64,000 nt of DNA from Thioalkalivibrio sp. ALJ21 (lineage in GTDB: Bacteria; Pseudomonadota; Gammaproteobacteria; Ectothiorhodospirales; Ectothiorhodospiraceae): the NCBI RefSeq assembly GCF_000378605.1, contig NZ_KB905156.1, forward strand, positions 911,209 to 975,208, in the 5' to 3' direction. Within the stretch, counting starts at the first letter, position 1. Each line of letters starts with the position of its first letter. A program made the position numbers and the translations under genes. The notes beneath the pieces are model-generated. The model worked only from the letters and a program-made list of their open reading frames with translations, was not told the DNA's origin and did not search any database. Positions 1 through 64,000 of this stretch are shown here, one piece after another.

Positions 1-702
1 CTCCATGGCGCAGGCCAGGTCGGCCCCCGGCAAGACGGCCAGGAATTCCTCTCCGCCCATACGCACCAGCAGGTCTGACTGCCGTGTGGCCGTACGCAGC
101 GTGTCCGCTACGCGGCGCAGTAGCTCGTCGCCCACCGCATGGCCGTAGTCGTCGTTGATGCGCTTGAAGTGGTCCAGGTCGATGGCCAGCACGGACAGTG
201 GGCGGTCCTGCCGGCGGCAGTCGGCCAGCCACTTGGCGCCCTGGATCTCGAAGGCGCGGCGGTTGCCCAGCCCTGTGAGTTCGTCGCTCTCCAGGTTGGA
301 CATCAGCCGCCGGAACCGGTGGGCATTGTGCAGGGCGGGGGCTGCCAGCCCGAGCAGCGCCTCGATCTGCTGCTGTTCTGCATCACTGAAACGGCGTCCG
401 CGCATCAGAATCAAGGAGCCCATGGTGGCGCCGTTGTAGCTAAGCCCGTATTCGATGCGGTGGCGGTCATCCTCGCCGCCCGACCAGGACTGGTCGTCGC
501 CATCGGTGTAGAAGATCCACCCGGAATGCTGCAGGAGGGTATGGAGCTGTTCTTGCAGGCGCTGAAGGACGGCGTCGAATTCCAGTGTCGCGGTCAGGGA
601 CTGGACGAAGGCCAGCGCGTCAAATGGGGCCTCGGGGTGCTCGGTGGATTTCCCCTTGCCCGATACCAGGCGCAGATTCCCTGCGTTTCCGTCGCGATTC
701 AT
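1..702 (-). CDS. Diguanylate cyclase (GGDEF domain), C-terminus cut by window edge
   Basis: The gene makes the second messenger cyclic di-GMP from two GTP. Only the first 234 codons are in the window. Residues about 30-115 look like a GAF-type sensory domain, and the GGDEF domain starts near residue 120 (DELTGLGNRRAF). The catalytic motif is GGEEF at residues 216-220. An RxxD product-inhibition site (RQSD, 207-210) lies exactly five residues upstream, so both activity and feedback inhibition should be intact. No membrane segment precedes the GAF-like region, so the protein is probably cytosolic. The ATG at 702 is the first good start. It is divergent from the ABC-F gene across a 259-base spacer. 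The GAF assignment is inferred from position and composition. Confidence 0.88.
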   Translation of the reverse strand, partial: MNRDGNAGNLRLVSGKGKSTEHPEAPFDALAFVQSLTATLEFDAVLQRLQEQLHTLLQHSGWIFYTDGDDQSWSGGEDDRHRIEYGLSYNGATMGSLILMRGRRFSDAEQQQIEALLGLAAPALHNAHRFRRLMSNLESDELTGLGNRRAFEIQGAKWLADCRRQDRPLSVLAIDLDHFKRINDDYGHAVGDELLRRVADTLRTATRQSDLLVRMGGEEFLAVLPGADLACAME

Positions 703-961
703 GGCAGCCTCGCCGTATCCAAAAGTCTTGGGGTCAAGATAAAGCGAATTTTGTGCCACTTAATGAAAGGCTTTAATAAACAGAATGATGGATCTATTCG
801 CTTGGGCGCGGTGACAGAAAATCGGCGCCTGTCTGCCGGGGTGGCAAGGCAGAGCCGCCTCCGGCGGCAAAGGGTGGCAAAAAATTGACGCATGGATCGG
901 GAGGGGCTTTAAACGCGAACCCCCGTGTGTGTGCGGGTAACCGTTTCCCTACACTACGCCC
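703..961. other. Divergent intergenic region between GGDEF gene and ABC-F gene
   Basis: This 259-base spacer separates two divergent starts. It contains an AT-rich stretch at about 738-785, unusual for this GC-rich segment, and a small GCCGCC/GGCGGC hairpin near 853-868. Promoters for both flanking genes must lie here, but no clear -35/-10 pair stands out. No small gene is supported. Confidence 0.4.
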
Positions 962-2869
<1,908 letters not shown>

Positions 2870-2944
2870 TATCCGAGCCTTGCACTCGGGTATTCGGGGG
2901 TCTATACAGGAGAGTGAATACACCGGCACGAGGAGTCATTCGCA

Positions 2945-3241
2945 ATGAATGCACAGGAACTCAATCGTCGTTGTGTCGAACTCTTTCAGCACCCGGATGC
3001 GCAATTGCACTGCTGGCACCCGCGCATGTTCTGGGAGACCCACATGGTGGAGAACCCGAAGCCGGAGGATCTGCAGCAGCCGAAGGTAGACCTGCGTGAG
3101 CTCGAGGTGCTGCTGGCCGAGGCCACGCACCAGGATTCACAGTGTGCTGCCGAGCTGGAGCAGGAAGAACCTGGCCGGGCGACCCTGATCCGGCACATGG
3201 TCGAGCGTGGCGAGATGCCGCTGCTGCACCGGCCGCACTGA
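2945..3241 (+). CDS. Small hypothetical protein (98 aa)
   Basis: I do not recognise this family. It is a short, acidic, soluble protein with no signal peptide or membrane segment. It has a His/Trp-containing N-terminal half (CWHPRMFWETH) and a helical Glu-rich middle. A good ribosome-binding site (GAGGAG) lies about eight bases before the ATG, and a strong hairpin terminator follows at 3306-3339, so it looks like a real gene. It lies 75 bases after the ABC-F gene and could be cotranscribed with it. Confidence 0.6.
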   Translation: MNAQELNRRCVELFQHPDAQLHCWHPRMFWETHMVENPKPEDLQQPKVDLRELEVLLAEATHQDSQCAAELEQEEPGRATLIRHMVERGEMPLLHRPH

Positions 3242-3305
3242 TCTTGGCAGGATGAACTGGGTCCCTGGCGGGACCCCGGCCCGGTCCTCCGTCGGGCAGC
3301 TTGGG

Positions 3306-3339
3306 CCCCGGCAGATCTTGGCTGCCGGGGTCTTCTTTG
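3306..3339 (+). terminator. Rho-independent terminator after the 98-aa gene
   Basis: A perfect nine-base stem (CCCCGGCAG / CTGCCGGGG) with a seven-base loop is followed by a T-rich run (TCTTCTTTG). It sits between a plus-strand gene ending at 3241 and a minus-strand gene ending at 3361, and the T-run orientation serves the plus strand. Confidence 0.75.
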
Positions 3340-3360
3340 TCCGGCCGGTGGCGCGCGTTA

Positions 3361-3759
3361 CTACTGGCGGATGAAGTCCGAGAAGTACAGGGCCTCGATG
3401 CGCGGGGCGCCGGTCAGTTCCTCCAGCAGCTCGTTGAGCTCTTCCATCGCCTCCTGGCGCAAGTCCTCGCGGGCCGTGCTGCCGCGCAGGCTGTCGGGCG
3501 AGCGGCCCCCCAGGATGCGAATGAGCCGGTCGCGCACGGCCGGGATGTGTCCGCGGATCTCGCGGGCATCCTCCATCTCCGCAGCCTCGAGCTGGATTTT
3601 GGCCTGCAGGTAACGGGCGCGGTCGGAGGACTCCATGTTGACCACCACGGGTTCCAGGGTCACGTAGCGGCTGTCGAGGTCGTCGACCGCGACAGCGCTG
3701 CCGGGGATGATCCACCACAGCATGGCGAGCAGGAAAAGGCTTGGTGACAGGGTCTTCAT
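3361..3759 (-). CDS. FliL-like flagellar basal body-associated protein
   Basis: The protein resembles the periplasmic domain of FliL, which associates with flagellar stators. An N-terminal hydrophobic segment ends in SAVA near residue 24, compatible with a cleaved signal peptide. It is followed by a FliL-type domain with the YVTLEPVVVNM strand and a long helical region. At 132 residues it is slightly short for FliL. It overlaps the upstream MtfA-like gene by four bases (ATGA), implying translational coupling. No flagellar genes are nearby, so it may be one of the stand-alone FliL-like proteins with a non-flagellar role. Confidence 0.7.
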   Translation of the reverse strand: MKTLSPSLFLLAMLWWIIPGSAVAVDDLDSRYVTLEPVVVNMESSDRARYLQAKIQLEAAEMEDAREIRGHIPAVRDRLIRILGGRSPDSLRGSTAREDLRQEAMEELNELLEELTGAPRIEALYFSDFIRQ

Positions 3760-4592
3760 GCGGAGATCTCGTGTGGCAAGTGGGTCCCTTGCGTGGCGAT
3801 GGCCGCCGCGCGACGGTGCGGTTCCTGGCGAAAATACCGGGCCAGGTGATCATAGACCGCCGGCAGGGCCTCGCGCAGCCCCTGCGGCTCGAAGAAGAAG
3901 GCCTCCGCGGCCACGGCCAGGAACTCCTCCGGGGCGGTCGCGGCGTAGGGGTCAAGCGGTAGCTGGTCTTCCGGGGTGTCGTTCTCCACGGCCTCGACAA
4001 ACGCCTCGTAGGCCGCGGTGAAGTCGCGGGTCCAGTCTGCGGCGGAGTGATCGCGCGCGAGGGGCGGGAAGCCGTTCACGTCGCCGTTGCCGGCATCCAG
4101 TACGTGGGTCATCTCGTGCACCACGACGGCACCGTCGCGAACGACATCGGCCCAGGACAGAATGACCGGTCCGCGCTCCCAGGCCTCGCCGGACTGCGGC
4201 ATGGCCCCCTGATGCACGATGCCGTCCTCGTCCACCCATTCGTGTTCCGGCACAAAGGTATCCGGATACAGCACCAGCGTGCGCCAGTCACGGTAGGGGG
4301 CAAGCCCCAGCTCCAGGACCGGCAGTGCCGCGTAGGCGGCGATCATGCGGCACTGCCCTGGTGTCGGCTCGGACTCGATGCCCACGAATTCCCTGGTAGC
4401 CAGGATCTCCTCGATCAGCGCTTTCAGGCGCTCGGCCTCCTCGGGCGACAGACTTGCGATGAACGGAACCTGGCGTCGCAGGGTCTCCCATTCATCGGGG
4501 CCCAGTACCAGGTGGCCGGAATGACCCGCCGCAAAGGGCTCGATCAGCCGCTTGAGCAGACCGCGCAACGGATAATGGGGTGTATCGTGCAT
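3756..4592 (-). CDS. mtfA: MtfA/M90-family zinc peptidase
   Basis: This is a predicted cytosolic zinc aminopeptidase of the MtfA family, known in E. coli for inactivating the glucose repressor Mlc. The zinc motif is HEMTH at residues 159-163. A downstream PEEFLAVAAEAFF segment near 221-233 supplies the usual third Glu ligand. The length of 278 residues fits the family. I chose the ATG at 4592 because the frame continues upstream without similarity. It is divergent from the RND pair and coupled to the FliL-like gene by a four-base overlap. The substrate here is unknown. Confidence 0.85.
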   Translation of the reverse strand: MHDTPHYPLRGLLKRLIEPFAAGHSGHLVLGPDEWETLRRQVPFIASLSPEEAERLKALIEEILATREFVGIESEPTPGQCRMIAAYAALPVLELGLAPYRDWRTLVLYPDTFVPEHEWVDEDGIVHQGAMPQSGEAWERGPVILSWADVVRDGAVVVHEMTHVLDAGNGDVNGFPPLARDHSAADWTRDFTAAYEAFVEAVENDTPEDQLPLDPYAATAPEEFLAVAAEAFFFEPQGLREALPAVYDHLARYFRQEPHRRAAAIATQGTHLPHEISA

Positions 4593-4718
4593 GCGGTCAT
4601 CGTCGCATGTTTGCGCCCTGGTTGCCGCCGGGTCGAGCCGGCATATGTTTCCCCTGGGCGCTACGATGGGGACGGACCAGAGACCAGGGCGAGCGGCTGC
4701 TCGGTTGTCGGAGGGTGT

Positions 4719-5774
4719 GTGAGCAAGATTGCGGGTTTCGCCTTTGGGGCTTTGTGGCTGGTGTTGCTTTCGGGCTGCACGGATACCGCCGAGTCCGACT
4801 CGGCGGACGATGGCGCCGAGGCGGCCACGCCCATCGCGGCGCTGGAGATTCAGCCGCGGGATCTGTCGCGCGAGCTGCGCCTCTCCGCGCGGGTCGAGCC
4901 GATGGCGCGGGTGCGTCTGGCGGCGCGTGCGGATGGCGTGGTCGAGGCCGTCCATGTCGAGGAAGGAGACCGGGTCGAGCAGGGCGAGACCCTGGTGGAA
5001 CTGGATGTCTCCGAGGAACGGGCGGAGCTGGCGCGCGCCGAGGCCCATGCCGAAGAGGCGCAGCTGGAATACGCGCGCAGTTCCGAGTTGCGTGACGAGG
5101 GGATTTCCAGCCGCGCCAGCTACGAACGGGCCCGCGCCGCGCTGCGTTCGGCCGAGAGCGAGCAGGCCCTGTGGCAGGCGCGGGTCGATTACGGGGCGCT
5201 CGCTGCTGGCCGCGACGGCGTGATCACCGAGCGGATGGTGGAGCCTGGAGAGGCCGTCGCTGCGCGCGATGCGCTGCTGGAGCTGGTCGATATTACTACG
5301 CTGGTGCTGCGACCCGGGGTGTCCGAGCTGGACGTGCGCGACCTGGTCGTGGGCCAGGACGTGCCCATTCGGCTGGACGCCTTTCCTGATGCTGACTACG
5401 TCGCCGAGATTCGTCGCATCTTCCCGGCGGCCTCGCCGGATTCCCAGCAGGTGACGGTGGAGATCGCGCTGCCGGCCGAGGCCGCCGACAACGGCGTGCG
5501 TCCGGGTAACCTCGCACGCATCCGCATGACCGTTGATGAGCGCCCGAACGCCCTGGCGGTGCCGGCCGCGGCGATCGGCGAGGACGATGACGCGCGCTAT
5601 GTGTACGTGGTGGTGGATGAACAGCTGGAACGGCGCACGGTCGAGACCGGCGTGACCCGGGGCCCCTGGACCGAGATTACCGAGGGTCTGGAGGAAGGCG
5701 AGATCGTGCTGGCGACCAATCCGATCGACATGCGCGAGGGTCAGCGCGTGCGCATTGTCGGCTGGCGGGGCTAG
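4719..5774 (+). CDS. RND efflux membrane fusion (periplasmic adaptor) lipoprotein
   Basis: This is the periplasmic adaptor of a resistance-nodulation-division pump. Translation probably starts at the GTG at 4719, preceded by GGAGGG about five bases upstream. The N-terminus is a lipoprotein signal with lipobox LLSGC (Cys at residue 20). Biotinyl-lipoyl, alpha-hairpin and beta-barrel regions follow in the usual order, for example ADGVVEAVHVEEGD and the long helical hairpin around 110-170. At 351 residues it is typical of the HlyD/AcrA-like family. It is four bases upstream of the transporter gene at 5778, so the two form an operon. No outer-membrane channel gene is present. Confidence 0.88.
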   Translation: MSKIAGFAFGALWLVLLSGCTDTAESDSADDGAEAATPIAALEIQPRDLSRELRLSARVEPMARVRLAARADGVVEAVHVEEGDRVEQGETLVELDVSEERAELARAEAHAEEAQLEYARSSELRDEGISSRASYERARAALRSAESEQALWQARVDYGALAAGRDGVITERMVEPGEAVAARDALLELVDITTLVLRPGVSELDVRDLVVGQDVPIRLDAFPDADYVAEIRRIFPAASPDSQQVTVEIALPAEAADNGVRPGNLARIRMTVDERPNALAVPAAAIGEDDDARYVYVVVDEQLERRTVETGVTRGPWTEITEGLEEGEIVLATNPIDMREGQRVRIVGWRG

Positions 5775-5777
5775 GGC

Positions 5778-8700
5778 ATGGCCGATGCGGGGGACTCCCA
5801 GCGCCCGCACGGGCGGGTGACCAGCTTCTCCATCCGCCGGCCGGTCGCGATCATGGCGCTGGCCTCGGTGGTGATCGTGCTCGGCATGTTCTTTGTCGAT
5901 CGCCTGCCGGTGGACCTGCTGCCGCATGTCGAGTACCCGCACATCCGGGTCACGGTGAACCACCCGGGCACCGCCCCGGAGGTCATGGAGGAGCAGGTCA
6001 CACGGGTGCTGGAACGCAATCTTGCGGCGACCGAGAACCTGACCCGGATCTACAGCCGCGCCTCCGAAGGGCGCACCAACGTCAACCTGCTGTTCGAGTA
6101 CGGGACCAACCTGGATCTGGCGTTGCAGGATGCGGCGCGTCACCTCGAGCTGGCGCGCACCCAGTTACCGGACGATTTCGAATCCCTGCGCCTGTATAAG
6201 TTCGACCCGTCGCAGGATCCGATCTGGGAGGCTGGCTTCTCCTCCACCGTGCGTTCCGAGACCGCGGTGCGTGACTGGGTGGAGCACGAGCTGGCGCCAC
6301 AGTTGATCGCCATCCACGGGATCTCCTCGGTGGAGGCCTCCGGCGGCCAGCAGCGCGAGCTGGAGGTGATCCTCGACCAGGAACGGGTGCGCGGCTACGG
6401 CCTGTCGCTGGCCGCGATCAGCGAGACCCTGGCGGACGAGAACCGCGAGGTGGCTGGTGGCTGGGTGACCTCCGACACCTTTGACGTGATGGCCAAGACC
6501 GAGGGCTTGTTCACCTCCGAGCACGATGTGCGCAACGTGCTGATCCCGCTGCCGGGGCCGCAGTCGGCGCATGTGCGCCTGGGCGAGCTGGCCGAGGTGC
6601 GCGACGGCCACCGCGAGCAGCGCCTGTTCATCCGCCTGGATGGCACCCCGGCCGCGCGCGTATCGGTATTCAAGCTGCCGGAGGCCAATACCGTCGAGTC
6701 GGTGGATGCCGTGCGCGGGACGCTCCAGCGGCTGGAGCGCTCCGGGTTTATCCCCGAGGACATCCAGTGGGAGGTGGTCAGCGACTCGGCCCCGTTTATC
6801 CGTGGCGCGGTGTCCTCCGTGGGCACTGCTGCAGTCCTCGGTGGCGTGCTGGCGATGCTGGCGGTGTTCCTGTTCCTCGGCAGTCTGCGCAAAAGCTTCA
6901 TCATCGGGCTGTCGATCCCGATCGCGCTGATGGCGACCTTCGCGATGATGGGGCTGGGCGGATTGACCCTGAACATCATCAGCCTGGGCGGGCTGGCGCT
7001 GGGCGTGGGGCTGCTGCTCGACAACGCGATCGTGATGCTGGAGAACATCATCCGCCATCGTGACAAGCTCGGAAAATCGCCGGAGCAGGCCGCCCACCAC
7101 GGGGCGGGCGAGGTCGTCTCGGCGGTCACCGCCGGCACGCTGACCAATCTCGCGGCAGTACTCCCGTTCCTGCTGATTACGGGCATCGGGGCGCTGATCT
7201 TCCGCGAGCTGATCCTGACGCTGTCGTTCGCGATCATCGCCACGCTGGCCACGGCGATCACGCTGGTGCCGATGCTGGCGGCCCTGCTCGCGCGCATCCG
7301 CTGGGAGAGCGGGCTGGACCGGACCTGGCTGCTGCGCGGCTTCGACCGCGGGGTGCAGGGCCTGCGCCGACGTTACCGGCGTCTGCTGCCGAAGGTGCTG
7401 CGCGCGCGCTGGGTGGTGCTGGGCGCCGCCGGGGTCCTGTTGGTTGGTGCGGTACAGGTCGGCGGGGAGCTGGGCACCGAGTTTCTGCCGCAGGTGGACG
7501 ATGGTCAGGTCAGCGTGCGCATGGTCCTGCCGCCGGGTACACCGCCGCACGAGACCGATGCCGCCGCCCGCGACATCGAGGCCGCACTCGAGGAGCTGCC
7601 GCATGTCGAGAGCGTGTTCGCCATGGTCGGCGGGCACCTGGGGGGTGGCGTGGTCAACGAGCGTCCGGGGACGTCCAATCTCACGGTGCAGCTCACCCCG
7701 GCCGGACAGCGTGAAATGACCGCCGGGCAATGGGTGGCCGAGGCACAGGCGGCGATGGACGAACTGGACCTGCCCGGGGCGCGGATTACCGTGCGCCCGC
7801 CGAGTATCGACGGGTTGCAGTTCAGCGTGACTGGCGACGACCTGTCGATCGGCGTGGTGGGGGCGGATCTGACCGAGATGCGCACCATCGCCCGCGAGAT
7901 CGCGGGGCGCCTGGAGGGCATCCGGGGCCTTGAGGGCGTCGAGGTCGGGCGCGAGGACCAGAGCCCGATTCTGCGCGTACACGTGGATCGCGAGCGCGCG
8001 GCCGCGCTGGGCCTGCAGGTGGGCACGGTCGGTCAGGCGATCCGCGATGCGGTGGAGGGTGCGGTACCGACCCAGTATGTACGCGATGACCGCGAATACG
8101 ACTTGCGCGTCCGCCTGCCGCGCGAGGATGTACAGGACACGGCCACACTGGGACGGATGATCCTGTTCCGTGATAACGGCGATCCCGTACGGCTGGCCGA
8201 CGTGGCCGAGTTCGAGATCGGCGAGGGGCCCGCCCATATCGAGCGCGAGAACCAGAGCCGGGTGGTGCGGGTGAACGGCGATATCAATACCGAGGTCAGC
8301 GACGTCGGTTCGGTGATGGCCGAGGTCGAACAGCGTCTGGCCGAGGTGGAGGTACCCGAGCACTACAGTCTGCTGATCGGGGGCGAGTGGGAGACCATCC
8401 AGGAGACCCAGCGCGAGATGGCCACCGTCGTGGCGCTGGCGATCTTCCTGGTGCTGGTGGTGCTGGCGGTGCAGTACGAGCGTCTGGCCAACCCGCTGGT
8501 GATCGTGGCGGCGGCCCCGCTGTCGCTGATTGGCGTGGTCGCGATCCTGTGGGCCACGAATACGCCGGTCTCCGCGCCGGTGATGATCGGGGCGATCCTG
8601 CTGATCGGGGTGGTGGTCAACAACGCGATCCTGCTCGTCGAGTACATCGAACAGGGCCGGCGGCTGCGTGACTTGAGTCCGGCACGGGCGGTAGTGGAGG

Positions 8701-8957
8701 CCGGCGCGCTGCGCCTGCGTCCGATCCTGATGACCACCCTGACCACGGTGCTCGGCATGCTGCCGCTGGCGATCGGCCTGGGCGAGGGTGCGGAGATCAT
8801 GCGCCCGCTGGCGCTGACCGTGGTCGGCGGCCTGATTGCCGGGATAATCCTGACGTTGCTGGTAGTCCCTTGTCTGTATCTGATCGTCAACAGGGCCGCG
8901 GAGGGCTTGAAGCGGCATCTGACGGGGCATCAACGAGGCACGGTGCCCGTCGGATGA
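5778..8957 (+). CDS. RND (HAE1/AcrB-type) efflux transporter
   Basis: This 1,059-residue inner-membrane proton-driven transporter has the duplicated RND layout: TM1, a large periplasmic loop, TM2-6, then the repeat. Diagnostic features include the N-terminal RRPVAIMALA helix, the PGTAPEVMEEQVTRVLE segment, and the TM4 stretch GLALGVGLLLDNAIVMLENI. That TM4 stretch carries Asp and Asn at the proton-relay position. The second half has GVVVNNAILLVEYIEQG. It is cotranscribed with the adaptor at 4719. The substrate cannot be inferred. A perfect inverted repeat follows the stop. Confidence 0.92.
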   Translation: MADAGDSQRPHGRVTSFSIRRPVAIMALASVVIVLGMFFVDRLPVDLLPHVEYPHIRVTVNHPGTAPEVMEEQVTRVLERNLAATENLTRIYSRASEGRTNVNLLFEYGTNLDLALQDAARHLELARTQLPDDFESLRLYKFDPSQDPIWEAGFSSTVRSETAVRDWVEHELAPQLIAIHGISSVEASGGQQRELEVILDQERVRGYGLSLAAISETLADENREVAGGWVTSDTFDVMAKTEGLFTSEHDVRNVLIPLPGPQSAHVRLGELAEVRDGHREQRLFIRLDGTPAARVSVFKLPEANTVESVDAVRGTLQRLERSGFIPEDIQWEVVSDSAPFIRGAVSSVGTAAVLGGVLAMLAVFLFLGSLRKSFIIGLSIPIALMATFAMMGLGGLTLNIISLGGLALGVGLLLDNAIVMLENIIRHRDKLGKSPEQAAHHGAGEVVSAVTAGTLTNLAAVLPFLLITGIGALIFRELILTLSFAIIATLATAITLVPMLAALLARIRWESGLDRTWLLRGFDRGVQGLRRRYRRLLPKVLRARWVVLGAAGVLLVGAVQVGGELGTEFLPQVDDGQVSVRMVLPPGTPPHETDAAARDIEAALEELPHVESVFAMVGGHLGGGVVNERPGTSNLTVQLTPAGQREMTAGQWVAEAQAAMDELDLPGARITVRPPSIDGLQFSVTGDDLSIGVVGADLTEMRTIAREIAGRLEGIRGLEGVEVGREDQSPILRVHVDRERAAALGLQVGTVGQAIRDAVEGAVPTQYVRDDREYDLRVRLPREDVQDTATLGRMILFRDNGDPVRLADVAEFEIGEGPAHIERENQSRVVRVNGDINTEVSDVGSVMAEVEQRLAEVEVPEHYSLLIGGEWETIQETQREMATVVALAIFLVLVVLAVQYERLANPLVIVAAAPLSLIGVVAILWATNTPVSAPVMIGAILLIGVVVNNAILLVEYIEQGRRLRDLSPARAVVEAGALRLRPILMTTLTTVLGMLPLAIGLGEGAEIMRPLALTVVGGLIAGIILTLLVVPCLYLIVNRAAEGLKRHLTGHQRGTVPVG

Positions 8958-8960
8958 AGT

Positions 8961-8984
8961 CCCGCCACCCGCTTGGGTGGCGGG
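8961..8984. terminator. Ten-base perfect hairpin between convergent genes
   Basis: CCCGCCACCC and GGGTGGCGGG form a perfect ten-base stem around a GCTT loop. It lies between the convergent RND transporter gene and beta-barrel gene. No T-run follows on either strand, so intrinsic termination is plausible but not secure. Confidence 0.45.
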
Positions 8985-8995
8985 GCAGGGTCCCG

Positions 8996-9640
8996 CTAGA
9001 AGCGGTAGCCGAGACCAATCATGAAGCGCTGGGCATCGGGGTCAACCCGCAGGGTTTCGCCCTCAACCCGGTAGCGTTCGTTTTCCATAAAGGTGTAGGA
9101 ATACTCGGCGCGCATGAACAGGCGACTCTCCAGCTGATATTCAACACCCAGTCCGATGCGTGCACCATTCAGGTTGTCCTTGAAGCGAATGGACACATCC
9201 TCGTCAGTGTCGGTCAGGCGATAATCGAGGCGCGAACGCTGGTAGCCGGCCAGCCCGTAAAGCAGGACGGTGTCATTGACGGTGGTGCCCAGCCGGCCGG
9301 TAATGCCGTAGCTGTATTTGCTGTCCACTCCCAGCTCGGCATCATCCAGTCGTACGGTCAGGTCGGCGTCTTCGGTTTGAGCGTCAAGCTCGATGCCCAG
9401 GTAAAGCCCATTGTCCATAACCGTACCCCAGCCGGTCATCACACCTCCGGTGAAGCCTGATGCGCTCAGACCGGAGATGCGCTCATCTCCACTCTCCCGG
9501 TAGTCAATGTCGTATCCCACCCAGCCAAGCTGGCCGCCGACGTAGGGGCCATGAAAGGCGTTGGCCTGGGCGGTACCGGTCAGAGTCAGGAATGCACAGG
9601 CTCCGGTCAGGGCGGCGAAAAGACGAGTTTTTCGGTGCAT
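8996..9640 (-). CDS. Outer-membrane beta-barrel protein (porin family)
   Basis: This is a predicted small eight-stranded outer-membrane barrel of the OmpA/Opa-like beta-barrel superfamily. A Sec signal peptide ends near residue 26 (TAQANA). Alternating hydrophobic strands follow, and the C-terminus is the terminal Phe signature (GLGYRF) read by the BAM machinery. The ATG at 9640 has an AAGGGAGAA ribosome-binding site; the frame extends further upstream without evidence of coding. It has 214 residues. Function beyond an envelope role is unknown. Confidence 0.85.
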   Translation of the reverse strand: MHRKTRLFAALTGACAFLTLTGTAQANAFHGPYVGGQLGWVGYDIDYRESGDERISGLSASGFTGGVMTGWGTVMDNGLYLGIELDAQTEDADLTVRLDDAELGVDSKYSYGITGRLGTTVNDTVLLYGLAGYQRSRLDYRLTDTDEDVSIRFKDNLNGARIGLGVEYQLESRLFMRAEYSYTFMENERYRVEGETLRVDPDAQRFMIGLGYRF

Positions 9641-9812
9641 GGGTGTTCTCCCTTTATTGTTGTGAGTGCGCCGGAATCGAGCGGATCCGGGCGCACCGAA
9701 TGGTGGCACAGTTCATCTGTGCTTGGGGTGCGCGGGTGAGGTCGTTCTATGCCAGAATCGTTCGTTCAGGTGGCCCGTGTGGCTGCCACAGACAAGCGAT
9801 GGAGTGGAGTGG

Positions 9813-10175
9813 ATGCGCAAGCAAGCAGGAATCGTGGCGGGGTTGCTGGTGGCGGCCCTATGGGCGCCCTTAGTGGCCGCGGATGAGGTCCATACGGTCG
9901 AGCAGCTGAATCAGGCGCCGGCCGAACTCGAAGGCGAGCCGGTGCGCCTGGAGGGCATCGTCGGCCGGGTCAACGAAGACATCATGGGGGTGAACTTCAT
10001 CCACTTCGTGGACGGAACCGGCAGCGAGGGTGACTACATCACGATTACGTCCACCGATTTGCCCGAGGTCGGCGATCGTGTCTCGGTGACGGGGACGCTG
10101 GTGCTGGAGCGTGACTTCGGCGCGGGCTATACCTATCCCGTGCTCATCGAGGACGCCGAGTTTGCCGAGAAGTAG
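9813..10175 (+). CDS. Exported OB-fold protein
   Basis: The product is a 120-residue periplasmic protein with a signal peptide ending near VAADE (about residue 24) and a single OB-fold-like beta domain. The motif GEPVRLEGIVGRVN and the ending GAGYTYPVLIEDA resemble small exported OB-fold proteins often found near cytochromes or haem proteins. The ATG at 9813 was chosen because the signal peptide begins there and GGAG lies just upstream. It is divergent from the barrel gene. No ligand can be named. Confidence 0.7.
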   Translation: MRKQAGIVAGLLVAALWAPLVAADEVHTVEQLNQAPAELEGEPVRLEGIVGRVNEDIMGVNFIHFVDGTGSEGDYITITSTDLPEVGDRVSVTGTLVLERDFGAGYTYPVLIEDAEFAEK

Positions 10176-10265
10176 CGACGTGCCCTGATCGCGGGGCCGG
10201 AGTATTTCAGATGTCATTCGGGCCGCACAGGATGGTGCGGTCGATGCACGCCCAGGGAGGGGATC

Positions 10266-10682
10266 ATGTCTATCAAGAATCTGCTGACGCGGTTTGTACT
10301 GCTTTATTTCTCGCTGTCGATTGCGGCAATGGTGGTGATTGCGTATTTCGAGCTGGAGGAGCTCGGTACGCCACTTGGCATTGCGATACTCATGCTGGCG
10401 GTCATGTGGCCGTGCGAGGCCTTCGGGCGCAGGAACGGGCGCTATCTGTCGCGCTCCGAGAAGTGGCGGGTGATTGCGGTGATGGTGGCCGTGCTCTTGG
10501 GTACGCAACTTCCCGTTGCATTTTTGCTGGTATGGGCCGAAGGCAACGCACTGGACCCCGTGTTCCTCGGAATTTTGGGTGTTGTTGCGCTGTTGTACGC
10601 GGGATGCGTGGCGGGCGCGGTCAGCATCACCGGCCGCAATCTCCGCAAGCGCGGCCTGATTCCACAGGGGGCTTCCGACTAG
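10266..10682 (+). CDS. Four-helix membrane protein, ABZJ_00895-like
   Basis: This 138-residue inner-membrane protein has about four transmembrane helices and a cytosolic loop with charged GRRNGRYLSRSEKWR. The layout and loop recall the small ABZJ_00895 family of uncharacterised membrane proteins. A clear ribosome-binding site (GGGAGGGG) precedes the ATG. Its stop codon overlaps the end of the convergent hydrolase gene by four bases. Confidence 0.65.
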   Translation: MSIKNLLTRFVLLYFSLSIAAMVVIAYFELEELGTPLGIAILMLAVMWPCEAFGRRNGRYLSRSEKWRVIAVMVAVLLGTQLPVAFLLVWAEGNALDPVFLGILGVVALLYAGCVAGAVSITGRNLRKRGLIPQGASD

Positions 10683-12364
10683 TCGGTCAGGTGGCGTTTC
10701 AGCCACTCGAGTTCGTCTTCCGACCACTCCGTGGCCGTCACCGCCTGCCAGCTGTCAATGTAGTGCTCGGTGGCATAGACATGTCCGTAGCCACGCGGGG
10801 CGGCATCGCCGATGGCCACGTCCACGGCCAGCTGCAGCATGGTGACGACCGGGTACCAGGTCAGGTCTGGCGAGACATCCGGGCCGCGCGGTGACTGCAT
10901 CCACTCGGGCTTGCGGTACAGCGCCTGCGGCTCGAAGAAGGTGATCGGGTCGCTTGCGTACTGCAGGTAGACGATGCGCATCGGACCCCAGGAGGCACCG
11001 GGGATGTCGAGGTGGTTTTGCTGATTGGTGAAGCGCACCACCGAGCTGTCGCGAAAACGCGGCAGCCACGCCGGGGAATCCGGCTGACGCTGGCGCGTGA
11101 TGTCGCGCCAGGTTTCGCTGCGGAAGGGTGGCCCTGCCCACAGCGCACCGTTGAACGGGTCGCCGATCACGTCGTACAGGTCCGCCGCGCGTTCGGAGTT
11201 CAGCGCCCCCAGGCTCAGGCCATAGAGGTAAAGCTCCGGGCGTGCATCTGCGGGGAGCTGTTTCCAGTAGCTGTAGATCTCCGCGAACACGGCCTGGGCC
11301 GTTTCGTGGCCGTACTGGGATTCCGACATCAGCGACAGCCAGCTCGGCAGGTAGGAGTACTGCACGGCGACGGTTGCGATGTCGCCGTTATGCAGGTACT
11401 CCACCGGCGCGATTGCGCGGTTGTCCACCCAGCCGCGCCCGGTCGGTGTCGCCAGGATCAGAACCGAGCGGTCGAAGGCATCCACCCGCAGCAGTTCCTG
11501 CAGGGCCAGGCGGGCCCGTTCCTCGATTTCCTCGGCCGCATTCAGCCCGACGTACACCCGAATTGGATCCAGGGCCTCTTCACCGGTAAAGTCCGCGATG
11601 TCGGCCGCAGCCGGGGCGTCGTTGACGAAACGCTGGCCCTGACGACCCAGGCCTTCTTCCCAGGAGATCAGCGACTCGGTACTGCCCGTTCGGGAGGGGT
11701 TGGTTGGCTGCTCGGCCCCGGGGTACTCGCGTACGTCGAACTGTTGAAAGCTGCGATCGGCTGTGCGCAGGCCGTACTCCAGCACGACGCCGTCGATTAC
11801 GGCCCAGAAAACCGCCGCGGCCGCCACCACACCGATCACGTTCGACAGCCGGCGCGGGATGAAACGCCGCAGGTGCTGCGCGAGAAAGCGCACCAGCAAC
11901 TGGAACAGCCGGGCGACGGCCAGGGTCGCTGCGAACACGGCCGCGGCGATCAGCCCCAGGCGGACCGGGAAGCCCCCGTCCACCGGCTCCTGATCCATCA
12001 GCTCGCGGATGGTGTTCTGCCACTCGGTGGCCTGCCACAGAAAGGCCAGCACGATCAGTGCGGCCCCGCCGCCGGCGATCAGCACCAGGGTGTTGTGTAC
12101 GCGCTCGCTGGGCTCGGGAAGCTCCAGGTAGGACCACAGCCAGTGGAAAAATACACCCAGCCCGTAGCCCGCGGCCAGCGACAGACCGGACAGGATGCCC
12201 TGCACGTCGTCGGTACGCGGGATCAGGCTCGGGGTCAGCGAGGCGGCGAAGAACAGCGTGGCCAGAATCAGCCCCGGGATGGACAGCGACCCCAGGACAC
12301 GGGTGGCCCAGCCGGGCCAGATAAAGCGCCGCAGGCGGGTTTGCAGACGGGCGACGACAGACAT
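10679..12364 (-). CDS. Membrane-anchored alpha/beta-hydrolase family protein
   Basis: The first roughly 200 residues hold several transmembrane helices, beginning with a segment around LSIPGLILATLFFAASL. The C-terminal half is an alpha/beta-hydrolase with the nucleophile elbow GLSLGA (LYLYGLSLGALNSE). This arrangement matches the Abhydrolase_9 N- and C-domain family of uncharacterised membrane proteins. I chose the ATG at 12364, which has GAAGGA 12-13 bases upstream. In-frame ATGs at 12400 and 12427 are alternatives. Its substrate is unknown. Confidence 0.82.
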   Translation of the reverse strand: MSVVARLQTRLRRFIWPGWATRVLGSLSIPGLILATLFFAASLTPSLIPRTDDVQGILSGLSLAAGYGLGVFFHWLWSYLELPEPSERVHNTLVLIAGGGAALIVLAFLWQATEWQNTIRELMDQEPVDGGFPVRLGLIAAAVFAATLAVARLFQLLVRFLAQHLRRFIPRRLSNVIGVVAAAAVFWAVIDGVVLEYGLRTADRSFQQFDVREYPGAEQPTNPSRTGSTESLISWEEGLGRQGQRFVNDAPAAADIADFTGEEALDPIRVYVGLNAAEEIEERARLALQELLRVDAFDRSVLILATPTGRGWVDNRAIAPVEYLHNGDIATVAVQYSYLPSWLSLMSESQYGHETAQAVFAEIYSYWKQLPADARPELYLYGLSLGALNSERAADLYDVIGDPFNGALWAGPPFRSETWRDITRQRQPDSPAWLPRFRDSSVVRFTNQQNHLDIPGASWGPMRIVYLQYASDPITFFEPQALYRKPEWMQSPRGPDVSPDLTWYPVVTMLQLAVDVAIGDAAPRGYGHVYATEHYIDSWQAVTATEWSEDELEWLKRHLTD

Positions 12365-12460
12365 CGCGTGCGCGGTTCCTTCGCGGATGGAAAGCCTCAT
12401 CCTGTCTGGCCCACGGGACGGGTTCAAGTCTCCGCGGTGAAGCCCCGTTTGCTCTGGGAA

Positions 12461-12880
12461 CTATTGACCGTTATGGCGCTGTTCGAGTGTATGCCGCTGG
12501 CGAAAGCGAAAGGTCGCTTCGACCATACGCAGGGCCACACCGAACAGGGCCACCTGCAGTAGCAGGCCTCCTGTCGCCGCTCCGGCCGCCAGGCCGGTGG
12601 CCAGTCCAAGCGCCATCAGCAGCATCAGGAGCGTGGCGGCGATGCGGCTGCGCAGCCAGCCGCCGATGACGGCGAGCAGTGCGACCAGGGTCCCCTCCAG
12701 CATCGTCGGGGTGTGCTGCATCAGCAGGCCGAGTGCGACGACGACCGCACCGGCGAGCGCCAGCACCCAGCCGGCGACCCGGGCCAGTCGCTGTGCCTTT
12801 TCCACTTCGTCGACCGTTTGCAGCAGAAGCCAGAGATCGGCGCCGGCCCCGGCCCAGTGGCGTGAAAGTGAGTGCTTCAT
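12461..12880 (-). CDS. Small hypothetical membrane protein
   Basis: I do not recognise this 139-residue protein. A short soluble N-terminus with a helical TVDEVEKAQRLARV segment is followed by three to four hydrophobic helices, then a basic tail (FRFRQRHTLEQRHN). The ATG at 12880 is preferred over 12895. It lies 96 bases upstream of the alpha/beta-hydrolase gene on the same strand and may be cotranscribed with it. Confidence 0.6.
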   Translation of the reverse strand: MKHSLSRHWAGAGADLWLLLQTVDEVEKAQRLARVAGWVLALAGAVVVALGLLMQHTPTMLEGTLVALLAVIGGWLRSRIAATLLMLLMALGLATGLAAGAATGGLLLQVALFGVALRMVEATFRFRQRHTLEQRHNGQ

Positions 12881-12969
12881 CGCGCCAGCGTACAACGCGA
12901 AGGTGACGGTTCTGTGACAAGCGGTTTGCGCAATTAAACCAGCGTCTCCTTCAGGACTATTCCGGCTGG

Positions 12970-13002
12970 CGGGTCTCCGGACCGTCTCTGTCCGGAGACC
13001 CG
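12970..13002. terminator. Thirteen-base perfect inverted repeat downstream of the DUF302 gene
   Basis: CGGGTCTCCGGAC and GTCCGGAGACCCG form an uninterrupted 13-base stem around a seven-base loop. It is about 50 bases past the end of the minus-strand DUF302 gene and probably ends that operon. There is no T-run, so a binding-site or mRNA-stabilising role is also possible. Confidence 0.5.
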
Positions 13003-13051
13003 TGCCTGTGGCCAGGCGTGGGCCGCACCGCCGCGGATCGTTGGCGTATGG

Positions 13052-13534
13052 CTACGGCTCATTGCCTTGCGGGCGCGGCCCCAGGGCATGGTCCAGCAGT
13101 GTCTCGAAGGCCGGCTCGGCGCGTTCCACTGCCCGCTCCAGACTCGGATGCGGCTGTAGCGTGGTCATGAATTTCGGGTGCAGCATCGAGAGTTTCGTGT
13201 TGCCGTTCTCCTCGTACAGGCCGACATGGCCGCAGGGCATCATTGCGCCGACGTGCAGACCGGCATCCACGATGTCCGGGCCGAGTGGCAGATAGCAGAC
13301 CTTCAGGGCCGTGATGTCGCCACCGGCCAGGCCAAATTCGGCCAGAAAGATCCAGTCCTCCTCGTTCTCGGCAAACTCGCGAATGGTCCGTGCCAGTTCC
13401 TCGCGGGACTGTTCGGCGTCGTGAATGATGAAGTGGTCGTCGGGTTCGGCGGCAATCGCCGGGGCGGTCAGGGCCAGGGTCGCGGCGACCGCGGCAGGCA
13501 GCGCAAGGGCTGTGATGGGTGAATGGGTTTTCAT
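13052..13534 (-). CDS. Periplasmic DUF302 family protein
   Basis: This is a 160-residue exported protein. The signal peptide runs to about residue 28 (APAIAAE). The rest is a DUF302 domain, a small alpha/beta fold of unknown function often found in sulfur-oxidising and other chemolithotrophic bacteria. It retains typical elements such as KVCYLPLGPDIVDAGLHVGAMMPCGHVGLYE split across its core, with two cysteines. AAAGGAGGAA lies just before the ATG. It is the last gene of the AraC/methyltransferase/globin cluster, 20 bases after the globin gene. Confidence 0.82.
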   Translation of the reverse strand: MKTHSPITALALPAAVAATLALTAPAIAAEPDDHFIIHDAEQSREELARTIREFAENEEDWIFLAEFGLAGGDITALKVCYLPLGPDIVDAGLHVGAMMPCGHVGLYEENGNTKLSMLHPKFMTTLQPHPSLERAVERAEPAFETLLDHALGPRPQGNEP

Positions 13535-13554
13535 GGTTCGTTCCTCCTTTGGTG

Positions 13555-13917
13555 TCAGACCCGCACAATCTCCGGCTTCAGCGACCAGGAGATCATCAGC
13601 AGTTCCTCCTTTTCGCGCTGGCCGACCCCGTGTTCATCCAGGGCCTCGACGATGTCGTCGACCACCGCGACGAATTCCTCCTCGCTGATGTTCATGCCGC
13701 GATGGGTGGTCAGCATGTCGCGTCCGCTGTAGGCCTGCGGCCCACCGGTGCCGTTGCAGATGAATTCGGTCACCAGACGGATCACGTCATTGCGATCTGC
13801 GTCGACGTAGCGGTTGCGGATGGTGGTGTTCTGCGTGTGCTTGTCGAAGATGGTGCTGGCGAGTTCGTGGATGCGTGCCTCGCCGCCCAGGCGTTCGTAG
13901 AGACTTGTGTCGGTCAT
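13555..13917 (-). CDS. Group I truncated haemoglobin
   Basis: This 120-residue 2/2 globin binds haem. Relatives bind O2, detoxify NO or sense gases. The proximal His is H72 in the MLTTHRGMNIS segment, preceded by the family pattern GTGGPQAYSGRDM. The start is the ATG at 13917, with GAGGAGGGAT upstream. The ligand-side region (IFDKHTQN) lacks the usual B10 tyrosine, which may change O2/NO chemistry. It is 20 bases from both neighbours in an apparent operon with a methyltransferase and a DUF302 protein. Confidence 0.88.
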   Translation of the reverse strand: MTDTSLYERLGGEARIHELASTIFDKHTQNTTIRNRYVDADRNDVIRLVTEFICNGTGGPQAYSGRDMLTTHRGMNISEEEFVAVVDDIVEALDEHGVGQREKEELLMISWSLKPEIVRV

Positions 13918-13937
13918 GGTGATCCCTCCTCGCGGGG

Positions 13938-15026
13938 TTATCGGGTGGCCACGTACCAGTTGTTCTGTGGGTCGTGGGGGAGTCGATGGACCTGGATGTC
14001 GTGAAAGCCGGCGCGCGCCAGGTACTCGCGGGCCCGGGGTTCGCCCCACATCGCGCCCAGCCCCGGGCCGCCCTGGGCGAGCGATACCGGCATGCAGTGC
14101 ATGCAGGAGACGGTGTAGAGGAAGGGACCGAGGGGGTGGTCGAGATCGCCGTGGATCGCGCCGGAGCCGCGAATGTCCTGCATCAGGTAGATCCCCTCGG
14201 GCGCGAGCGCGCGGTGGATGCCTTGCAGGACCGCCAGCGGATCGGCCTGGTCGTGGATGGCGTCGAAAGTGGTGATCAGGTCGAACTGGCGCGCCGGCAC
14301 GTGGCGTTCCAGCGCCGCGGCATCCGCCTGGATGAATACCACGTTGTCCAGGCCGATGGTCTGCATCTCGGCACGGGCCTGCTCGATGGCCTCCGCCGAC
14401 AGGTCGAGCCCCGTGAACTCGCTGCGGGGGTAGAGCATCGCCAGCCGGTTGAGGGTGCGTCCTCTGCCACAGCCGACATCCAGTACGCGGATGCCGCGCT
14501 CGAGATGATCGGTCAGGCCCGGCACCAGCAGCAGGATGTCGCTCTCCAGCGACGACAGGACAGACTGGCCGCTGTCCTCGGCCATCACCTCGTGGAAGCG
14601 GACGTAGTGTTCGTATCCGATGCCTTCGCCGGTATGGAAGGCGTTCACGATCCGGTCCTCCACACCGCCCAGCAGGCCGATGTACTGGGCGAACACCGCC
14701 AGGTTGTCGGCCGCGGCGGCCCGGGTCAGGCAGGCGGCATGCGCTGCAGGCAGGGCGAAGCGCGGGCCCTCCGGATCCACGGTGACGAAGCCGCCGGTGG
14801 CCATCGCGCCGAGCCATTCGCGCACGTAGCGCGGGTTGAGGCCCGCGGCCGTGGCTATCTCCTCCGAGGTTGCGGCGGGGCGGTCGCGCATCTGGTCGAA
14901 CAGCCCGGTGCGATGTCCGACCGAGAGCATCAGACACAATGCGCCGTGGTTCAGCACCTCGATCAGGTGCTCGCCGAAGGCCTCGGCAGTCCGTGGCGTT
15001 GCTCTGGTTTGCGGGACGGAAGACAT
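13938..15026 (-). CDS. SAM-dependent methyltransferase with N-terminal winged helix (Rv2258c-like)
   Basis: The 362-residue protein has an N-terminal winged-helix dimerisation domain of the Rv2258c-like type (TGLFDQM ... YVREWLGAMATGGF, about 40-85). A class I Rossmann methyltransferase domain follows. The SAM-binding motif is VLDVGCGRGRTL near residue 185, followed by the acidic GLDLS and DLITTFDAIHD strand. A CMHCM cysteine/histidine pair near 310 may bind metal. It lies between the AraC regulator and the globin gene. The substrate is unknown; family members methylate small molecules such as natural products. Confidence 0.85.
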   Translation of the reverse strand: MSSVPQTRATPRTAEAFGEHLIEVLNHGALCLMLSVGHRTGLFDQMRDRPAATSEEIATAAGLNPRYVREWLGAMATGGFVTVDPEGPRFALPAAHAACLTRAAAADNLAVFAQYIGLLGGVEDRIVNAFHTGEGIGYEHYVRFHEVMAEDSGQSVLSSLESDILLLVPGLTDHLERGIRVLDVGCGRGRTLNRLAMLYPRSEFTGLDLSAEAIEQARAEMQTIGLDNVVFIQADAAALERHVPARQFDLITTFDAIHDQADPLAVLQGIHRALAPEGIYLMQDIRGSGAIHGDLDHPLGPFLYTVSCMHCMPVSLAQGGPGLGAMWGEPRAREYLARAGFHDIQVHRLPHDPQNNWYVATR

Positions 15027-15189
15027 GGACCGGCCTCGGGGTGGCGCCGGATGGCTTTGTCTCGAGCCTAGGAGGCGGGGCCGCCCCGCGCGGTTACAAA
15101 CTTGCGCCGGATGGCGCTTTCTTGCGGCAAATGCCCCGCCGCTGGCGAGTGGGTCAGGTCGAGGCTGGCGCCGGAAAGGCCGTGTGGCC

Positions 15190-16083
15190 TTAAGTGGCGC
15201 TGCCCGTGTGGAGGCGCCGGTAGGCGGCCGGACTTGCGCCGAAGGCTCGGCGGAAGTGGCGGGCCAGCTGCTGCGGCGAGTACCCGGTCGCGCTGGCGAT
15301 CTCGGTCACGCTTAGCGGGCTGTCGGCCAGCAGGTCGCGGGCCCGTTCCAGACGCAGGCGCGTAAGGTACCGATGCGGCGGCAGGCCGTGCGTCTCGCGA
15401 AAGGCGCGCGCGAAGTGCCAGGGCGACAGCCCCGCCAGGGCGGCCAGATCGCCCAGTGTGACGCGGTGATCCAGATGGCCGCGCATGTACTCGATGACGC
15501 GTGCCGACTGGTGCGGCGCGAGGCCGGCGCGGCGCGCCTCCAGCTCCTGGTGCTGATCCGCGAGACGGGCAAGGCGCACAACCAGCACCGCGATCATGCT
15601 CTCCACGAACAGACGTGCGGCCGGATCCTGCCGCCCCATCTCCTGCCAAAGGGCCGCCAGGGCCTGACTCACCAGAGGGTCGGCCTGTGTGCGGGTATGA
15701 AGCGGGCCAAAGTCCAGCGGGTCATCGGAGTCGCGTTCCAGACAGGCGCGGGCGAGCCCCGCTGGTATACCGACAAAACGCATCCTGGCGGGGTCGTGCA
15801 TTTGGCAGTAAGTAGGGACGTTCGGTGGGATCACCACGAACTCCTTCAGGTCTGCCCAGCCGGAAAAAGCCCCGGCGCCGATGTCGCACCGAAAGCGAAA
15901 GGGCGCCCCGCGGGTGTCGCTAATCATCAACTCGCGCACCGGCGGCGTGCTCATGCGGCCCGGCGGGTGGGCGTTCTCAATCATCGGGATCGGCGGGGTT
16001 TCGCGCGCGCGGACCTCCTGCAGGAACGGCGCCTCGCGCCCCCGCGCAAAGAAGTCGAGCATACCGGCCGTTTGTTGTGGCAT
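15190..16083 (-). CDS. AraC-family transcriptional regulator
   Basis: This 297-residue regulator has a cupin-like N-terminal ligand domain (about 30-170). The C-terminal double helix-turn-helix DNA-binding domain runs about 195-295 (TLGDLAALAGLSPWHFARAF and SVTEIASATGYSPQQLARHF). I chose the ATG at 16083; a GTG at 16092 is also possible. It is the first gene of a same-strand run leading to a methyltransferase, a globin and a DUF302 protein, and is its likely regulator, acting through the 163-base gap at 15027-15189. Confidence 0.88.
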   Translation of the reverse strand: MPQQTAGMLDFFARGREAPFLQEVRARETPPIPMIENAHPPGRMSTPPVRELMISDTRGAPFRFRCDIGAGAFSGWADLKEFVVIPPNVPTYCQMHDPARMRFVGIPAGLARACLERDSDDPLDFGPLHTRTQADPLVSQALAALWQEMGRQDPAARLFVESMIAVLVVRLARLADQHQELEARRAGLAPHQSARVIEYMRGHLDHRVTLGDLAALAGLSPWHFARAFRETHGLPPHRYLTRLRLERARDLLADSPLSVTEIASATGYSPQQLARHFRRAFGASPAAYRRLHTGSAT

Positions 16084-16172
16084 CGCCTGCACCCCGCAGC
16101 TTTAGCTTATAGGCCACGGCGAGCCGGCTATCCACTTGTGCCGTGTCGTGCTGTGCGCCGCGCGACGGGGTA

Positions 16173-16571
16173 TCAGCGGTAGACCCGCACCTCCTGATTC
16201 CGGCCCTCCACGCCGCGGTTGGCGCAGAATTCCTGTACATGGCCGTCGGCGTAGCGGATTTCCACGTTGAAGCCGGCCCCGGGCGGGTGGTTAAGGGCCA
16301 CACGGCGGCGTTCTCCGGGTCCGATCTCGCCCTCGCGCAGTGACGACTCGGACAGGTCGTGTCCGAAGTCGAAATGAACAGCGCGGATGGCGATCTCGCT
16401 GTCATTGTGCAGGGTGACCATCAGGACCCCTTCGGGCGGCCCTGGCTCGACGCCCCAGTGCACCATTCCGGCGCCCGCGCCCAGCCCGAGCAGGAACAGC
16501 CAGGCAGCGGGCTTGCGCAGGGCATCCACCACGATCTCGTCCCAGCTGCGGTGTGGTATTTCCTGGTCCAC
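16173..16571 (-). CDS. Hypothetical single-pass membrane protein
   Basis: I do not recognise this 132-residue protein. A cytosolic N-terminus precedes one transmembrane helix (AAWLFLLGLGAGAGMV). A beta-rich C-terminal domain follows, predicted to lie outside the cytosol, with an NRGVEGRNQE segment and one cysteine. I chose the GTG at 16571 because GGAG lies five bases upstream. A TTG at 16589 would add six residues. It is a single gene between the AraC gene and budA on the same strand. Confidence 0.55.
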   Translation of the reverse strand: MDQEIPHRSWDEIVVDALRKPAAWLFLLGLGAGAGMVHWGVEPGPPEGVLMVTLHNDSEIAIRAVHFDFGHDLSESSLREGEIGPGERRRVALNHPPGAGFNVEIRYADGHVQEFCANRGVEGRNQEVRVYR

Positions 16572-16650
16572 GGGCGCTCCGATTGCCAATTAATAAGTAA
16601 ATCCTAATGTTCGGAGCGGGCGCAGGCAAAGGCGCGTGTGAACGGTCAGG

Positions 16651-17463
16651 TCAGTGTTCGGCCTCGTTCAGGTCCTCGGATGTGTCTCGCGACAGGTCCG
16701 CGGTCAGATAGTCCAGTGTCATGGGCAGGCCCAGATCCACGCGCGGGAGGTGCTGCAGGGCGATGCGGATGGATCGCGGGCGGGCCTCCAGCAGGTGGCC
16801 GCCACAGCGGCGGTCGGCGTCCACGAAATGCAGATGGTAGCCGGGCACCGCGACCGACTGCATGAACGCGGGGGTCCAGAAGCCGGCCATCGAACCCTCG
16901 ATGCCCTCGAATTCGTACTCTGGCTGCTCGCGGGCAACCTCCACCAGCGGCCGGTAGGCGTCCTGGCGCGGGACCGAGCGGGTGCGTACATAATCGAACA
17001 CGCCGTCCAGCCGGATCGCGTAGACCATGTTGTGCGACGGGATCAGGCGGTCGAACAGGGCGAGCAGCCCGTCGTAGTCCATCGGGGTGTCGATGGTTTC
17101 CTCGCTCCACGGGCGAAAGCGCGTGACGCAGGCGAAGGGCGTGCGCGTCTCCGGGGTGACCGCGTAGGCCCGGCCGTCCGAGCGCAGCTGGAAGACCTCT
17201 CCGTCCAGGACCACCATCTCGCCGTCGAGGTCATTGAAGGTACCCAGCCCGAAATCGCCACGATCGAGGATGTCGGCGATCGTCGTGTCCTCACGATAAA
17301 GCCCCTCGACCAGGGCGTTTACCGGCGCCGAGACATAGAGGCTGGCGGCGCTCGCCGGCGTATCCAGCCAGCGCTCGAGCAGGGCCTGCGGGTCCTGGCC
17401 TTCGCGGCGGGCACGGGCGCTCAGGCGTTCCATCAGGTCATTGGGTAAATCGTTACGGGGCAT
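16651..17463 (-). CDS. budA: Alpha-acetolactate decarboxylase
   Basis: The enzyme converts alpha-acetolactate to acetoin, diverting it from valine/leucine synthesis. The three zinc ligands are visible as H210, H212 and H223 in the GYHLHFVDADRRCGGH stretch, with the preceding Glu-rich VAREQPEYEFEGIEG region. At 270 residues it is slightly longer than typical (about 240-260) because of an N-terminal helical extension. No acetolactate synthase or butanediol dehydrogenase is adjacent. It is divergent from gshA over a 147-base spacer. Confidence 0.92.
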   Translation of the reverse strand: MPRNDLPNDLMERLSARARREGQDPQALLERWLDTPASAASLYVSAPVNALVEGLYREDTTIADILDRGDFGLGTFNDLDGEMVVLDGEVFQLRSDGRAYAVTPETRTPFACVTRFRPWSEETIDTPMDYDGLLALFDRLIPSHNMVYAIRLDGVFDYVRTRSVPRQDAYRPLVEVAREQPEYEFEGIEGSMAGFWTPAFMQSVAVPGYHLHFVDADRRCGGHLLEARPRSIRIALQHLPRVDLGLPMTLDYLTADLSRDTSEDLNEAEH

Positions 17464-17610
17464 CTCGGTGGCTTCCGGTCAGCACAAATAGTTGTCGGCA
17501 AGGTTGCGCGGGCGTCGGGCTTCCCGCAACCCCGTGCCGGTTGCATGTGACCCCGGGGGCGCATTCCGGTATGTTCGCCGGGTTTGCAGACAGGCAGGAA
17601 ACGCACCCCA

Positions 17611-19197
17611 GTGGGAACCGACGAACGCAATCTGCAGGGACTGGTCGCGCAGTTGGCGGAGCGCCTGGCGGGCACCGGCCTGCACGGGCGCATTGGTCTG
17701 GAGAAAGAAACGCTGCGCGTCGGCCCGCAAGGGTCGCCGGCCCTAACCCCGCACCCAGTAGCACTGGGATCGGCGCTGACCCACCCGAATATCACGACGG
17801 ACTACTCCGAGGCCCTGCTGGAGCTGGTCACCCCGCCATTCGACGATGTGCGCGAGACGCTGGGTTTTCTGCACGACCTGCAGGCCTTCGCCGCGGCCAA
17901 TGTCGGCGACGAGACCCTGTGGTCCACCTCCATGCCCTGCGTGACCGCAGACGACAATGCGATCCCGGTCGCGCAGTACGGCACGTCCAACGCCGGACGC
18001 ATGAAGACCGTTTACCGCATCGGTCTGGGGCACCGTTACGGGCGCAAGATGCAGGTGATTGCCGGGGTGCACTTCAATTACTCCCCGCGTCCCGAGTTCT
18101 GGCCCGCGCTCGCACAGGTGCTGGGCGAGCACGACGACCGTGCGTTCCGCGACGAGCGCATGATGGGCATGATCCGCAACCTGCTGCGCTTCGGCTGGCT
18201 GGTGCCGTATCTGTTCGGGGCCTCGCCGGCGGTGTGCAATTCCTTCCTCGAGGGCCACGGCGCGGTGCTGGAGGACTTTGACGACGACACCTCCTACCTC
18301 CCGCACGCCACCAGCCTGCGCATGGGTGACATCGGCTACACCAACCGCAAGGAGGCGGACACCGGCATCAAGGCGGACTACAACTCGCTGGCCGGCTATG
18401 TCGAGTCGCTGCGCTGCGCGATCAATACGCCCAGCCCGGAGTGGGAGCGCATCGGCGTGAAGGTCGACGGCGAATACCGCCAGCTGAACGCCAACATCCT
18501 GCAGATCGAGAACGAGTACTACTCCACCGTACGCCCGAAGCAGCCGCTGGAGCGCTTCGAGAAGCCCACTGATGCACTGGAGGCACGCGGGATCGAGTAC
18601 GTCGAACTGCGCTCGGTGGACATCAACGCGCAGCACCCGCTGGGGGTGGACGAGACCCAGCTGCGTTTTCTCGAGGTATTCGCCCTGGCCTGCCTGCTGC
18701 AGCCGAGCCCCTTGCTGGAGCCGGGCGAGCTGGACGCAATCGATGCCAACCTGCTGGACGTGGCGCACTACGGCCGGCGTCCGGGGCTTGTGCTGCGCCG
18801 CCCCGATGGAGAGGTCGCGCTGCAGAACTGGGCGCGCGAGCTGCTGGCCCTGATGCGCCCGGTCGCCACGATCCTCGATCAGGAACTGCCGGGCGACCCA
18901 TACCGCCGTGCATTGAGCGAGCAGTGGGGCAAGGTCGAACAGGCCGATCTGACTCCCTCGGCGCGCATGCTGGAGGACATGATGGCGCGCGAGGAGGGCT
19001 TCTACCGCTACGCCAGCCGCCTGTCCGCGCAGCACCGCGAGGCGTTTCGCTTCAACGGTCCGCTGCCGCGCGCCGAGACGCTGGAGGCCCTGGCGCGCCA
19101 GAGCCTGGCGGAGCAGGCCGCGATCGAGGCCGCCGATACCCTGGACTTCGATACCTTCCTTGCCCGCTACTTCGACGGCACGCTGCGTGCCTCCTGA
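17611..19197 (+). CDS. gshA: Glutamate-cysteine ligase (GshA, E. coli type)
   Basis: The enzyme catalyses the first, ATP-dependent step of glutathione synthesis, forming gamma-glutamylcysteine. At 528 residues it matches the proteobacterial type I family (E. coli 518), with the N-terminal GLEKETLRV segment, ITTDYSEALLELVTP, and FNYSPRPEFW. I chose the GTG at 17611, with AGGAA ten bases upstream; an upstream TTG at 17584 is less likely. The next gene is a glutathione-dependent reductase, consistent with glutathione metabolism. Confidence 0.95.
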   Translation: MGTDERNLQGLVAQLAERLAGTGLHGRIGLEKETLRVGPQGSPALTPHPVALGSALTHPNITTDYSEALLELVTPPFDDVRETLGFLHDLQAFAAANVGDETLWSTSMPCVTADDNAIPVAQYGTSNAGRMKTVYRIGLGHRYGRKMQVIAGVHFNYSPRPEFWPALAQVLGEHDDRAFRDERMMGMIRNLLRFGWLVPYLFGASPAVCNSFLEGHGAVLEDFDDDTSYLPHATSLRMGDIGYTNRKEADTGIKADYNSLAGYVESLRCAINTPSPEWERIGVKVDGEYRQLNANILQIENEYYSTVRPKQPLERFEKPTDALEARGIEYVELRSVDINAQHPLGVDETQLRFLEVFALACLLQPSPLLEPGELDAIDANLLDVAHYGRRPGLVLRRPDGEVALQNWARELLALMRPVATILDQELPGDPYRRALSEQWGKVEQADLTPSARMLEDMMAREEGFYRYASRLSAQHREAFRFNGPLPRAETLEALARQSLAEQAAIEAADTLDFDTFLARYFDGTLRAS

Positions 19198-19335
19198 GCC
19201 TCAGCGTTTTGTTGCTGATTCGATATTTTCGAATCTTCAAGCGGAAATAACGCGATTTATCTCCGAATTTTTCGACAGGATAATCAAACCCATCATCCGT
19301 AACGGTGGCGGCTGGACCGCTACAGAGGGAACCCC

Positions 19336-20352
19336 ATGAGTCTCCTGATCAACGGCGAACTGCGCGAAGGCTGGCTGGAAGAGGAGTCCGACGAGAACGG
19401 CGAGTTCGTGCGCCAGGACCAGCAGTATCGCAACTACGTCACCGCCGATGGCTCCGCGGGTCCGCTGGGCGAGGGCGGCTACCCGGCCGAGTCCGGGCGC
19501 TATCACCTGTACGTCTCCTATGCCTGCCCCTGGGCGCATCGCGCGCTGATCCTGCGCAAGCTGAAGGGCCTGGAGCCGCACATCGGGCTGTCGGTGGTGC
19601 ATCACTACATGGGCGACGCCGGCTGGTCCTTCGATGACTGCGACGGCTGCACCGGTGACCGCGTGCACGGCTCACGCTACATGCACGAGCTCTACACCCG
19701 CACCGATCCGAAATACACGGGTATCGTGACCGTGCCGGTGCTGTTCGACACCCAGACCGACCGGATCGTGAACAACGAGTCGGAAGACCTGGTGCGCATG
19801 TTCAACAGCGCCTTCGACGGCATCACCGGCAATACGCTGGATTTCTACCCGGAGGACCTGCGCGAGGAGATCCACGCGGTCAACGAGCGCGTCTACGAGA
19901 ATGTGAACAACGGGGTTTACCGCTCCGGATTCGCGACCAGCCAGAAGGCCTACGACGCGGCCTGGGACCGCCTGTTCGATACCCTCGACTGGCTGGAGGA
20001 GCGCCTGGCACGCCAGCCGTTCCTGGTGGGCGACCGGATCACCGAGGCCGACTGGCGGCTGTTTACCACGCTGGTGCGCTTCGACCCGGTCTACTACAGC
20101 CATTTCAAGTGCAACCGCCAGCGCATCATCGACTTCCCGGCGCTGTCGGCCTACCTGCGCATGCTCTATCAGCGCCCCGGCGTGGCCGAGACCGTGCGCA
20201 TGGATCACATCAAGGCGCACTACTACGGCAGCCACCCGATGTTGAACCCCAGCGGCATTGTGCCGAAGGGCCCGGTGATCGATTACAGTGCGCCGCACGG
20301 TCGGCCGCTGGGAGGTCTCCCGGCCGAACTTCGGAACGCCGCGGAAATGTGA
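19336..20352 (+). CDS. yqjG: Glutathionyl-hydroquinone reductase (Xi-class GST, YqjG/PcpF-like)
   Basis: The enzyme uses glutathione to reduce glutathionyl-hydroquinones, returning the hydroquinone and GSSG. The catalytic cysteine is C64 in YACPWAHR. The thioredoxin-like N-terminal domain is followed by an all-helical GST C-terminal domain from about residue 175. The family pattern with VPVLFDTQTDRIVNNES and the C-terminal HPMLNPSGIVPKGP is present. Its 338 residues fit the family. AGAGGGA precedes the ATG. It lies 138 bases after gshA with an AT-rich gap that may hold its own promoter. Confidence 0.92.
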   Translation: MSLLINGELREGWLEEESDENGEFVRQDQQYRNYVTADGSAGPLGEGGYPAESGRYHLYVSYACPWAHRALILRKLKGLEPHIGLSVVHHYMGDAGWSFDDCDGCTGDRVHGSRYMHELYTRTDPKYTGIVTVPVLFDTQTDRIVNNESEDLVRMFNSAFDGITGNTLDFYPEDLREEIHAVNERVYENVNNGVYRSGFATSQKAYDAAWDRLFDTLDWLEERLARQPFLVGDRITEADWRLFTTLVRFDPVYYSHFKCNRQRIIDFPALSAYLRMLYQRPGVAETVRMDHIKAHYYGSHPMLNPSGIVPKGPVIDYSAPHGRPLGGLPAELRNAAEM

Positions 20353-20383
20353 CGGTCGTTACACTATTGGCGCGGATTACGGT

Positions 20384-20411
20384 GGCCCGGGCTTGCTCGG
20401 GCCCGCTTTTT
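20384..20411 (+). terminator. Hairpin with T-run after the hydroquinone reductase gene
   Basis: GGCCCG and CGGGCC form a G/C-rich stem around an eight-base loop, followed within three bases by five Ts (20407-20411). It lies between the reductase stop and the GTG of the next RND adaptor, so it probably insulates the two units. Confidence 0.6.
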
Positions 20412-20428
20412 AGCGAGGGGTTGGCTGG

Positions 20429-21544
20429 GTGAAGGCGATTGGTTGGTTGCTGGGCTTGGTAGCTGTGTTCGCGCTGGGCGTGGCTGCCTGGTACGGGCTC
20501 GAGGGCGAATTCCAGCCGACCAACGGTGGCGCGCAGGCTGCCGACGAGGCCCCCGAAGAGGCGGATCGCCGCACCCCGGTACGGACCTCCGTCGTGCAGC
20601 CGCGCACCTTCGAAACCATTGTCGAGTCCCTGGGTACGGTTCGCGCCAACGAATCAGTGCTGGTCACGGCGAACGTGACCGAGCGCGTGGTCGAGGTCCT
20701 GTTCGACGACGGCGACGAGGTCGAGGCGGGGCAGGTCCTGGTCCGCCTGGATGCGGACGAGGCCGAGGCGGCCCTGCGCGAGGCGCGTGTTCAGGTTGAA
20801 GAGGCCGAGCGCGAGCTGGAGCGTGTGCGCGATCGCGTGGCCGATGGCGTGGTGACACAGCAGCAGGTGGACCAGCAGCGCTCGCGCCTGAGTGAGGCCG
20901 AGGCCCGGCTGGCGGCCGCCGAGGCGCGCGTGGCCAACCGCACGATCCGTGCCCCATTCTCCGGCCGGCTGGGCCTGCGCCAGGTCAGTCCCGGTTCGCT
21001 GGTCAGCCCCGGTACCCCGATCGCGGAGCTGGACGATATCGAGCGGGTGAGGGTCGATTTCGCGGTCCCCGAGCGGCACGCGGCCGCGATTCCGCTGGGC
21101 AGCACGGTCCATGGTCGCAGTGCGATCGGGGTATTCGAGGGGCAGGTCTCGGCGGTGAGCAACCGCCTCGATGTGTCGACCCGGACGCTGACGGTACGTG
21201 CGACGGTGGACAACCCTGACCTCATCCTGCGCCCGGGGATGCTGGTCAATATGCGCCTGGCGCTGGATCCGGTCGAGCGGGTCGCCATCCCCGAGGGCGC
21301 GGTTCAGCAGGTGGCCGATCAGCACTTCACCTTCCGCCATCTGGATGACGGTACGGTAGAGCGCGTACGGATCCGTATCGGGCGCCGCATGCCGGGCTTT
21401 GCCGAGATCCTCTCCGGGCTGGAAACCGGGGATGTGGTTGTCTCCGAGGGCGTGTCCCGGGTGCGGGACGGACAGTCCGTGCGCGTACTGCCGCCGCGCA
21501 TGCCCGAGTTCCTGGAAACCGGCGAGGCCGGTGACGCGCAATGA
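20429..21544 (+). CDS. RND efflux periplasmic adaptor (second system)
   Basis: This is a 371-residue membrane fusion protein of the AcrA/MexH type. A GTG start at 20429 begins a hydrophobic anchor (GWLLGLVAVFALGVAAWYGL). Barrel-sandwich, alpha-hairpin (about 110-170, Glu/Arg rich) and beta-barrel segments follow. The characteristic NRTIRAPFSGRLGLR strand is present. The stop overlaps the transporter start by four bases (ATGA), so the two are translationally coupled. No outer-membrane factor is nearby. Confidence 0.9.
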   Translation: MKAIGWLLGLVAVFALGVAAWYGLEGEFQPTNGGAQAADEAPEEADRRTPVRTSVVQPRTFETIVESLGTVRANESVLVTANVTERVVEVLFDDGDEVEAGQVLVRLDADEAEAALREARVQVEEAERELERVRDRVADGVVTQQQVDQQRSRLSEAEARLAAAEARVANRTIRAPFSGRLGLRQVSPGSLVSPGTPIAELDDIERVRVDFAVPERHAAAIPLGSTVHGRSAIGVFEGQVSAVSNRLDVSTRTLTVRATVDNPDLILRPGMLVNMRLALDPVERVAIPEGAVQQVADQHFTFRHLDDGTVERVRIRIGRRMPGFAEILSGLETGDVVVSEGVSRVRDGQSVRVLPPRMPEFLETGEAGDAQ

Positions 21545-24500
21545 TTATCTCGGATGTCGCCAATCGCCGTCCGGTCCTGGCGATTGTCTTCAACCTGCTG
21601 CTGATTACCTTCGGCCTGATCGCCTACGACAACCTGCCGCTACGTGAATACCCCGACGTGGACCCGCCCGTGGTCACGATTGACACCGTCTACCCGGGCG
21701 CCAGTGGCGACATCATCGAGCGCGAGGTCACCCAGCGGCTGGAAGACCGGGTCGCGGGGATCGAGGGCATCCGCTATGTGGAATCCACCAGCGAGGACGG
21801 CCAGTCCCGCATTACCATCGAATTCAACCTGAACCGCGATCTGGACGCGGCAGCCAACGACGTGCGCGAAGCCGTCAGCCGCGCGATGCGCGACCTGCCC
21901 GAGGATATCGACCCGCCGGAGGTGACCAAGGCGGATGCCGACGCCAACCCGATTCTCTGGCTGAACCTTTCCAGTACCACGATGGATCAGCTGGAGCTGG
22001 CGGATTACGCGGAGCGTCACCTGATCGATCGCATCTCGGTGGTGGATGGTGTCGCGCTGGTGCGTCGCGGCGGTGCGCGCAGCTATGCGATGCGGATCTG
22101 GGTGGACCGCGAGGCCCTGGCAGCGCGCGAACTGACCGTGACCGACATCGCCGATGCCCTGGAGGAGGAGAACGTCGAGCTCCCGGCCGGGCGCCTGGAG
22201 TCGGTGGAGCGCGAGTTCACGGTGCGGGTCGATCGCCAGTACCGCACCCCGGAGGATTTCTCCAACCTCGTGCTCAAGCGCGGCGAGGAAGGGCAGCTGG
22301 TGCGGCTGAGCGACGTCGCCTCGGTGAACATCGGCGCCGATACCGAACGCAGCGAGTTCCGCGGCAACCGCGAGGACATGATCGGCCTGGGGATCATCCG
22401 TCAGTCGAATGCGAACGTGCTGGATGTCGCCAACGGGGTGAAGGCCCTGGCCGCCGATCTGCAGGACAGCCTGCCGGAGGGCACCTCGCTGGTGACCACC
22501 TACGACGAGTCGGTGTTCATCGAAGGGGCGATCCGTGAGGTCTATATCACCCTGGCCGTGGCGACGGCGGCGGTGGTGTTCGTGATCTGGTTGTTCCTGG
22601 GGAGCTGGCGGGCGACCATCATCCCGGCGGTGACGGTGCCCGTGGCGATCACGGCGGCCTTCATCGGCATCAACCTGTTCGGGTTCTCGGTCAACCTGCT
22701 GACCCTGCTGGCGCTGGTGCTCGCGGTCGGGCTGGTGGTGGACGACTCCATCGTGATGCTGGAGAACATCCACCGGCGCATCGAGCGGGGCGAGCCCGGT
22801 CTGCTGGCGGCCTATCGCGGTGCCGGGCAGGTGGGCTTCGCGATCGTGGCAACTACCTCGGTGCTGATCGCGGTGTTTGTGCCGCTGGCCTTCCTCGAGG
22901 GCACGGTCGGCCGCCTGTTTACCGAGTTCGCGATCGCGATGGCGATCGCCGTGTTCTTCTCCAGTCTGGTCGCACTCACCCTCGCGCCCGTGCTGTCCGG
23001 TCGACTGATGCACAAGGGCGACGATGACACCGGCGCGGCGCGCTTTATCAGTCGCGGCTTTTCCTACCTGGAACGTGGTTACGGGCGTGCGCTGCAGACC
23101 GGCCTGAAGGGCGCCTGGCTGATCGTGCCGATCCTTGCCCTGGTGCTCGCGGCCGCCTGGTATCTGTTCGACACCTTGCCCGAGGAGTTCGCACCGCAGG
23201 AGGATCGCGGTGCCTTCTTCGTGATGGTCGATGGGCCGGAGGGGGCCAATTTCGACTACATGAGCCGCCAGATGGCCGAGATCGAGACCCGCATTCAACC
23301 CTTGATCGAGGACGGCCCCATCCGTCGGGCCCTGGTGCGTACGCCACGTGGATTTGGCGGATCGGAGCTGATGAACAACGGCTTTGTGATCGCCATCCTC
23401 GAGCACTGGGACGACCGCGACATGTCAGGGCAGGAGGTGATCGACGAGGTGCGGGGCATCGTCGAAGAGATGCCGGGGGTCGAAGCGCGCGTGGTCATGC
23501 GCCAGGGTCTCTCGCGCGGACGTATCGGTCCCCCCGTGCAGTTTGTGATCTCCGGCCCGGACTACGACACCCTCGAGGAGTGGGGCGAGATCATGCGCGA
23601 GGCGGCCGAGGGCATCGACGGCCTCACCCGCGTGGATCTCGACTACGAGCCCACCCAGCCGCAGATCAATGTGCGCCTGGACCGTGACCGTGCCGGTGAC
23701 CTCGGTGTGTCCATGCGCGATGTCGGGCGCACGCTGGACATCGTGCTCGGGGGGCGCGACGTGACCACCTTTGTCGATCGCGGCGAGGAGTATGACGTGA
23801 TCATCGAGGGCCTGACCGACCAGCGCCGCACCCCGGGGGACATCGACAACCTCTATGTGCGTTCGGCAGCCGGTTCCATGGTGCCGCTGTCGAGCCTGGT
23901 CACCTACGAGGAATTTGCCGGTCCCTCCTCACTGGAGCGTTACAATCGAGCCCGCGCGGTCACCCTGACGGCCGGCCTGCAGGACGGGATGACGCTCGGC
24001 CAGGCGCTGGATGCCCTGGATGCGAAGGCGGCCGAGCTGCTCCCGGCCGAGGCCGGGATCGACTACAAGGGCGAGTCGCTGGACCTGCGCACGGGCTCCG
24101 AGGCAATCCTGTTCGTCTTTGCGCTGGCGTTGCTGGTCGTGTTCCTGGTGCTGGCCGCCCAGTTCGAGAGCTTTGTGCACCCATTCGTGATCATGCTGAC
24201 AGTGCCGCTCGCGGTGGTCGGGGCATTGCTTGGGTTACACCTGACCGGCCAGACCCTGAATATCTACAGCCAGATCGGGATGGTCATGCTGATCGGGTTG
24301 GCGGCCAAGAACGGTATTCTGATAGTCGAGTTCGCCAACCAGCTCCGTGACCGCGGGCGAGATTTCGACACCGCTGTGGTCGAGGCGGCCCGTATGCGCC
24401 TGCGGCCGGTGCTGATGACGGCGCTGACCACGGTGGCCGGGTCGATTCCGCTGATCCTGGCCTCCGGGCCGGGCGAGGAGACGCGCTTCGTGATCGGGGT

Positions 24501-24699
24501 GGCGGTGTTCTCCGGTGTGCTGTTTGCCACGCTGTTCACGCTGTTCGTGATTCCGGCGGCCTACAGCCTGGTCGCGCGCGGCACCACCTCGCCGCTGGCG
24601 ACCACCCGCCGCCTGCACGACCTCGACGCCGAAGTCACCGACGTCGACGGCGAACGCCGCGGTGCCCGCGCCTCATCCGCCCCCCGCGCCGAACCCTGA
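21541..24699 (+). CDS. RND (HAE1) multidrug efflux transporter (second system)
   Basis: This 1,052-residue inner-membrane transporter belongs to the branch of HAE1 pumps that includes MexI and MdtB/C. The N-terminal ISDVANRRPVLAIVF helix, the PGASGDIIEREVTQRLE motif, and the TM4 segment ALVLAVGLVVDDSIVMLENI with two adjacent aspartates for proton relay are all intact. The second half has GLAAKNGILIVEFANQL. It starts inside the adaptor stop codon. A long inverted repeat follows about 25 bases after the stop. Confidence 0.93.
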   Translation: MIISDVANRRPVLAIVFNLLLITFGLIAYDNLPLREYPDVDPPVVTIDTVYPGASGDIIEREVTQRLEDRVAGIEGIRYVESTSEDGQSRITIEFNLNRDLDAAANDVREAVSRAMRDLPEDIDPPEVTKADADANPILWLNLSSTTMDQLELADYAERHLIDRISVVDGVALVRRGGARSYAMRIWVDREALAARELTVTDIADALEEENVELPAGRLESVEREFTVRVDRQYRTPEDFSNLVLKRGEEGQLVRLSDVASVNIGADTERSEFRGNREDMIGLGIIRQSNANVLDVANGVKALAADLQDSLPEGTSLVTTYDESVFIEGAIREVYITLAVATAAVVFVIWLFLGSWRATIIPAVTVPVAITAAFIGINLFGFSVNLLTLLALVLAVGLVVDDSIVMLENIHRRIERGEPGLLAAYRGAGQVGFAIVATTSVLIAVFVPLAFLEGTVGRLFTEFAIAMAIAVFFSSLVALTLAPVLSGRLMHKGDDDTGAARFISRGFSYLERGYGRALQTGLKGAWLIVPILALVLAAAWYLFDTLPEEFAPQEDRGAFFVMVDGPEGANFDYMSRQMAEIETRIQPLIEDGPIRRALVRTPRGFGGSELMNNGFVIAILEHWDDRDMSGQEVIDEVRGIVEEMPGVEARVVMRQGLSRGRIGPPVQFVISGPDYDTLEEWGEIMREAAEGIDGLTRVDLDYEPTQPQINVRLDRDRAGDLGVSMRDVGRTLDIVLGGRDVTTFVDRGEEYDVIIEGLTDQRRTPGDIDNLYVRSAAGSMVPLSSLVTYEEFAGPSSLERYNRARAVTLTAGLQDGMTLGQALDALDAKAAELLPAEAGIDYKGESLDLRTGSEAILFVFALALLVVFLVLAAQFESFVHPFVIMLTVPLAVVGALLGLHLTGQTLNIYSQIGMVMLIGLAAKNGILIVEFANQLRDRGRDFDTAVVEAARMRLRPVLMTALTTVAGSIPLILASGPGEETRFVIGVAVFSGVLFATLFTLFVIPAAYSLVARGTTSPLATTRRLHDLDAEVTDVDGERRGARASSAPRAEP

Positions 24700-24722
24700 T
24701 TTCCCGTTGCCGGGCCACCTGC

Positions 24723-24869
24723 CTTGCTGTGGCTGGCCCTGGATCGGCCTTAGTGTTTACGTGCCTTTGGTCTGCATACTGCCGTGCGCTCGCGAGTCAG
24801 CGCCGGGCAGGCGGCTGGACGAAGCCACCGTAAACACCGGATGCCGAACCAGGGCCAGCCAACCAGCGA
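24723..24869. repeat. Long imperfect inverted repeat between convergent genes (MITE-like or terminator)
   Basis: The arms 24731-24761 and 24829-24860 pair over about 30 bases: GGCTGGCCCTGG and CCAGGGCCAGCC, then GTGTTTACG and CGTAAACAC. Weaker pairing extends outward (CTTGCTGTGG against CCAACCAGCGAG). The centre is about 67 bases and codes for nothing recognisable. It sits between the convergent RND transporter and MFS genes. A bidirectional terminator or a small non-autonomous element are both possible; no target-site duplication is clear. Confidence 0.6.
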
Positions 24870-24908
24870 GTGGGAAACCTCGTGCGTTCGGGGTTCGCGT
24901 TCGGCGTG

Positions 24909-26108
24909 TCAGGTGCGCGCCTGGGTGCGGGTGTCATCGAACCAGAGCCAGGCAATGGCAATGGTCAGCAGCGCGATCACCGGCAGCATCGCCAGGTTCA
25001 GGCCATCCCATCCCAGTGGCCGCAGCAGGGCGCCGGCCAGCAGCGACCCGGCGGTGACCAGCGTGAAGATGGTCAGGTCGTTCACGCCCTGGACCTTGCC
25101 CTTCTCTGTGGCGGTGTGCGTGGTCGTCAGCAGCGTACTGCCGCCAATGAACAGGAAGTTCCAGCCGACCCCCAGCAGGAACAGCGCCAGCCAGAAATGC
25201 CCCAGCGTCTCCCCGTGCGCGGCAACCGCCACACTGAACAGCACCAGGGCATTGCCGAGCGCCAGGATGCGCGTGACCCCTAAGCGAGTAATCAGGTGGC
25301 CGGTCACGAACGAGGGCGCGAACATCCCGAGCACATGCCACTGCATCACCAGGGCGATCTGGCCCATGTCGAAGCCCGCCTGGCGCATGGCCAGCGGCGT
25401 CGCCGTCATCAGCAGCACCATGACCGCATAACCCAACGCGGCCGCGGTCAGGGCCACGAGGAAACGACCCTGCGGCAGGATCTCGGCCATCGGCCGGGCG
25501 GGCCCGCGTTCCTCTGGCGGCGGTGTGGGCACGCGCAGCCAGGCCAGCAGGGCCATCGCCAGCAGGGCCAGGGCGCCGAGGACCAGGTAGGGTCCGGCCT
25601 CGGGCGTGCCCGGCAGCAGGGCCTGGGCGTGGTGCGCGTTCCACGGGCCGAGGAAGGCGGCCACGACCCCGCCGGCCATGACCAGCGATATCGCGCGCGG
25701 GCGAAAGGCGGGGCTGGCCACGTCGGCGGCGGCAAAGCGGTAGTACATCGCGAACGCCTGGTAGGCCCCCAGCAGCAGGTTGCCCAGCACGAACAGCCAG
25801 AAGGCCTCGGCGAAGACTCCGGCCGCGGCCAGCGCGGCGCCACCGGCCCCGCCCACGCTGGTGCCCAGCAGGAAGCCGGTGCGTCGCCCGAAGCGCTTCA
25901 TGAACAGCGAGGCCGGCAGGGTGGTGATCAGGGTGCCGACCATCATCGCGGCGACTGGCAGGGTGGCCAGGGCCGGATCGGCCGCCAGGCGCTCGCCGAC
26001 CACACCGCTCAGGGTCATTACGGTGACCGCGGCGATCAGGAACAGGGCCTGGGCCGTGGCCAGCAGCAGGACATTCACGCGTTCGCGCGGGGTAATCGAA
26101 GAGGACAC
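24909..26108 (-). CDS. MFS transporter
   Basis: This is a 399-residue major facilitator with twelve predicted helices. The loop 2-3 motif resembles the MFS signature (FMKRFGRRTGFLLG). It is like an uncharacterised group of drug-exporter-like MFS proteins. I chose the GTG at 26108 because an AAAGGAA ribosome-binding site lies four bases before it; the frame also allows a GTG at 26123. It is 31 bases downstream of msrB on the same strand, so the two probably form an operon. Confidence 0.85.
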   Translation of the reverse strand: MSSSITPRERVNVLLLATAQALFLIAAVTVMTLSGVVGERLAADPALATLPVAAMMVGTLITTLPASLFMKRFGRRTGFLLGTSVGGAGGAALAAAGVFAEAFWLFVLGNLLLGAYQAFAMYYRFAAADVASPAFRPRAISLVMAGGVVAAFLGPWNAHHAQALLPGTPEAGPYLVLGALALLAMALLAWLRVPTPPPEERGPARPMAEILPQGRFLVALTAAALGYAVMVLLMTATPLAMRQAGFDMGQIALVMQWHVLGMFAPSFVTGHLITRLGVTRILALGNALVLFSVAVAAHGETLGHFWLALFLLGVGWNFLFIGGSTLLTTTHTATEKGKVQGVNDLTIFTLVTAGSLLAGALLRPLGWDGLNLAMLPVIALLTIAIAWLWFDDTRTQART

Positions 26109-26139
26109 GGGATTCCTTTCCACTGGGACGGCAGCGTGC

Positions 26140-26535
26140 TCAGTCGCGTGGGCGAAAATCGAGCACGGCGGAGTTGATGCAGTAGCGCAGCCCGGTCGGG
26201 GGTGGACCGTCGGGGAAGACGTGTCCCAGGTGCGAATCGCAGCTCGCGCAGCGGACCTCGGTGCGCTCCATGCCCAGCGAACGGTCGTGGTACTCGCTCA
26301 CGGCGTCGGGCGCGGCGGGGGCCGTGTAGCTGGGCCATCCGGAACCGGAATCGAACTTGGTGGTGGAGTCGAACAGCGCGGCACCGCAGGCCACGCAGTG
26401 ATAGACGCCATCCGCCTTGTGGTCGTGATAGGCCCCGGTGAACGGCCGTTCGGTCCCGCCTTCGCGGGCGATCCGGTACTGCTCGGGTGTCAGGCGTGCG
26501 CGCAGGTCGTCGTCGGGATGATCTGGGTTATTCAT
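26140..26535 (-). CDS. msrB: Peptide-methionine (R)-S-oxide reductase MsrB
   Basis: MsrB reduces the R form of methionine sulfoxide in proteins. The 131-residue sequence has both zinc CxxC pairs (C47/C50 in CVAC and C96/C99 in CASC). The catalytic cysteine is C119 in RYCINSAVL. The GSGWPSY and SHLGHVF motifs are intact. There is no signal peptide, so it acts in the cytosol. CGGAGG lies before the ATG. It is divergent from the EAL gene and upstream of the MFS gene. Confidence 0.96.
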
Positions 26536-26641
26536 TGCAGCCTCCGGGTGGTGCTATGGTGCGTAGAAACCGAGAATGACCGGGATCGTAGCACCGCCCG
26601 GGTATTCTCGACCTGGACACGATGGACCGCTGGAGGTGGTC

Positions 26642-27718
26642 GTGAGTTGCCCGGATTGCGAACGAATCGATCTCCTGCCGGCGGAATCCGGCACCCTCTA
26701 TCTCGCGCCGGTCCTGGCGCATACCCGCGCCGCCTTGCGCAGCCGCATGGTGGAAGAGCAACTGCCCTGCAGCGAGCCCGTCTCCGGCATCCTTGCAATG
26801 CCGGTCGACAATAACGGGGGGCTGGGGGACACCCTGGTGCGTCTGGAGCAGGCCTTGAGCGGTTCGGAACAGTCCGGTTGTCGGGCGACCTTCGTCCCGG
26901 GCGACGAGACCTTCAACCTTGCCCATCTGCAGGACACCCACCTGCTGTCTACGCTGATCGCCCGCCACAACGCCCGCGATCTGGCAGCGATCCTCGCAAA
27001 CGACACGCTGGATTTTCATTTTCAGCCAATCGTGCACGCCGCCGAACCCGAAGAGGTGTTCGCCTACGAGGCGCTGGTGCGTGCACGCACGCCCGCTGGC
27101 GACGTGATCCCGCCGAATGAATTGTTCCAGACGGCGCGGGCGGCCGAGTTGCTGTTTCATCTCGATCGTTCGGCGCGGATCAATGCGATCCGCCGTGCTA
27201 CCGAACGCGGGATCGGGAGCAGGCTGTTCATCAACTTTAACCCCACGGCGATCTACGACCCGGCGTTCTGTCTGGAGACGACGGTGCGCGAAATCCTGTC
27301 GCGTCCGGACGGGGATGGGCCGAGCGGTTTCGTGTTCGAGGTGATCGAGAGCGACTACGTGACCGATGTCGATCACCTCTCACGCATCGTCGATCGTTAC
27401 CGCCGGGCCGGTTTCCAGGTGGCGCTGGACGATCTCGGCGCGGGCTACGCCTCGCTGAACATGCTTTCGCAGCTGCGCCCGGACTACGTGAAGATCGACC
27501 GCCAGCTGGTCAGTGGCATCGACCGCGATATCTATCAGCAGAAGATTCTCGGCAAGATCATCGAACTGGCGCGCGAACTCGAGATCCAGACCGTCGCCGA
27601 GGGGGTCGAAACGGTGGAGGAGTGGCGCTGGCTCAGGGACCGGGTCGACTACTGCCAGGGATACCTGTTCGCCCGTCCGGCCGCCGAGCCGCCCATGCCC
27701 GTGCACCCGGAGGTCTGA
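26642..27718 (+). CDS. EAL-domain cyclic di-GMP phosphodiesterase
   Basis: The 358-residue protein hydrolyses cyclic di-GMP. The EAL domain spans about 110-350 and keeps the metal and catalytic residues: EAL at 143-145, NFNP, FEVIES, the DDLGAGYASLN loop, KIDR, AEGVET and QGYLFARP. The first roughly 100 residues are not recognisable but begin with a CPDC pair (C3/C6). I chose the GTG at 26642 because TGGAGG lies just upstream; the frame is open further upstream. It probably opposes the GGDEF protein at the left edge. Confidence 0.9.
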   Translation: MSCPDCERIDLLPAESGTLYLAPVLAHTRAALRSRMVEEQLPCSEPVSGILAMPVDNNGGLGDTLVRLEQALSGSEQSGCRATFVPGDETFNLAHLQDTHLLSTLIARHNARDLAAILANDTLDFHFQPIVHAAEPEEVFAYEALVRARTPAGDVIPPNELFQTARAAELLFHLDRSARINAIRRATERGIGSRLFINFNPTAIYDPAFCLETTVREILSRPDGDGPSGFVFEVIESDYVTDVDHLSRIVDRYRRAGFQVALDDLGAGYASLNMLSQLRPDYVKIDRQLVSGIDRDIYQQKILGKIIELARELEIQTVAEGVETVEEWRWLRDRVDYCQGYLFARPAAEPPMPVHPEV

Positions 27719-27776
27719 ACCGTGGTTTCTCTGGGGCGGTGCACATCCGACCCGTGTCTCCCTTAGACTCAGGGGT

Positions 27777-29174
27777 ATGAACCAGCTTCCGCCTGATGCC
27801 CGAAACCCGACGCTGGAGTCCGCCTTCCAGCTTCTTCGTGATGCCGAGGTGCGTTATCAAGGCCGCGCGGTGGGAACCGTCGCCAGCCTGGATGCCCGCG
27901 CGCCCGCGGATAACTACGCCGACTGCTTTATCCGCGATTTCGTGCCCTCCGGGCTCGTCTATCTGCTGAACGACGAGCCCGAGGTGGTGCGCGACTTCCT
28001 TTCGCTGATCCTGCAGATTCGCGATACCCAGGAAGAGATCGAAGGTCACCGCCGCCTGCCGCGCGTGATGCCGGCGAGCTTTCGCGTGTTCACCGACGAA
28101 AACGGTCGCGAGGCCCTGGCCGCGGATTTCGGTGACCGCGCGATCGGTCGCGTAGCCCCGGTGGACTCGATGATGTGGTGGGTGCTGCTGCTGCGCGCCT
28201 ATCAGAACCGCACCGGAGATCACGACTTCATCAAGAGCCAGGATGTGCAGCGCGGCATCCGGCTGATCCTCAGTATCTGTTTGCAGGACCGTTTCGAGGT
28301 CTTCCCGACCCTGCTGGTGCCGGACGGCAGCTTTATGATCGACCGGCGCATGGGCGTGTTCGGCCACCCGCTGGAAATTCAGGCGCTGTTCTACGGCATG
28401 CTGAAGGCCTCGCTGGCGATGCTGGAACCCTGCGATACCGACTCCGAACAGCTCTGCGAGCAGTCCGCGATCCGTACCCGGCAACTGTCCGATTACATCC
28501 GCCATTACTACTGGCTGGACCTGGAACGCCTGAACGATATCCACCGCTACCGCACCGAGCACTTCGGCCACGAGTCGGAGAATGCGCTGAACATCTATCC
28601 CGAGAGCATCCCCGACTGGCTGGTGGACTGGCTGCCGTCGGAGAGTGGGTATCTGGTCGGCAACCTGGGGCCGGGACGCATGGATTTTCGCTTCTTCAGC
28701 TTCGGCAATCTGCTGGCGGTCCTGTTTGGCCTGGCCGACGAGCGCCAGTCGCGCTCGATCATGCAGACCTTCGAGCAGCGCTTCGAGGACTTGATCGGGA
28801 CCATGCCGGTGAAGATCTGCTACCCGGCGATGAGCGGCGAGGAATGGCGCCTGCTGACCGGCTCCGACCCCAAGAACACTCCGTGGTCCTATCACAATGG
28901 CGGCAACTGGCCGGCGTTGCTGTGGGCGTTTACCGGTGCCGCGCTGCGGGTCGGGCGCCCGGATCTCGCGCGCAGCGTGCATGCGGTGGCGGCGGAGCGG
29001 CTGCACCGCGATGACTGGCCGGAGTACTACGACGGCCGTCACGGTCGGTTGATCGGTCGGCGCGCAAACTACCAGCAGACCTGGTCGGCTACCGCCGTGC
29101 TGGTGTCGCAGGCCCTGCTCGACAATCCCGATACCATGAGCCTGTTCGACAGCCCCGAACCCGAATTGCCATGA
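27777..29174 (+). CDS. GH100 neutral/alkaline invertase
   Basis: The enzyme hydrolyses sucrose to glucose and fructose in the cytosol. The 465-residue sequence shows the GH100 signatures: MIDRRMGVFGHPLEIQALF with the likely nucleophile Asp at 189, and WPEYYD with the likely acid/base Glu at 416. The length is close to cyanobacterial invertases. The gene is 13 bases upstream of sucrose-phosphate synthase, so the same transcript encodes sucrose synthesis and breakdown. No signal peptide is present. Confidence 0.92.
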   Translation: MNQLPPDARNPTLESAFQLLRDAEVRYQGRAVGTVASLDARAPADNYADCFIRDFVPSGLVYLLNDEPEVVRDFLSLILQIRDTQEEIEGHRRLPRVMPASFRVFTDENGREALAADFGDRAIGRVAPVDSMMWWVLLLRAYQNRTGDHDFIKSQDVQRGIRLILSICLQDRFEVFPTLLVPDGSFMIDRRMGVFGHPLEIQALFYGMLKASLAMLEPCDTDSEQLCEQSAIRTRQLSDYIRHYYWLDLERLNDIHRYRTEHFGHESENALNIYPESIPDWLVDWLPSESGYLVGNLGPGRMDFRFFSFGNLLAVLFGLADERQSRSIMQTFEQRFEDLIGTMPVKICYPAMSGEEWRLLTGSDPKNTPWSYHNGGNWPALLWAFTGAALRVGRPDLARSVHAVAAERLHRDDWPEYYDGRHGRLIGRRANYQQTWSATAVLVSQALLDNPDTMSLFDSPEPELP

Positions 29175-29187
29175 GGCATGTGCGTCG

Positions 29188-31359
29188 ATGAAAAAGACCC
29201 AGAGCAAGGCCCGTGACGGCGAGGGCCTGTACCTTGTCCTGGTCAGTGTCCACGGCCTGATCCGGGGCCGGGATCTGGAACTGGGACGCGACGCCGACAC
29301 CGGCGGACAAACACTCTATGTGGTCGAGCTGGCGCGCGCGCTGGCGCGACACCCGCAGGTGGGCCGGGTCGATCTGCTCACACGGCGCATTGTCGACGGC
29401 CGGGTCGCGGACGATTACTCCGAACGCGAGGAGTCGCTGGGCGACGGCGCCTTTATTGTGCGTCTGGATTGCGGGCCCAAACGCTACCTGCGCAAGGAAA
29501 AGCTCTGGCCCTATCTTGACTGCTTCGCCGACAACGCCCTCGGGCATATCCGCGAGGTCGGGCTGCGCCCGGACGTGATTCACGGGCACTACGCCGATGC
29601 CGGGCATGTGGCGGTGCGCCTGTCCAACCTGCTGGGCGCGCCGATGCTCCAGACCGGGCATTCCCTGGGACGGGTCAAGCGCGAGCGCCTGCGCGAGGGC
29701 GGGATGTCCGATGCCGACATCGAGTCGCGCTACGATATCGCCACCCGCATCCACGCCGAGGAAGAGGCCCTGGCCCATTCCCATCGGGTGATCGCCAGCA
29801 CCCGCCAGGAGATCGGGGAGCAGTACGCGACCTACGACAACTACCAGCCCGAGCGCATGGAGGTGATCCCGCCCGGGACCGACCTCGAACGCTTCTATCC
29901 GCCCAAACGCGGCCAGCGCAAGCCACCGATCTGGCCCGAGATCCGGCGGTTCCTGCAAAAGCCCGATCGCCCGCTGATCATGGCGCTCTCCCGGGCCGAC
30001 GAGCGCAAGAATATCCGCGCCCTGGTCGAGGCCTACGCCGGCAACGAGTGGCTGCGCGAGAACGCCAATCTGGTGATCGTGGCCGGTAATCGCGACGACA
30101 TCCGCGACCTCGACAAGGGGGCGCGCGACGTACTAAAGGACCTGCTGCTGCGCATCGACCGCCACGACCTCTACGGCCGCGTGGCCTACCCGAAGCACCA
30201 CAGCCCCGAGGACGTGCCCGACCTCTACCGCCTGGTCGCGTCCAGCAAGGGGGTGTTCGTCAATCCGGCGCTGACCGAGCCGTTTGGCCTGACCCTGATC
30301 GAGGCTGCTGCCAGCGGGGCCCCGATCGTCGCCACCAACGACGGGGGCCCCGAAGAGATCATCTCGCGCTGCCACAATGGGTTGCTGGTCGACCCGCTGG
30401 ACCCGGAAGGGATTGCCGATGCGATCCAGGGCATCCTCGCGGACCGCCCGCGCTGGCAGCGCTATTCGCGCGCAGGCCTGAAGGGCGTGCGCCAGCACTA
30501 CTCCTGGGACGGGCATGCCGAGAAATACGTGAAGCTCGTCAAGGCGCTCAGCAAGGAGGTGCGCCAGACACGGCGCGAACAGCGCTCGACCTCCGGCCGG
30601 CTGGCCAAGGCTGATCGTGCCGTGATTACGGACATCGACAACACCCTGCTGGGCAACGACAAGGCCACGCGGGCCTTTGTCGCCTGGCTCAAGCGCCACC
30701 GCAAGCAGGTGGTGTTCGGCGTGGCCACGGGCCGGCGGGTGGATTCCGCCGCGGCCGTGCTGGAAGAGCACGGGGTGCCCGCGCCGGACGTCTGGATCAC
30801 CTCGGTGGGCAGCGAGATCCATTACGGGACGGAGCGCACCGAGGATCGCGGCTGGGCGCGGCATATCAGTCATCGCTGGGAGCCCGATCGCCTGCGCGAG
30901 TGTCTGCTGAAGGTGCCCGGGCTGGAGCTGCAGCCCGAGGAGGACCAGCGGGCGTTCAAGGTGAGCTTCTTCGTCGATCCTCCGGGGGAGTTGGATGCCG
31001 AGAGCATCGAGACCCGCCTGTACCGCGAAGACCTGCATGCGCGTGTGATCTACTCGCACAAGCGTTATCTGGATCTGCTCCCGGTGCGCGCCTCCAAGGG
31101 GCTCGCGGTGCGCTACTTGTCCGACAAGTGGGGCATCCCGCTCGAACATGTGCTGGTCGCCGGGGACTCCGGCAATGACGAGGACATGCTGCGCGGGCGG
31201 CTGCTCGGGGTCGTGGTCGGGAATCACCAGCCGGAGCTGGAAGGGTTGCGCGGTTTCCAGCGCATCTTCTTTGCCGATGCGACCTATGCGCGCGGTATCC
31301 TCGAGGGCATTGAGCACTTCGATCTGCCCAACCGCTGCGACATCCCGGCCGACGAATAG
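29188..31359 (+). CDS. Two-domain sucrose-phosphate synthase with HAD phosphatase-like domain
   Basis: The GT4 glycosyltransferase half (about 1-470) makes sucrose-6-phosphate from a nucleotide-glucose and fructose-6-phosphate. It has the DADTGGQTLYV donor site and the EPFGLTLIEAAASG motif. The C-terminal half is an SPP-like HAD domain whose motifs look intact: DIDNT from D482 and GDSGND from G659. The 723-residue protein may therefore also dephosphorylate the product. Sucrose is a common osmolyte in halophilic gammaproteobacteria, which fits the neighbouring invertase. No separate sucrose-phosphate phosphatase is adjacent. Confidence 0.93.
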   Translation: MKKTQSKARDGEGLYLVLVSVHGLIRGRDLELGRDADTGGQTLYVVELARALARHPQVGRVDLLTRRIVDGRVADDYSEREESLGDGAFIVRLDCGPKRYLRKEKLWPYLDCFADNALGHIREVGLRPDVIHGHYADAGHVAVRLSNLLGAPMLQTGHSLGRVKRERLREGGMSDADIESRYDIATRIHAEEEALAHSHRVIASTRQEIGEQYATYDNYQPERMEVIPPGTDLERFYPPKRGQRKPPIWPEIRRFLQKPDRPLIMALSRADERKNIRALVEAYAGNEWLRENANLVIVAGNRDDIRDLDKGARDVLKDLLLRIDRHDLYGRVAYPKHHSPEDVPDLYRLVASSKGVFVNPALTEPFGLTLIEAAASGAPIVATNDGGPEEIISRCHNGLLVDPLDPEGIADAIQGILADRPRWQRYSRAGLKGVRQHYSWDGHAEKYVKLVKALSKEVRQTRREQRSTSGRLAKADRAVITDIDNTLLGNDKATRAFVAWLKRHRKQVVFGVATGRRVDSAAAVLEEHGVPAPDVWITSVGSEIHYGTERTEDRGWARHISHRWEPDRLRECLLKVPGLELQPEEDQRAFKVSFFVDPPGELDAESIETRLYREDLHARVIYSHKRYLDLLPVRASKGLAVRYLSDKWGIPLEHVLVAGDSGNDEDMLRGRLLGVVVGNHQPELEGLRGFQRIFFADATYARGILEGIEHFDLPNRCDIPADE

Positions 31360-31378
31360 CGCTGGCGGGTCCAGCGCT
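31358..31378. terminator. Eight-base hairpin between convergent sucrose-phosphate synthase and coq7 genes
   Basis: AGCGCTGG and CCAGCGCT form a perfect stem around CGGGT in a 31-base gap between convergent stops. The lack of a T-run leaves intrinsic termination uncertain. Confidence 0.35.
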
Positions 31379-31390
31379 CCGGAGCAGGTC

Positions 31391-32029
31391 TCAGATCCAG
31401 TAGGCGGTGCGTGTCATCACGGTCGAGGTGAGCGGCATCAGCACATTGCGTACCGGCCAGGGTGGGGGCTTGCCGCCCAGCGCCATCGCATGCGCCCCGT
31501 GTTCCACCTCGTCCTGCTTCATCTGCTCGAGGATACGGGCGGAGGTCTCGTCGCTCTTCGGCAAGCGCTCCAGGTGGCGGTCCAGGTGGCGTTCGACCTG
31601 ACGCTCGGTCTCGTCGATAAAGCCCAGACTCCAGGCATCCCCTGCCAGTCCCGCCACGGCGCCGAGCCCAAACGAACCGATGTACCAGAACGGCCCCAGC
31701 AGGCTGGTGTGGCCGCCCAGTTCGTGCACGCGCTGCGCGCACCAGTGCAGGTGGTCGCCTTCCTCGCGCGAGGCTTGGTCCAGGTGTTCGCGGATCTGTG
31801 GATTGCGCGCGGTCAGCATCTGCCCCTGGTACAGCCCCTGGGCGGCGAGTTCGCCGGCATGGTTGACCCGCATCAGGCGCGTCGACAGCTGGCGGTCTTC
31901 CTCTTCCAGGTGTGGCCAGTCATCACCCCCGGGCGACGGGCGGCCGGTGGAACGGGCGTGGCCGGCCACGACCTTGACGAAGGCGTCGGCCTGACCGATC
32001 AGGTGATCCAGGGGGCTGAGTTTGCGCAT
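31391..32029 (-). CDS. coq7: Coq7-type demethoxyubiquinone hydroxylase
   Basis: This di-iron monooxygenase carries out the last ring hydroxylation in ubiquinone synthesis under aerobic conditions. The 212-residue protein keeps the Glu/His ligand set: HAGELAAQGLYQGQ, EEGDHLHWC and DEVEHGAHA, each within predicted helices. The ATG at 32029 was chosen because the frame upstream has no homology. It lies 55 bases after the GlcF-like gene on the same strand. Confidence 0.94.
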   Translation of the reverse strand: MRKLSPLDHLIGQADAFVKVVAGHARSTGRPSPGGDDWPHLEEEDRQLSTRLMRVNHAGELAAQGLYQGQMLTARNPQIREHLDQASREEGDHLHWCAQRVHELGGHTSLLGPFWYIGSFGLGAVAGLAGDAWSLGFIDETERQVERHLDRHLERLPKSDETSARILEQMKQDEVEHGAHAMALGGKPPPWPVRNVLMPLTSTVMTRTAYWI

Positions 32030-32084
32030 GGGGGTGCCCGTTTCGCAGGGAATAACTAAAGCGTAACGCAAGCGATTGCGGCCG

Positions 32085-33377
32085 TCAGGTCCGGGAGGGG
32101 CCGGAGCCGAGCCGGCTGGCCAGAAAGCGGGCTGGCGAGAGGATGGGCGGGCCCCTGTGATCTTCGGCCAGGGCGCGCAGGTGGACGCTGCAGCCGACAT
32201 TTGCGCTCACGATCACATCCGGGGCATCGGCAGTCAGCGCATCCAGCGTAGCCGCGCCCAGCCCGTCGGACATCTCCGGCAGCGCGAGCATCGCGGCGCC
32301 ACCCGCACCGCAGCAGTTCGGGGCGCCGGACACGTCCGCCAGGGTGACGCCTGGCAGCCGCTGCAGCAGTGCGGTCAGGTCGTGGGTCTCGCGCGTCACG
32401 TTGCGCAGGGTGCAGGGCAGGTGCAGTGCGATGCGTACCGGGCTGTCGCGCCAGGTCGGAGGCGCGGCGTCAGCCTTGATGTATTCGCTCAGGAACCGGG
32501 TCAGGCTCACGCTGCGTCCCCCCAGGCTGCCCTCGGGGGTTTCGCGCAGCGTGGCCTCGCAACCGCTGTCCAGCGCGATCACGGGCATCTCGCCGGCCAG
32601 GGCCTCTGCGTTTCGCTGTTGCAGGGCGCGCGCGGCCTGTGGCCGCCCACCATGCTGTTCCAGTGCCCCGCAGCAAACCTGGTCGCGCGGTACCGCGACC
32701 CGGAACCCCAGCGCATTCAGTACGGCGAGCGCGGCCTCCAGGTCCGGTCCGGTAAAGAAACGATCCATGCAACCGGTAAACAGCAGGGCATCCGCGTGTT
32801 CCGGGGCCACGGTGTCCGCCAGTCGCGGCGCCGGGGCGAGCGAGGCACGGGTATGGTCCAGGGTGCGCCACAACCGCTGTCCGGGGCGCAGCCAGCGCTG
32901 CACCCCGGTCTTCTGGGCGATGCGGGCGGCCATGCCACCGAGGGCGCGCAGTGACTCGTGGCGCAGAGCCGAGGCCTGCAGGGACTGGCGCCAACGGGCG
33001 GTGGCGGGGCGGTCCTCCTGCGGGTTTTCCTCCAGGATCTCGCGTGCGCGATCCATCAATGCGCCGAACGGTACGCGTGCCGGGCAGACGGCCTCGCAGC
33101 TGCGGCAACCGAGACAACCCTCCAGGTGTTCGCGTAGGCGGGGCGCCTGCGGCTCCAGTCGGCCCTGGGCCAGCCCCTGCATCAGGGTCAGGCGCCCGCG
33201 CGGAGAGTCCCCTTCGACTCGGTGCCAGGCATAGGTGGGGCAGTGCGGCAGGCACAGCCCGCAGTGGACGCACTGGTCAGCCGCGGAAAGACCCTGAAAC
33301 CGGGGCGGTTGGTCCGACGCACCGAGGGGCTTTGCTAGGGTTTCGTCCCCATTACTCTGTCCCGGGAGAGGTTTCAT
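32085..33377 (-). CDS. glcF: GlcF-like (Fe-S)-binding oxidoreductase subunit
   Basis: The protein is like the iron-sulfur subunit of glycolate oxidase (GlcF). Two ferredoxin-type 4Fe-4S sites, CVHCGLCLPHC near the N-terminus and CLGCRSCEAVC, precede two CCG domains. The CCG motifs are DQVCCGALEQHGG and GAPNCCGAGG. The frame has no ATG, GTG or TTG between position 33377 and the first cluster, so translation must begin at 33377 or further upstream. The resulting 430 residues slightly exceed E. coli GlcF (407). The catalytic GlcD and GlcE flavin subunits are not in the window. Confidence 0.85.
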   Translation of the reverse strand: MKPLPGQSNGDETLAKPLGASDQPPRFQGLSAADQCVHCGLCLPHCPTYAWHRVEGDSPRGRLTLMQGLAQGRLEPQAPRLREHLEGCLGCRSCEAVCPARVPFGALMDRAREILEENPQEDRPATARWRQSLQASALRHESLRALGGMAARIAQKTGVQRWLRPGQRLWRTLDHTRASLAPAPRLADTVAPEHADALLFTGCMDRFFTGPDLEAALAVLNALGFRVAVPRDQVCCGALEQHGGRPQAARALQQRNAEALAGEMPVIALDSGCEATLRETPEGSLGGRSVSLTRFLSEYIKADAAPPTWRDSPVRIALHLPCTLRNVTRETHDLTALLQRLPGVTLADVSGAPNCCGAGGAAMLALPEMSDGLGAATLDALTADAPDVIVSANVGCSVHLRALAEDHRGPPILSPARFLASRLGSGPSRT

Positions 33378-34110
33378 GCTGCGTTTTGCCCACCCTGTTC
33401 GTTCCTCGCTTGCCCTGTTCATGCTGGTGAGCATACCAGCCCTGCCCGCCATCGCCTGGGATGCAGAAGGCTGGGAGACCAGTATCGAGCTCGGGGCCTC
33501 CAAGACCACAGGGAACACCGAGTCGACTACGGCCAATGCCCGCTTCCGCTCGCAGCACACGGCGGAAGAATGGCGCAATCGGCTGCGTCTGGACGGGTAC
33601 TACCACGAGGAAGACGACGACACGACCGGGCAGCGCTATGTCGGCAGTTACCAGCTGGACCGCAAGCTGGGCGAACACGATTACCTGTTCGGTGCCGCAC
33701 GCTACGAGCGTGACCGGTTCAGCAGTTATGTGTACCAGAGTTCGCTGACCGGCGGTTACGGTCGCCGGCTGGTGGATCGCGAGACCGTCAAGCTGGACGC
33801 CGAAGTGGGTGGCGGTATGCGGCAGTACAAGCAGCGCATGGAGGGCAGCACCGAACGCGAGCCGGTGGCCCGCTTTGGCGGCAATTTTCGCTGGGACTTC
33901 TCCGAGAATGCGCGCCTGACCGACGAACTGCTGATCCTTTATGGTTCGGACAACACCGAGATTGAAAACATCCTCTCGCTCACCGCGGACATGACCAGCC
34001 GGCTGGCACTGCGCACCAGTTTCACGGTCAAGCACAACACCGATGTCGAGCCGGGCACCGAGAATACCGACACCATTACCGACGTGAGTCTGGTCTATCG
34101 CTTCCAGTAA
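33376..34110 (+). CDS. DUF481 outer-membrane beta-barrel protein
   Basis: This 244-residue exported protein has a signal peptide ending near residue 26 (ALPAIAW) and a DUF481 beta-barrel, the YdiY type. Alternating strands and the typical GNTESTTANARFRSQH start are visible, and it ends with the terminal Phe-Gln pair VSLVYRFQ. Function is unknown. GGGAGAGG precedes the ATG. Its start overlaps the divergent GlcF-like start by two bases. Confidence 0.85.
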   Translation: MLRFAHPVRSSLALFMLVSIPALPAIAWDAEGWETSIELGASKTTGNTESTTANARFRSQHTAEEWRNRLRLDGYYHEEDDDTTGQRYVGSYQLDRKLGEHDYLFGAARYERDRFSSYVYQSSLTGGYGRRLVDRETVKLDAEVGGGMRQYKQRMEGSTEREPVARFGGNFRWDFSENARLTDELLILYGSDNTEIENILSLTADMTSRLALRTSFTVKHNTDVEPGTENTDTITDVSLVYRFQ

Positions 34111-34164
34111 CCGGACTTTTCGCATCCCGCGCTATGATGCGTTGATTGAATGACGGAGCACACG

Positions 34165-34470
34165 ATGGGCTACTACGAACGCCACATCTTCTTCTGCACC
34201 AACTGCCGCGAAGACGGCAACTGCTGCGAGGACCACGGGGCGACCGAGATGCGCGCCTACGCGAAGGATCGCGCCAAGGCGATGGGGATCCACGGCAAGG
34301 GGCAGGTGCGGGTCAATACCGCCGGCTGCCTGGACCGCTGCAACGAGGGCCCGATCGCGGTCGTGTATCCCGAGGGTGTCTGGTACACCTATCACGACGA
34401 GCGCGATATCGACGAGATCCTCGAGGAGCACCTGCAGAACGGACGGGTGGTCGAGCGCCTGCAGATCTGA
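34165..34470 (+). CDS. 2Fe-2S thioredoxin-like ferredoxin
   Basis: The 101-residue protein has the fold of NuoE-like [2Fe-2S] ferredoxins. The cluster cysteines fit FFCTNCREDGNCC at the N-terminus and NTAGCLDRCNEGP in the middle. It is cytosolic and of unknown partner. I prefer the ATG at 34165 because GGAG lies six bases before it; an in-frame ATG at 34150 has no site. It lies just downstream of the DUF481 gene. Confidence 0.85.
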   Translation: MGYYERHIFFCTNCREDGNCCEDHGATEMRAYAKDRAKAMGIHGKGQVRVNTAGCLDRCNEGPIAVVYPEGVWYTYHDERDIDEILEEHLQNGRVVERLQI

Positions 34471-34488
34471 CCCGCTTCGCGCATCTAC

Positions 34489-34517
34489 TTGACTTTGAGC
34501 GGGCGGCTCCGGAGAAT
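34489..34517 (+). promoter_or_regulatory. Sigma-70 promoter for tRNA-Met
   Basis: TTGACT at 34489-34494 and GAGAAT at 34512-34517 are separated by exactly 17 bases. The tRNA begins 13 bases after the -10 box, and the discriminator is G/C-rich, as expected of stringently controlled stable RNA promoters. Confidence 0.7.
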
Positions 34518-34530
34518 TCGCAGCCCGCGT

Positions 34531-34607
34531 GGCTACGTAGCTCAGCTGGTTAGAGCACATCACTCATAATGATGGGGTCCCCTGTTCGAATCAGGGCGTA
34601 GCCACCA
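34531..34607 (+). tRNA. tRNA-Met (anticodon CAU), CCA encoded
   Basis: The 77-base sequence folds into a full cloverleaf. The seven-base acceptor stem is GGCTACG/CGTAGCC, the D stem GCTC/GAGC, and the anticodon stem CATCA/TGATG with loop CTCATAA. The T arm is CCCTG-TTCGAAT-CAGGG, and the discriminator A is followed by encoded CCA. The fully paired acceptor, including G1-C72, indicates the elongator rather than initiator type. A terminator follows directly. Confidence 0.97.
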
Positions 34608-34619
34608 CCGTCTTCCCGA

Positions 34620-34650
34620 AAGGGGCTGCTTCTTCGGCAGCCCCTTTCTT
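34620..34650 (+). terminator. Rho-independent terminator after tRNA-Met
   Basis: AAGGGGCTGC and GCAGCCCCTT form a perfect ten-base stem around the loop TTCTTCG, followed by TCTTGTT. It starts 13 bases after the tRNA CCA. Confidence 0.9.
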
Positions 34651-34753
34651 GTTCTGGGGGGGGGCTGCGTCGGTTTGTTGCTGGCCTTCCAGGGCTCGGC
34701 TAGACTGCGCCCCGGCCGGCCCGGCTCATTGCGACCAATATCGGACGAACTCC

Positions 34754-34963
34754 ATGAAACGTTACGGAATCCGCATCCGCCTGCCGGAAGGCAGCACCAT
34801 GGGTATGCCGCACCTGCTGGGTCCCGATTGGGAGTCCTACCGCTGGTATGACAGCGAGCAGGCGCGCGAAAAGGCCTTGGCCGACATGCAGCGTGATCTG
34901 CCGAATTACCGCAAGGGTGACCACGTCTCCCAGGTGCTCGAGCGCGTCGAGCGCGACGGCTGA
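34754..34963 (+). CDS. Small hypothetical protein (69 aa)
   Basis: I do not recognise this 69-residue soluble protein. It begins KRYGIRIRLPEGSTM and is predicted to be a small alpha/beta domain: two strands, then a helix (SEQAREKALADMQRDLP) and a final strand. The ATG has no strong ribosome-binding site, but base composition and third-position G/C match the neighbours. It lies between the tRNA terminator and the FtsZ-like gene. Confidence 0.6.
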   Translation: MKRYGIRIRLPEGSTMGMPHLLGPDWESYRWYDSEQAREKALADMQRDLPNYRKGDHVSQVLERVERDG

Positions 34964-34971
34964 TTTTTTCA

Positions 34972-34998
34972 GACGATGCGTCCCCGCATCGCCCGTCT
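34972..34998 (+). terminator. Possible terminator after the 69-aa gene
   Basis: GATGCG and CGCATC pair around a short loop, with outer GAC/GTC pairing, and TTT follows. It begins nine bases after the stop codon. The stem is interrupted, so support is moderate. Confidence 0.4.
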
Positions 34999-35088
34999 TT
35001 AGTCTGACGGCCTGCCGATACTTCGAACGCTTCCCAATCGCCTGATCCCCTGACATACGTGGTCGGTCGGCCCGTGGCTCCTGTCTGG

Positions 35089-35117
35089 TTGAAACCCCGC
35101 CCTCGCCATGCTTTAGT
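35089..35117 (+). promoter_or_regulatory. Candidate sigma-70 promoter of the FtsZ-like gene
   Basis: TTGAAA at 35089-35094 and TTTAGT at 35112-35117 have a 17-base spacer and lie about 55 bases before the ATG of the FtsZ-like gene. The -35 matches consensus at five of six bases, the -10 at four of six. Confidence 0.45.
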
Positions 35118-35171
35118 GCGAGGCGCAAGGAACCAGCGCTCATTTTTGGCGATTCACACAGGAGTACAGGC

Positions 35172-37406
35172 ATGTCCACGTCCAAGCCCAGCGATACGAC
35201 GCCGGAGAACCCGCCCGAGGATGCGGACAACGCCCTGACTGAAGGGGTCGTGGCGGCACCCCCATCACGGCCGCGCATGGCCATGCCGGCCGCGGGTGCC
35301 AGTCGCGCGTCGATGCGCACCACCCAGGATCGCGCAGAGCCGCACTACTTTACCGAGCGCGACCTCGACCGGATCCTCGAGAATCTCGATCACCTGCGCA
35401 GCACGGTCTTCCCGCGGCTGACCAAGGGGGGCGCCGCCGATGAACACAAGCAGCAGTGCTTCCCGTCGGTGTGCCTGATCGGCGTCGGGCGCTGCGGCTC
35501 CAACGTGGCTCTCGATGTAGCCGCGCTGGTCCACAGCGCGCGTTCGGAATACATGCGCGAGCTGGATAACGAGGAAAATGGTGGCCGCGAGAAGGAGATG
35601 CGGCCGCTGCGCTGGATTCGCAAGAGCCTGAACCTGCCGCCGTCCAATGCCGTGAAGCCGGTGTTTTTGATCGAGCCGATGGTGATGCTGGGCGACCTCG
35701 ACAAGGACATCGAGGGGCGCATCCGCTTCTCCAGTCGTGCCGGGCAGGACAACTTCATCGACAACTACAACAAGATGAAGATCATGGATCTGTCCGAGGT
35801 GCATGCCGGCGGGGCCGGTAACGCGCCCATCCTGGGCCAGTACCTTGCGCGCATCATCCTGAACAAGGACACCGACCAGTTCTCCAACGAAGACTGGAAG
35901 TTCATCCACTCCTATCTGATCGACTCCTGCGGCATCAAGGCCAACCAGTCGCGGCTGTACTTCTACATCTTCAGCGCGGGCGGGGGTACGGGCTCCGGCA
36001 TGGCCTCGGAATTCGGGCTGGCGCAGCAGTACTCCTACATGCGCAAGACCTTCGACCCGAAGCTGGAAAAGCGCGACAAGGCCAACCGCGACCACTCGTT
36101 CGTGTTCGAGCCGATCTTTGCCGCCGGAATCTGCATCCTGCCGAACATCCAGGACAACAGGGTGGAGATGTCCGAGGCGCTGCACATCAATGCCGGGCGC
36201 CTGCTGTGCAAGTATCTCGCGGAGGAATGGGACTTCTCCTACAACTTCGAGGCCGAGGAGACGCGCGACGAGGACATGATGCACCGCATACGTCCCTGGA
36301 ACGCGATGATGCTGATCTCCAACGACATCATGCGCTACGCGGAGGAGACCGACGACGGCAATATCCGCAATGTCGACGTCAACGCCATGGAGAAGTACGC
36401 CAACCAGTACATCTCTCAGCAGATCTTCAACATCCTGACCGCGCAGGCGGTCACCACTGACTACGACGAAGATTATTTCCGCCGCGCGGGGGTCGACATC
36501 GGCGAGACGATCCGCCTGGATGCGAATGACCTGTTCATGAGCCTGGCGGGGCCGGTGGCCGTGGCCTACGCGGAGTCCGAGGTGGCGACCGGTGAGCAGG
36601 CCCCGGTCGGGCAGGGTTCGCTGGATATCGATGACCTGTTTTACCGGTCCATCGATCTGCCGCATTTCAACAAGCAGACCGAGGCGATCGAGGGCATTAG
36701 CCTGCTGCCGATCGATGCCCCGCGCTACCGCGAGGCCTTGAAGAAGTACAAGGAGTCGAGCATGGACGCGGTCCATCTGCGCGACCTGCACTTCTTCAAG
36801 AACTGCTCGTCCATCGTCACGATCCTGTCGCTGCCGAAGGACTACAAGCTGTCCTACATGGACCTGAACCGGCTGAAGACGCACCTGAACGGGCTGTTCC
36901 CGAACACCACGCTCAAGCGCTATGCCCTGGTCATCGGGGCCTCGGCCAACCTGTCGCTGACTACCCTGGTGGTGAAGAGCCCCTGCCTGTCGGACGACTT
37001 CCTGACCCTGTTCGTGGCCTACATCAAGCGCTGCTTCGCCAATGACAAGACCCGCTTCGACGACACACTCGACCATGCGGTCCTGGACCTGATTCGGGCC
37101 GAGGAATTCGACGAGCAGCGCGTGGACGAGATGCTCAACGAGTTCGAGAACCCGACGCGCATCCTCGATACCAACTGGTATGCGATCAAGCCGATGTACG
37201 AGAAGAAATATCGCGAGATGTGCAGCGACGAGCAGAGCTTCGTCTCGATCAACGACATCCGGCTGAGTCGCGAGAACGTCAAGCAGGCGATTCGCTACCT
37301 GCGCGAGATCTACCGCCACCGCACCAGCAAGACGCAGATCATCAGCCTCAACGATGGCAAGACCGGTACCACCGCGACCAAGCGCCGGACCAGCAGCAAG
37401 AAGTAG
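35172..37406 (+). CDS. FtsZ-like / tubulin-superfamily GTPase (Tubulin_2 / FtsZl type)
   Basis: The 744-residue protein keeps the FtsZ/tubulin nucleotide-binding elements in order. These are a glycine-rich first loop IGVGRCGSN (103-111), the G-box AGGGTGSGM (269-277), an ND pair at 384-385 at the start of the H7-like region, and a T7-loop-like LDANDL (449-454) with catalytic-type aspartates. It is far longer than FtsZ (about 390) and has an acidic, disordered N-terminus (1-55) and a basic Lys/Arg/Ser tail. It fits the FtsZ-like families proposed from comparative genomics to remodel membranes. GGAG lies seven bases before the ATG. It appears to be transcribed alone. Confidence 0.8.
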   Translation: MSTSKPSDTTPENPPEDADNALTEGVVAAPPSRPRMAMPAAGASRASMRTTQDRAEPHYFTERDLDRILENLDHLRSTVFPRLTKGGAADEHKQQCFPSVCLIGVGRCGSNVALDVAALVHSARSEYMRELDNEENGGREKEMRPLRWIRKSLNLPPSNAVKPVFLIEPMVMLGDLDKDIEGRIRFSSRAGQDNFIDNYNKMKIMDLSEVHAGGAGNAPILGQYLARIILNKDTDQFSNEDWKFIHSYLIDSCGIKANQSRLYFYIFSAGGGTGSGMASEFGLAQQYSYMRKTFDPKLEKRDKANRDHSFVFEPIFAAGICILPNIQDNRVEMSEALHINAGRLLCKYLAEEWDFSYNFEAEETRDEDMMHRIRPWNAMMLISNDIMRYAEETDDGNIRNVDVNAMEKYANQYISQQIFNILTAQAVTTDYDEDYFRRAGVDIGETIRLDANDLFMSLAGPVAVAYAESEVATGEQAPVGQGSLDIDDLFYRSIDLPHFNKQTEAIEGISLLPIDAPRYREALKKYKESSMDAVHLRDLHFFKNCSSIVTILSLPKDYKLSYMDLNRLKTHLNGLFPNTTLKRYALVIGASANLSLTTLVVKSPCLSDDFLTLFVAYIKRCFANDKTRFDDTLDHAVLDLIRAEEFDEQRVDEMLNEFENPTRILDTNWYAIKPMYEKKYREMCSDEQSFVSINDIRLSRENVKQAIRYLREIYRHRTSKTQIISLNDGKTGTTATKRRTSSKK

Positions 37407-37420
37407 GAAAAGCGGGGTCT

Positions 37421-37440
37421 GCCCCTGAGGCGTCAGGGGC
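37421..37440. terminator. Hairpin between convergent FtsZ-like and AstE-like genes
   Basis: GCCCCTGA and TCAGGGGC form a perfect eight-base stem around GGCG in a 46-base convergent gap. On the minus strand it is followed by CGCTTTTCC, a weak T-run, so it may terminate both genes. Confidence 0.55.
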
Positions 37441-37452
37441 CGATTCCTTGCC

Positions 37453-38466
37453 TCAGGGTAGGGCCAGCGGCTCCATCAGGTAGCACAGGCAGTCCTGCGC
37501 AATCACCCGTGAGTCCAGCGTCAGCATCGACGGCATCGCCGCGCGCTTGAGCCGGATCTCGTCGCCGCGGGTTTCCAGGTATTCAGCCGTCACCTCGCTG
37601 CCGTCCTCGGCGATCGCGACCAGCGGGCTGTCCACCTCCGGACGGATCCGTACCAGCGTTGAACGGGCCGGGAGCAACTGGAAGTTCAGGCGATCCAGGT
37701 CGGGTTCGAGGCGGACATCGTGCTGGGCGTCCAGTCCGGCCTGCAGCCCGGGTCGCACCCGCACCTGGGCCACGGTGTGGAAAATCTCGATATCCTCGGC
37801 ACGCGGTGGATGCTCCGGAAAGTGATCCAGGTGCAGTACCGCATTCAGCATCTCGACGGCGTGCTGGATGCCCGACTCGTCATTCGGCGGGCCGCATTCC
37901 AGTGTCACCGAGGGGGCGATCCGTGCCAGGGCCATCGAGGCAACGCCGCGCGGGCGCGTGAAATAGACCACCGTACGCCCGAACAGCGCCGCCAGGTTCA
38001 TGAAGGCCGGGTCCAGGCGGTTGATGCAGGCGTAATGCGGGTTGCGCCCGGTGTTGTTGTGCAGATCGACCGCGGCGAACAACCCGCGCTGTTCCAGGCG
38101 GCGACAGACCTCGGCGAAGCGCTCGGCCTCCGGCGATCCCGCCTGCTCGGTGCCGGGCCAGATGCGGTTGAAGTCTGGCTGCTCGTCGAGATGGCGCTGG
38201 CTGACGGCCGCGGCCCGCGGGTTGCCGATGATCAGTGTCAGTGCCCGCGGCAGGGGCTTCCCGGTGTAGTACCGCAGTAGCTGCTGGACGGCCTGCAGGC
38301 CCACGGGCTCGTTGCCGTGCAGCAGCAGGACGACCGCGACGGCCGGGCTGCGTTGCCCCTCCAGGTGGATCAGTGTGGGCTCCGGTACGCACTCGTGCAG
38401 GTTCTGCGGGGTGGCGTCGAGAAAGCCCTCGGGCAGTTCGTGGAGTTCGGGCAGGTCTTGGGTCAT
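37453..38466 (-). CDS. Succinylglutamate desuccinylase/aspartoacylase family (M14-like) hydrolase
   Basis: This is a zinc-dependent deacylase or carboxypeptidase-like protein. Zinc ligands appear as H50 and E53 in HGNEP, and a His in AVDLHNNTG. The NPRAA and LECGPPNDES segments are typical of the AstE/ASPA family. At 337 residues it matches the family. The arginine succinyltransferase pathway genes are absent, so AstE itself is unlikely. It ends a minus-strand cluster of three genes, eight bases downstream of a GCS2 ligase, suggesting the pair make and cleave the same amide bond. Confidence 0.82.
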   Translation of the reverse strand: MTQDLPELHELPEGFLDATPQNLHECVPEPTLIHLEGQRSPAVAVVLLLHGNEPVGLQAVQQLLRYYTGKPLPRALTLIIGNPRAAAVSQRHLDEQPDFNRIWPGTEQAGSPEAERFAEVCRRLEQRGLFAAVDLHNNTGRNPHYACINRLDPAFMNLAALFGRTVVYFTRPRGVASMALARIAPSVTLECGPPNDESGIQHAVEMLNAVLHLDHFPEHPPRAEDIEIFHTVAQVRVRPGLQAGLDAQHDVRLEPDLDRLNFQLLPARSTLVRIRPEVDSPLVAIAEDGSEVTAEYLETRGDEIRLKRAAMPSMLTLDSRVIAQDCLCYLMEPLALP

Positions 38467-38474
38467 GGGTTGAG

Positions 38475-39911
38475 TCAGAGTCCCCAGGTGTGGACCGGCG
38501 AACCGGTGTTCTGCCAGCCGCGATAGGCGCGTACGAGACCGGACCAGTCACGGCCGTGACGTTCGACCCAGTCGCGCTGCCACTGGGCCCCGGTCTGCCG
38601 CGTGGCGGTGCGCGCCGCGATGATTCCGAGCAGGCTGTTGGACTCGGCGGGGTCCACGCCCAGGCGCTCAAGGCCAGCGGCGGCCCGGGGTAGCAGGTGC
38701 CGCCGGATCAGCCGGGGGGCCGGCTCCGGCTCCGCGTGTCCCCAGCGCAGCCGGGCGTCCAGTCCGTAGCGCGCGGCATTGTAGAAGTTGTCGCGTGCCT
38801 CCGAGAAGGGTGTGCCCAGTGTGCCGTCGGGCGATTCGTGAATCAGGTGCTCCGTCAGCCCCATCGCGAACGCCGTGTTCGCCAGCATGTCGATCAGTGT
38901 TGGCCCGGCCGGAAGACAGCGGAACTCCAGTCGCAGGTTGCGTCGGCCATGTTCGTCGACGCCCACGATGGGCCGGTTCCAGCGCCAGATTGTCCCGTTA
39001 TGCAGGGCCAGGTGACGCAGCTCCCGCGGCGGGGCATCGAGCCTGGCCGGCAACAGGACCGGAAAGTGCTCCAGATTCTCGGTAAAGAGTTCGCCGATCG
39101 AGCGATGCAGATAGCCCGTGCCAAAGGTCACGCGGCGGATCGGGCCGCGCGCGCTGTCGGCAAAGCCACCCACCTCGACCGACTGCTCAAACACCGGGAT
39201 ACGGCTCTCGCACCACAGGTCATGACCGAACACGAACGGGGTATTGCCGGCCGCGGCCAGTACCGGGGCGCTGGCCACCAGGCTGGCGTTGTAGGCGCGG
39301 TGGGCGATCGCGGGACGCGTTTCCGTGTGGACCTGGAACGAGGTGGCCAGGGCCTCCAGCATCACGTCGCGGTGGGCGTGCTGCAGATGCTCGCGTCCAA
39401 CGATGTCGAGCTGGAGCGGCCGTTGCGCACGCTGTTCCAGCACTGCCGTATTCAGCGCGCGATAACGCGCCTGGGGGGACATGTGGTGCAGGCCGAGGTC
39501 CGCCGGCTGGAGGGTCGGGAGGGTGCCGGCCATCAGGAGTTCGGCCTGGTGGTGGCGTGCGGCGCGGCGCGCCTGGCGCAGGGTCTCGTTCAGCTCCGAG
39601 AGGATCGCGGCAAAGCACCCGGGGCCTATCTGGAAGACCGACGAGTTGAGCTCGAGGTTGAACTGGGCGAGTTCCAGCGTGGCCAGTGGACTGTCCATGG
39701 ATTCGAGGACCCCCTGGTTGACCGGCAGGGGGCGGCCGGCCGCGTCGCAAAGCCAGGCCTCGATCTCGAACCCGAGCCGTGGCGGGACTTCGGGGCCATC
39801 CGACTGCAGTTCCAGCCATTCGTGCAGCAGCGCCGTCTCGCGGCCCAGGGCGGCGCGAAAACGCTCGTAGTCCCTTGCGTCGAAGTGCTCGTCGGCGATC
39901 TCCTGGCCCAA
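38475..39911 (-). CDS. GCS2-family glutamate-cysteine ligase-like carboxylate-amine ligase
   Basis: The 478-residue protein belongs to the GCS2 group of ATP-dependent ligases. GFEIEAWL near residue 47 supplies acidic metal ligands, and FNLELNSS, TGYLHRSIGELF and RNLRLEFRCLP recall the family. It is distinct from the gshA at 17611, so it likely joins a different pair of substrates. I chose the TTG at 39911: GAGGA is about eight bases upstream, and it begins three bases after the stop of the preceding gene. The substrate is unknown. Confidence 0.8.
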   Translation of the reverse strand: MGQEIADEHFDARDYERFRAALGRETALLHEWLELQSDGPEVPPRLGFEIEAWLCDAAGRPLPVNQGVLESMDSPLATLELAQFNLELNSSVFQIGPGCFAAILSELNETLRQARRAARHHQAELLMAGTLPTLQPADLGLHHMSPQARYRALNTAVLEQRAQRPLQLDIVGREHLQHAHRDVMLEALATSFQVHTETRPAIAHRAYNASLVASAPVLAAAGNTPFVFGHDLWCESRIPVFEQSVEVGGFADSARGPIRRVTFGTGYLHRSIGELFTENLEHFPVLLPARLDAPPRELRHLALHNGTIWRWNRPIVGVDEHGRRNLRLEFRCLPAGPTLIDMLANTAFAMGLTEHLIHESPDGTLGTPFSEARDNFYNAARYGLDARLRWGHAEPEPAPRLIRRHLLPRAAAGLERLGVDPAESNSLLGIIAARTATRQTGAQWQRDWVERHGRDWSGLVRAYRGWQNTGSPVHTWGL

Positions 39912-39913
39912 GA

Positions 39914-40357
39914 TCAGTCCTCGTCCGGCGCGTCGTCGTAGAGGCTTTCCAGGAGGTCGCCCCAGACCTGTTCGTGCTGTTCGAGGAAGGTCAGCAGCGC
40001 CTTGCGAAAGGCCAGGTAGTCGGCCTCGAAGGCCGCAAAGTCCTCGCCGCCGTTCAGCAGTTTCGCCGCACGGTCGGTCTGCTGCAGACTGTCGCGCAGG
40101 TTGAGTGCGGCCGCCATCGCCCCCTTTACGCGTTCGCGTTCGTGCGGGATCCAGGCGCGGTCGGACAGCAGCGATCGCAGGTTCTCGCCCAGCTCCAGCA
40201 GGCGTTTGCGCAGGCGGGGTACCGCCCCGATCGTCCCGGTCTTCAGGTCCCCCCAGACGGCGTCCGTGATCAGGCGCGCCCAGCGCTCGCGCAGGTCGCG
40301 GGTGGTCTCGGGGTCGAACGCAAAGGAGGCTTCCAGTTGTTGCGGATCGAAGGGCAT
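39914..40357 (-). CDS. Conserved-looking helical protein, function unknown (147 aa)
   Basis: I do not recognise this protein. It is all-helical by prediction, acidic, soluble and without a signal peptide. The central RLRKRLLELGENLRSLLSDR and C-terminal LTFLEQHEQVWGDLLESL helices suggest a coiled or bundle fold. The ATG at 40357 has AGGAT just upstream. Its stop is directly followed by the start of the GCS2 ligase, so it probably works with that enzyme. It is divergent from the ECF sigma operon. Confidence 0.65.
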   Translation of the reverse strand: MPFDPQQLEASFAFDPETTRDLRERWARLITDAVWGDLKTGTIGAVPRLRKRLLELGENLRSLLSDRAWIPHERERVKGAMAAALNLRDSLQQTDRAAKLLNGGEDFAAFEADYLAFRKALLTFLEQHEQVWGDLLESLYDDAPDED

Positions 40358-40415
40358 TGGGTATCCTGAGGCTGGGGGATTCGGGACACAGGCCACAAAG
40401 AGAACGGTCTGGACC

Positions 40416-40441
40416 GGAATAGCGCTGCGTTGGGTAGCGTC
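40416..40441 (+). promoter_or_regulatory. Candidate ECF-type promoter before the sigma factor gene
   Basis: GGAAT at 40416-40420 and CGTC at 40438-40441 are 17 bases apart, matching the GGAA(C/T)-N16-17-CGTC pattern of many ECF sigma promoters. They lie 62 bases before the sigma-factor ATG. This would make the operon self-activating, as is common for ECF systems. Confidence 0.4.
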
Positions 40442-40502
40442 CTACAAGGTACAAGAACAAGCAAGGCCGCACGTACGGCCCTGCGGATGGAGGAAATACA
40501 AC

Positions 40503-41063
40503 ATGGCGACCTGGTTCGCACAGAGGCGGCTGCGTCAGAAGGTCTGTGACCTTCGACCGCAGATGTACCGCATGGCCTTTGCCTGGTGTCACGACGCCGC
40601 CCTGGCCGATGACCTGGTGCAGGAAGCGATGATGAAGGCCCTGACCCGGCTGAAATCGCTGCAGGACGAGAGCGCCCTGAAGGCCTGGGTGTTCCGCATC
40701 ATGACCAACTGCTACCGGGACTGGGGGCGGCGGCAGAAGGATACGGTGGACGTGGACAGCATGGAGCTGCCCTGCGAGGACTGTCCGGAGATGCAGACCG
40801 AACGCAACCGGATGGTGTCGGATGTCCACCGCGCGATGGCGCAGTTGAGCGCGGATCACCGGCAGGTGGTGTCGCTCGTGGACCTGGAGGGGTTCGCATA
40901 CTCGGAGGTCTCGGAGGTGCTGGATGTGCCGATCGGGACCGTAATGAGCCGTCTGAGCCGGGCTCGGGCGCAACTGAAAAAGGTGCTGTTGGAACAGCAG
41001 GCCGACCAGGGGCAAGCGGCCGGTGGACCCCATCTTCAGGTAGTGAGGAATCGGCATGGCTGA
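40503..41063 (+). CDS. ECF (sigma-70 family, RpoE-like) sigma factor
   Basis: This is a 186-residue extracytoplasmic-function sigma factor. Region sigma-2 spans about 13-77 (DDLVQEAMMKAL and AWVFRIMTNCYRDW), and sigma-4 about 105-160 with helix-turn-helix AYSEVSEVLDVPIGTVMSRLSRAR. GGAGGAA lies before the ATG. The stop overlaps the anti-sigma gene by eight bases, so they are translationally coupled. Its regulon cannot be read from the window, except for a possible autoregulatory promoter at 40416. Confidence 0.93.
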   Translation: MATWFAQRRLRQKVCDLRPQMYRMAFAWCHDAALADDLVQEAMMKALTRLKSLQDESALKAWVFRIMTNCYRDWGRRQKDTVDVDSMELPCEDCPEMQTERNRMVSDVHRAMAQLSADHRQVVSLVDLEGFAYSEVSEVLDVPIGTVMSRLSRARAQLKKVLLEQQADQGQAAGGPHLQVVRNRHG

Positions 41064-41868
41064 ACACCGTCTCAATGCGCAGGATCGCCCCAGCGAGGAG
41101 ATTCTCAATGCGTTCGTCGATGGCGAATTTTCGCCCGAGGATCGTCTCAACACGCTGAAGCTGATCTCCTCCAGCGAACGCCTGAGCCGCGAGGTCTGCG
41201 ACATGCACCAGCTCAAGGAGCTGGTGGGTATGGCCTATCAGGACCTGCCAACGGCCCAGTCTGGTGCCGGGCACTGCCGGATCACCCGATCCTCACGCAC
41301 CCACTGGTTCCCGTCGATGGCGGCCGGGGTCGTGGCGCTGGTGCTGGGGTCCCTGGCAGGTTACGAGATTACGCGCGATGCCGGATTTCTCGCGAGCGGC
41401 GAACCGACTGCATGGATCGGTGGTGATGCCGGCGAGACGGCGCTGATTGCCGGTGGTGATCAGGCCAGCGGTTCCGCGCCGCAGGTCGTCGCGGCAAGCG
41501 AGACCGACCAGATCCTGCTGCATATCAACGAGGCCGACCCGAAATCCATGGCCGAGCTGCTGGACGACATCGAGGCGATGTACCGCGACGCGGCGGCCGA
41601 TGGTCGCGAGTTGAACGTGCAGGTCGTGGTGCACAACAACGCGATGGACTTCCTGCGCACGGACCGGGCCCCGTATCCCGAGCGTGTCGCGGCGCTTAGC
41701 CAGGAATATGCAAGTCTGAGGTTCACGGCCTGCGCGCAGACCCTTGATCGTCTGGCGCGCGAGGAGGGCGGCACGGTGGACATCCTCCCGCAGGCCGAAC
41801 GGATCGATTCCGGCGTGGCCGAGGCCGCACGCCGCCAGGCCGAAGGCTGGATCTACATCAAGGTATGA
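41056..41868 (+). CDS. Anti-sigma factor fused to an extracytoplasmic DsrE-like domain
   Basis: The N-terminus (about 10-60) resembles anti-sigma factors: ILNAFVDGEFSPEDR and a VCDMHQLKE helix. A transmembrane helix at about 86-103 follows. The C-terminal part (about 150-270), which would lie outside the cytosol, looks like a DsrE/DsrF-like domain with VQVVVHNNAM, a conserved-looking Cys at 226 (FTACAQTL), and the ending GWIYIKV. I know of no standard anti-sigma with this sensor domain. The arrangement predicts that sulfur, thiol or redox state at the outside controls release of the sigma factor. Confidence 0.75.
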   Translation: MAEHRLNAQDRPSEEILNAFVDGEFSPEDRLNTLKLISSSERLSREVCDMHQLKELVGMAYQDLPTAQSGAGHCRITRSSRTHWFPSMAAGVVALVLGSLAGYEITRDAGFLASGEPTAWIGGDAGETALIAGGDQASGSAPQVVAASETDQILLHINEADPKSMAELLDDIEAMYRDAAADGRELNVQVVVHNNAMDFLRTDRAPYPERVAALSQEYASLRFTACAQTLDRLAREEGGTVDILPQAERIDSGVAEAARRQAEGWIYIKV

Positions 41869-41908
41869 ACCTGGATACCACGGGTAGACCCGAGGCCCTG
41901 GCCCGGCG

Positions 41909-42397
41909 ATGAAGCCATTCTCGTTTCCCGCGCGCCCCGGCTGGTTCCTGGCCGGGGCGCTTTTCGTCCTGTCGCTGGGGGGCACCTGGGCCCTGTTCTC
42001 GTTCGAGCGAGACGGCGGCGAGGTCGCCGAGGCCGACGACACGCTGCAGGTGGTGTACCACATCAATGCCGATGACCCGGCGCTGCACCTCAACGCCCTG
42101 CGCAACCTGCAGAATCATATCGACGGGAGTGGCGTGGATCGCCTGGAGATCAAGGTCGTGATGCACGGTGGCGGGGTCAGTCTGCTGCAGCACGCCAAGG
42201 GTGACCCTGACCTTCGCAGTACCGTGGATACCCTGAAGATGCAGGACGTGCGGTTCCTGGTCTGTGGCAACACCCTGGACAAGCGGGGGATCGAGCTGGA
42301 CGATCTGCATGATGCCCAGCCCGAGGACCGCGTGCCCTCGGGTATCGGCGAACTGACCCGGCTGCAGCGCGCGGGCTACACCTATATCAAGCCGTAA
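41909..42397 (+). CDS. Membrane-anchored DsrE-like protein
   Basis: The 162-residue protein has an N-terminal hydrophobic helix (about 10-31), probably an uncleaved anchor or signal. A DsrE/DsrF-like domain follows, paralogous to the C-terminus of the preceding anti-sigma protein. Matching motifs are [10 protein letters not shown] against [18 protein letters not shown] with Cys 119 against FTACAQTL, and GYTYIKP against GWIYIKV. It is 40 bases downstream in the same operon. It may be a ligand carrier or partner for the sensor. It overlaps the end of murU on the other strand by 16 bases. Confidence 0.78.
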
Positions 42398-43074
42398 CCG
42401 CGGCGCCGGTCGATGTCCGTCTCCAGTGCCGCGAGGCGCTCGGGGGTGCCGATGTCGCGCCAGTCCCCCTGGTAGTGCTCTCCGCTCACCCGACCACTGT
42501 CGATGGCCTCGCGCAACAGGGGCCCCAGTGGGCGGCGCCCTTCGGGCAGGTCGGCGAACAGCGCGGGGTGATACCAGCCGATGCCGCTGAAGGTCAGTGG
42601 CGTGCCCGTATCGAGTGAGACCCGCCCGCCGGACAGCCGAAAATCGCCCTGCGGGTGGTGCGGCGGGTTGTCTACCAGCACCAGGTGCGCGAGCCGGCCG
42701 CTTTCCGCGAGCGGTGGTTCGGCGGGAGGGTGGAGCGGGTGCTCGCACCAGACGTCGCCATTGACCACCAGAAACGGCGCGTCGCCCAGCAGGGGCAGGG
42801 CCTGGCGGATGCCCCCCGCGGTTTCCAGTGCCCCTTCCGGTTCCTCGGAGTACAACAGTCGCGTGCCTGCGTACTCGGCCCCCAGCGCCTCGCGGATCTG
42901 TGCGCCCAGGTGTGCGGTGTTGATTACCACCGTGCGGTAGCCGGCCCCGACCAGGCGCTCCAGGGTGTAGGTGATCAGCGGGCGCCCGGCGACCGGTAGC
43001 AGTGGCTTCGGGCAATGGTCGGTCAGCGGCCGCATGCGCTCGCCGCGGCCGGCGGCCAGGATCATCGCGCGCAT
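42382..43074 (-). CDS. murU: N-acetylmuramate alpha-1-phosphate uridylyltransferase MurU
   Basis: The nucleotidyltransferase makes UDP-MurNAc from MurNAc-1-phosphate in the peptidoglycan-recycling bypass. The N-terminal [15 protein letters not shown] motif and [12 protein letters not shown] are diagnostic, with NGDVW as a metal/substrate loop. It is 230 residues long. It directly follows amgK (the murU start shares base 43074 with the amgK stop), the same order as in Pseudomonas. Other sugar-phosphate nucleotidyltransferases are possible by sequence, but context favours MurU. Confidence 0.9.
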
Positions 43075-44060
43075 CAGGCGTGCTCCCTGTCCGTGTGGGC
43101 GGCGAACCAGCGGGCGACCGGTCCCAGTTCGCGGTGGCGCAGGCCCTGCTCCAACAACCGATGCAGGCGCGGCAGGTGCTCAAGATAGCGGGGCTTGCCG
43201 TCGCGTTCGGCCAGGCGCACGAAAATGCCCAGGATCTTCACCGTGCGCTGCACGCCCAGCACGTGATAGTGCGCCATGAATGACGCGCGGGGGATGTCCG
43301 CGTTCGCCAGATAGTGTTCGAGCCCGCGGGCGACCGTGTCGGCCGAGACCTCGCGGCGCGCATCTTCCAGCAGCGACACCACGTCATAGGCGGGGCTGCC
43401 GACCACCGCATCCTGAAAGTCCAGCAGCGCGCAGGCCTGCTCGTCGCCGGGAGGCAGCATCAGGTTGTCGACGTGGAAATCGCGCAGCACCAGCGTGTCC
43501 GGGAGACGCGGCAGGGCATCCAGCACCTGGTGCCAGGCACTGTCGAACTCCGCACGCATGGCCTCCGGCATGACCTGCCCGCTCAATCGAGGCCAGTACC
43601 AGTCCGCGTACAGGGCCGTCTCTGCCAGCAGGCGCTCGCGGTCATAGGGGGGAATGTGATCAGCGCGGCCTTGCTCGGGCCAGCGCCGATGCAGCGTGGC
43701 CAGCGTATCCAGGGCGCGCTGGTACAGCGACCATTCGTCCGCTCCTTCGGCCAGGGCCCGGGTGAAGGTGCGGTCCCCCAGGTCCTCCAGCAGCACAAAG
43801 CCCCAGTCGGCGTCGTGTTCGAGTACTCGGGGCGGCCGCAGCCCTAGGTTCTCCAGCAGCCGCGCAATCCGCACGAAGGGCCAGGTCGCCTCGCGTTCGG
43901 GCGGGGCGTCCATGATCACGACCGATACCCCGTCCCGCCGTGCGCGGAAATAGCGGCGAAAGCTCGCATCCGCACGCAGCAGCCGCAGATCATCGAAATC
44001 CCCGGCCAGGGTTTCCAGCCACCGCTGCAGGGCCTGGGTGCGAGCGTCTGGCGTATTCAT
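43074..44060 (-). CDS. amgK: N-acetylmuramate/N-acetylglucosamine kinase AmgK
   Basis: This APH-fold sugar kinase phosphorylates MurNAc/GlcNAc at the anomeric position for cell-wall recycling. [10 protein letters not shown] carries the catalytic Asp and metal-binding Asn, and [16 protein letters not shown] is the second metal motif. It has 328 residues. The ATG at 44060 overlaps the upstream cpdA stop by four bases (ATGA). The pair AmgK-MurU bypasses the MurA step, which in other species gives intrinsic fosfomycin tolerance. Confidence 0.9.
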
Positions 44061-44854
44061 GCCGAGGGTTCCATGGCCATACGGGTCCCCGGTACGCGGA
44101 CCACCTGTGTATCGAATCGCCCATCCGGGTGCAGATCCAGGATGCGGTAGCCGGCTTCCAGGGCCGCATCCAAGGCGAACGCTTCGGAGCCCGGCATGAA
44201 CTGCACGCAGGTCGAAGGGCAGCCTAGTAGCTCGATCGCACCCCGCCGGGTCCGGAAGTCCTGGTGGATGTGCCCGAACAGGCAGGCGCGCACCTGCGGA
44301 TGGCGGTCGAGCACCGTGAACAGCGCGTCCGGATCGAGCAGCCCCAGCCGATCCATCCAGGCACTGCCGATGGCCACGGGTGGATGGTGCAGGGCGACGA
44401 TGGTGGGGCGGTCCGGATCGGCCGACAGGCTTCGTTCCAGGCGCTCGCACTCTGACGCGTCCAGACACCCGGCCGCCTCGCCGGGGGTGCTGGAATCCAG
44501 GCCGATCAGCTTCCAGGGCCCCAGCATCCTCTCGCCATGGACCTGGCAGGTCCCGGACTCCAGGGTCGCGCGCAGGGTCTGCGAATCGTCGTGGTTGCCG
44601 GCGAGCGCCAGCATCGGTTCGTGTCGCGCGCGCAGCAGTTCTGTCAGCCGCATGTAGGTGGCGGGTTCCGGGTCCTCGGCCAGATCGCCGCTCAGCAGCA
44701 GGACATCCGCCGCCGGCTCCCGAGGCAGGGCGTCGAGGATTCGTTCCAGCTGGGTGTCGCTATCCGGATAACCGGCCCGGATTGGTCCGGGGTCGCGGCC
44801 CAGGTGGGTATCACTGATCTGGATCAGGCGCTGCGTGGTTCTCATGGTGTGCAT
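44057..44854 (-). CDS. cpdA: 3',5'-cyclic AMP phosphodiesterase CpdA
   Basis: This class III metallophosphoesterase hydrolyses cyclic AMP. Metal motifs are intact: ISDTHLG near the N-terminus, LSGDLAED, AGNHDD, ALHHPP and GHIHQD. At 265 residues it is close to E. coli CpdA (275). The ATG at 44854 is used; a second in-frame ATG at 44845 is possible. It is divergent from dksA and couples to amgK through a four-base overlap. Confidence 0.9.
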   Translation of the reverse strand: MHTMRTTQRLIQISDTHLGRDPGPIRAGYPDSDTQLERILDALPREPAADVLLLSGDLAEDPEPATYMRLTELLRARHEPMLALAGNHDDSQTLRATLESGTCQVHGERMLGPWKLIGLDSSTPGEAAGCLDASECERLERSLSADPDRPTIVALHHPPVAIGSAWMDRLGLLDPDALFTVLDRHPQVRACLFGHIHQDFRTRRGAIELLGCPSTCVQFMPGSEAFALDAALEAGYRILDLHPDGRFDTQVVRVPGTRMAMEPSA

Positions 44855-44915
44855 GGGTTCCCATGAAGTCCGGCGATTGTTGCGCGGCGTTTGCCGTCCG
44901 CGCGGGGAAGTGCCC

Positions 44916-44921
44916 TATACT
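44916..44921 (+). promoter_or_regulatory. Possible -10 element (TATACT) for dksA
   Basis: TATACT matches five of six consensus -10 bases and sits 75 bases before the dksA ATG. No good -35 box lies at standard spacing, so support is weak. Confidence 0.3.
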
Positions 44922-44995
44922 GGATCGGGTGTACCTGTCGTCGTGCCGGGTCCGTTCCGACATGGTGTCGGAAGACGGTCCGGCGAGGGGCCGAT

Positions 44996-45421
44996 ATGAG
45001 CCAAGAAGCCGAATCCATCCTGGAGTCCGGGTATCGTCCGTCCGAGGACGAACCCTACATGAATCCGCGTCAGCTGGACTACTTTCGCGCCAAGCTTGAG
45101 GCCTGGCGTGCGGAACTGATCGAGGAGTCCGAGCAGACGCTCGAGCACCTGCGCACCGAGAGCTGGCAGGAACCGGACCCTAACGACCGCGCGACCCACG
45201 AGGCCGACGCCGGGCTGGAGCTGCGCACGCGCGATCGCTACCGCAAGCTGCTGAACAAGATCGATGCGGCCCTGGCGCGTATTGATCTGGGTGAATACGG
45301 CTACTGTGAGGAGACGGGGGAGCCGATCGGGATCGCTCGCCTGGAGGCCCGTCCGATCGCGACCCTGAGCGTGGCGGCCCAGGAGGCCCATGAACGCAAC
45401 GAGGCGCGTTTCGGTCAGTAG
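44996..45421 (+). CDS. dksA: DksA-family RNA polymerase-binding factor with one zinc-site cysteine
   Basis: DksA binds the secondary channel of RNA polymerase and, with ppGpp, reprograms transcription. The 141-residue sequence has the coiled-coil tip pattern DPNDRA (D61, D64, A66). The C-terminal finger retains only C104; the other three positions of the usual four-cysteine site are T107, S125 and A128. This resembles the zinc-independent one-cysteine DksA known from alphaproteobacteria. The ATG at 44996 follows GAGGGG. Confidence 0.92.
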   Translation: MSQEAESILESGYRPSEDEPYMNPRQLDYFRAKLEAWRAELIEESEQTLEHLRTESWQEPDPNDRATHEADAGLELRTRDRYRKLLNKIDAALARIDLGEYGYCEETGEPIGIARLEARPIATLSVAAQEAHERNEARFGQ

Positions 45422-45457
45422 ACAGGGGCGCAGTTGCGCCCGCAGCTTGGAAGACGC

Positions 45458-46336
45458 ATGGCGGACTGGTTTCTGACGCAGGAGCCGATTGTTCGAATCG
45501 GCATCCTGTTGTCCGTTCTGGCGATCATGGCGACCTGGGAGATCCTGGGGCCGCGGCGTCCCCTGTCGGTGGGCAAGGCCTATCGCTGGTCGAACAACTG
45601 GGGTGTGGTGATTACCGGCACGCTGCTGACCCGGTTCCTGTTTCCGGCGGGGCTGGTGGGTCTGGGGCTGTTTGTCGAGGCCCAGGGCTGGGGGCTGCTA
45701 CAGGTGCTGGATCTGCCCTTCTGGCTGGTCGTGCTGATTGCGGTCGTGGTCCTCGATTTCGCTATCTGGGCGCAGCATGTGATGTTTCATGCCATCCCGT
45801 CGCTGTGGCGGCTGCATCGCATGCACCACGCGGATCTCGACTTCGACTTGACCACTGGCCTGCGCTTCCACCCGCTGGAGATCCTGCTGTCGTTCGGCAT
45901 CAAGGCCATGGTGGTGGTCGCAATCGGCGCCCCGGCCCTGGCGGTGCTGATCTTCGAAGTGATCCTCAGTTCGCTGGCCCTGTTCAACCACTCCAATGTG
46001 CGCATGCCGGCGGCGGTGGACCGGGTGCTGCGCTGGTTCGTCGTCACGCCGGACTTTCACCGCGTCCACCACTCCTGGTATCCGCACGAGACCAACTCCA
46101 ACTTTGGATTCAATCTCTCGCTCTGGGACCGGATCATGGGGACCTACCGCGCGCAGCCGCAGGATGGGCATGACGGGATGACCATCGGGCTCAACCAGTT
46201 CCGTGATCCCGCCTGGGAGCGGCTCGATCGCATGCTGATCCAGCCCTTCGTCGGGCCCGCCGACAGCTATCCGATCAATCGCCGGCCCGAGACCGAGGGG
46301 GGTTCGAACGAGGAGGTCACCCACCGCCGGCGCTGA
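45458..46336 (+). CDS. Sterol desaturase/fatty acid hydroxylase family membrane protein
   Basis: This integral-membrane di-iron protein has about four helices and the histidine-box pattern of the family: HVMFH, HRMHH, HSN and FHRVHHSWYPH. It has 292 residues. I chose the ATG at 45458, with GGAAG five bases upstream, over an upstream GTG-type start. Relatives hydroxylate or desaturate lipids such as carotenoids or fatty acids; the substrate here is unknown. It lies 36 bases after dksA. Confidence 0.85.
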   Translation: MADWFLTQEPIVRIGILLSVLAIMATWEILGPRRPLSVGKAYRWSNNWGVVITGTLLTRFLFPAGLVGLGLFVEAQGWGLLQVLDLPFWLVVLIAVVVLDFAIWAQHVMFHAIPSLWRLHRMHHADLDFDLTTGLRFHPLEILLSFGIKAMVVVAIGAPALAVLIFEVILSSLALFNHSNVRMPAAVDRVLRWFVVTPDFHRVHHSWYPHETNSNFGFNLSLWDRIMGTYRAQPQDGHDGMTIGLNQFRDPAWERLDRMLIQPFVGPADSYPINRRPETEGGSNEEVTHRRR

Positions 46337-46363
46337 CGGCGCTGTTGCGGCAGGCAGCAGAGG

Positions 46364-47734
46364 TCAGGGCTGGAGCCGTTTCGTGTAGACACGGGAGTTG
46401 CGCGCCTGGTTGTAGTGCGCGCGCCGCTCGGGCGGCAGATCATCGACCTGGCCGGTCGTGTAGCCGCGCTCCTGAAACCACTGCGCGGTGCGGGTCGTCA
46501 GTACGAACAGCTGTCGTGCGCCCTGTTCCCGCGCCAGCGACTCCATGGCCGCCAGCAGGCGGTCGCCCCGGCCGCTGCCGCGATAGTCGGCGTGCAGGGC
46601 CAGGCAGGCGATCTCCGCGGCCTCTTCGCCAAACGGATACAGCGCGGCGGTGCCGATGATCAGTCCGTCGGCATCCAGCACCTGGAAGCGCTCGATCTCC
46701 AGTTCCAGATGTTCGCGCGCGCGATGGACCAGGATGCCCTCGGCCTCCAGCGGCTGCAGCAGGGCATGGATACCGCCGACATCGTCGATCGTCGCCTGAC
46801 GCAGCCGCTCCAGCGGTTCGCGCGAGACCAGGGTGCCGATCCCCTGGCGGGTGAACAACTCGATCAGCAGCCCGCCATCGTCATGGCGATCCACCAGGTG
46901 GACGCGCATCTCGCGCTGGCGGCACACATCGATCGCGCTCTTGAGGTGATTGGCCAGTTCTTCCGGCAGATCGTCCGATTCCGCCAGGAGCCGTTCCGCG
47001 GCGGGCGCGGTCAGCTGGCCCAGGACCCCGTGTTGCGGATCGCGCAGGACCCCCGCCTCGGTCAGGAAGATCAGCTTGTCCGCGTTCAGTGCGATCGCGA
47101 CCTGGGTCGCCACGTCCTCGCCGGAGAGATTGAACACCTCGCCGGTGGGTGAGTACCCCAGCGGCGAAACCAGCGCCACCTGTTCCCGGTCCAGCAGGTT
47201 GCGCAGGGCCTCGGTATCGACCCCGCGTACCTCGCCGGTGTAGTGAAAGTCCACGCCGCCACGTACCCCAAGGGGGCGCGCGGTGACGAAATTGCCGCTG
47301 GCCACGCGCAGCCGCGCATTGCCGGTGCCCGGCTGGCCCAGACTGCGCGAAAGCAGCCCCTCGATCTGCAGGCGCAGTCGGCCGACTGCATCCAGGACTG
47401 CCTCCAGTGCCGGCGCGTCGGTGACCCGCAGGCCCTCTGCGTACTGCGGCGTCAGGCCGCGCTCGGCCAGCCGGGCCTCGATCTGGGGGCGTACGCCATA
47501 GACCAGCACTACGCGCACACCGAGGGCGTGCAGCTTGGCGATATCGCGCATCAGCTCCGGGAATTCCGGTGCCAGCGCGGCCTCGCCGGCCAGCGCGATG
47601 ACCATGGTCCGGCCCCGGTGCGCGGCGATATACGGCACCGCCCCGCGGAACCAGTCGAGTTCCGAGGGGTGCGGGGCGGCCCGGGTTTCACTGGGTGCGC
47701 CGGGCGTGGCACTGGCGGTGGCGGGAGGGTTCAC
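46364..47734 (-). CDS. argA: Amino-acid N-acetyltransferase (N-acetylglutamate synthase) ArgA
   Basis: ArgA makes N-acetylglutamate, the first step of arginine synthesis. An inactive amino-acid-kinase domain (about 30-300, with VYGVRPQIEARL) is followed by a GNAT acetyltransferase domain (DYRGSGRGDRLL, about 395-410). At 456 residues it matches the classical bifunctional-fold family (E. coli 443), with a roughly 20-residue Ala/Pro-rich N-terminal extension. The GTG at 47734 has no strong ribosome-binding site, so a slightly later start is possible. Confidence 0.95.
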   Translation of the reverse strand: MNPPATASATPGAPSETRAAPHPSELDWFRGAVPYIAAHRGRTMVIALAGEAALAPEFPELMRDIAKLHALGVRVVLVYGVRPQIEARLAERGLTPQYAEGLRVTDAPALEAVLDAVGRLRLQIEGLLSRSLGQPGTGNARLRVASGNFVTARPLGVRGGVDFHYTGEVRGVDTEALRNLLDREQVALVSPLGYSPTGEVFNLSGEDVATQVAIALNADKLIFLTEAGVLRDPQHGVLGQLTAPAAERLLAESDDLPEELANHLKSAIDVCRQREMRVHLVDRHDDGGLLIELFTRQGIGTLVSREPLERLRQATIDDVGGIHALLQPLEAEGILVHRAREHLELEIERFQVLDADGLIIGTAALYPFGEEAAEIACLALHADYRGSGRGDRLLAAMESLAREQGARQLFVLTTRTAQWFQERGYTTGQVDDLPPERRAHYNQARNSRVYTKRLQP

Positions 47735-47812
47735 GGGCGTGTCCGCGCGCGGATGGGCTTGTCGGACAGTGTAGGGAAAGCACGCGGTGGGCGCATCAGT
47801 GTGAGATTTGAG

Positions 47813-48283
47813 CTATTTCTTGCCCAGTGCGCGCGGGAGATCGTCGATCCGGTCGCCGGCGCTGACATCGTTTTCCGCGAACCAGCCCGCGTTGACCTCC
47901 AGCGCATAGAGCACGTCGCGCTCGGCTTCGTGCAGGGTGGTGGTCTGCGGCTCCATGGTCTCGATGTTGGTGATGCGGTAGTCGGTATCAATGAACGCGA
48001 CGTCCAGCGGGATGTAGGTGTTGCGCATCCACATCGCGTAACGTGCCGGGCGGTCCCAGACGAACAGCATCCCGCGGTCGTCGGCCAGTTCCTCGCGGTA
48101 CATCAGGCCCTGGCGGCGGGCCGGCTCGTCGGCGGCGATCTCGATGGTCAGCGTGCGCTCGCCGACCTTGAGTTCGGCGACGGGCAGGCCGGAATCGGCC
48201 TGGGTCGCGCCCCACAGCAGCAGGACCCCCAGCAAAGCTGCGCCCGCCACGAGGGCGGGCGCGATACGCGGGAATGAGCGCAT
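47813..48283 (-). CDS. DUF192 family exported protein
   Basis: The 156-residue protein has an N-terminal hydrophobic segment (about 9-28) as signal or anchor. A DUF192 domain follows, with the typical GLMYREELADDRGMLFVW and MWMRNTYIPLDVAFID motifs. The function of the family is unknown, though archaeal and bacterial members are small beta-rich proteins. It is 15 bases after an HMA-domain gene on the same strand. Confidence 0.88.
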   Translation of the reverse strand: MRSFPRIAPALVAGAALLGVLLLWGATQADSGLPVAELKVGERTLTIEIAADEPARRQGLMYREELADDRGMLFVWDRPARYAMWMRNTYIPLDVAFIDTDYRITNIETMEPQTTTLHEAERDVLYALEVNAGWFAENDVSAGDRIDDLPRALGKK

Positions 48284-48298
48284 CTCGCCTGTTGCCGG

Positions 48299-48571
48299 CT
48301 AGTCGCCGCTCATGCGCCCCACGGCGCAGCTGGCGAAGGACTTGGCCTTGGCGCTGGCGGAGCGCAGACCGGAGACCGAGCCCACCTCGGGGTAGCCCAT
48401 GCTGGCCAGCTTCGCGGCGACCGCCTCGCGGGCGCTGTCCGGGGCCTGGACCTCCACGGCGCCGCCTTCCACGTCCACCTTGGCTTCAGTGACGCCTTCG
48501 ACCTGCATCAGGCCCTTGCGGATGGAGCTGGCACAGCCGCCGCACTTGATGTTCTCGACCTCGATTTTCAT
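48299..48571 (-). CDS. HMA-domain metal-binding protein
   Basis: This 90-residue cytosolic protein has one heavy-metal-associated fold with the metal site CGGC (C10, C13) in IKCGGCASS, and a short tail with one more cysteine. It is like a CopZ-type copper chaperone, though no metal ATPase is adjacent, so metal identity is unclear. The ATG at 48571 is used. It precedes the DUF192 gene and is divergent from ilvD. Confidence 0.85.
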
Positions 48572-48653
48572 TGCCTGGACCTCGGGATACTGGGGTTTGT
48601 ACGAGTCATTATGTACGATTCCGCTTCTGCATAAACGTTCACGAGACCCGATC

Positions 48654-50507
48654 ATGCCCGTCTACCGTTCTCGCACCACCACCCACGGCCGCAACATGGC
48701 CGGCGCCCGCGCCCTGTGGCGCGCCACAGGCATGAAGGATGGCGACTTCGGCAAGCCGATCATCGCCATTGCCAATTCCTTCACCCAGTTCGTGCCCGGG
48801 CACGTGCACCTGAAGGATCTGGGCCAGCTGGTTGCCGGTGAGGTGGAAAAGGCCGGAGGCGTGGCCAAGGAGTTCAACACCATCGCGGTGGATGACGGCA
48901 TCGCGATGGGCCACGGCGGGATGCTTTATTCGCTGCCCTCGCGCGAGATCATCGCCGATTCGGTCGAGTACATGGTCAATGCCCACTGTGCGGATGCGCT
49001 GGTGTGCATCTCGAACTGCGACAAGATCACCCCGGGGATGCTGATGGCCGCGATGCGCCTGAACATCCCGGTGGTGTTCGTTTCTGGCGGCCCGATGGAG
49101 GCCGGCAAGGTGAAGGTCCCGGGCAGTGACAACGTGATCCACCTCGACCTGGTGGATGCGATGGTCAAGGCCGCCGACTCCAGCGCCAGCGACGAGGAGG
49201 TGGAGGCCATCGAGCGCTCCGCCTGCCCAACCTGTGGTTCCTGCTCCGGCATGTTCACCGCCAACTCGATGAACTGCCTGACCGAGGCCCTGGGCCTTTC
49301 GCTGCCGGGCAACGGCTCGCTGCTGGCCACCCACGCCGGGCGCAAGTCGCTGTTCGAACAGGCCGGTCGACGCGTGGTCGAGCTTGCGAAGCGCTATTAC
49401 GAGCAGGATGACGAATCCGTGCTGCCGCGTTCGATCGCCACCTTCGAGGCCTTCGAGAACGCGATGAGCCTGGACATCGCGATGGGCGGCTCCACCAACA
49501 CCGTGCTGCACCTGCTGGCGGCCGCGCGCGAGGGCGAGGTCGACTTCACCATGGCCGACATCGACCGCCTGTCGCGCAAGGTCCCGAACCTGTGCAAGGT
49601 GGCCCCGGCCACTCAGCTCTACCACATGGAGGACGTGCACCGCGCCGGTGGCGTGGTCGGCATCCTTGCCGAGCTGGATCGTGGCGGGCTGATTCATCGC
49701 GACGTCCCGACGGTCCACGCCGACACCATGGGTCAGGCGCTGGAGCAGTGGGACGTGATGCGCCACGCCGCTGCCTCCGAGACCCTGTACAAGGCCGCGC
49801 CGGGCGGCGTGCCCACGCAGGTCGCGTTCAGCCAGGACAAGACCTGGGACAGCCTCGACATCGACCGCGAGAACGGCTGCATCCGCGACATCGAACACGC
49901 CTACTCGCAGGACGGCGGCCTGGCCGTGCTCTACGGCAACATGGCCCCCGACGGCTGCATCGTGAAGACCGCAGGCGTCGACGAGAGCATCCTGAAATTC
50001 TCGGGTCCCGCGCGGGTATTCGAGAGCCAGGACGCGGCCGTCGAGGCGATCCTCGGCGACCGCATCCAGGCGGGTGACGTCGTGATCATCCGCTACGAGG
50101 GCCCGAAGGGCGGCCCCGGCATGCAGGAGATGCTCTACCCGACCTCGTATCTGAAGTCCAAGGGGCTGGGCAAGGAATGCGCGTTGATCACCGACGGGCG
50201 CTTCTCCGGCGGCACCTCCGGGCTGTCCATCGGCCACGTCTCGCCGGAGGCCGCGCAGGGCGGCTCCATCGGCCTGATCGAGGAGGGCGACACCATCGTG
50301 ATCGACATCCCCGGGCGCGAGATCCGCATCGACGTGGACGACGCCACCCTGGCGGCCCGGCGCGAGGCCATGGAGGCCCGTGGCGCGAAGGCCTGGAAGC
50401 CCGAGTCGCGCGAACGCCCGGTCACCCAGGCCCTGCGCGCCTACGCCCTGATGACGACCTCCGCCGCGTTCGGTGCGGTGCGCGACATCTCCCGCTTCGA
50501 GGACTGA
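48654..50507 (+). CDS. ilvD: Dihydroxy-acid dehydratase
   Basis: IlvD catalyses the third shared step of valine and isoleucine synthesis using a Fe-S cluster. The 617-residue sequence is nearly the same length as E. coli IlvD (616). The cluster cysteines occur in [11 protein letters not shown] and [19 protein letters not shown]. The C-terminal [17 protein letters not shown] motif is intact. It is divergent from the HMA gene, with an 82-base promoter region. Confidence 0.97.
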
Positions 50508-50527
50508 CCAACGGCTACCACCAGGGT

Positions 50528-50616
50528 CGTAGGATGCGTTGAGCGGCAGCGAAACGCATCAAGGTTGTCATTGGTGTCCGAATCGATGCGTTTCGCTTTG
50601 CTCAACGCATCCTACG
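50528..50616. repeat. Palindromic intergenic repeat, MITE-like
   Basis: The arms 50528-50560 and 50585-50616 pair over 32 bases with one indel: CGTAGGATGCGTTGAGC outermost and GCGAAACGCATC innermost. The 24-base centre is unpaired. Elements with GTAGGATGCGTTGAGC-type ends are scattered in many proteobacterial genomes as non-coding dispersed repeats. It lies between ilvD and radC. Confidence 0.8.
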
Positions 50617-50692
50617 GTTCTTCGCTACGGTCGGGATGACCGAGACAGCCTGGACCGAAAAAACCAAACGACCGAACCACAGGGAGGTGGGG

Positions 50693-51364
50693 ATGGCGAT
50701 TACCGACTGGCCCGCGGCCGAGCGTCCGCGGGAGAAGCTGATCGAGCGGGGCGCGGCCGCGCTTTCGGATGCGGAACTGCTGGCGATCTTTCTGCGCACC
50801 GGCGTGGCCGGCAAGAGCGCGGTCGATGTCGCCCGCGATTTGCTTAACCGTTTCGGCGGGCTGCGGCCCCTGCTGCAGGCCGATCAGGCGGGGTTCTGCG
50901 CGGCGCCGGGGCTGGGGGATGCCAAATATGCCCAGCTGCAGGCGGTGCTCGAGATGGGGCGGCGGCACCTGGCCGCCGATCTGGACCGTGGCGATGCGTT
51001 GACTTCGCCGACCGCCACCCGTCAGTTCCTCGCAGCCCGCCTGCGTGACTATCCCTTCGAGGTCTTTGCGGTCCTGTTCCTGGACAACCGCCACCGGGTG
51101 ATCGCGTTCGAGGAGCTGTTCCGCGGCACGATTGACGGCGCCGCCGTGCACCCCCGCGAGGTGGTGCGGCGCGTGCTGCGCCACAATGCGGCCGCGGTGA
51201 TCCTGGCCCACAACCACCCGTCCGGGGTGGCCGAGCCCTCGCGCTCGGATATCGCGATCACCCGGCGCTTGACCGAGGCCCTCGGGCTGGTGGATGTGCG
51301 GATCCTCGATCACGTGGTGATCGCCGACACCCCGATATCGATGGCCGAACGGGGGTTGCTATAG
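50693..51364 (+). CDS. radC: RadC-family JAB/MPN-domain protein
   Basis: This 223-residue protein has an N-terminal helix-hairpin-helix-like UPF0758 region (about 1-95). A JAB1/MPN metalloprotease-like domain follows with the metal motif [14 protein letters not shown] and a preceding [17 protein letters not shown]. Historical DNA-repair assignment is doubtful; its role is unknown. AGGGAGGTGGGG precedes the ATG. It ends eight bases before the convergent DUF418 gene. Confidence 0.92.
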
Positions 51365-51371
51365 ACCCTGG

Positions 51372-52607
51372 CTAGCGCGCCAGGCGCCGCCACAGGGTCT
51401 CGATCGGCCCGGTCCCGACGTAGCGCTGCCAGAGCAGGGAGAAGGTGATCTGCACGGCCCAGATCGCCAGCACGATGCCGAGCAGCTCGAGATGCCCGAA
51501 CTGCGAGAACAGGCCGAGCCCGATCCCGTAGAAGATCATCGCGGCGAGGATCGACTGGCCGATGTAGTTGGTCAGCGCGAGCCGCCCGACCGCCTCGAGG
51601 GCGCGGATGACGCCTGGCAGGATCCGCCGACGCCCGTCGGGGTGGGCCAGCAGGATCACCAGGGCGACCCAGGCCAGGGCGATCGCGACACTGCCCCACA
51701 GATTCGCGATACGGCCCAGGAACATCGAGTAGCGCAGATCCCAATCCACGGCCGTGTTGAACCACAACCCCGCCAGTACCAGAGGGATGCCGATGCCCAG
51801 TCCGAGCAGCACGACGCGCCGATAGCCGGCCAGCGACCAGCTCCCGTGAAGGAAGCCGAGCCGCAGCAGGGCCATGCCGATGAACATCATCGCGAGCATC
51901 TGCCACAGGCGCTCGGAGAAGAACATCCACAGCTGCGCGGTCAGTGCCCCGGTCGCCCGCTCGCCGGTCGCCGCCAGCCAGTGCAGGGACATCCGGTTGA
52001 GCTCGTCGCTGACGACATCGGCGCCGGGCTGCCAGTAGCGCTCGTTGAGCGTCTGCAGCCAGTGCTCGGGAACAAGGAAGATCAGGATCGCGCTCAGCAC
52101 GAGCCAGAGCGCGGTCAGCCCGCCGATCAGCGCGACCCCGAGGCCCAGCAGCGTCATCGGCGGGTGGTCGCGAAAGTGCATGGCCACCAGCCCGCACACC
52201 GCATAGGCCGCGAGGATGTCGCCGGGCCACAGGATCAGCCCGTGTGCCAGCCCGATCAGGAACAGCCAGCCCATGCGGCGGCGAAAGCGCTGTTCGAAGG
52301 TGTCGGCCGGATGGCGCGAGCCCGAGGCCATCAGCACGATCCCGGCACCAAACAGCAGGGTCAGCATGCTGATGAATTTCTCGTCCGCCAGCACGTGGAC
52401 CACGATCCAGGTGACCCAGTCTCCCAGCGGGAGGGGGCCCAGTGCCATTGGATTCATGTATTCGCTCGAGATGCGCCCGAAGGACTGGATGTTCATCACC
52501 AGGATGCCGAGGATCGCGACCCCGCGCAGCACGTCCAGAACGATCACGCGTTCCGGTGTGGACGGGGACTTATTGACGGGCAGGGTCCGGGCCATGGAGT
52601 GAGCCAT
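51372..52607 (-). CDS. DUF418 family membrane protein (YeiB-like)
   Basis: The 411-residue inner-membrane protein has about ten helices and a C-terminal DUF418 domain, like E. coli YeiB. The N-terminal VLDVLRGVAILGILVMNI helix and LFGAGIVLM are typical. These proteins are related to acyltransferase-like transporters and their role is not established. Two ATGs at 52607 and 52595 are possible starts; neither has a strong site. Confidence 0.85.
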   Translation of the reverse strand: MAHSMARTLPVNKSPSTPERVIVLDVLRGVAILGILVMNIQSFGRISSEYMNPMALGPLPLGDWVTWIVVHVLADEKFISMLTLLFGAGIVLMASGSRHPADTFEQRFRRRMGWLFLIGLAHGLILWPGDILAAYAVCGLVAMHFRDHPPMTLLGLGVALIGGLTALWLVLSAILIFLVPEHWLQTLNERYWQPGADVVSDELNRMSLHWLAATGERATGALTAQLWMFFSERLWQMLAMMFIGMALLRLGFLHGSWSLAGYRRVVLLGLGIGIPLVLAGLWFNTAVDWDLRYSMFLGRIANLWGSVAIALAWVALVILLAHPDGRRRILPGVIRALEAVGRLALTNYIGQSILAAMIFYGIGLGLFSQFGHLELLGIVLAIWAVQITFSLLWQRYVGTGPIETLWRRLAR

Positions 52608-52691
52608 TCCGTGCTTTGCGGCCCTGGGGTGACCGGACAGAGGCTGTAGCCGGCCGGGTCAGGGCAGGTTGGCCCTGCAGGATAGGCGATG

Positions 52692-52723
52692 GTGCCCGGG
52701 GGCGTTCAAGGCCCCCGGGGCAC
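52692..52723 (-). terminator. G/C-rich hairpin downstream of the glycine-zipper gene
   Basis: GTGCCCGGGGGC and GCCCCCGGGGCAC pair over 12 bases with one bulge around GTTCAAG. It is 18 bases past the stop of the minus-strand gene at 52741. No T-run follows, so termination is only likely. Confidence 0.45.
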
Positions 52724-52740
52724 TTGGGGCGACGGCGCGC

Positions 52741-53319
52741 TTACCCGCGGATCTCCCAGTGGCCTGGTTCGTCCGGACAGGCCATGCCGGTATGGCGCTC
52801 GCCGTCGATCGTCATCTCGAAGTCCCGGCAGCCGTTATCGCGAACGCGCCCCGGCGTCATGTGCACTGGCTGACCATGGGCGTTGTCCCAGTGCACGGGC
52901 TGTCCGGGCTCGGCCAGTTCCAGGGCGTGCCCCATGCAGGCCTGGTCATTGCGGTCCATCTGCCGTCCGATCATGCCGCCCAGGACCGCGCCGCCGGCCG
53001 CCCCGATCAGGATGGCCACCGGATCGCCGTCACCGACGCGATGGCCGATGACCGCGCCGGCACCGCCGCCAATCGCCGCGCCGATCGCGTCGCGGTTGCA
53101 GCGCCCGTCCATCACGCCGTAGTCGTGCTCCCAGCGGTCGTAACTGTAGCCGTGGTAGCCGGCATACCCCGGGTCGTTCTGCGCGCGCCAGCCGTGGGCC
53201 GGTGCCCAGGGCGGCGGGGAGGCCAGTGTGTCGGCGGCGAAGCCGAACAGCATCGCAGCCGCCAGCGCCTTCAGATGAGTGGGTACACCGCGTCGGGAAT
53301 GGTTGCGTTTCCGTGCCAT
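52741..53319 (-). CDS. Exported glycine-zipper protein, function unknown
   Basis: This 192-residue protein has a signal peptide (to about residue 34, TLASP). A tyrosine/aspartate-rich stretch follows, then a glycine-zipper pair of helices (AAIGGGAGAVIG and GAAGGAVLGGMIG) as in 17-kDa surface antigens. The C-terminal domain has three cysteines. AAAGGAGA lies before the ATG. It is probably periplasmic or outer-membrane associated; no function is known. Confidence 0.75.
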   Translation of the reverse strand: MARKRNHSRRGVPTHLKALAAAMLFGFAADTLASPPPWAPAHGWRAQNDPGYAGYHGYSYDRWEHDYGVMDGRCNRDAIGAAIGGGAGAVIGHRVGDGDPVAILIGAAGGAVLGGMIGRQMDRNDQACMGHALELAEPGQPVHWDNAHGQPVHMTPGRVRDNGCRDFEMTIDGERHTGMACPDEPGHWEIRG

Positions 53320-53440
53320 GGTCCGTCTCCTTTCGACCGTGCTCGGCTCCAGACTCGCGCGGGGTTGCTGAACGGTTCTTTAACGGGGAATGGCGGTCGT
53401 TGGAAACGTGAAGGGCGTCAATGCCGGGCTGCGGACTGGT

Positions 53441-54622
53441 TCACGGAGTCGCCTGCTCGAGGGCCTGTTCCAGCGCGCGGAGCAGGGCATCGACCTGGGC
53501 CTCGGTATGGGCCGCGGATAGTGTGATGCGCAGCCGCGCCTGGCCCTCGGGGACCGTCGGTGGACGGATAGCCGGCACCAGGAAGCCGGCGGCCAGCAGC
53601 CTCTCGGCCACGGCACTGGCGCGGCGGGCGTCGCCGATGTGGACCGGCTGGATCGGGGTCAGGGGTGGAGGGTGCTGCAGGCCGAGCCGGTCCAGGCCCG
53701 CTCCCAGTCGCTGCAGCAGGTCCTGCAGGTGCGCACGGCGATCCTCGGCGGCCTCGGCGATGCGCACGGAGGTCAGCGTGGCGGCGGCCAGGGCGGCAGG
53801 CATCGCGGTGGTGTAGATGTAGGGGCGCGCGGTCTGGATCAAGGCCTCGATCAGGGCCTCGGAGCCGGCGACGAAGGCCCCGGCGGTGCCGAAGCCCTTG
53901 CCCAGCGTGCCCATCAGGATCGGGACGTCGTCCGCGCCGAGGCCGTGGTGCTGGCAGCTGCCGCCGCCGGTCGTGCCCAGCACCGACAGGCCGTGGGCAT
54001 CATCCACCATCAGCCAGGCATCGAACTCGCGTGCCAGCGAGGCCAGTTCCGGCAGCGGGGCGATGTCGCCGTCCATGGAGAACACCCCGTCGGTCACGAT
54101 CAGACGGTGACCACGATCGGGGGCCTGCTCCAGACGTTCGCGCAGATGCCCGGGATCGGCATGGCGATAGCGCTGGCTGCGCGCGCCGGCCAGGCGCACG
54201 GCGTCGATTAGCGAGGCATGGTTCCAGCGGTCCTCGAACACCGTGTCTCGGCGGCCGGCCAGCGTCTGTACCAGCGCCAGGTTAGCCATGTAGCCGGTGG
54301 AGAACAGCAGTGCGCGCTCGCGCCCGGTGAAGCGCGCCAGCGCCTGTTCCAGTTCCATATGGGCGCGGGTGTGGCCGTTGATCAGATGGGCGGCCCCGGC
54401 CCCGACCCCGTAGCGGTCGAGGGCCTCGCGGGCGGCGGCGGCGACGGCCGGATCCGCCGCCAGACCCAGGTAGTCGTTGGAGCAGAAGGCAACAACCGGC
54501 TGGCCGTCGATGACCTGCTCCGGTTGCTGCGGCCCACCCAGCGTGCGCAGCCGGCGCCAGCGACCGTCCGTGCGCACGCGGTCGAGACGGGCCTGCAGGA
54601 AGGCCTGCAGCGACTCGCTCAT
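53441..54622 (-). CDS. bioF: 8-amino-7-oxononanoate synthase BioF
   Basis: This PLP enzyme condenses pimeloyl-ACP/CoA with alanine in biotin synthesis. The PLP lysine is in LGKGFGTAGAFV, with the DDAHGLSVLG loop and CSNDYLGLA N-terminal motif. It has 393 residues. It follows the methyltransferase gene by 28 bases on the same strand and is the last gene of the bio operon. bioA and bioD are not in the window. Confidence 0.95.
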   Translation of the reverse strand: MSESLQAFLQARLDRVRTDGRWRRLRTLGGPQQPEQVIDGQPVVAFCSNDYLGLAADPAVAAAAREALDRYGVGAGAAHLINGHTRAHMELEQALARFTGRERALLFSTGYMANLALVQTLAGRRDTVFEDRWNHASLIDAVRLAGARSQRYRHADPGHLRERLEQAPDRGHRLIVTDGVFSMDGDIAPLPELASLAREFDAWLMVDDAHGLSVLGTTGGGSCQHHGLGADDVPILMGTLGKGFGTAGAFVAGSEALIEALIQTARPYIYTTAMPAALAAATLTSVRIAEAAEDRRAHLQDLLQRLGAGLDRLGLQHPPPLTPIQPVHIGDARRASAVAERLLAAGFLVPAIRPPTVPEGQARLRITLSAAHTEAQVDALLRALEQALEQATP

Positions 54623-54650
54623 GGTGAATGGCTCATGGTGAGTCGCTCAC

Positions 54651-55403
54651 TCACGGCCGCAGCCCGGCACGCAGGAAGATCGGCCAGTGCACGCGGGCGG
54701 TGATGTCCGCGTTCGGCCACAGTGCGTGCAGGGCTGGCTCCAGTGCGGCCAGCGGATCCTGGCCGGCGGCCTGTGCGCGGCGGATGGCGGACCAGGTGCC
54801 GAGATAGCCGAGCAGGGTGTCGCGGTCCCACTCGCGGTCGATACGGAACTCGGGCGTCTCGATCTCCGGCCAGGGGAAGGGCAGGTCGCGGTAGTGGCTG
54901 CGGATGTGGCTGCGCTCCTCCGGCCACCAGGGCGCCAGGGTGGTGTCGTGGAAGTCGGTCAGCAGGCGATCCAGCGCCGGGTCCTCGGCGCGCAGGATGC
55001 CGTAGCCCCAGATCGCCAGCAGGCCGCCCGGGCGCAGGACGCGCGCGACCTCGTCATGGAACTCGGTGTGGCGGAACCAGTGCGCGGCCTGGGCGACACA
55101 GGCGAGATCTATCGAGGCGTCGGCCAGCGCGCAGGCCTCGGCGGCGCAGGCGATGCGGTCGATGCCGGTGGTCGCCGGCAGGGCGGCCAGCAGGGCCGGG
55201 GCGGCATCCGTCGCCACGACCTGCGGGAAGTGCGGCTGCAGGCCCTGCGCGGCCTGGCCGTTGCCGCTGGCGCAGTCCCAGGCCCGTTCGTGGCGCGGGG
55301 TGTGCGCGGCCAGCCAGTCAAACAGCTCGGCGGGGTAGTCCGGACGGTGGCGGGCATAGTCCCCCGCCACGGCGGAAAAATGATCGGGGAATCCGCCGCC
55401 CAC
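54651..55403 (-). CDS. SAM-dependent methyltransferase in the biotin operon
   Basis: The class I methyltransferase of 250 residues starts at the GTG at 55403, with a GAGGGC site upstream. Motif I is AWDCASGNGQAAQGL; VVATDAAPA and GGLLAIWGYG mark later Rossmann motifs. It lies between bioB and bioF. In other species the malonyl-ACP O-methyltransferase BioC is a methyltransferase of similar size, so a BioC role is attractive by position. The sequence looks more like generic small-molecule methyltransferases, so this is only inference. Confidence 0.8.
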   Translation of the reverse strand: MGGGFPDHFSAVAGDYARHRPDYPAELFDWLAAHTPRHERAWDCASGNGQAAQGLQPHFPQVVATDAAPALLAALPATTGIDRIACAAEACALADASIDLACVAQAAHWFRHTEFHDEVARVLRPGGLLAIWGYGILRAEDPALDRLLTDFHDTTLAPWWPEERSHIRSHYRDLPFPWPEIETPEFRIDREWDRDTLLGYLGTWSAIRRAQAAGQDPLAALEPALHALWPNADITARVHWPIFLRAGLRP

Positions 55404-55427
55404 TGTTGTGCCCTCCGCTCGTCTGGC

Positions 55428-56423
55428 TCAGGCCGATGCGGAGGCGGGCCGATCCGATTCCGCAGAGGCCTCTGGTCCGGTCTCCGGGCGCAGGCCCAGG
55501 CGTTCGAACAGCGCGAGGTCGTGGTTCTCGCCGGGGTTTGGTGTGGTCAGCAGGGTGTCGCCGTAGAACAGCGAGTTGGCGCCGGCCAGGAAGCACAGGG
55601 CCTGCATCTCGTCGGACATCTCGGTGCGCCCGGCGGACAGGCGCACGTAGGAGGCCGGCATCAGGATGCGGGTCGCGGCGATGGTGCGCACGAACTCCAG
55701 CGGGTCGAGGTCCTCGATCCCGTGCAGCGGCGTGCCCTCGACCTGGATCAGCTGGTTGATCGGGACCGATTCCGGGTGCTTCGGCAGGTTGGCCATCTGC
55801 TGCAGCAGGCGCGCGCGGTCGCGCCGCGATTCGCCCATGCCGAGGATGCCGCCACAGCAGACGTTCATGCCGGCCTCGCGCACGTGCTCCAGGGTCTCCA
55901 GGCGGTCCTCGTAGGTGCGCGTGGAGATGATGTTCCCGTAGAACTCCGGCGAGGTGTCGAGGTTGTGGTTGTAGTAGTCCAGCCCCGCCTCGGACAGGCG
56001 TTTCGCCTGCTCGGCCTTCAGCATGCCGAGGGTCATGCAGGTCTCCAGCCCCTCGTCCTTGACCGCGCGCACCATCTCGATCACGCGTTCCAGGTTCTTG
56101 TCGGTGGGGTTGCGCCAGGCGGCCCCCATGCAGAAGCGGGTCGCGCCCTGGGCGCGGGCGTTGCGCGCGGCCTCGAGCACTTCCTCCAGCGGCAGCAGGC
56201 GCTCGCGCTCCAGTTCCACGTCGTGGTGCGCGCTCTGCGGGCAGTAGGCGCAGTCCTCCGGGCAGGCCCCGGTCTTGATCGACAGCAGCGTGCTCACCTG
56301 CACCGCGTTCGGGTCGAAGTGTTCACGGTGCACCGTCTGCGCGCGAAAGATCAGGTCGTTCAGCGGCAGGTCGAGCAGGGCCTCGACCTCGTCGGTGTTC
56401 CAGTCGTGGCGGGGCTCGCTCAT
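55428..56423 (-). CDS. bioB: Biotin synthase BioB
   Basis: BioB is a radical SAM enzyme that inserts sulfur into dethiobiotin. The radical SAM cysteines are in [13 protein letters not shown] near residue 53. The auxiliary 2Fe-2S ligands lie in RFCMGAAWR and [11 protein letters not shown], and [13 protein letters not shown] is conserved. The sequence has 331 residues with an acidic Ala/Ser tail. The ATG at 56423 overlaps the upstream membrane protein stop by four bases. Confidence 0.97.
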
Positions 56424-56878
56424 GAGTGTGGCTCCTTGTCGGCTTCCGCCGGGATGGCGACATCGGCCCAGGGTTCGCGGTAGATGCGGTACAGGGCGTA
56501 GACCGTCCACGGCAGCAGGATGGCGGCGGCCACGGCCCAGTAGGCGCGGTAGTAGGCCAGATCCGGCGGGAAGAAGGTGGCAACCCCGATCAGCAGGCCC
56601 ATCAGCGCGTAGTAGCGATAGGCCGCCCACTGCGTGAAATGGCCCACGCGCGGATCGGGGTGGTGCTTGTTCAGGGCGTAGACCAGCATGGAGGCGCCAA
56701 ACCACAGCACCAGCGGCACGATGCCCATGATCGCGGCAATGATGAAGCCGACTCCGACCCCCTCGCTGCTGACCACAAACAGCGGGATGCCGGCAATCGA
56801 CACGCTAATCAGATTGCCGACGTCGAACATCGCGGCGGCGCGCCGCGAACTGCGTGCGGAGACGGTCTTGGTCGCCAT
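56420..56878 (-). CDS. Four-helix membrane protein translationally coupled to bioB
   Basis: I do not recognise this 152-residue protein. It has a basic N-terminus ([11 protein letters not shown]), then four hydrophobic helices, and an acidic C-terminus. Its stop codon overlaps the bioB start (ATGA). It is divergent from comF, the usual neighbour of bio genes in gammaproteobacteria. A role in biotin or precursor transport is possible by context alone. Confidence 0.65.
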
Positions 56879-56914
56879 GGACTACCCTGAAAGCAAAAGC
56901 GGAAGCATACCATC

Positions 56915-57667
56915 ATGGCTCATTCCCCTTCAGCCACGCCGGGGCAAACTGGAGAGCGATCGGGCGCGCTGCGTGCGCTGAGCGCCTGGGCGGCCCGGGC
57001 GCTGTACCCCGACCACTGTGGCTTGTGTCTGGTCCCGTTGCCGGAGGGCGGGGCCATCTGTCCTGCCTGCCGCGAGGACCTGGTGCGGGTGGAGGTCCCA
57101 TGCCCGGGTTGCGCGGCGCCCCTGCCGGCGACAGTGGCCTGCCCCGCCTGTCAGCGCCGCCCGCTGGCAGTAGACGCCCTGCGGGCGCCATGGGCCTATG
57201 CCTGGCCGCTGGATCGGGTGCTGCTGGCCTACAAGCGCAGCGGCCACGCCCGCGCTGAACGGATCCTCGTGGACCTGGCCGCACAGGCAGCCCGCGAACG
57301 CCGGGATGTGCCGACACCGTTGCCTACCCGCGTGGTGCCCGTTCCATTGCACCCCTCGCGCCTGCGCGAGCGCGGGTTCAATCAGTGCGAGCCGCTGGCG
57401 CGGTGCGTCGCCGAGGTCCTGGGGCTCCCGCTGGATACCGCATGCGTTCGCCGCGTACGGGCCACGCCTTCGCAGCAGACGCTGAGCGGTCCACAGCGGC
57501 GCCGGAACCTGCGCGATGCATTTGCCGTGAAGGCGGAACTGGCGGGCGAGCGGGTGCTGCTGGTGGACGATGTGGTCACGACCGGGGCGACCCTGGATGC
57601 GCTGGCCCGTGCGCTGCGGGCGGCGGGAGCGGCATCGGTCGAGGGTCTGGCGCTTGCCCGCGCGTAA
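56915..57667 (+). CDS. comF: ComF family phosphoribosyltransferase-like protein
   Basis: The 250-residue protein has an N-terminal zinc-ribbon-like region with paired cysteines (CGLCL, CPACRED, CPGC, CPAC). A PRTase domain follows with the PRPP loop VLLVDDVVTTGATL near residue 212. It is related to ComFC/GntX, linked with DNA uptake in competent bacteria. It is divergent from the bio operon, a common gammaproteobacterial arrangement. Confidence 0.9.
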   Translation: MAHSPSATPGQTGERSGALRALSAWAARALYPDHCGLCLVPLPEGGAICPACREDLVRVEVPCPGCAAPLPATVACPACQRRPLAVDALRAPWAYAWPLDRVLLAYKRSGHARAERILVDLAAQAARERRDVPTPLPTRVVPVPLHPSRLRERGFNQCEPLARCVAEVLGLPLDTACVRRVRATPSQQTLSGPQRRRNLRDAFAVKAELAGERVLLVDDVVTTGATLDALARALRAAGAASVEGLALARA

Positions 57668-57672
57668 CCGAG

Positions 57673-58542
57673 TTAGCCCCCCAGATGATGGTCTGCGATC
57701 ATCGCGAGCAGGACCACGGCACCGAGATAATGGTTGTTCTTGAATGCCCGCAGGCAGTCGGTCGGCTCGCGTTCGGCGATCAGGAACTGCTGGTAGAACA
57801 TCAGCATCGCCACGATCACCAGCCCCGCCGTGTAGTAGCCGCCGAGCCCGGCATGCTGGCCGATCAGGTACAGCCCCAGCCAGACGAGCACCTGGAGCCC
57901 CGCGGTGATCAGACGGTCCATCTCGCCGAACGCGATGGCGGTGGACTTCACCCCGATCTTCAGGTCGTCTTCTCGGTCCACCATCCCGTAGAAGGTGTCA
58001 TACACCACGGTCCAGGCGAGCACGGTCACGTACAGCAGCCAGGCGAGCGGCGGCGGGTGATCCCCGGTGACCGCGGTAAAGGCCATGGGCACGGCCCAGG
58101 CGAAGGCCGCGCCCAGGTGCACCTGCGGAAAGTGGTGAAAGCGCTTGGCGAAGGGGTAGGTGGCGGCCAGCACCACCGCGACCAGGGAATAGAGAATGGT
58201 CAGCAGGTTGGTGAACAGCACCAGCACAAAGGCGGTCAGCGCCAGCACGGCGAAGGTTGCCAGGGCCTCGTTCGGGGTGATGGTGCCCAGTGCCAGCGGG
58301 CGGTCGCGCGTGCGGGCGACATGGGCGTCGAAGTCGCGGTCCGCGTAGTCGTTGATCGCACAGCCGGCCGAGCGCATCAGCACGACGCCGGCCGCGAAGA
58401 TGAAGATCAGCGAACCCGGCGGCCAGCCCTCGGCCGCGATCCAGAGCGCCCACAGGGTCGGCCACAGCAGCAGATAGATGCCGACAGGTCGGTCCAGGCG
58501 GACCAGTCGGGCCAGTTCCCACAGGCGTGCACGTGCGTCCAT
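57673..58542 (-). CDS. ubiA: 4-hydroxybenzoate polyprenyltransferase UbiA
   Basis: This membrane prenyltransferase attaches the isoprenoid tail to 4-hydroxybenzoate in ubiquinone synthesis. The two Asp-rich metal motifs are NDYADRDFD and DREDD, within about nine helices. The ATG at 58542 gives 289 residues, close to E. coli UbiA (290); the frame also permits longer forms. The stop is six bases from the convergent comF stop. Confidence 0.94.
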   Translation of the reverse strand: MDARARLWELARLVRLDRPVGIYLLLWPTLWALWIAAEGWPPGSLIFIFAAGVVLMRSAGCAINDYADRDFDAHVARTRDRPLALGTITPNEALATFAVLALTAFVLVLFTNLLTILYSLVAVVLAATYPFAKRFHHFPQVHLGAAFAWAVPMAFTAVTGDHPPPLAWLLYVTVLAWTVVYDTFYGMVDREDDLKIGVKSTAIAFGEMDRLITAGLQVLVWLGLYLIGQHAGLGGYYTAGLVIVAMLMFYQQFLIAEREPTDCLRAFKNNHYLGAVVLLAMIADHHLGG

Positions 58543-58633
58543 GGCGGCCAAGCTTACCAGCCCGGCGCGCCGGATGGATGCGGAAGGGGGCGGGCCGGAC
58601 AATCCCCGGCGCGACCCCGCTGGTAGGCTGCGC

Positions 58634-59299
58634 TCAGTCCGCGGTCAGCGGGAACAGGGTCAGTTCGACGCGCCGGTTCATCGCGCGGCCCTCGGCGGTC
58701 TCGTTGGTTGCGACGGGCTGATGCGGGCCGAAGCCGATGGTGTCGACTCGCACCGACTGGACCCCGCGCCGGATCAGGGCGCGCCCGACACTTTGTGCAC
58801 GGCGTTCGGACAGGTCCATGTTGTACTCGACGCGTCCGGTGATGTCGGTATGGCCGGCGACCTCGATCCCGGTCTGGTCGTATTCGGCCAGGACCAGCGC
58901 CACCGAGTCCAGCACGTCCTCGAACTCCGGCTTGATGTCGGTGCGATCGACATCGAAGGTGATATGCCCTGGCATGTTGAGGATGATGTTGTCGCCGTCG
59001 CGGGTCACGCTGACGCCCGTCCCCTGAAGCTGCTCGCGCAGCTCGGCCTCCTGGCGGTCCATGTAGTTGCCGATCGCGCCGCCGGCCAACGCCCCAATGC
59101 CCGCCCCGATCATCGCGCGCTGCGTGCGGTTGCGGCGGCTGGTGATGCTGCCGACCACGGCGCCTGCCGCGGCGCCCACGCCGGCTCCGATCGCAGTGCG
59201 CGATACGCGCTCCTCGCCGGTATAGGGATCCGTAGTCGTACAGCCGATGGCGAAGGTCAGAAAACCGACCAGTAACAGAACACCAATGCGCGAGATCAT
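58634..59299 (-). CDS. OmpA-family lipoprotein (YiaD-like)
   Basis: This 221-residue protein has a lipoprotein signal with lipobox TFAIGC (Cys at about 20), then glycine-zipper helices (AIGAGVGAAAGAVVG and AMIGAGIGALAGGAIG). A C-terminal OmpA peptidoglycan-binding domain contains VAGHTDITG and LSERRAQSVGRALI. The architecture matches E. coli YiaD. It likely tethers the outer membrane to the wall. It lies 91 bases upstream of ubiA on the same strand. Confidence 0.9.
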   Translation of the reverse strand: MISRIGVLLLVGFLTFAIGCTTTDPYTGEERVSRTAIGAGVGAAAGAVVGSITSRRNRTQRAMIGAGIGALAGGAIGNYMDRQEAELREQLQGTGVSVTRDGDNIILNMPGHITFDVDRTDIKPEFEDVLDSVALVLAEYDQTGIEVAGHTDITGRVEYNMDLSERRAQSVGRALIRRGVQSVRVDTIGFGPHQPVATNETAEGRAMNRRVELTLFPLTAD

Positions 59300-59403
59300 G
59301 CTTGCCCCCCAGCCGGGAAGGAACTCCCGGGTTTCAGTCTGCGCCCATGGGCGCGCTCGGGGACAGGATTGCGCCGTTGCTTGAACGGAAGGTGAACCGG
59401 GCG

Positions 59404-62861
<3,458 letters not shown>

Positions 62862-64000
62862 TCAGGCGGCTGTCGCCGGCGTTGTCACCGCTGTCGGATT
62901 TCGCGCCACCGGACTTGGCGGTCGTGGCCTTTTTCGCCGGGGCCTTCTTCGAGGTGCTCTTCTTGACGGCGGTCTTTTTCGTGCCCGTCTTGCTGGCGGC
63001 CTTCTTGGTGGTGGCCGCCTTTTTCGTGGACGTCTTCTTCGCGGTCGACGATTTGGATGCGGTCTTCCCGGAAGACTTGGCGGTCGACTTGGACGCCCCC
63101 TTGCGGCCGCGGCCCTTGCGTTCCGGGGCGGCGGCGATCAGCTCCTGGCACTGCGCAAGCGTCAGGGACTTGGGGTCGGTCTCTTTCGGGATCTTGGCGT
63201 TCTTGTTGCCATCGGTGACGTAGGGCCCGTAGCGCCCGTTCAGCACCTGGATGCCTTCCTCGTCGAAGCTCTTGATGAAGCGCTCGGCGTCCTTTTGCTT
63301 CTTCTCGGCGACGATCTCCAGCGCGCGTGGCAGCTCGATGGTCCAGACGTCGTCATCCGGGCCGAGGGAGGCGTACTTGGAGCCGTACTTCACGTACGGC
63401 CCGAAGCGGCCGATGTTCACCATCACCGGCTCGCCCTCGGGCGTCTCGCCGAGGTCGCGCGGCAGCTTGAACAGCTCCAGCGCCTCGTCGAGAGTGATCT
63501 TGTCCATCTTCTGCCCGGGCAGCAGGCCGGCGAAGCGCGGCTTCTCCTCGTCGTCCTTGGTGCCAATCTGCACGATCGGTCCGAAACGGCCCAGGCGCAC
63601 GCTGACCGGGCGCCCGCTCTGCGGATCGGGGCCCAACTCGCGTGACTGCACGGCCTCGGCGCGGGTGACGTTCTCTTCCTTCTCCTTCACCCGGTCGCGG
63701 AAGTCGCCCCAGAAATCCTCCAGCACCGGGACCCAGTCCTTCTCGCCGCGCGAAATCGCGTCCAGCTCATCTTCCAGCTTCGCGGTGAAGTCGTAGTCCA
63801 CGTAGCGGTCGAAGTGCTGGGTCAGGAAGCTGTTCACGATCCGGCCGGTATCGGTCGGGATGAAGCGCTTGCCGTCCATCTCCACGTATTCGCGCGACTG
63901 CAGCGTGGAGATGATGCTGGCGTAAGTGGACGGACGGCCGATGCCGTATTCCTCCAGCGTCTTCACCAGGCTGGCCTCGGTGTAGCGCGGTGGCGGCTCG

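Follow-up and report, generated by a model that had tools for sequence, protein, structure and literature searches.

The window analysed here, a 64,000-nucleotide stretch of the genome of Thioalkalivibrio sp. ALJ21, carries a three-gene unit at positions 40503-42397; all coordinates given below lie on the forward strand. Thioalkalivibrio is a sulfur oxidiser and a soda-lake bacterium. The first gene (40503-41063) encodes an ECF sigma factor of 186 amino acids, the second (41056-41868) an anti-sigma factor of 270 amino acids fused to a DsrE-fold domain that is predicted to be periplasmic, and the third (41909-42397) a stand-alone DsrE protein of 162 amino acids with an N-terminal hydrophobic segment, which is predicted to be exported. 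The sigma and fusion genes overlap by 8 bases, and a gap of 40 bases separates the fusion from the third gene. This composition, an ECF sigma factor followed by a one-helix anti-sigma/DsrE fusion and a second DsrE protein, had been proposed in the initial annotation and is confirmed by gene calls, Pfam profiles and fold matches.

The sigma factor matches Sigma70_r2 (49.3 bits) and Sigma70_r4_2 (53.9 bits) of Pfam and TIGR02937 (sigma70-ECF, 96.9 bits), all above cut-off, and thus has sigma-70 regions 2 and 4 and no others, as is characteristic of ECF factors. Its top NCBIfam score is to the SigH_actino model, at 111 bits far below the cut-off of 251.6 bits. A survey of the gene order, which the initial annotation had called for, showed that in all 30 loci of the genus and family the sigma gene lies upstream of the fusion, and that in 24 of them the third gene is next to it, so that the three-gene unit is more than a chance arrangement. 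Two of the six loci lacking the third gene (L012 and L030) sit at contig ends. The sigma gene also directly precedes the fusion in all 32 loci of a further set.

Architecture and topology of the fusion

The fusion has the layout of a class I membrane anti-sigma factor, with a gene directly behind that of the sigma factor, a helical N-terminus and one membrane helix. In the structure model, helices at residues 14-22, 27-39 and 41-61 make up the predicted cytosolic sigma-binding part (residues 14-61; 41095-41238), followed by a helix at residues 90-108 (41323-41379) that model and hydrophobicity mark as transmembrane, a low-confidence linker and the DsrE-fold domain at residues 150-270 (41503-41865), which is modelled at a pLDDT of about 94. 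Among 82 fusions that differ from one another within their last 200 residues, yet are related (43 clusters at 60% identity), Leu, Ala and Asp are conserved at residues 17, 19 and 22. A Pfam profile search with the window's fusion gave no match to a described anti-sigma domain, and distant fusions gave only weak matches below cut-off to RseA_N (E 0.012) and zf-HC2 (E 0.02 and 0.12). The helical N-terminus is predicted to sequester the sigma factor.

A hydrophobic window scoring at least 1.6 is found in 76 of the 82 fusions, and an excess of Lys and Arg lies on the N-terminal side of the membrane helix in 79. Because the sigma-binding helices must be cytosolic and there is a single hydrophobic helix with this charge bias, the DsrE domain is predicted to lie outside, in the periplasm. 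The prediction agrees with the earlier proposal that the domain sits on the far side of the membrane, and on the charge bias we reject a cytosolic DsrE domain.

The DsrE-fold domains and their conserved cysteine

Both the fusion and the third protein had been described as DsrE-like, and this assignment withstood scrutiny at the level of sequence and fold. For the fusion domain, both a sequence search (E 9.1e-9) and Foldseek (E 1.3e-9, target TM 0.86) recover the DsrE-fold protein MTH1491 (1l1s), with a further fold match to chain A of DsrEFH (2hy5_A, E 1e-4), while the third protein aligns with 1l1s at a Z-score of 17.9 and with the chains of Escherichia coli YchN, DsrEFH and TusBCD at 11.9-13.3 (DsrEFH chain B, 12.4). 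The Pfam DsrE profile, with a cut-off of 22.7 bits, recovers the third protein (47.9 bits) but not the fusion domain (12.1 bits). Six distant fusions that were tested and four distant stand-alone proteins likewise gave Pfam DsrE scores below cut-off or no match, so the assignment of distant members rests on our own profiles. A search of NCBIfam yielded no usable family for either protein; the structure matches included no anti-sigma-helix structure and no DsrE fusion, an absence that is not informative.

The two domains share 28% identity over 124 residues. The shared motifs listed in the initial annotation are exact in both proteins for F-x-x-C-x-x-T-L and Y-I-K, whereas HIN-xADP fits the fusion (HINEADP) and is inexact in the third protein (HINADDP). 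Cys226 of the fusion (codon 41731-41733), which is the proposed sensing residue, does not vary among the 82 distinct fusions, nor do Gly264 and Trp265, and His156 (41521-41523) is kept in 80. Cys226 aligns with the cysteine of MTH1491 and of ST0148 (2pd2), and we take the conserved cysteine to be the counterpart of the active cysteine of Allochromatium vinosum DsrE. Its equivalent in the third protein, Cys119 (42263-42265), is found in 110 of 112 distinct stand-alone relatives and replaced by Ser in two. Fold, profile and cysteine conservation together exclude a coincidence of motifs as the source of the DsrE match.

The third protein had been described as membrane-anchored. Its DsrE fold stands, but export, perhaps with cleavage, is more likely than a lasting anchor for such proteins, although the window's own copy may be either. 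Genes for secreted DsrE proteins are the commonest neighbours of the fusion, occurring within the 1.5 kb flanks of 23 of 32 fusion loci (9 have none in the flanks read, with ORF starts being estimates), and the genome of strain ALJ21 contains 12 matches to PF02635, 11 of them above cut-off.

A recurring promoter motif

A predicted ECF-type promoter, GGAATA (40416-40421) and CGTCCTA (40438-40444) separated by 16 bases, ends 58 bases 5' of the sigma gene and is conserved upstream of its orthologues. With ORF starts estimated, as in all upstream counts given here, GGAATA-N15/16-CGTC precedes the sigma gene in 27 of 32 fusion loci, while permuted motifs gave a mean of 0.05 of 32 and a maximum of 2. 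This placement predicts autoregulation by the operon's own sigma factor. Searched as GGAATAN15-17CGTCYNA, the motif has exactly five sites in the genome of strain ALJ21 (the reversed motif has none): before the operon itself, two genes for secreted DsrE proteins, soxYZ and a putative small RNA. The SoxY and SoxZ proteins encoded behind the soxYZ site score above their NCBIfam cut-offs. From these sites we infer that the sigma factor reads the GGAATA/CGTC motif.

Within the genus, GGAATA and CGTC precede soxY in all 22 orthologous loci found, while the flanks vary. Motif sites also accompany 21 of 24 tandem genes for secreted DsrE proteins (12 loci) and 8 of 11 opposite-strand DsrE genes, against a mean of 0 for permuted motifs. 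The motif is absent before two second copies of soxY in the genus and at four scannable loci of other genera. Outside the genus we compared 30 of 65 fusion genomes with 30 of 85 other soxB genomes, taken in listing order with family f1 excluded and with G126, whose fusion is split, exchanged for G176; two and one genomes, respectively, gave no soxY and some flanks were short. The motif preceded soxY at 5 of 30 loci (28 fusion genomes) versus 1 of 30 (29 soxB genomes without the fusion; Fisher 0.19), and on the opposite strand at 1 versus 0. In two distant genomes (G191 and G301) sigma, fusion and soxXYZAB follow one another on one strand, and in a third (G202) the sigma-fusion pair lies about 2 kb from a motif-bearing sox operon that ends in a secreted DsrE-like gene; the three genomes fall under two family labels. 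Control of sox by this sigma factor outside Thioalkalivibrio is thus supported for some genomes only.

Behind one site lies an RNA-like stretch with a CTCCTCC segment and a terminator, which in all seven loci resembles RF02278 (Betaproteobacteria toxic small RNA) at 31.5-35.1 bits; all scores are below the gathering score of 50 and the terminator supplies part of them. We regard this small RNA as a putative target in part of Thioalkalivibrio. Transcription of the RNA could be independent of this sigma factor, because a TTGACA element within the stretch is a possible second promoter. That this third site drives a histidine kinase/NtrC-type pair alone was rejected, given that the RNA-like stretch and a strong terminator intervene in 7 of 7 loci.

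Distribution and co-occurrence with soxB

Full-length fusions (profile position 13 or earlier to 244 or later) occur in at least 66 of 369 gammaproteobacterial genomes, 66 being the genomes among the matches listed, and these carry at least 40 family labels, 39 of which include soxB genomes. Among the matches listed, soxB accompanies the fusion in 65 of 66 genomes, compared with 85 of 303 others (Fisher 5e-29, kinship ignored); one genome (G091) has the fusion without soxB, and the 85 have soxB without the fusion. The initial annotation had guessed at a link to sulfur, and this co-occurrence, with the recurrence of the operon's motif before soxYZ, lends the guess support.

Discussion

Gene order, fold, predicted topology, conservation of the cysteine, the recurring motif and co-occurrence with soxB, all read from sequence, lead us to favour, with moderate confidence, a membrane-spanning sigma/anti-sigma switch that reads periplasmic sulfur and steers soxYZ and secreted dsrE genes; we conclude that such a switch would control periplasmic sulfur oxidation. 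Without a signal, the ECF sigma factor would be tethered to the membrane by the N-terminal helices of the anti-sigma factor. A sulfur signal would be received outside by the DsrE domain at Cys226, the likeliest input being sulfane sulfur, held there as a persulfide. Its donor would be polysulfide, sulfur-loaded SoxYZ or the secreted DsrE proteins, which have the same fold as the sensor domain and could pair with it. The signal would then release the sigma factor, via proteolysis or allostery, and the freed sigma factor would direct transcription of its own operon, soxYZ, secreted DsrE genes and, in part of Thioalkalivibrio, the small RNA, using promoters with the GGAATA-N15/16-CGTC motif. In an extended form of this scheme, which we put forward tentatively and would not yet bet on, the cell gauges the loading of its own extracytoplasmic sulfur carriers: sulfane sulfur made by Sox would reach Cys226 through SoxYZ or secreted DsrE proteins and so set the levels of soxYZ, the DsrE carriers and the CUCCUCC-type RNA, a design that would be common in gammaproteobacterial sulfur oxidisers.

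An invariant cysteine and a near-invariant histidine in the fusion would also suit a sensor of thiol stress, in which the periplasmic cysteine answers oxidants, disulfide stress or arsenite-like metalloids and the regulon repairs or replaces thiol carriers. SigH_actino, the NCBIfam model against which the sigma factor scores best though far below cut-off, points the same way, and arsenite raised soxYZXXAB in Thioalkalivibrio thiocyanoxidans ARh2, with several DsrE/F-like genes going up or down (PMC6620896). However, sox genes were stable or slightly down under arsenite in T. jannaschii ALM2 according to the same report (PMC6620896), no thioredoxin or protease gene lies behind any of the five own-genome sites, the predicted targets are instead a sulfur-oxidation carrier and DsrE proteins, and the fusion is nearly confined to soxB genomes among those listed; we consider this explanation unlikely. 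Quite improbable, in our estimate, is a docking switch that dispenses with sulfur chemistry and uses secreted DsrE proteins as RseB-like partners whose loading, shortage or misfolding is read. It would fit the homology of the two domains, the prominence of secreted DsrE genes as neighbours and predicted targets, and the loss of the partner's cysteine in two relatives, but pure docking would not need Cys226, which is never lost in 82 fusions, and nine loci lack a secreted DsrE neighbour in the flanks read. That this is an ordinary ECF stress system tied to sulfur oxidation by the shared ancestry of sulfur-oxidising lineages is very improbable: the soxB association does ignore descent and the sox motif signal is weak outside the genus, but the motif is kept before all orthologous soxY genes found in the genus despite varying flanks, the sigma-fusion pair lies beside sox in the three distant genomes, and fusions span the family labels counted above, 39 of them with soxB genomes.

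The sulfur-reading switch that we favour can be set against several known systems. SoxR and sHdrR are ArsR-type DNA-binding repressors that act inside the cell. Those of Hyphomicrobium denitrificans resemble the present system in a sulfane sulfur input, which is inferred here, and in an output on thiosulfate oxidation genes (PMC10451225, PMC12423496), but they are repressors whereas a membrane-spanning sigma/anti-sigma relay is proposed here, and no ArsR winged-helix domain is among the Pfam matches of the three window proteins. The RpoE1/RpoE4 sigma factors of Sinorhizobium meliloti (ECF26) are also paired with anti-sigma factors and, as is proposed here, autoregulated and part of a response to sulfur compounds, with RpoE4 controlling the sulfite dehydrogenase gene sorT; they differ in that the target is sulfite oxidation and not soxYZ, the signal inferred for them is sulfite produced inside the cell, and no DsrE sensor is described in the parts of that account drawn on here (PMC3511301). 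RseA, with RseB and RpoE, offers a membrane anti-sigma factor that can be bound on its periplasmic side by a periplasmic protein from its own operon (PMC8103513), although here the periplasmic part has a DsrE fold and the partner gene encodes a DsrE protein, not RseB. The MTH1491/ST0148 group shares the fold, the C-x-N-(T/S) motif with the same cysteine and the GW-Y end, but each of these entries is a lone DsrE domain some 110 residues long, whereas here the domain is exported or fused past a membrane helix to an anti-sigma factor. The DsrE-bearing anti-sigma factor would be a new sensor design on a known sigma/anti-sigma chassis; literature searches covering titles and the beginnings of abstracts found no account of a sigma/DsrE-anti-sigma unit, and an ECF group for it may be in print.

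Little is known about how sulfur oxidisers detect thiosulfate or polysulfide beyond the inner membrane, in the compartment where Sox operates. A conserved sigma/anti-sigma pair that bears a sulfur-carrier fold and has soxYZ among its predicted targets is a concrete, testable candidate sensor, and it offers a genetic part for sensing periplasmic sulfur compounds. It could account for the DsrE/F-like and sox genes that move in transcriptomes, and some of the many unassigned DsrE-like genes would gain a function.

Results

The three forward-strand genes at 40503-42397 form a coupled unit, as the initial annotation had proposed. An ECF sigma factor gene (40503-41063, above the Pfam and NCBIfam cut-offs) overlaps by 8 bases the gene for an anti-sigma factor fused to a DsrE-like domain (41056-41868), and a predicted exported DsrE protein (41909-42397) scores above the Pfam DsrE cut-off. 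The nearest named records to this Thioalkalivibrio unit, from strain ALJ3 and T. thiocyanoxidans ARh2, are respectively 92% and 93% identical to it across the anti-sigma factor. The DsrE fold expected of both domains was recovered. The fusion domain scores below the Pfam DsrE cut-off; with phmmer it matched the family structure MTH1491 (1l1s) at E 9.1e-9, and a 19-fusion profile reached 1l1s at 4.6e-20 and ST0148 (2pd2) at 3.3e-11. Fusion residues 150-270 are predicted as a domain (pLDDT about 94) that structure comparison matched to 1l1s (target TM 0.86) and to DsrEFH chain A (E 1e-4), and the domain of the third protein matched 1l1s (Z 17.9), YchN (13.3), DsrEFH chain B (12.4) and TusBCD (11.9).

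In the fusion model, helices at residues 14-61 precede a single membrane helix (90-108), followed by a low-confidence linker. Among 82 distinct fusions taken from the loci read (43 clusters at 60% identity), 76 have a hydrophobic stretch with a mean of at least 1.6 (lowest 1.34) and 79 an excess of lysine and arginine N-terminal to the membrane helix. Because the sigma-binding part is necessarily cytosolic and the single helix carries this N-side bias, the DsrE domain is predicted to be located outside the membrane, in agreement with the earlier proposal. The third protein had been described as membrane-anchored; export, perhaps with cleavage, seems the likelier reading here. A hydrophobic N-terminal segment is present in 109 of 112 distinct stand-alone relatives, a crude pattern search finds an A-x-A-like site as well in 106 of the 112, and several orthologs in the genus and family start like plain signal peptides; the window's copy is ambiguous between signal peptide and anchor.

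Cys226, Gly264 and Trp265 are invariant in all 82 distinct fusions, and His156 is retained in 80. Cys119 of the third protein is found in 110 of 112 stand-alone proteins, with serine in the other two; the products of the third gene in T. halophilus HL17 and in strain ALJ24 have this serine.

Of 58 genomes searched in the genus, family and class, 40 matched the fusion at a threshold of E 1e-3, a count that includes genomes with DsrE-only matches. The proposed gene order recurs in the loci read from this search, with the sigma gene ahead of the fusion in 30/30 and the third gene behind it in 24/30; two of the six exceptions (L012, L030) are contig ends. A class-wide draw of 369 genomes gave, among the matches listed, full-length fusions in 66 genomes and at least 87 copies. 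We read 32 full-length loci, of which 30 came from the class draw (among them the own genome and one congener) and 2 from a phylum draw; in these, sigma adjoins fusion without exception and a stand-alone DsrE-like gene lies inside the 1.5 kb flanks in 23. The phylum draw (398 genomes) returned full-length fusions at E 1e-6 only in the own genome and in G602 and G653, both members of the window's class, the remaining matches being to the DsrE part or the anti-sigma part alone. Pfam DsrE is silent or below cut-off for six of six distant fusions (L031, L033, L037, L042, L233, L244) and four of four distant stand-alone proteins (one from L233, one from L236 and two from L234), whose DsrE assignment rests on our own profiles and alignment. 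At a single locus two sigma-fusion pairs stand in tandem (L244 5560-8946 and L245 6081-9523), with differing stand-alone DsrE genes on the two sides. In seven phylum-draw loci (L215-L221) the encoded DsrE proteins align to the fusion profile from a point ahead of the DsrE domain and may therefore be membrane-anchored; no sigma gene was found within their 1.5 kb flanks.

Upstream of the sigma orthologs a GGAATA-N16-CGTC(C/T) block stands out amid varying sequence. The strict pattern GGAATAN15-17CGTCYNA has five matches in the own genome and none for the reversed control; in a scan of 37 genomes with a strict pattern, the control matched three times, in two genomes. The five sites precede the own operon (C2:951624, window 40416-40444), two DsrE genes with signal-peptide-like starts and Pfam DsrE scores over cut-off (C1:83489 and C1:84243), soxY and soxZ (C2:508162, 82 bases before the soxY ATG; both products above NCBIfam cut-offs), and an RNA-like stretch followed by a histidine kinase/NtrC-type pair (C2:94125). 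A looser pattern gave 20 sites, 15 of them additional, against 2 for the control. No strict site was found in the own genome near the DsrE-like genes at C1 1117720-1118548 and 435133; the genome has 12 PF02635 matches in all. At the 32 full-length loci the motif lies within 300 bases of 27/32 sigma genes and of 8/11 opposite-strand DsrE genes, compared with a mean of 0.05 (maximum 2) and with 0, respectively, for about 200 permuted motifs. Tandem secreted DsrE genes are preceded by a site in 21 of 24 cases, in 12 loci; none stands directly before a DsrE gene in the remaining 18 loci of that scan, in several of which this gene is positioned behind sigma and fusion.

The soxY gene was found in 22 of 24 genus genomes searched. 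Each of the 22 orthologous loci (L252-L273) has GGAATA...CGTC upstream, at a distance of about 90-115 bases from the estimated soxY start. This motif is absent before both second soxY copies in the genus and from the four loci scanned (one with a short upstream region) of six in other genera, the other two being a contig end and one unrecognised by the script. Outside the genus it occurs upstream of soxY in 5/30 loci of fusion genomes and 1/30 of fusion-less soxB genomes (Fisher 0.19), which speaks against sox control as a general rule. Lineages therefore seem to differ in their regulons, of which the commonest predicted members are the sigma operon and genes for secreted DsrE proteins.

In the class draw, among the matches listed, soxB is present in 65/66 fusion genomes and 85/303 others (Fisher 5e-29, counting genomes irrespective of descent; the 66 carry 40 family labels, 39 without genome G091). 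It was called with TIGR04486 at E under 1e-100, giving 150 genomes, or 148 by the tool's cut-off. In genomes G191 and G301, sigma and fusion run directly into codirectional soxX, soxY, soxZ, soxA and soxB, with genes for a secreted DsrE-like protein and an outer-membrane protein on the divergent side; SoxB was taken from the TIGR04486 search, NCBIfam models were used to check SoxX, SoxY and SoxA in G301, and SoxZ of G301 and the sox genes of G191 were assigned by resemblance. In G202 a sox operon lies about 2 kb from the sigma-fusion pair (SoxX, Y, Z, A and B over NCBIfam cut-offs), with a motif starting 37 bases before the soxX ORF and a secreted DsrE-like gene last; genes for a Sulf_transp-type sulfur transporter and for a Porin_O_P protein lie nearby. 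Since G191 and G301 have a common family label, these are at most two independent cases.

An outer-membrane protein gene recurrently adjoins a secreted DsrE-like gene or stands opposite the sigma operon (L232, L233, L234, L236, L243, L244, L245, L247, L251, L032, L042). Its product has W-x-x-L-Q/R-G soon after the signal peptide, with Porin_O_P over cut-off in 2/4 tested, and is likely a further regulon member.

The C2:94125 site keeps its position in six more of 24 genus genomes. Between it and the histidine kinase gene lies an RNA-like element (C2 about 93,912-94,152, minus strand; L065 1288-1528), present in 7/7 loci (L065, L123, L127, L130, L131, L139, L149), in all of which GACTCCTCCATCCTCCTTTGGTGG is invariant and a terminator and a run of eight T occur. 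The element contains CTCCTCC and scores 31.5-35.1 bits against RF02278, below the gathering threshold of 50. Because an invariant TTGACA lies inside the element, a second promoter there is possible. Elsewhere in the window, 35172-37406 encodes a 744-aa protein whose sole Pfam match, DUF6562, is below cut-off; its GGGTGSG stretch resembles the tubulin/FtsZ signature.

Discussion

Gene order, fold, predicted topology, an invariant cysteine, a recurring motif and co-occurrence with soxB characterise this unit at the level of sequence and structure prediction. According to the model that we propose, the anti-sigma factor would retain sigma until Cys226 registers a sulfur signal in the periplasm; sigma, once freed, would use the GGAATA/CGTC sites, and the secreted DsrE proteins would act as carriers or partners. 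We take Cys226 to be the counterpart of the sulfur-binding cysteine of DsrEFH. Persulfide is our preferred candidate signal, because the predicted targets include soxYZ and because in the relative DsrEFH a conserved DsrE cysteine binds sulfur, according to the sections consulted of PMC6620896. The main rival input is thiol stress: in the same sections, expression of soxYZXXAB rose under arsenite in T. thiocyanoxidans ARh2 and that of DsrE/F-like genes moved up or down, although in T. jannaschii ALM2 sox stayed stable or fell slightly.

ECF control of sulfur metabolism is exerted by S. meliloti RpoE1/RpoE4, as a sulfite response (PMC3511301, in extract), and sulfane-sulfur repressors are already known (extract of PMC10451225). 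Downstream of soxY in T. sulfidiphilus lie genes for a sigma-54 regulator and for a histidine kinase, for which the part of PMC6382920 consulted gives no ECF link. The literature searched on DsrE in connection with anti-sigma factors, ECF, sox or Thioalkalivibrio yielded no account of the unit; two chance-looking matches were unrelated in the content of their extracts. The three-gene unit is real and widespread, a new sensor on a known chassis with persulfide as its candidate input.
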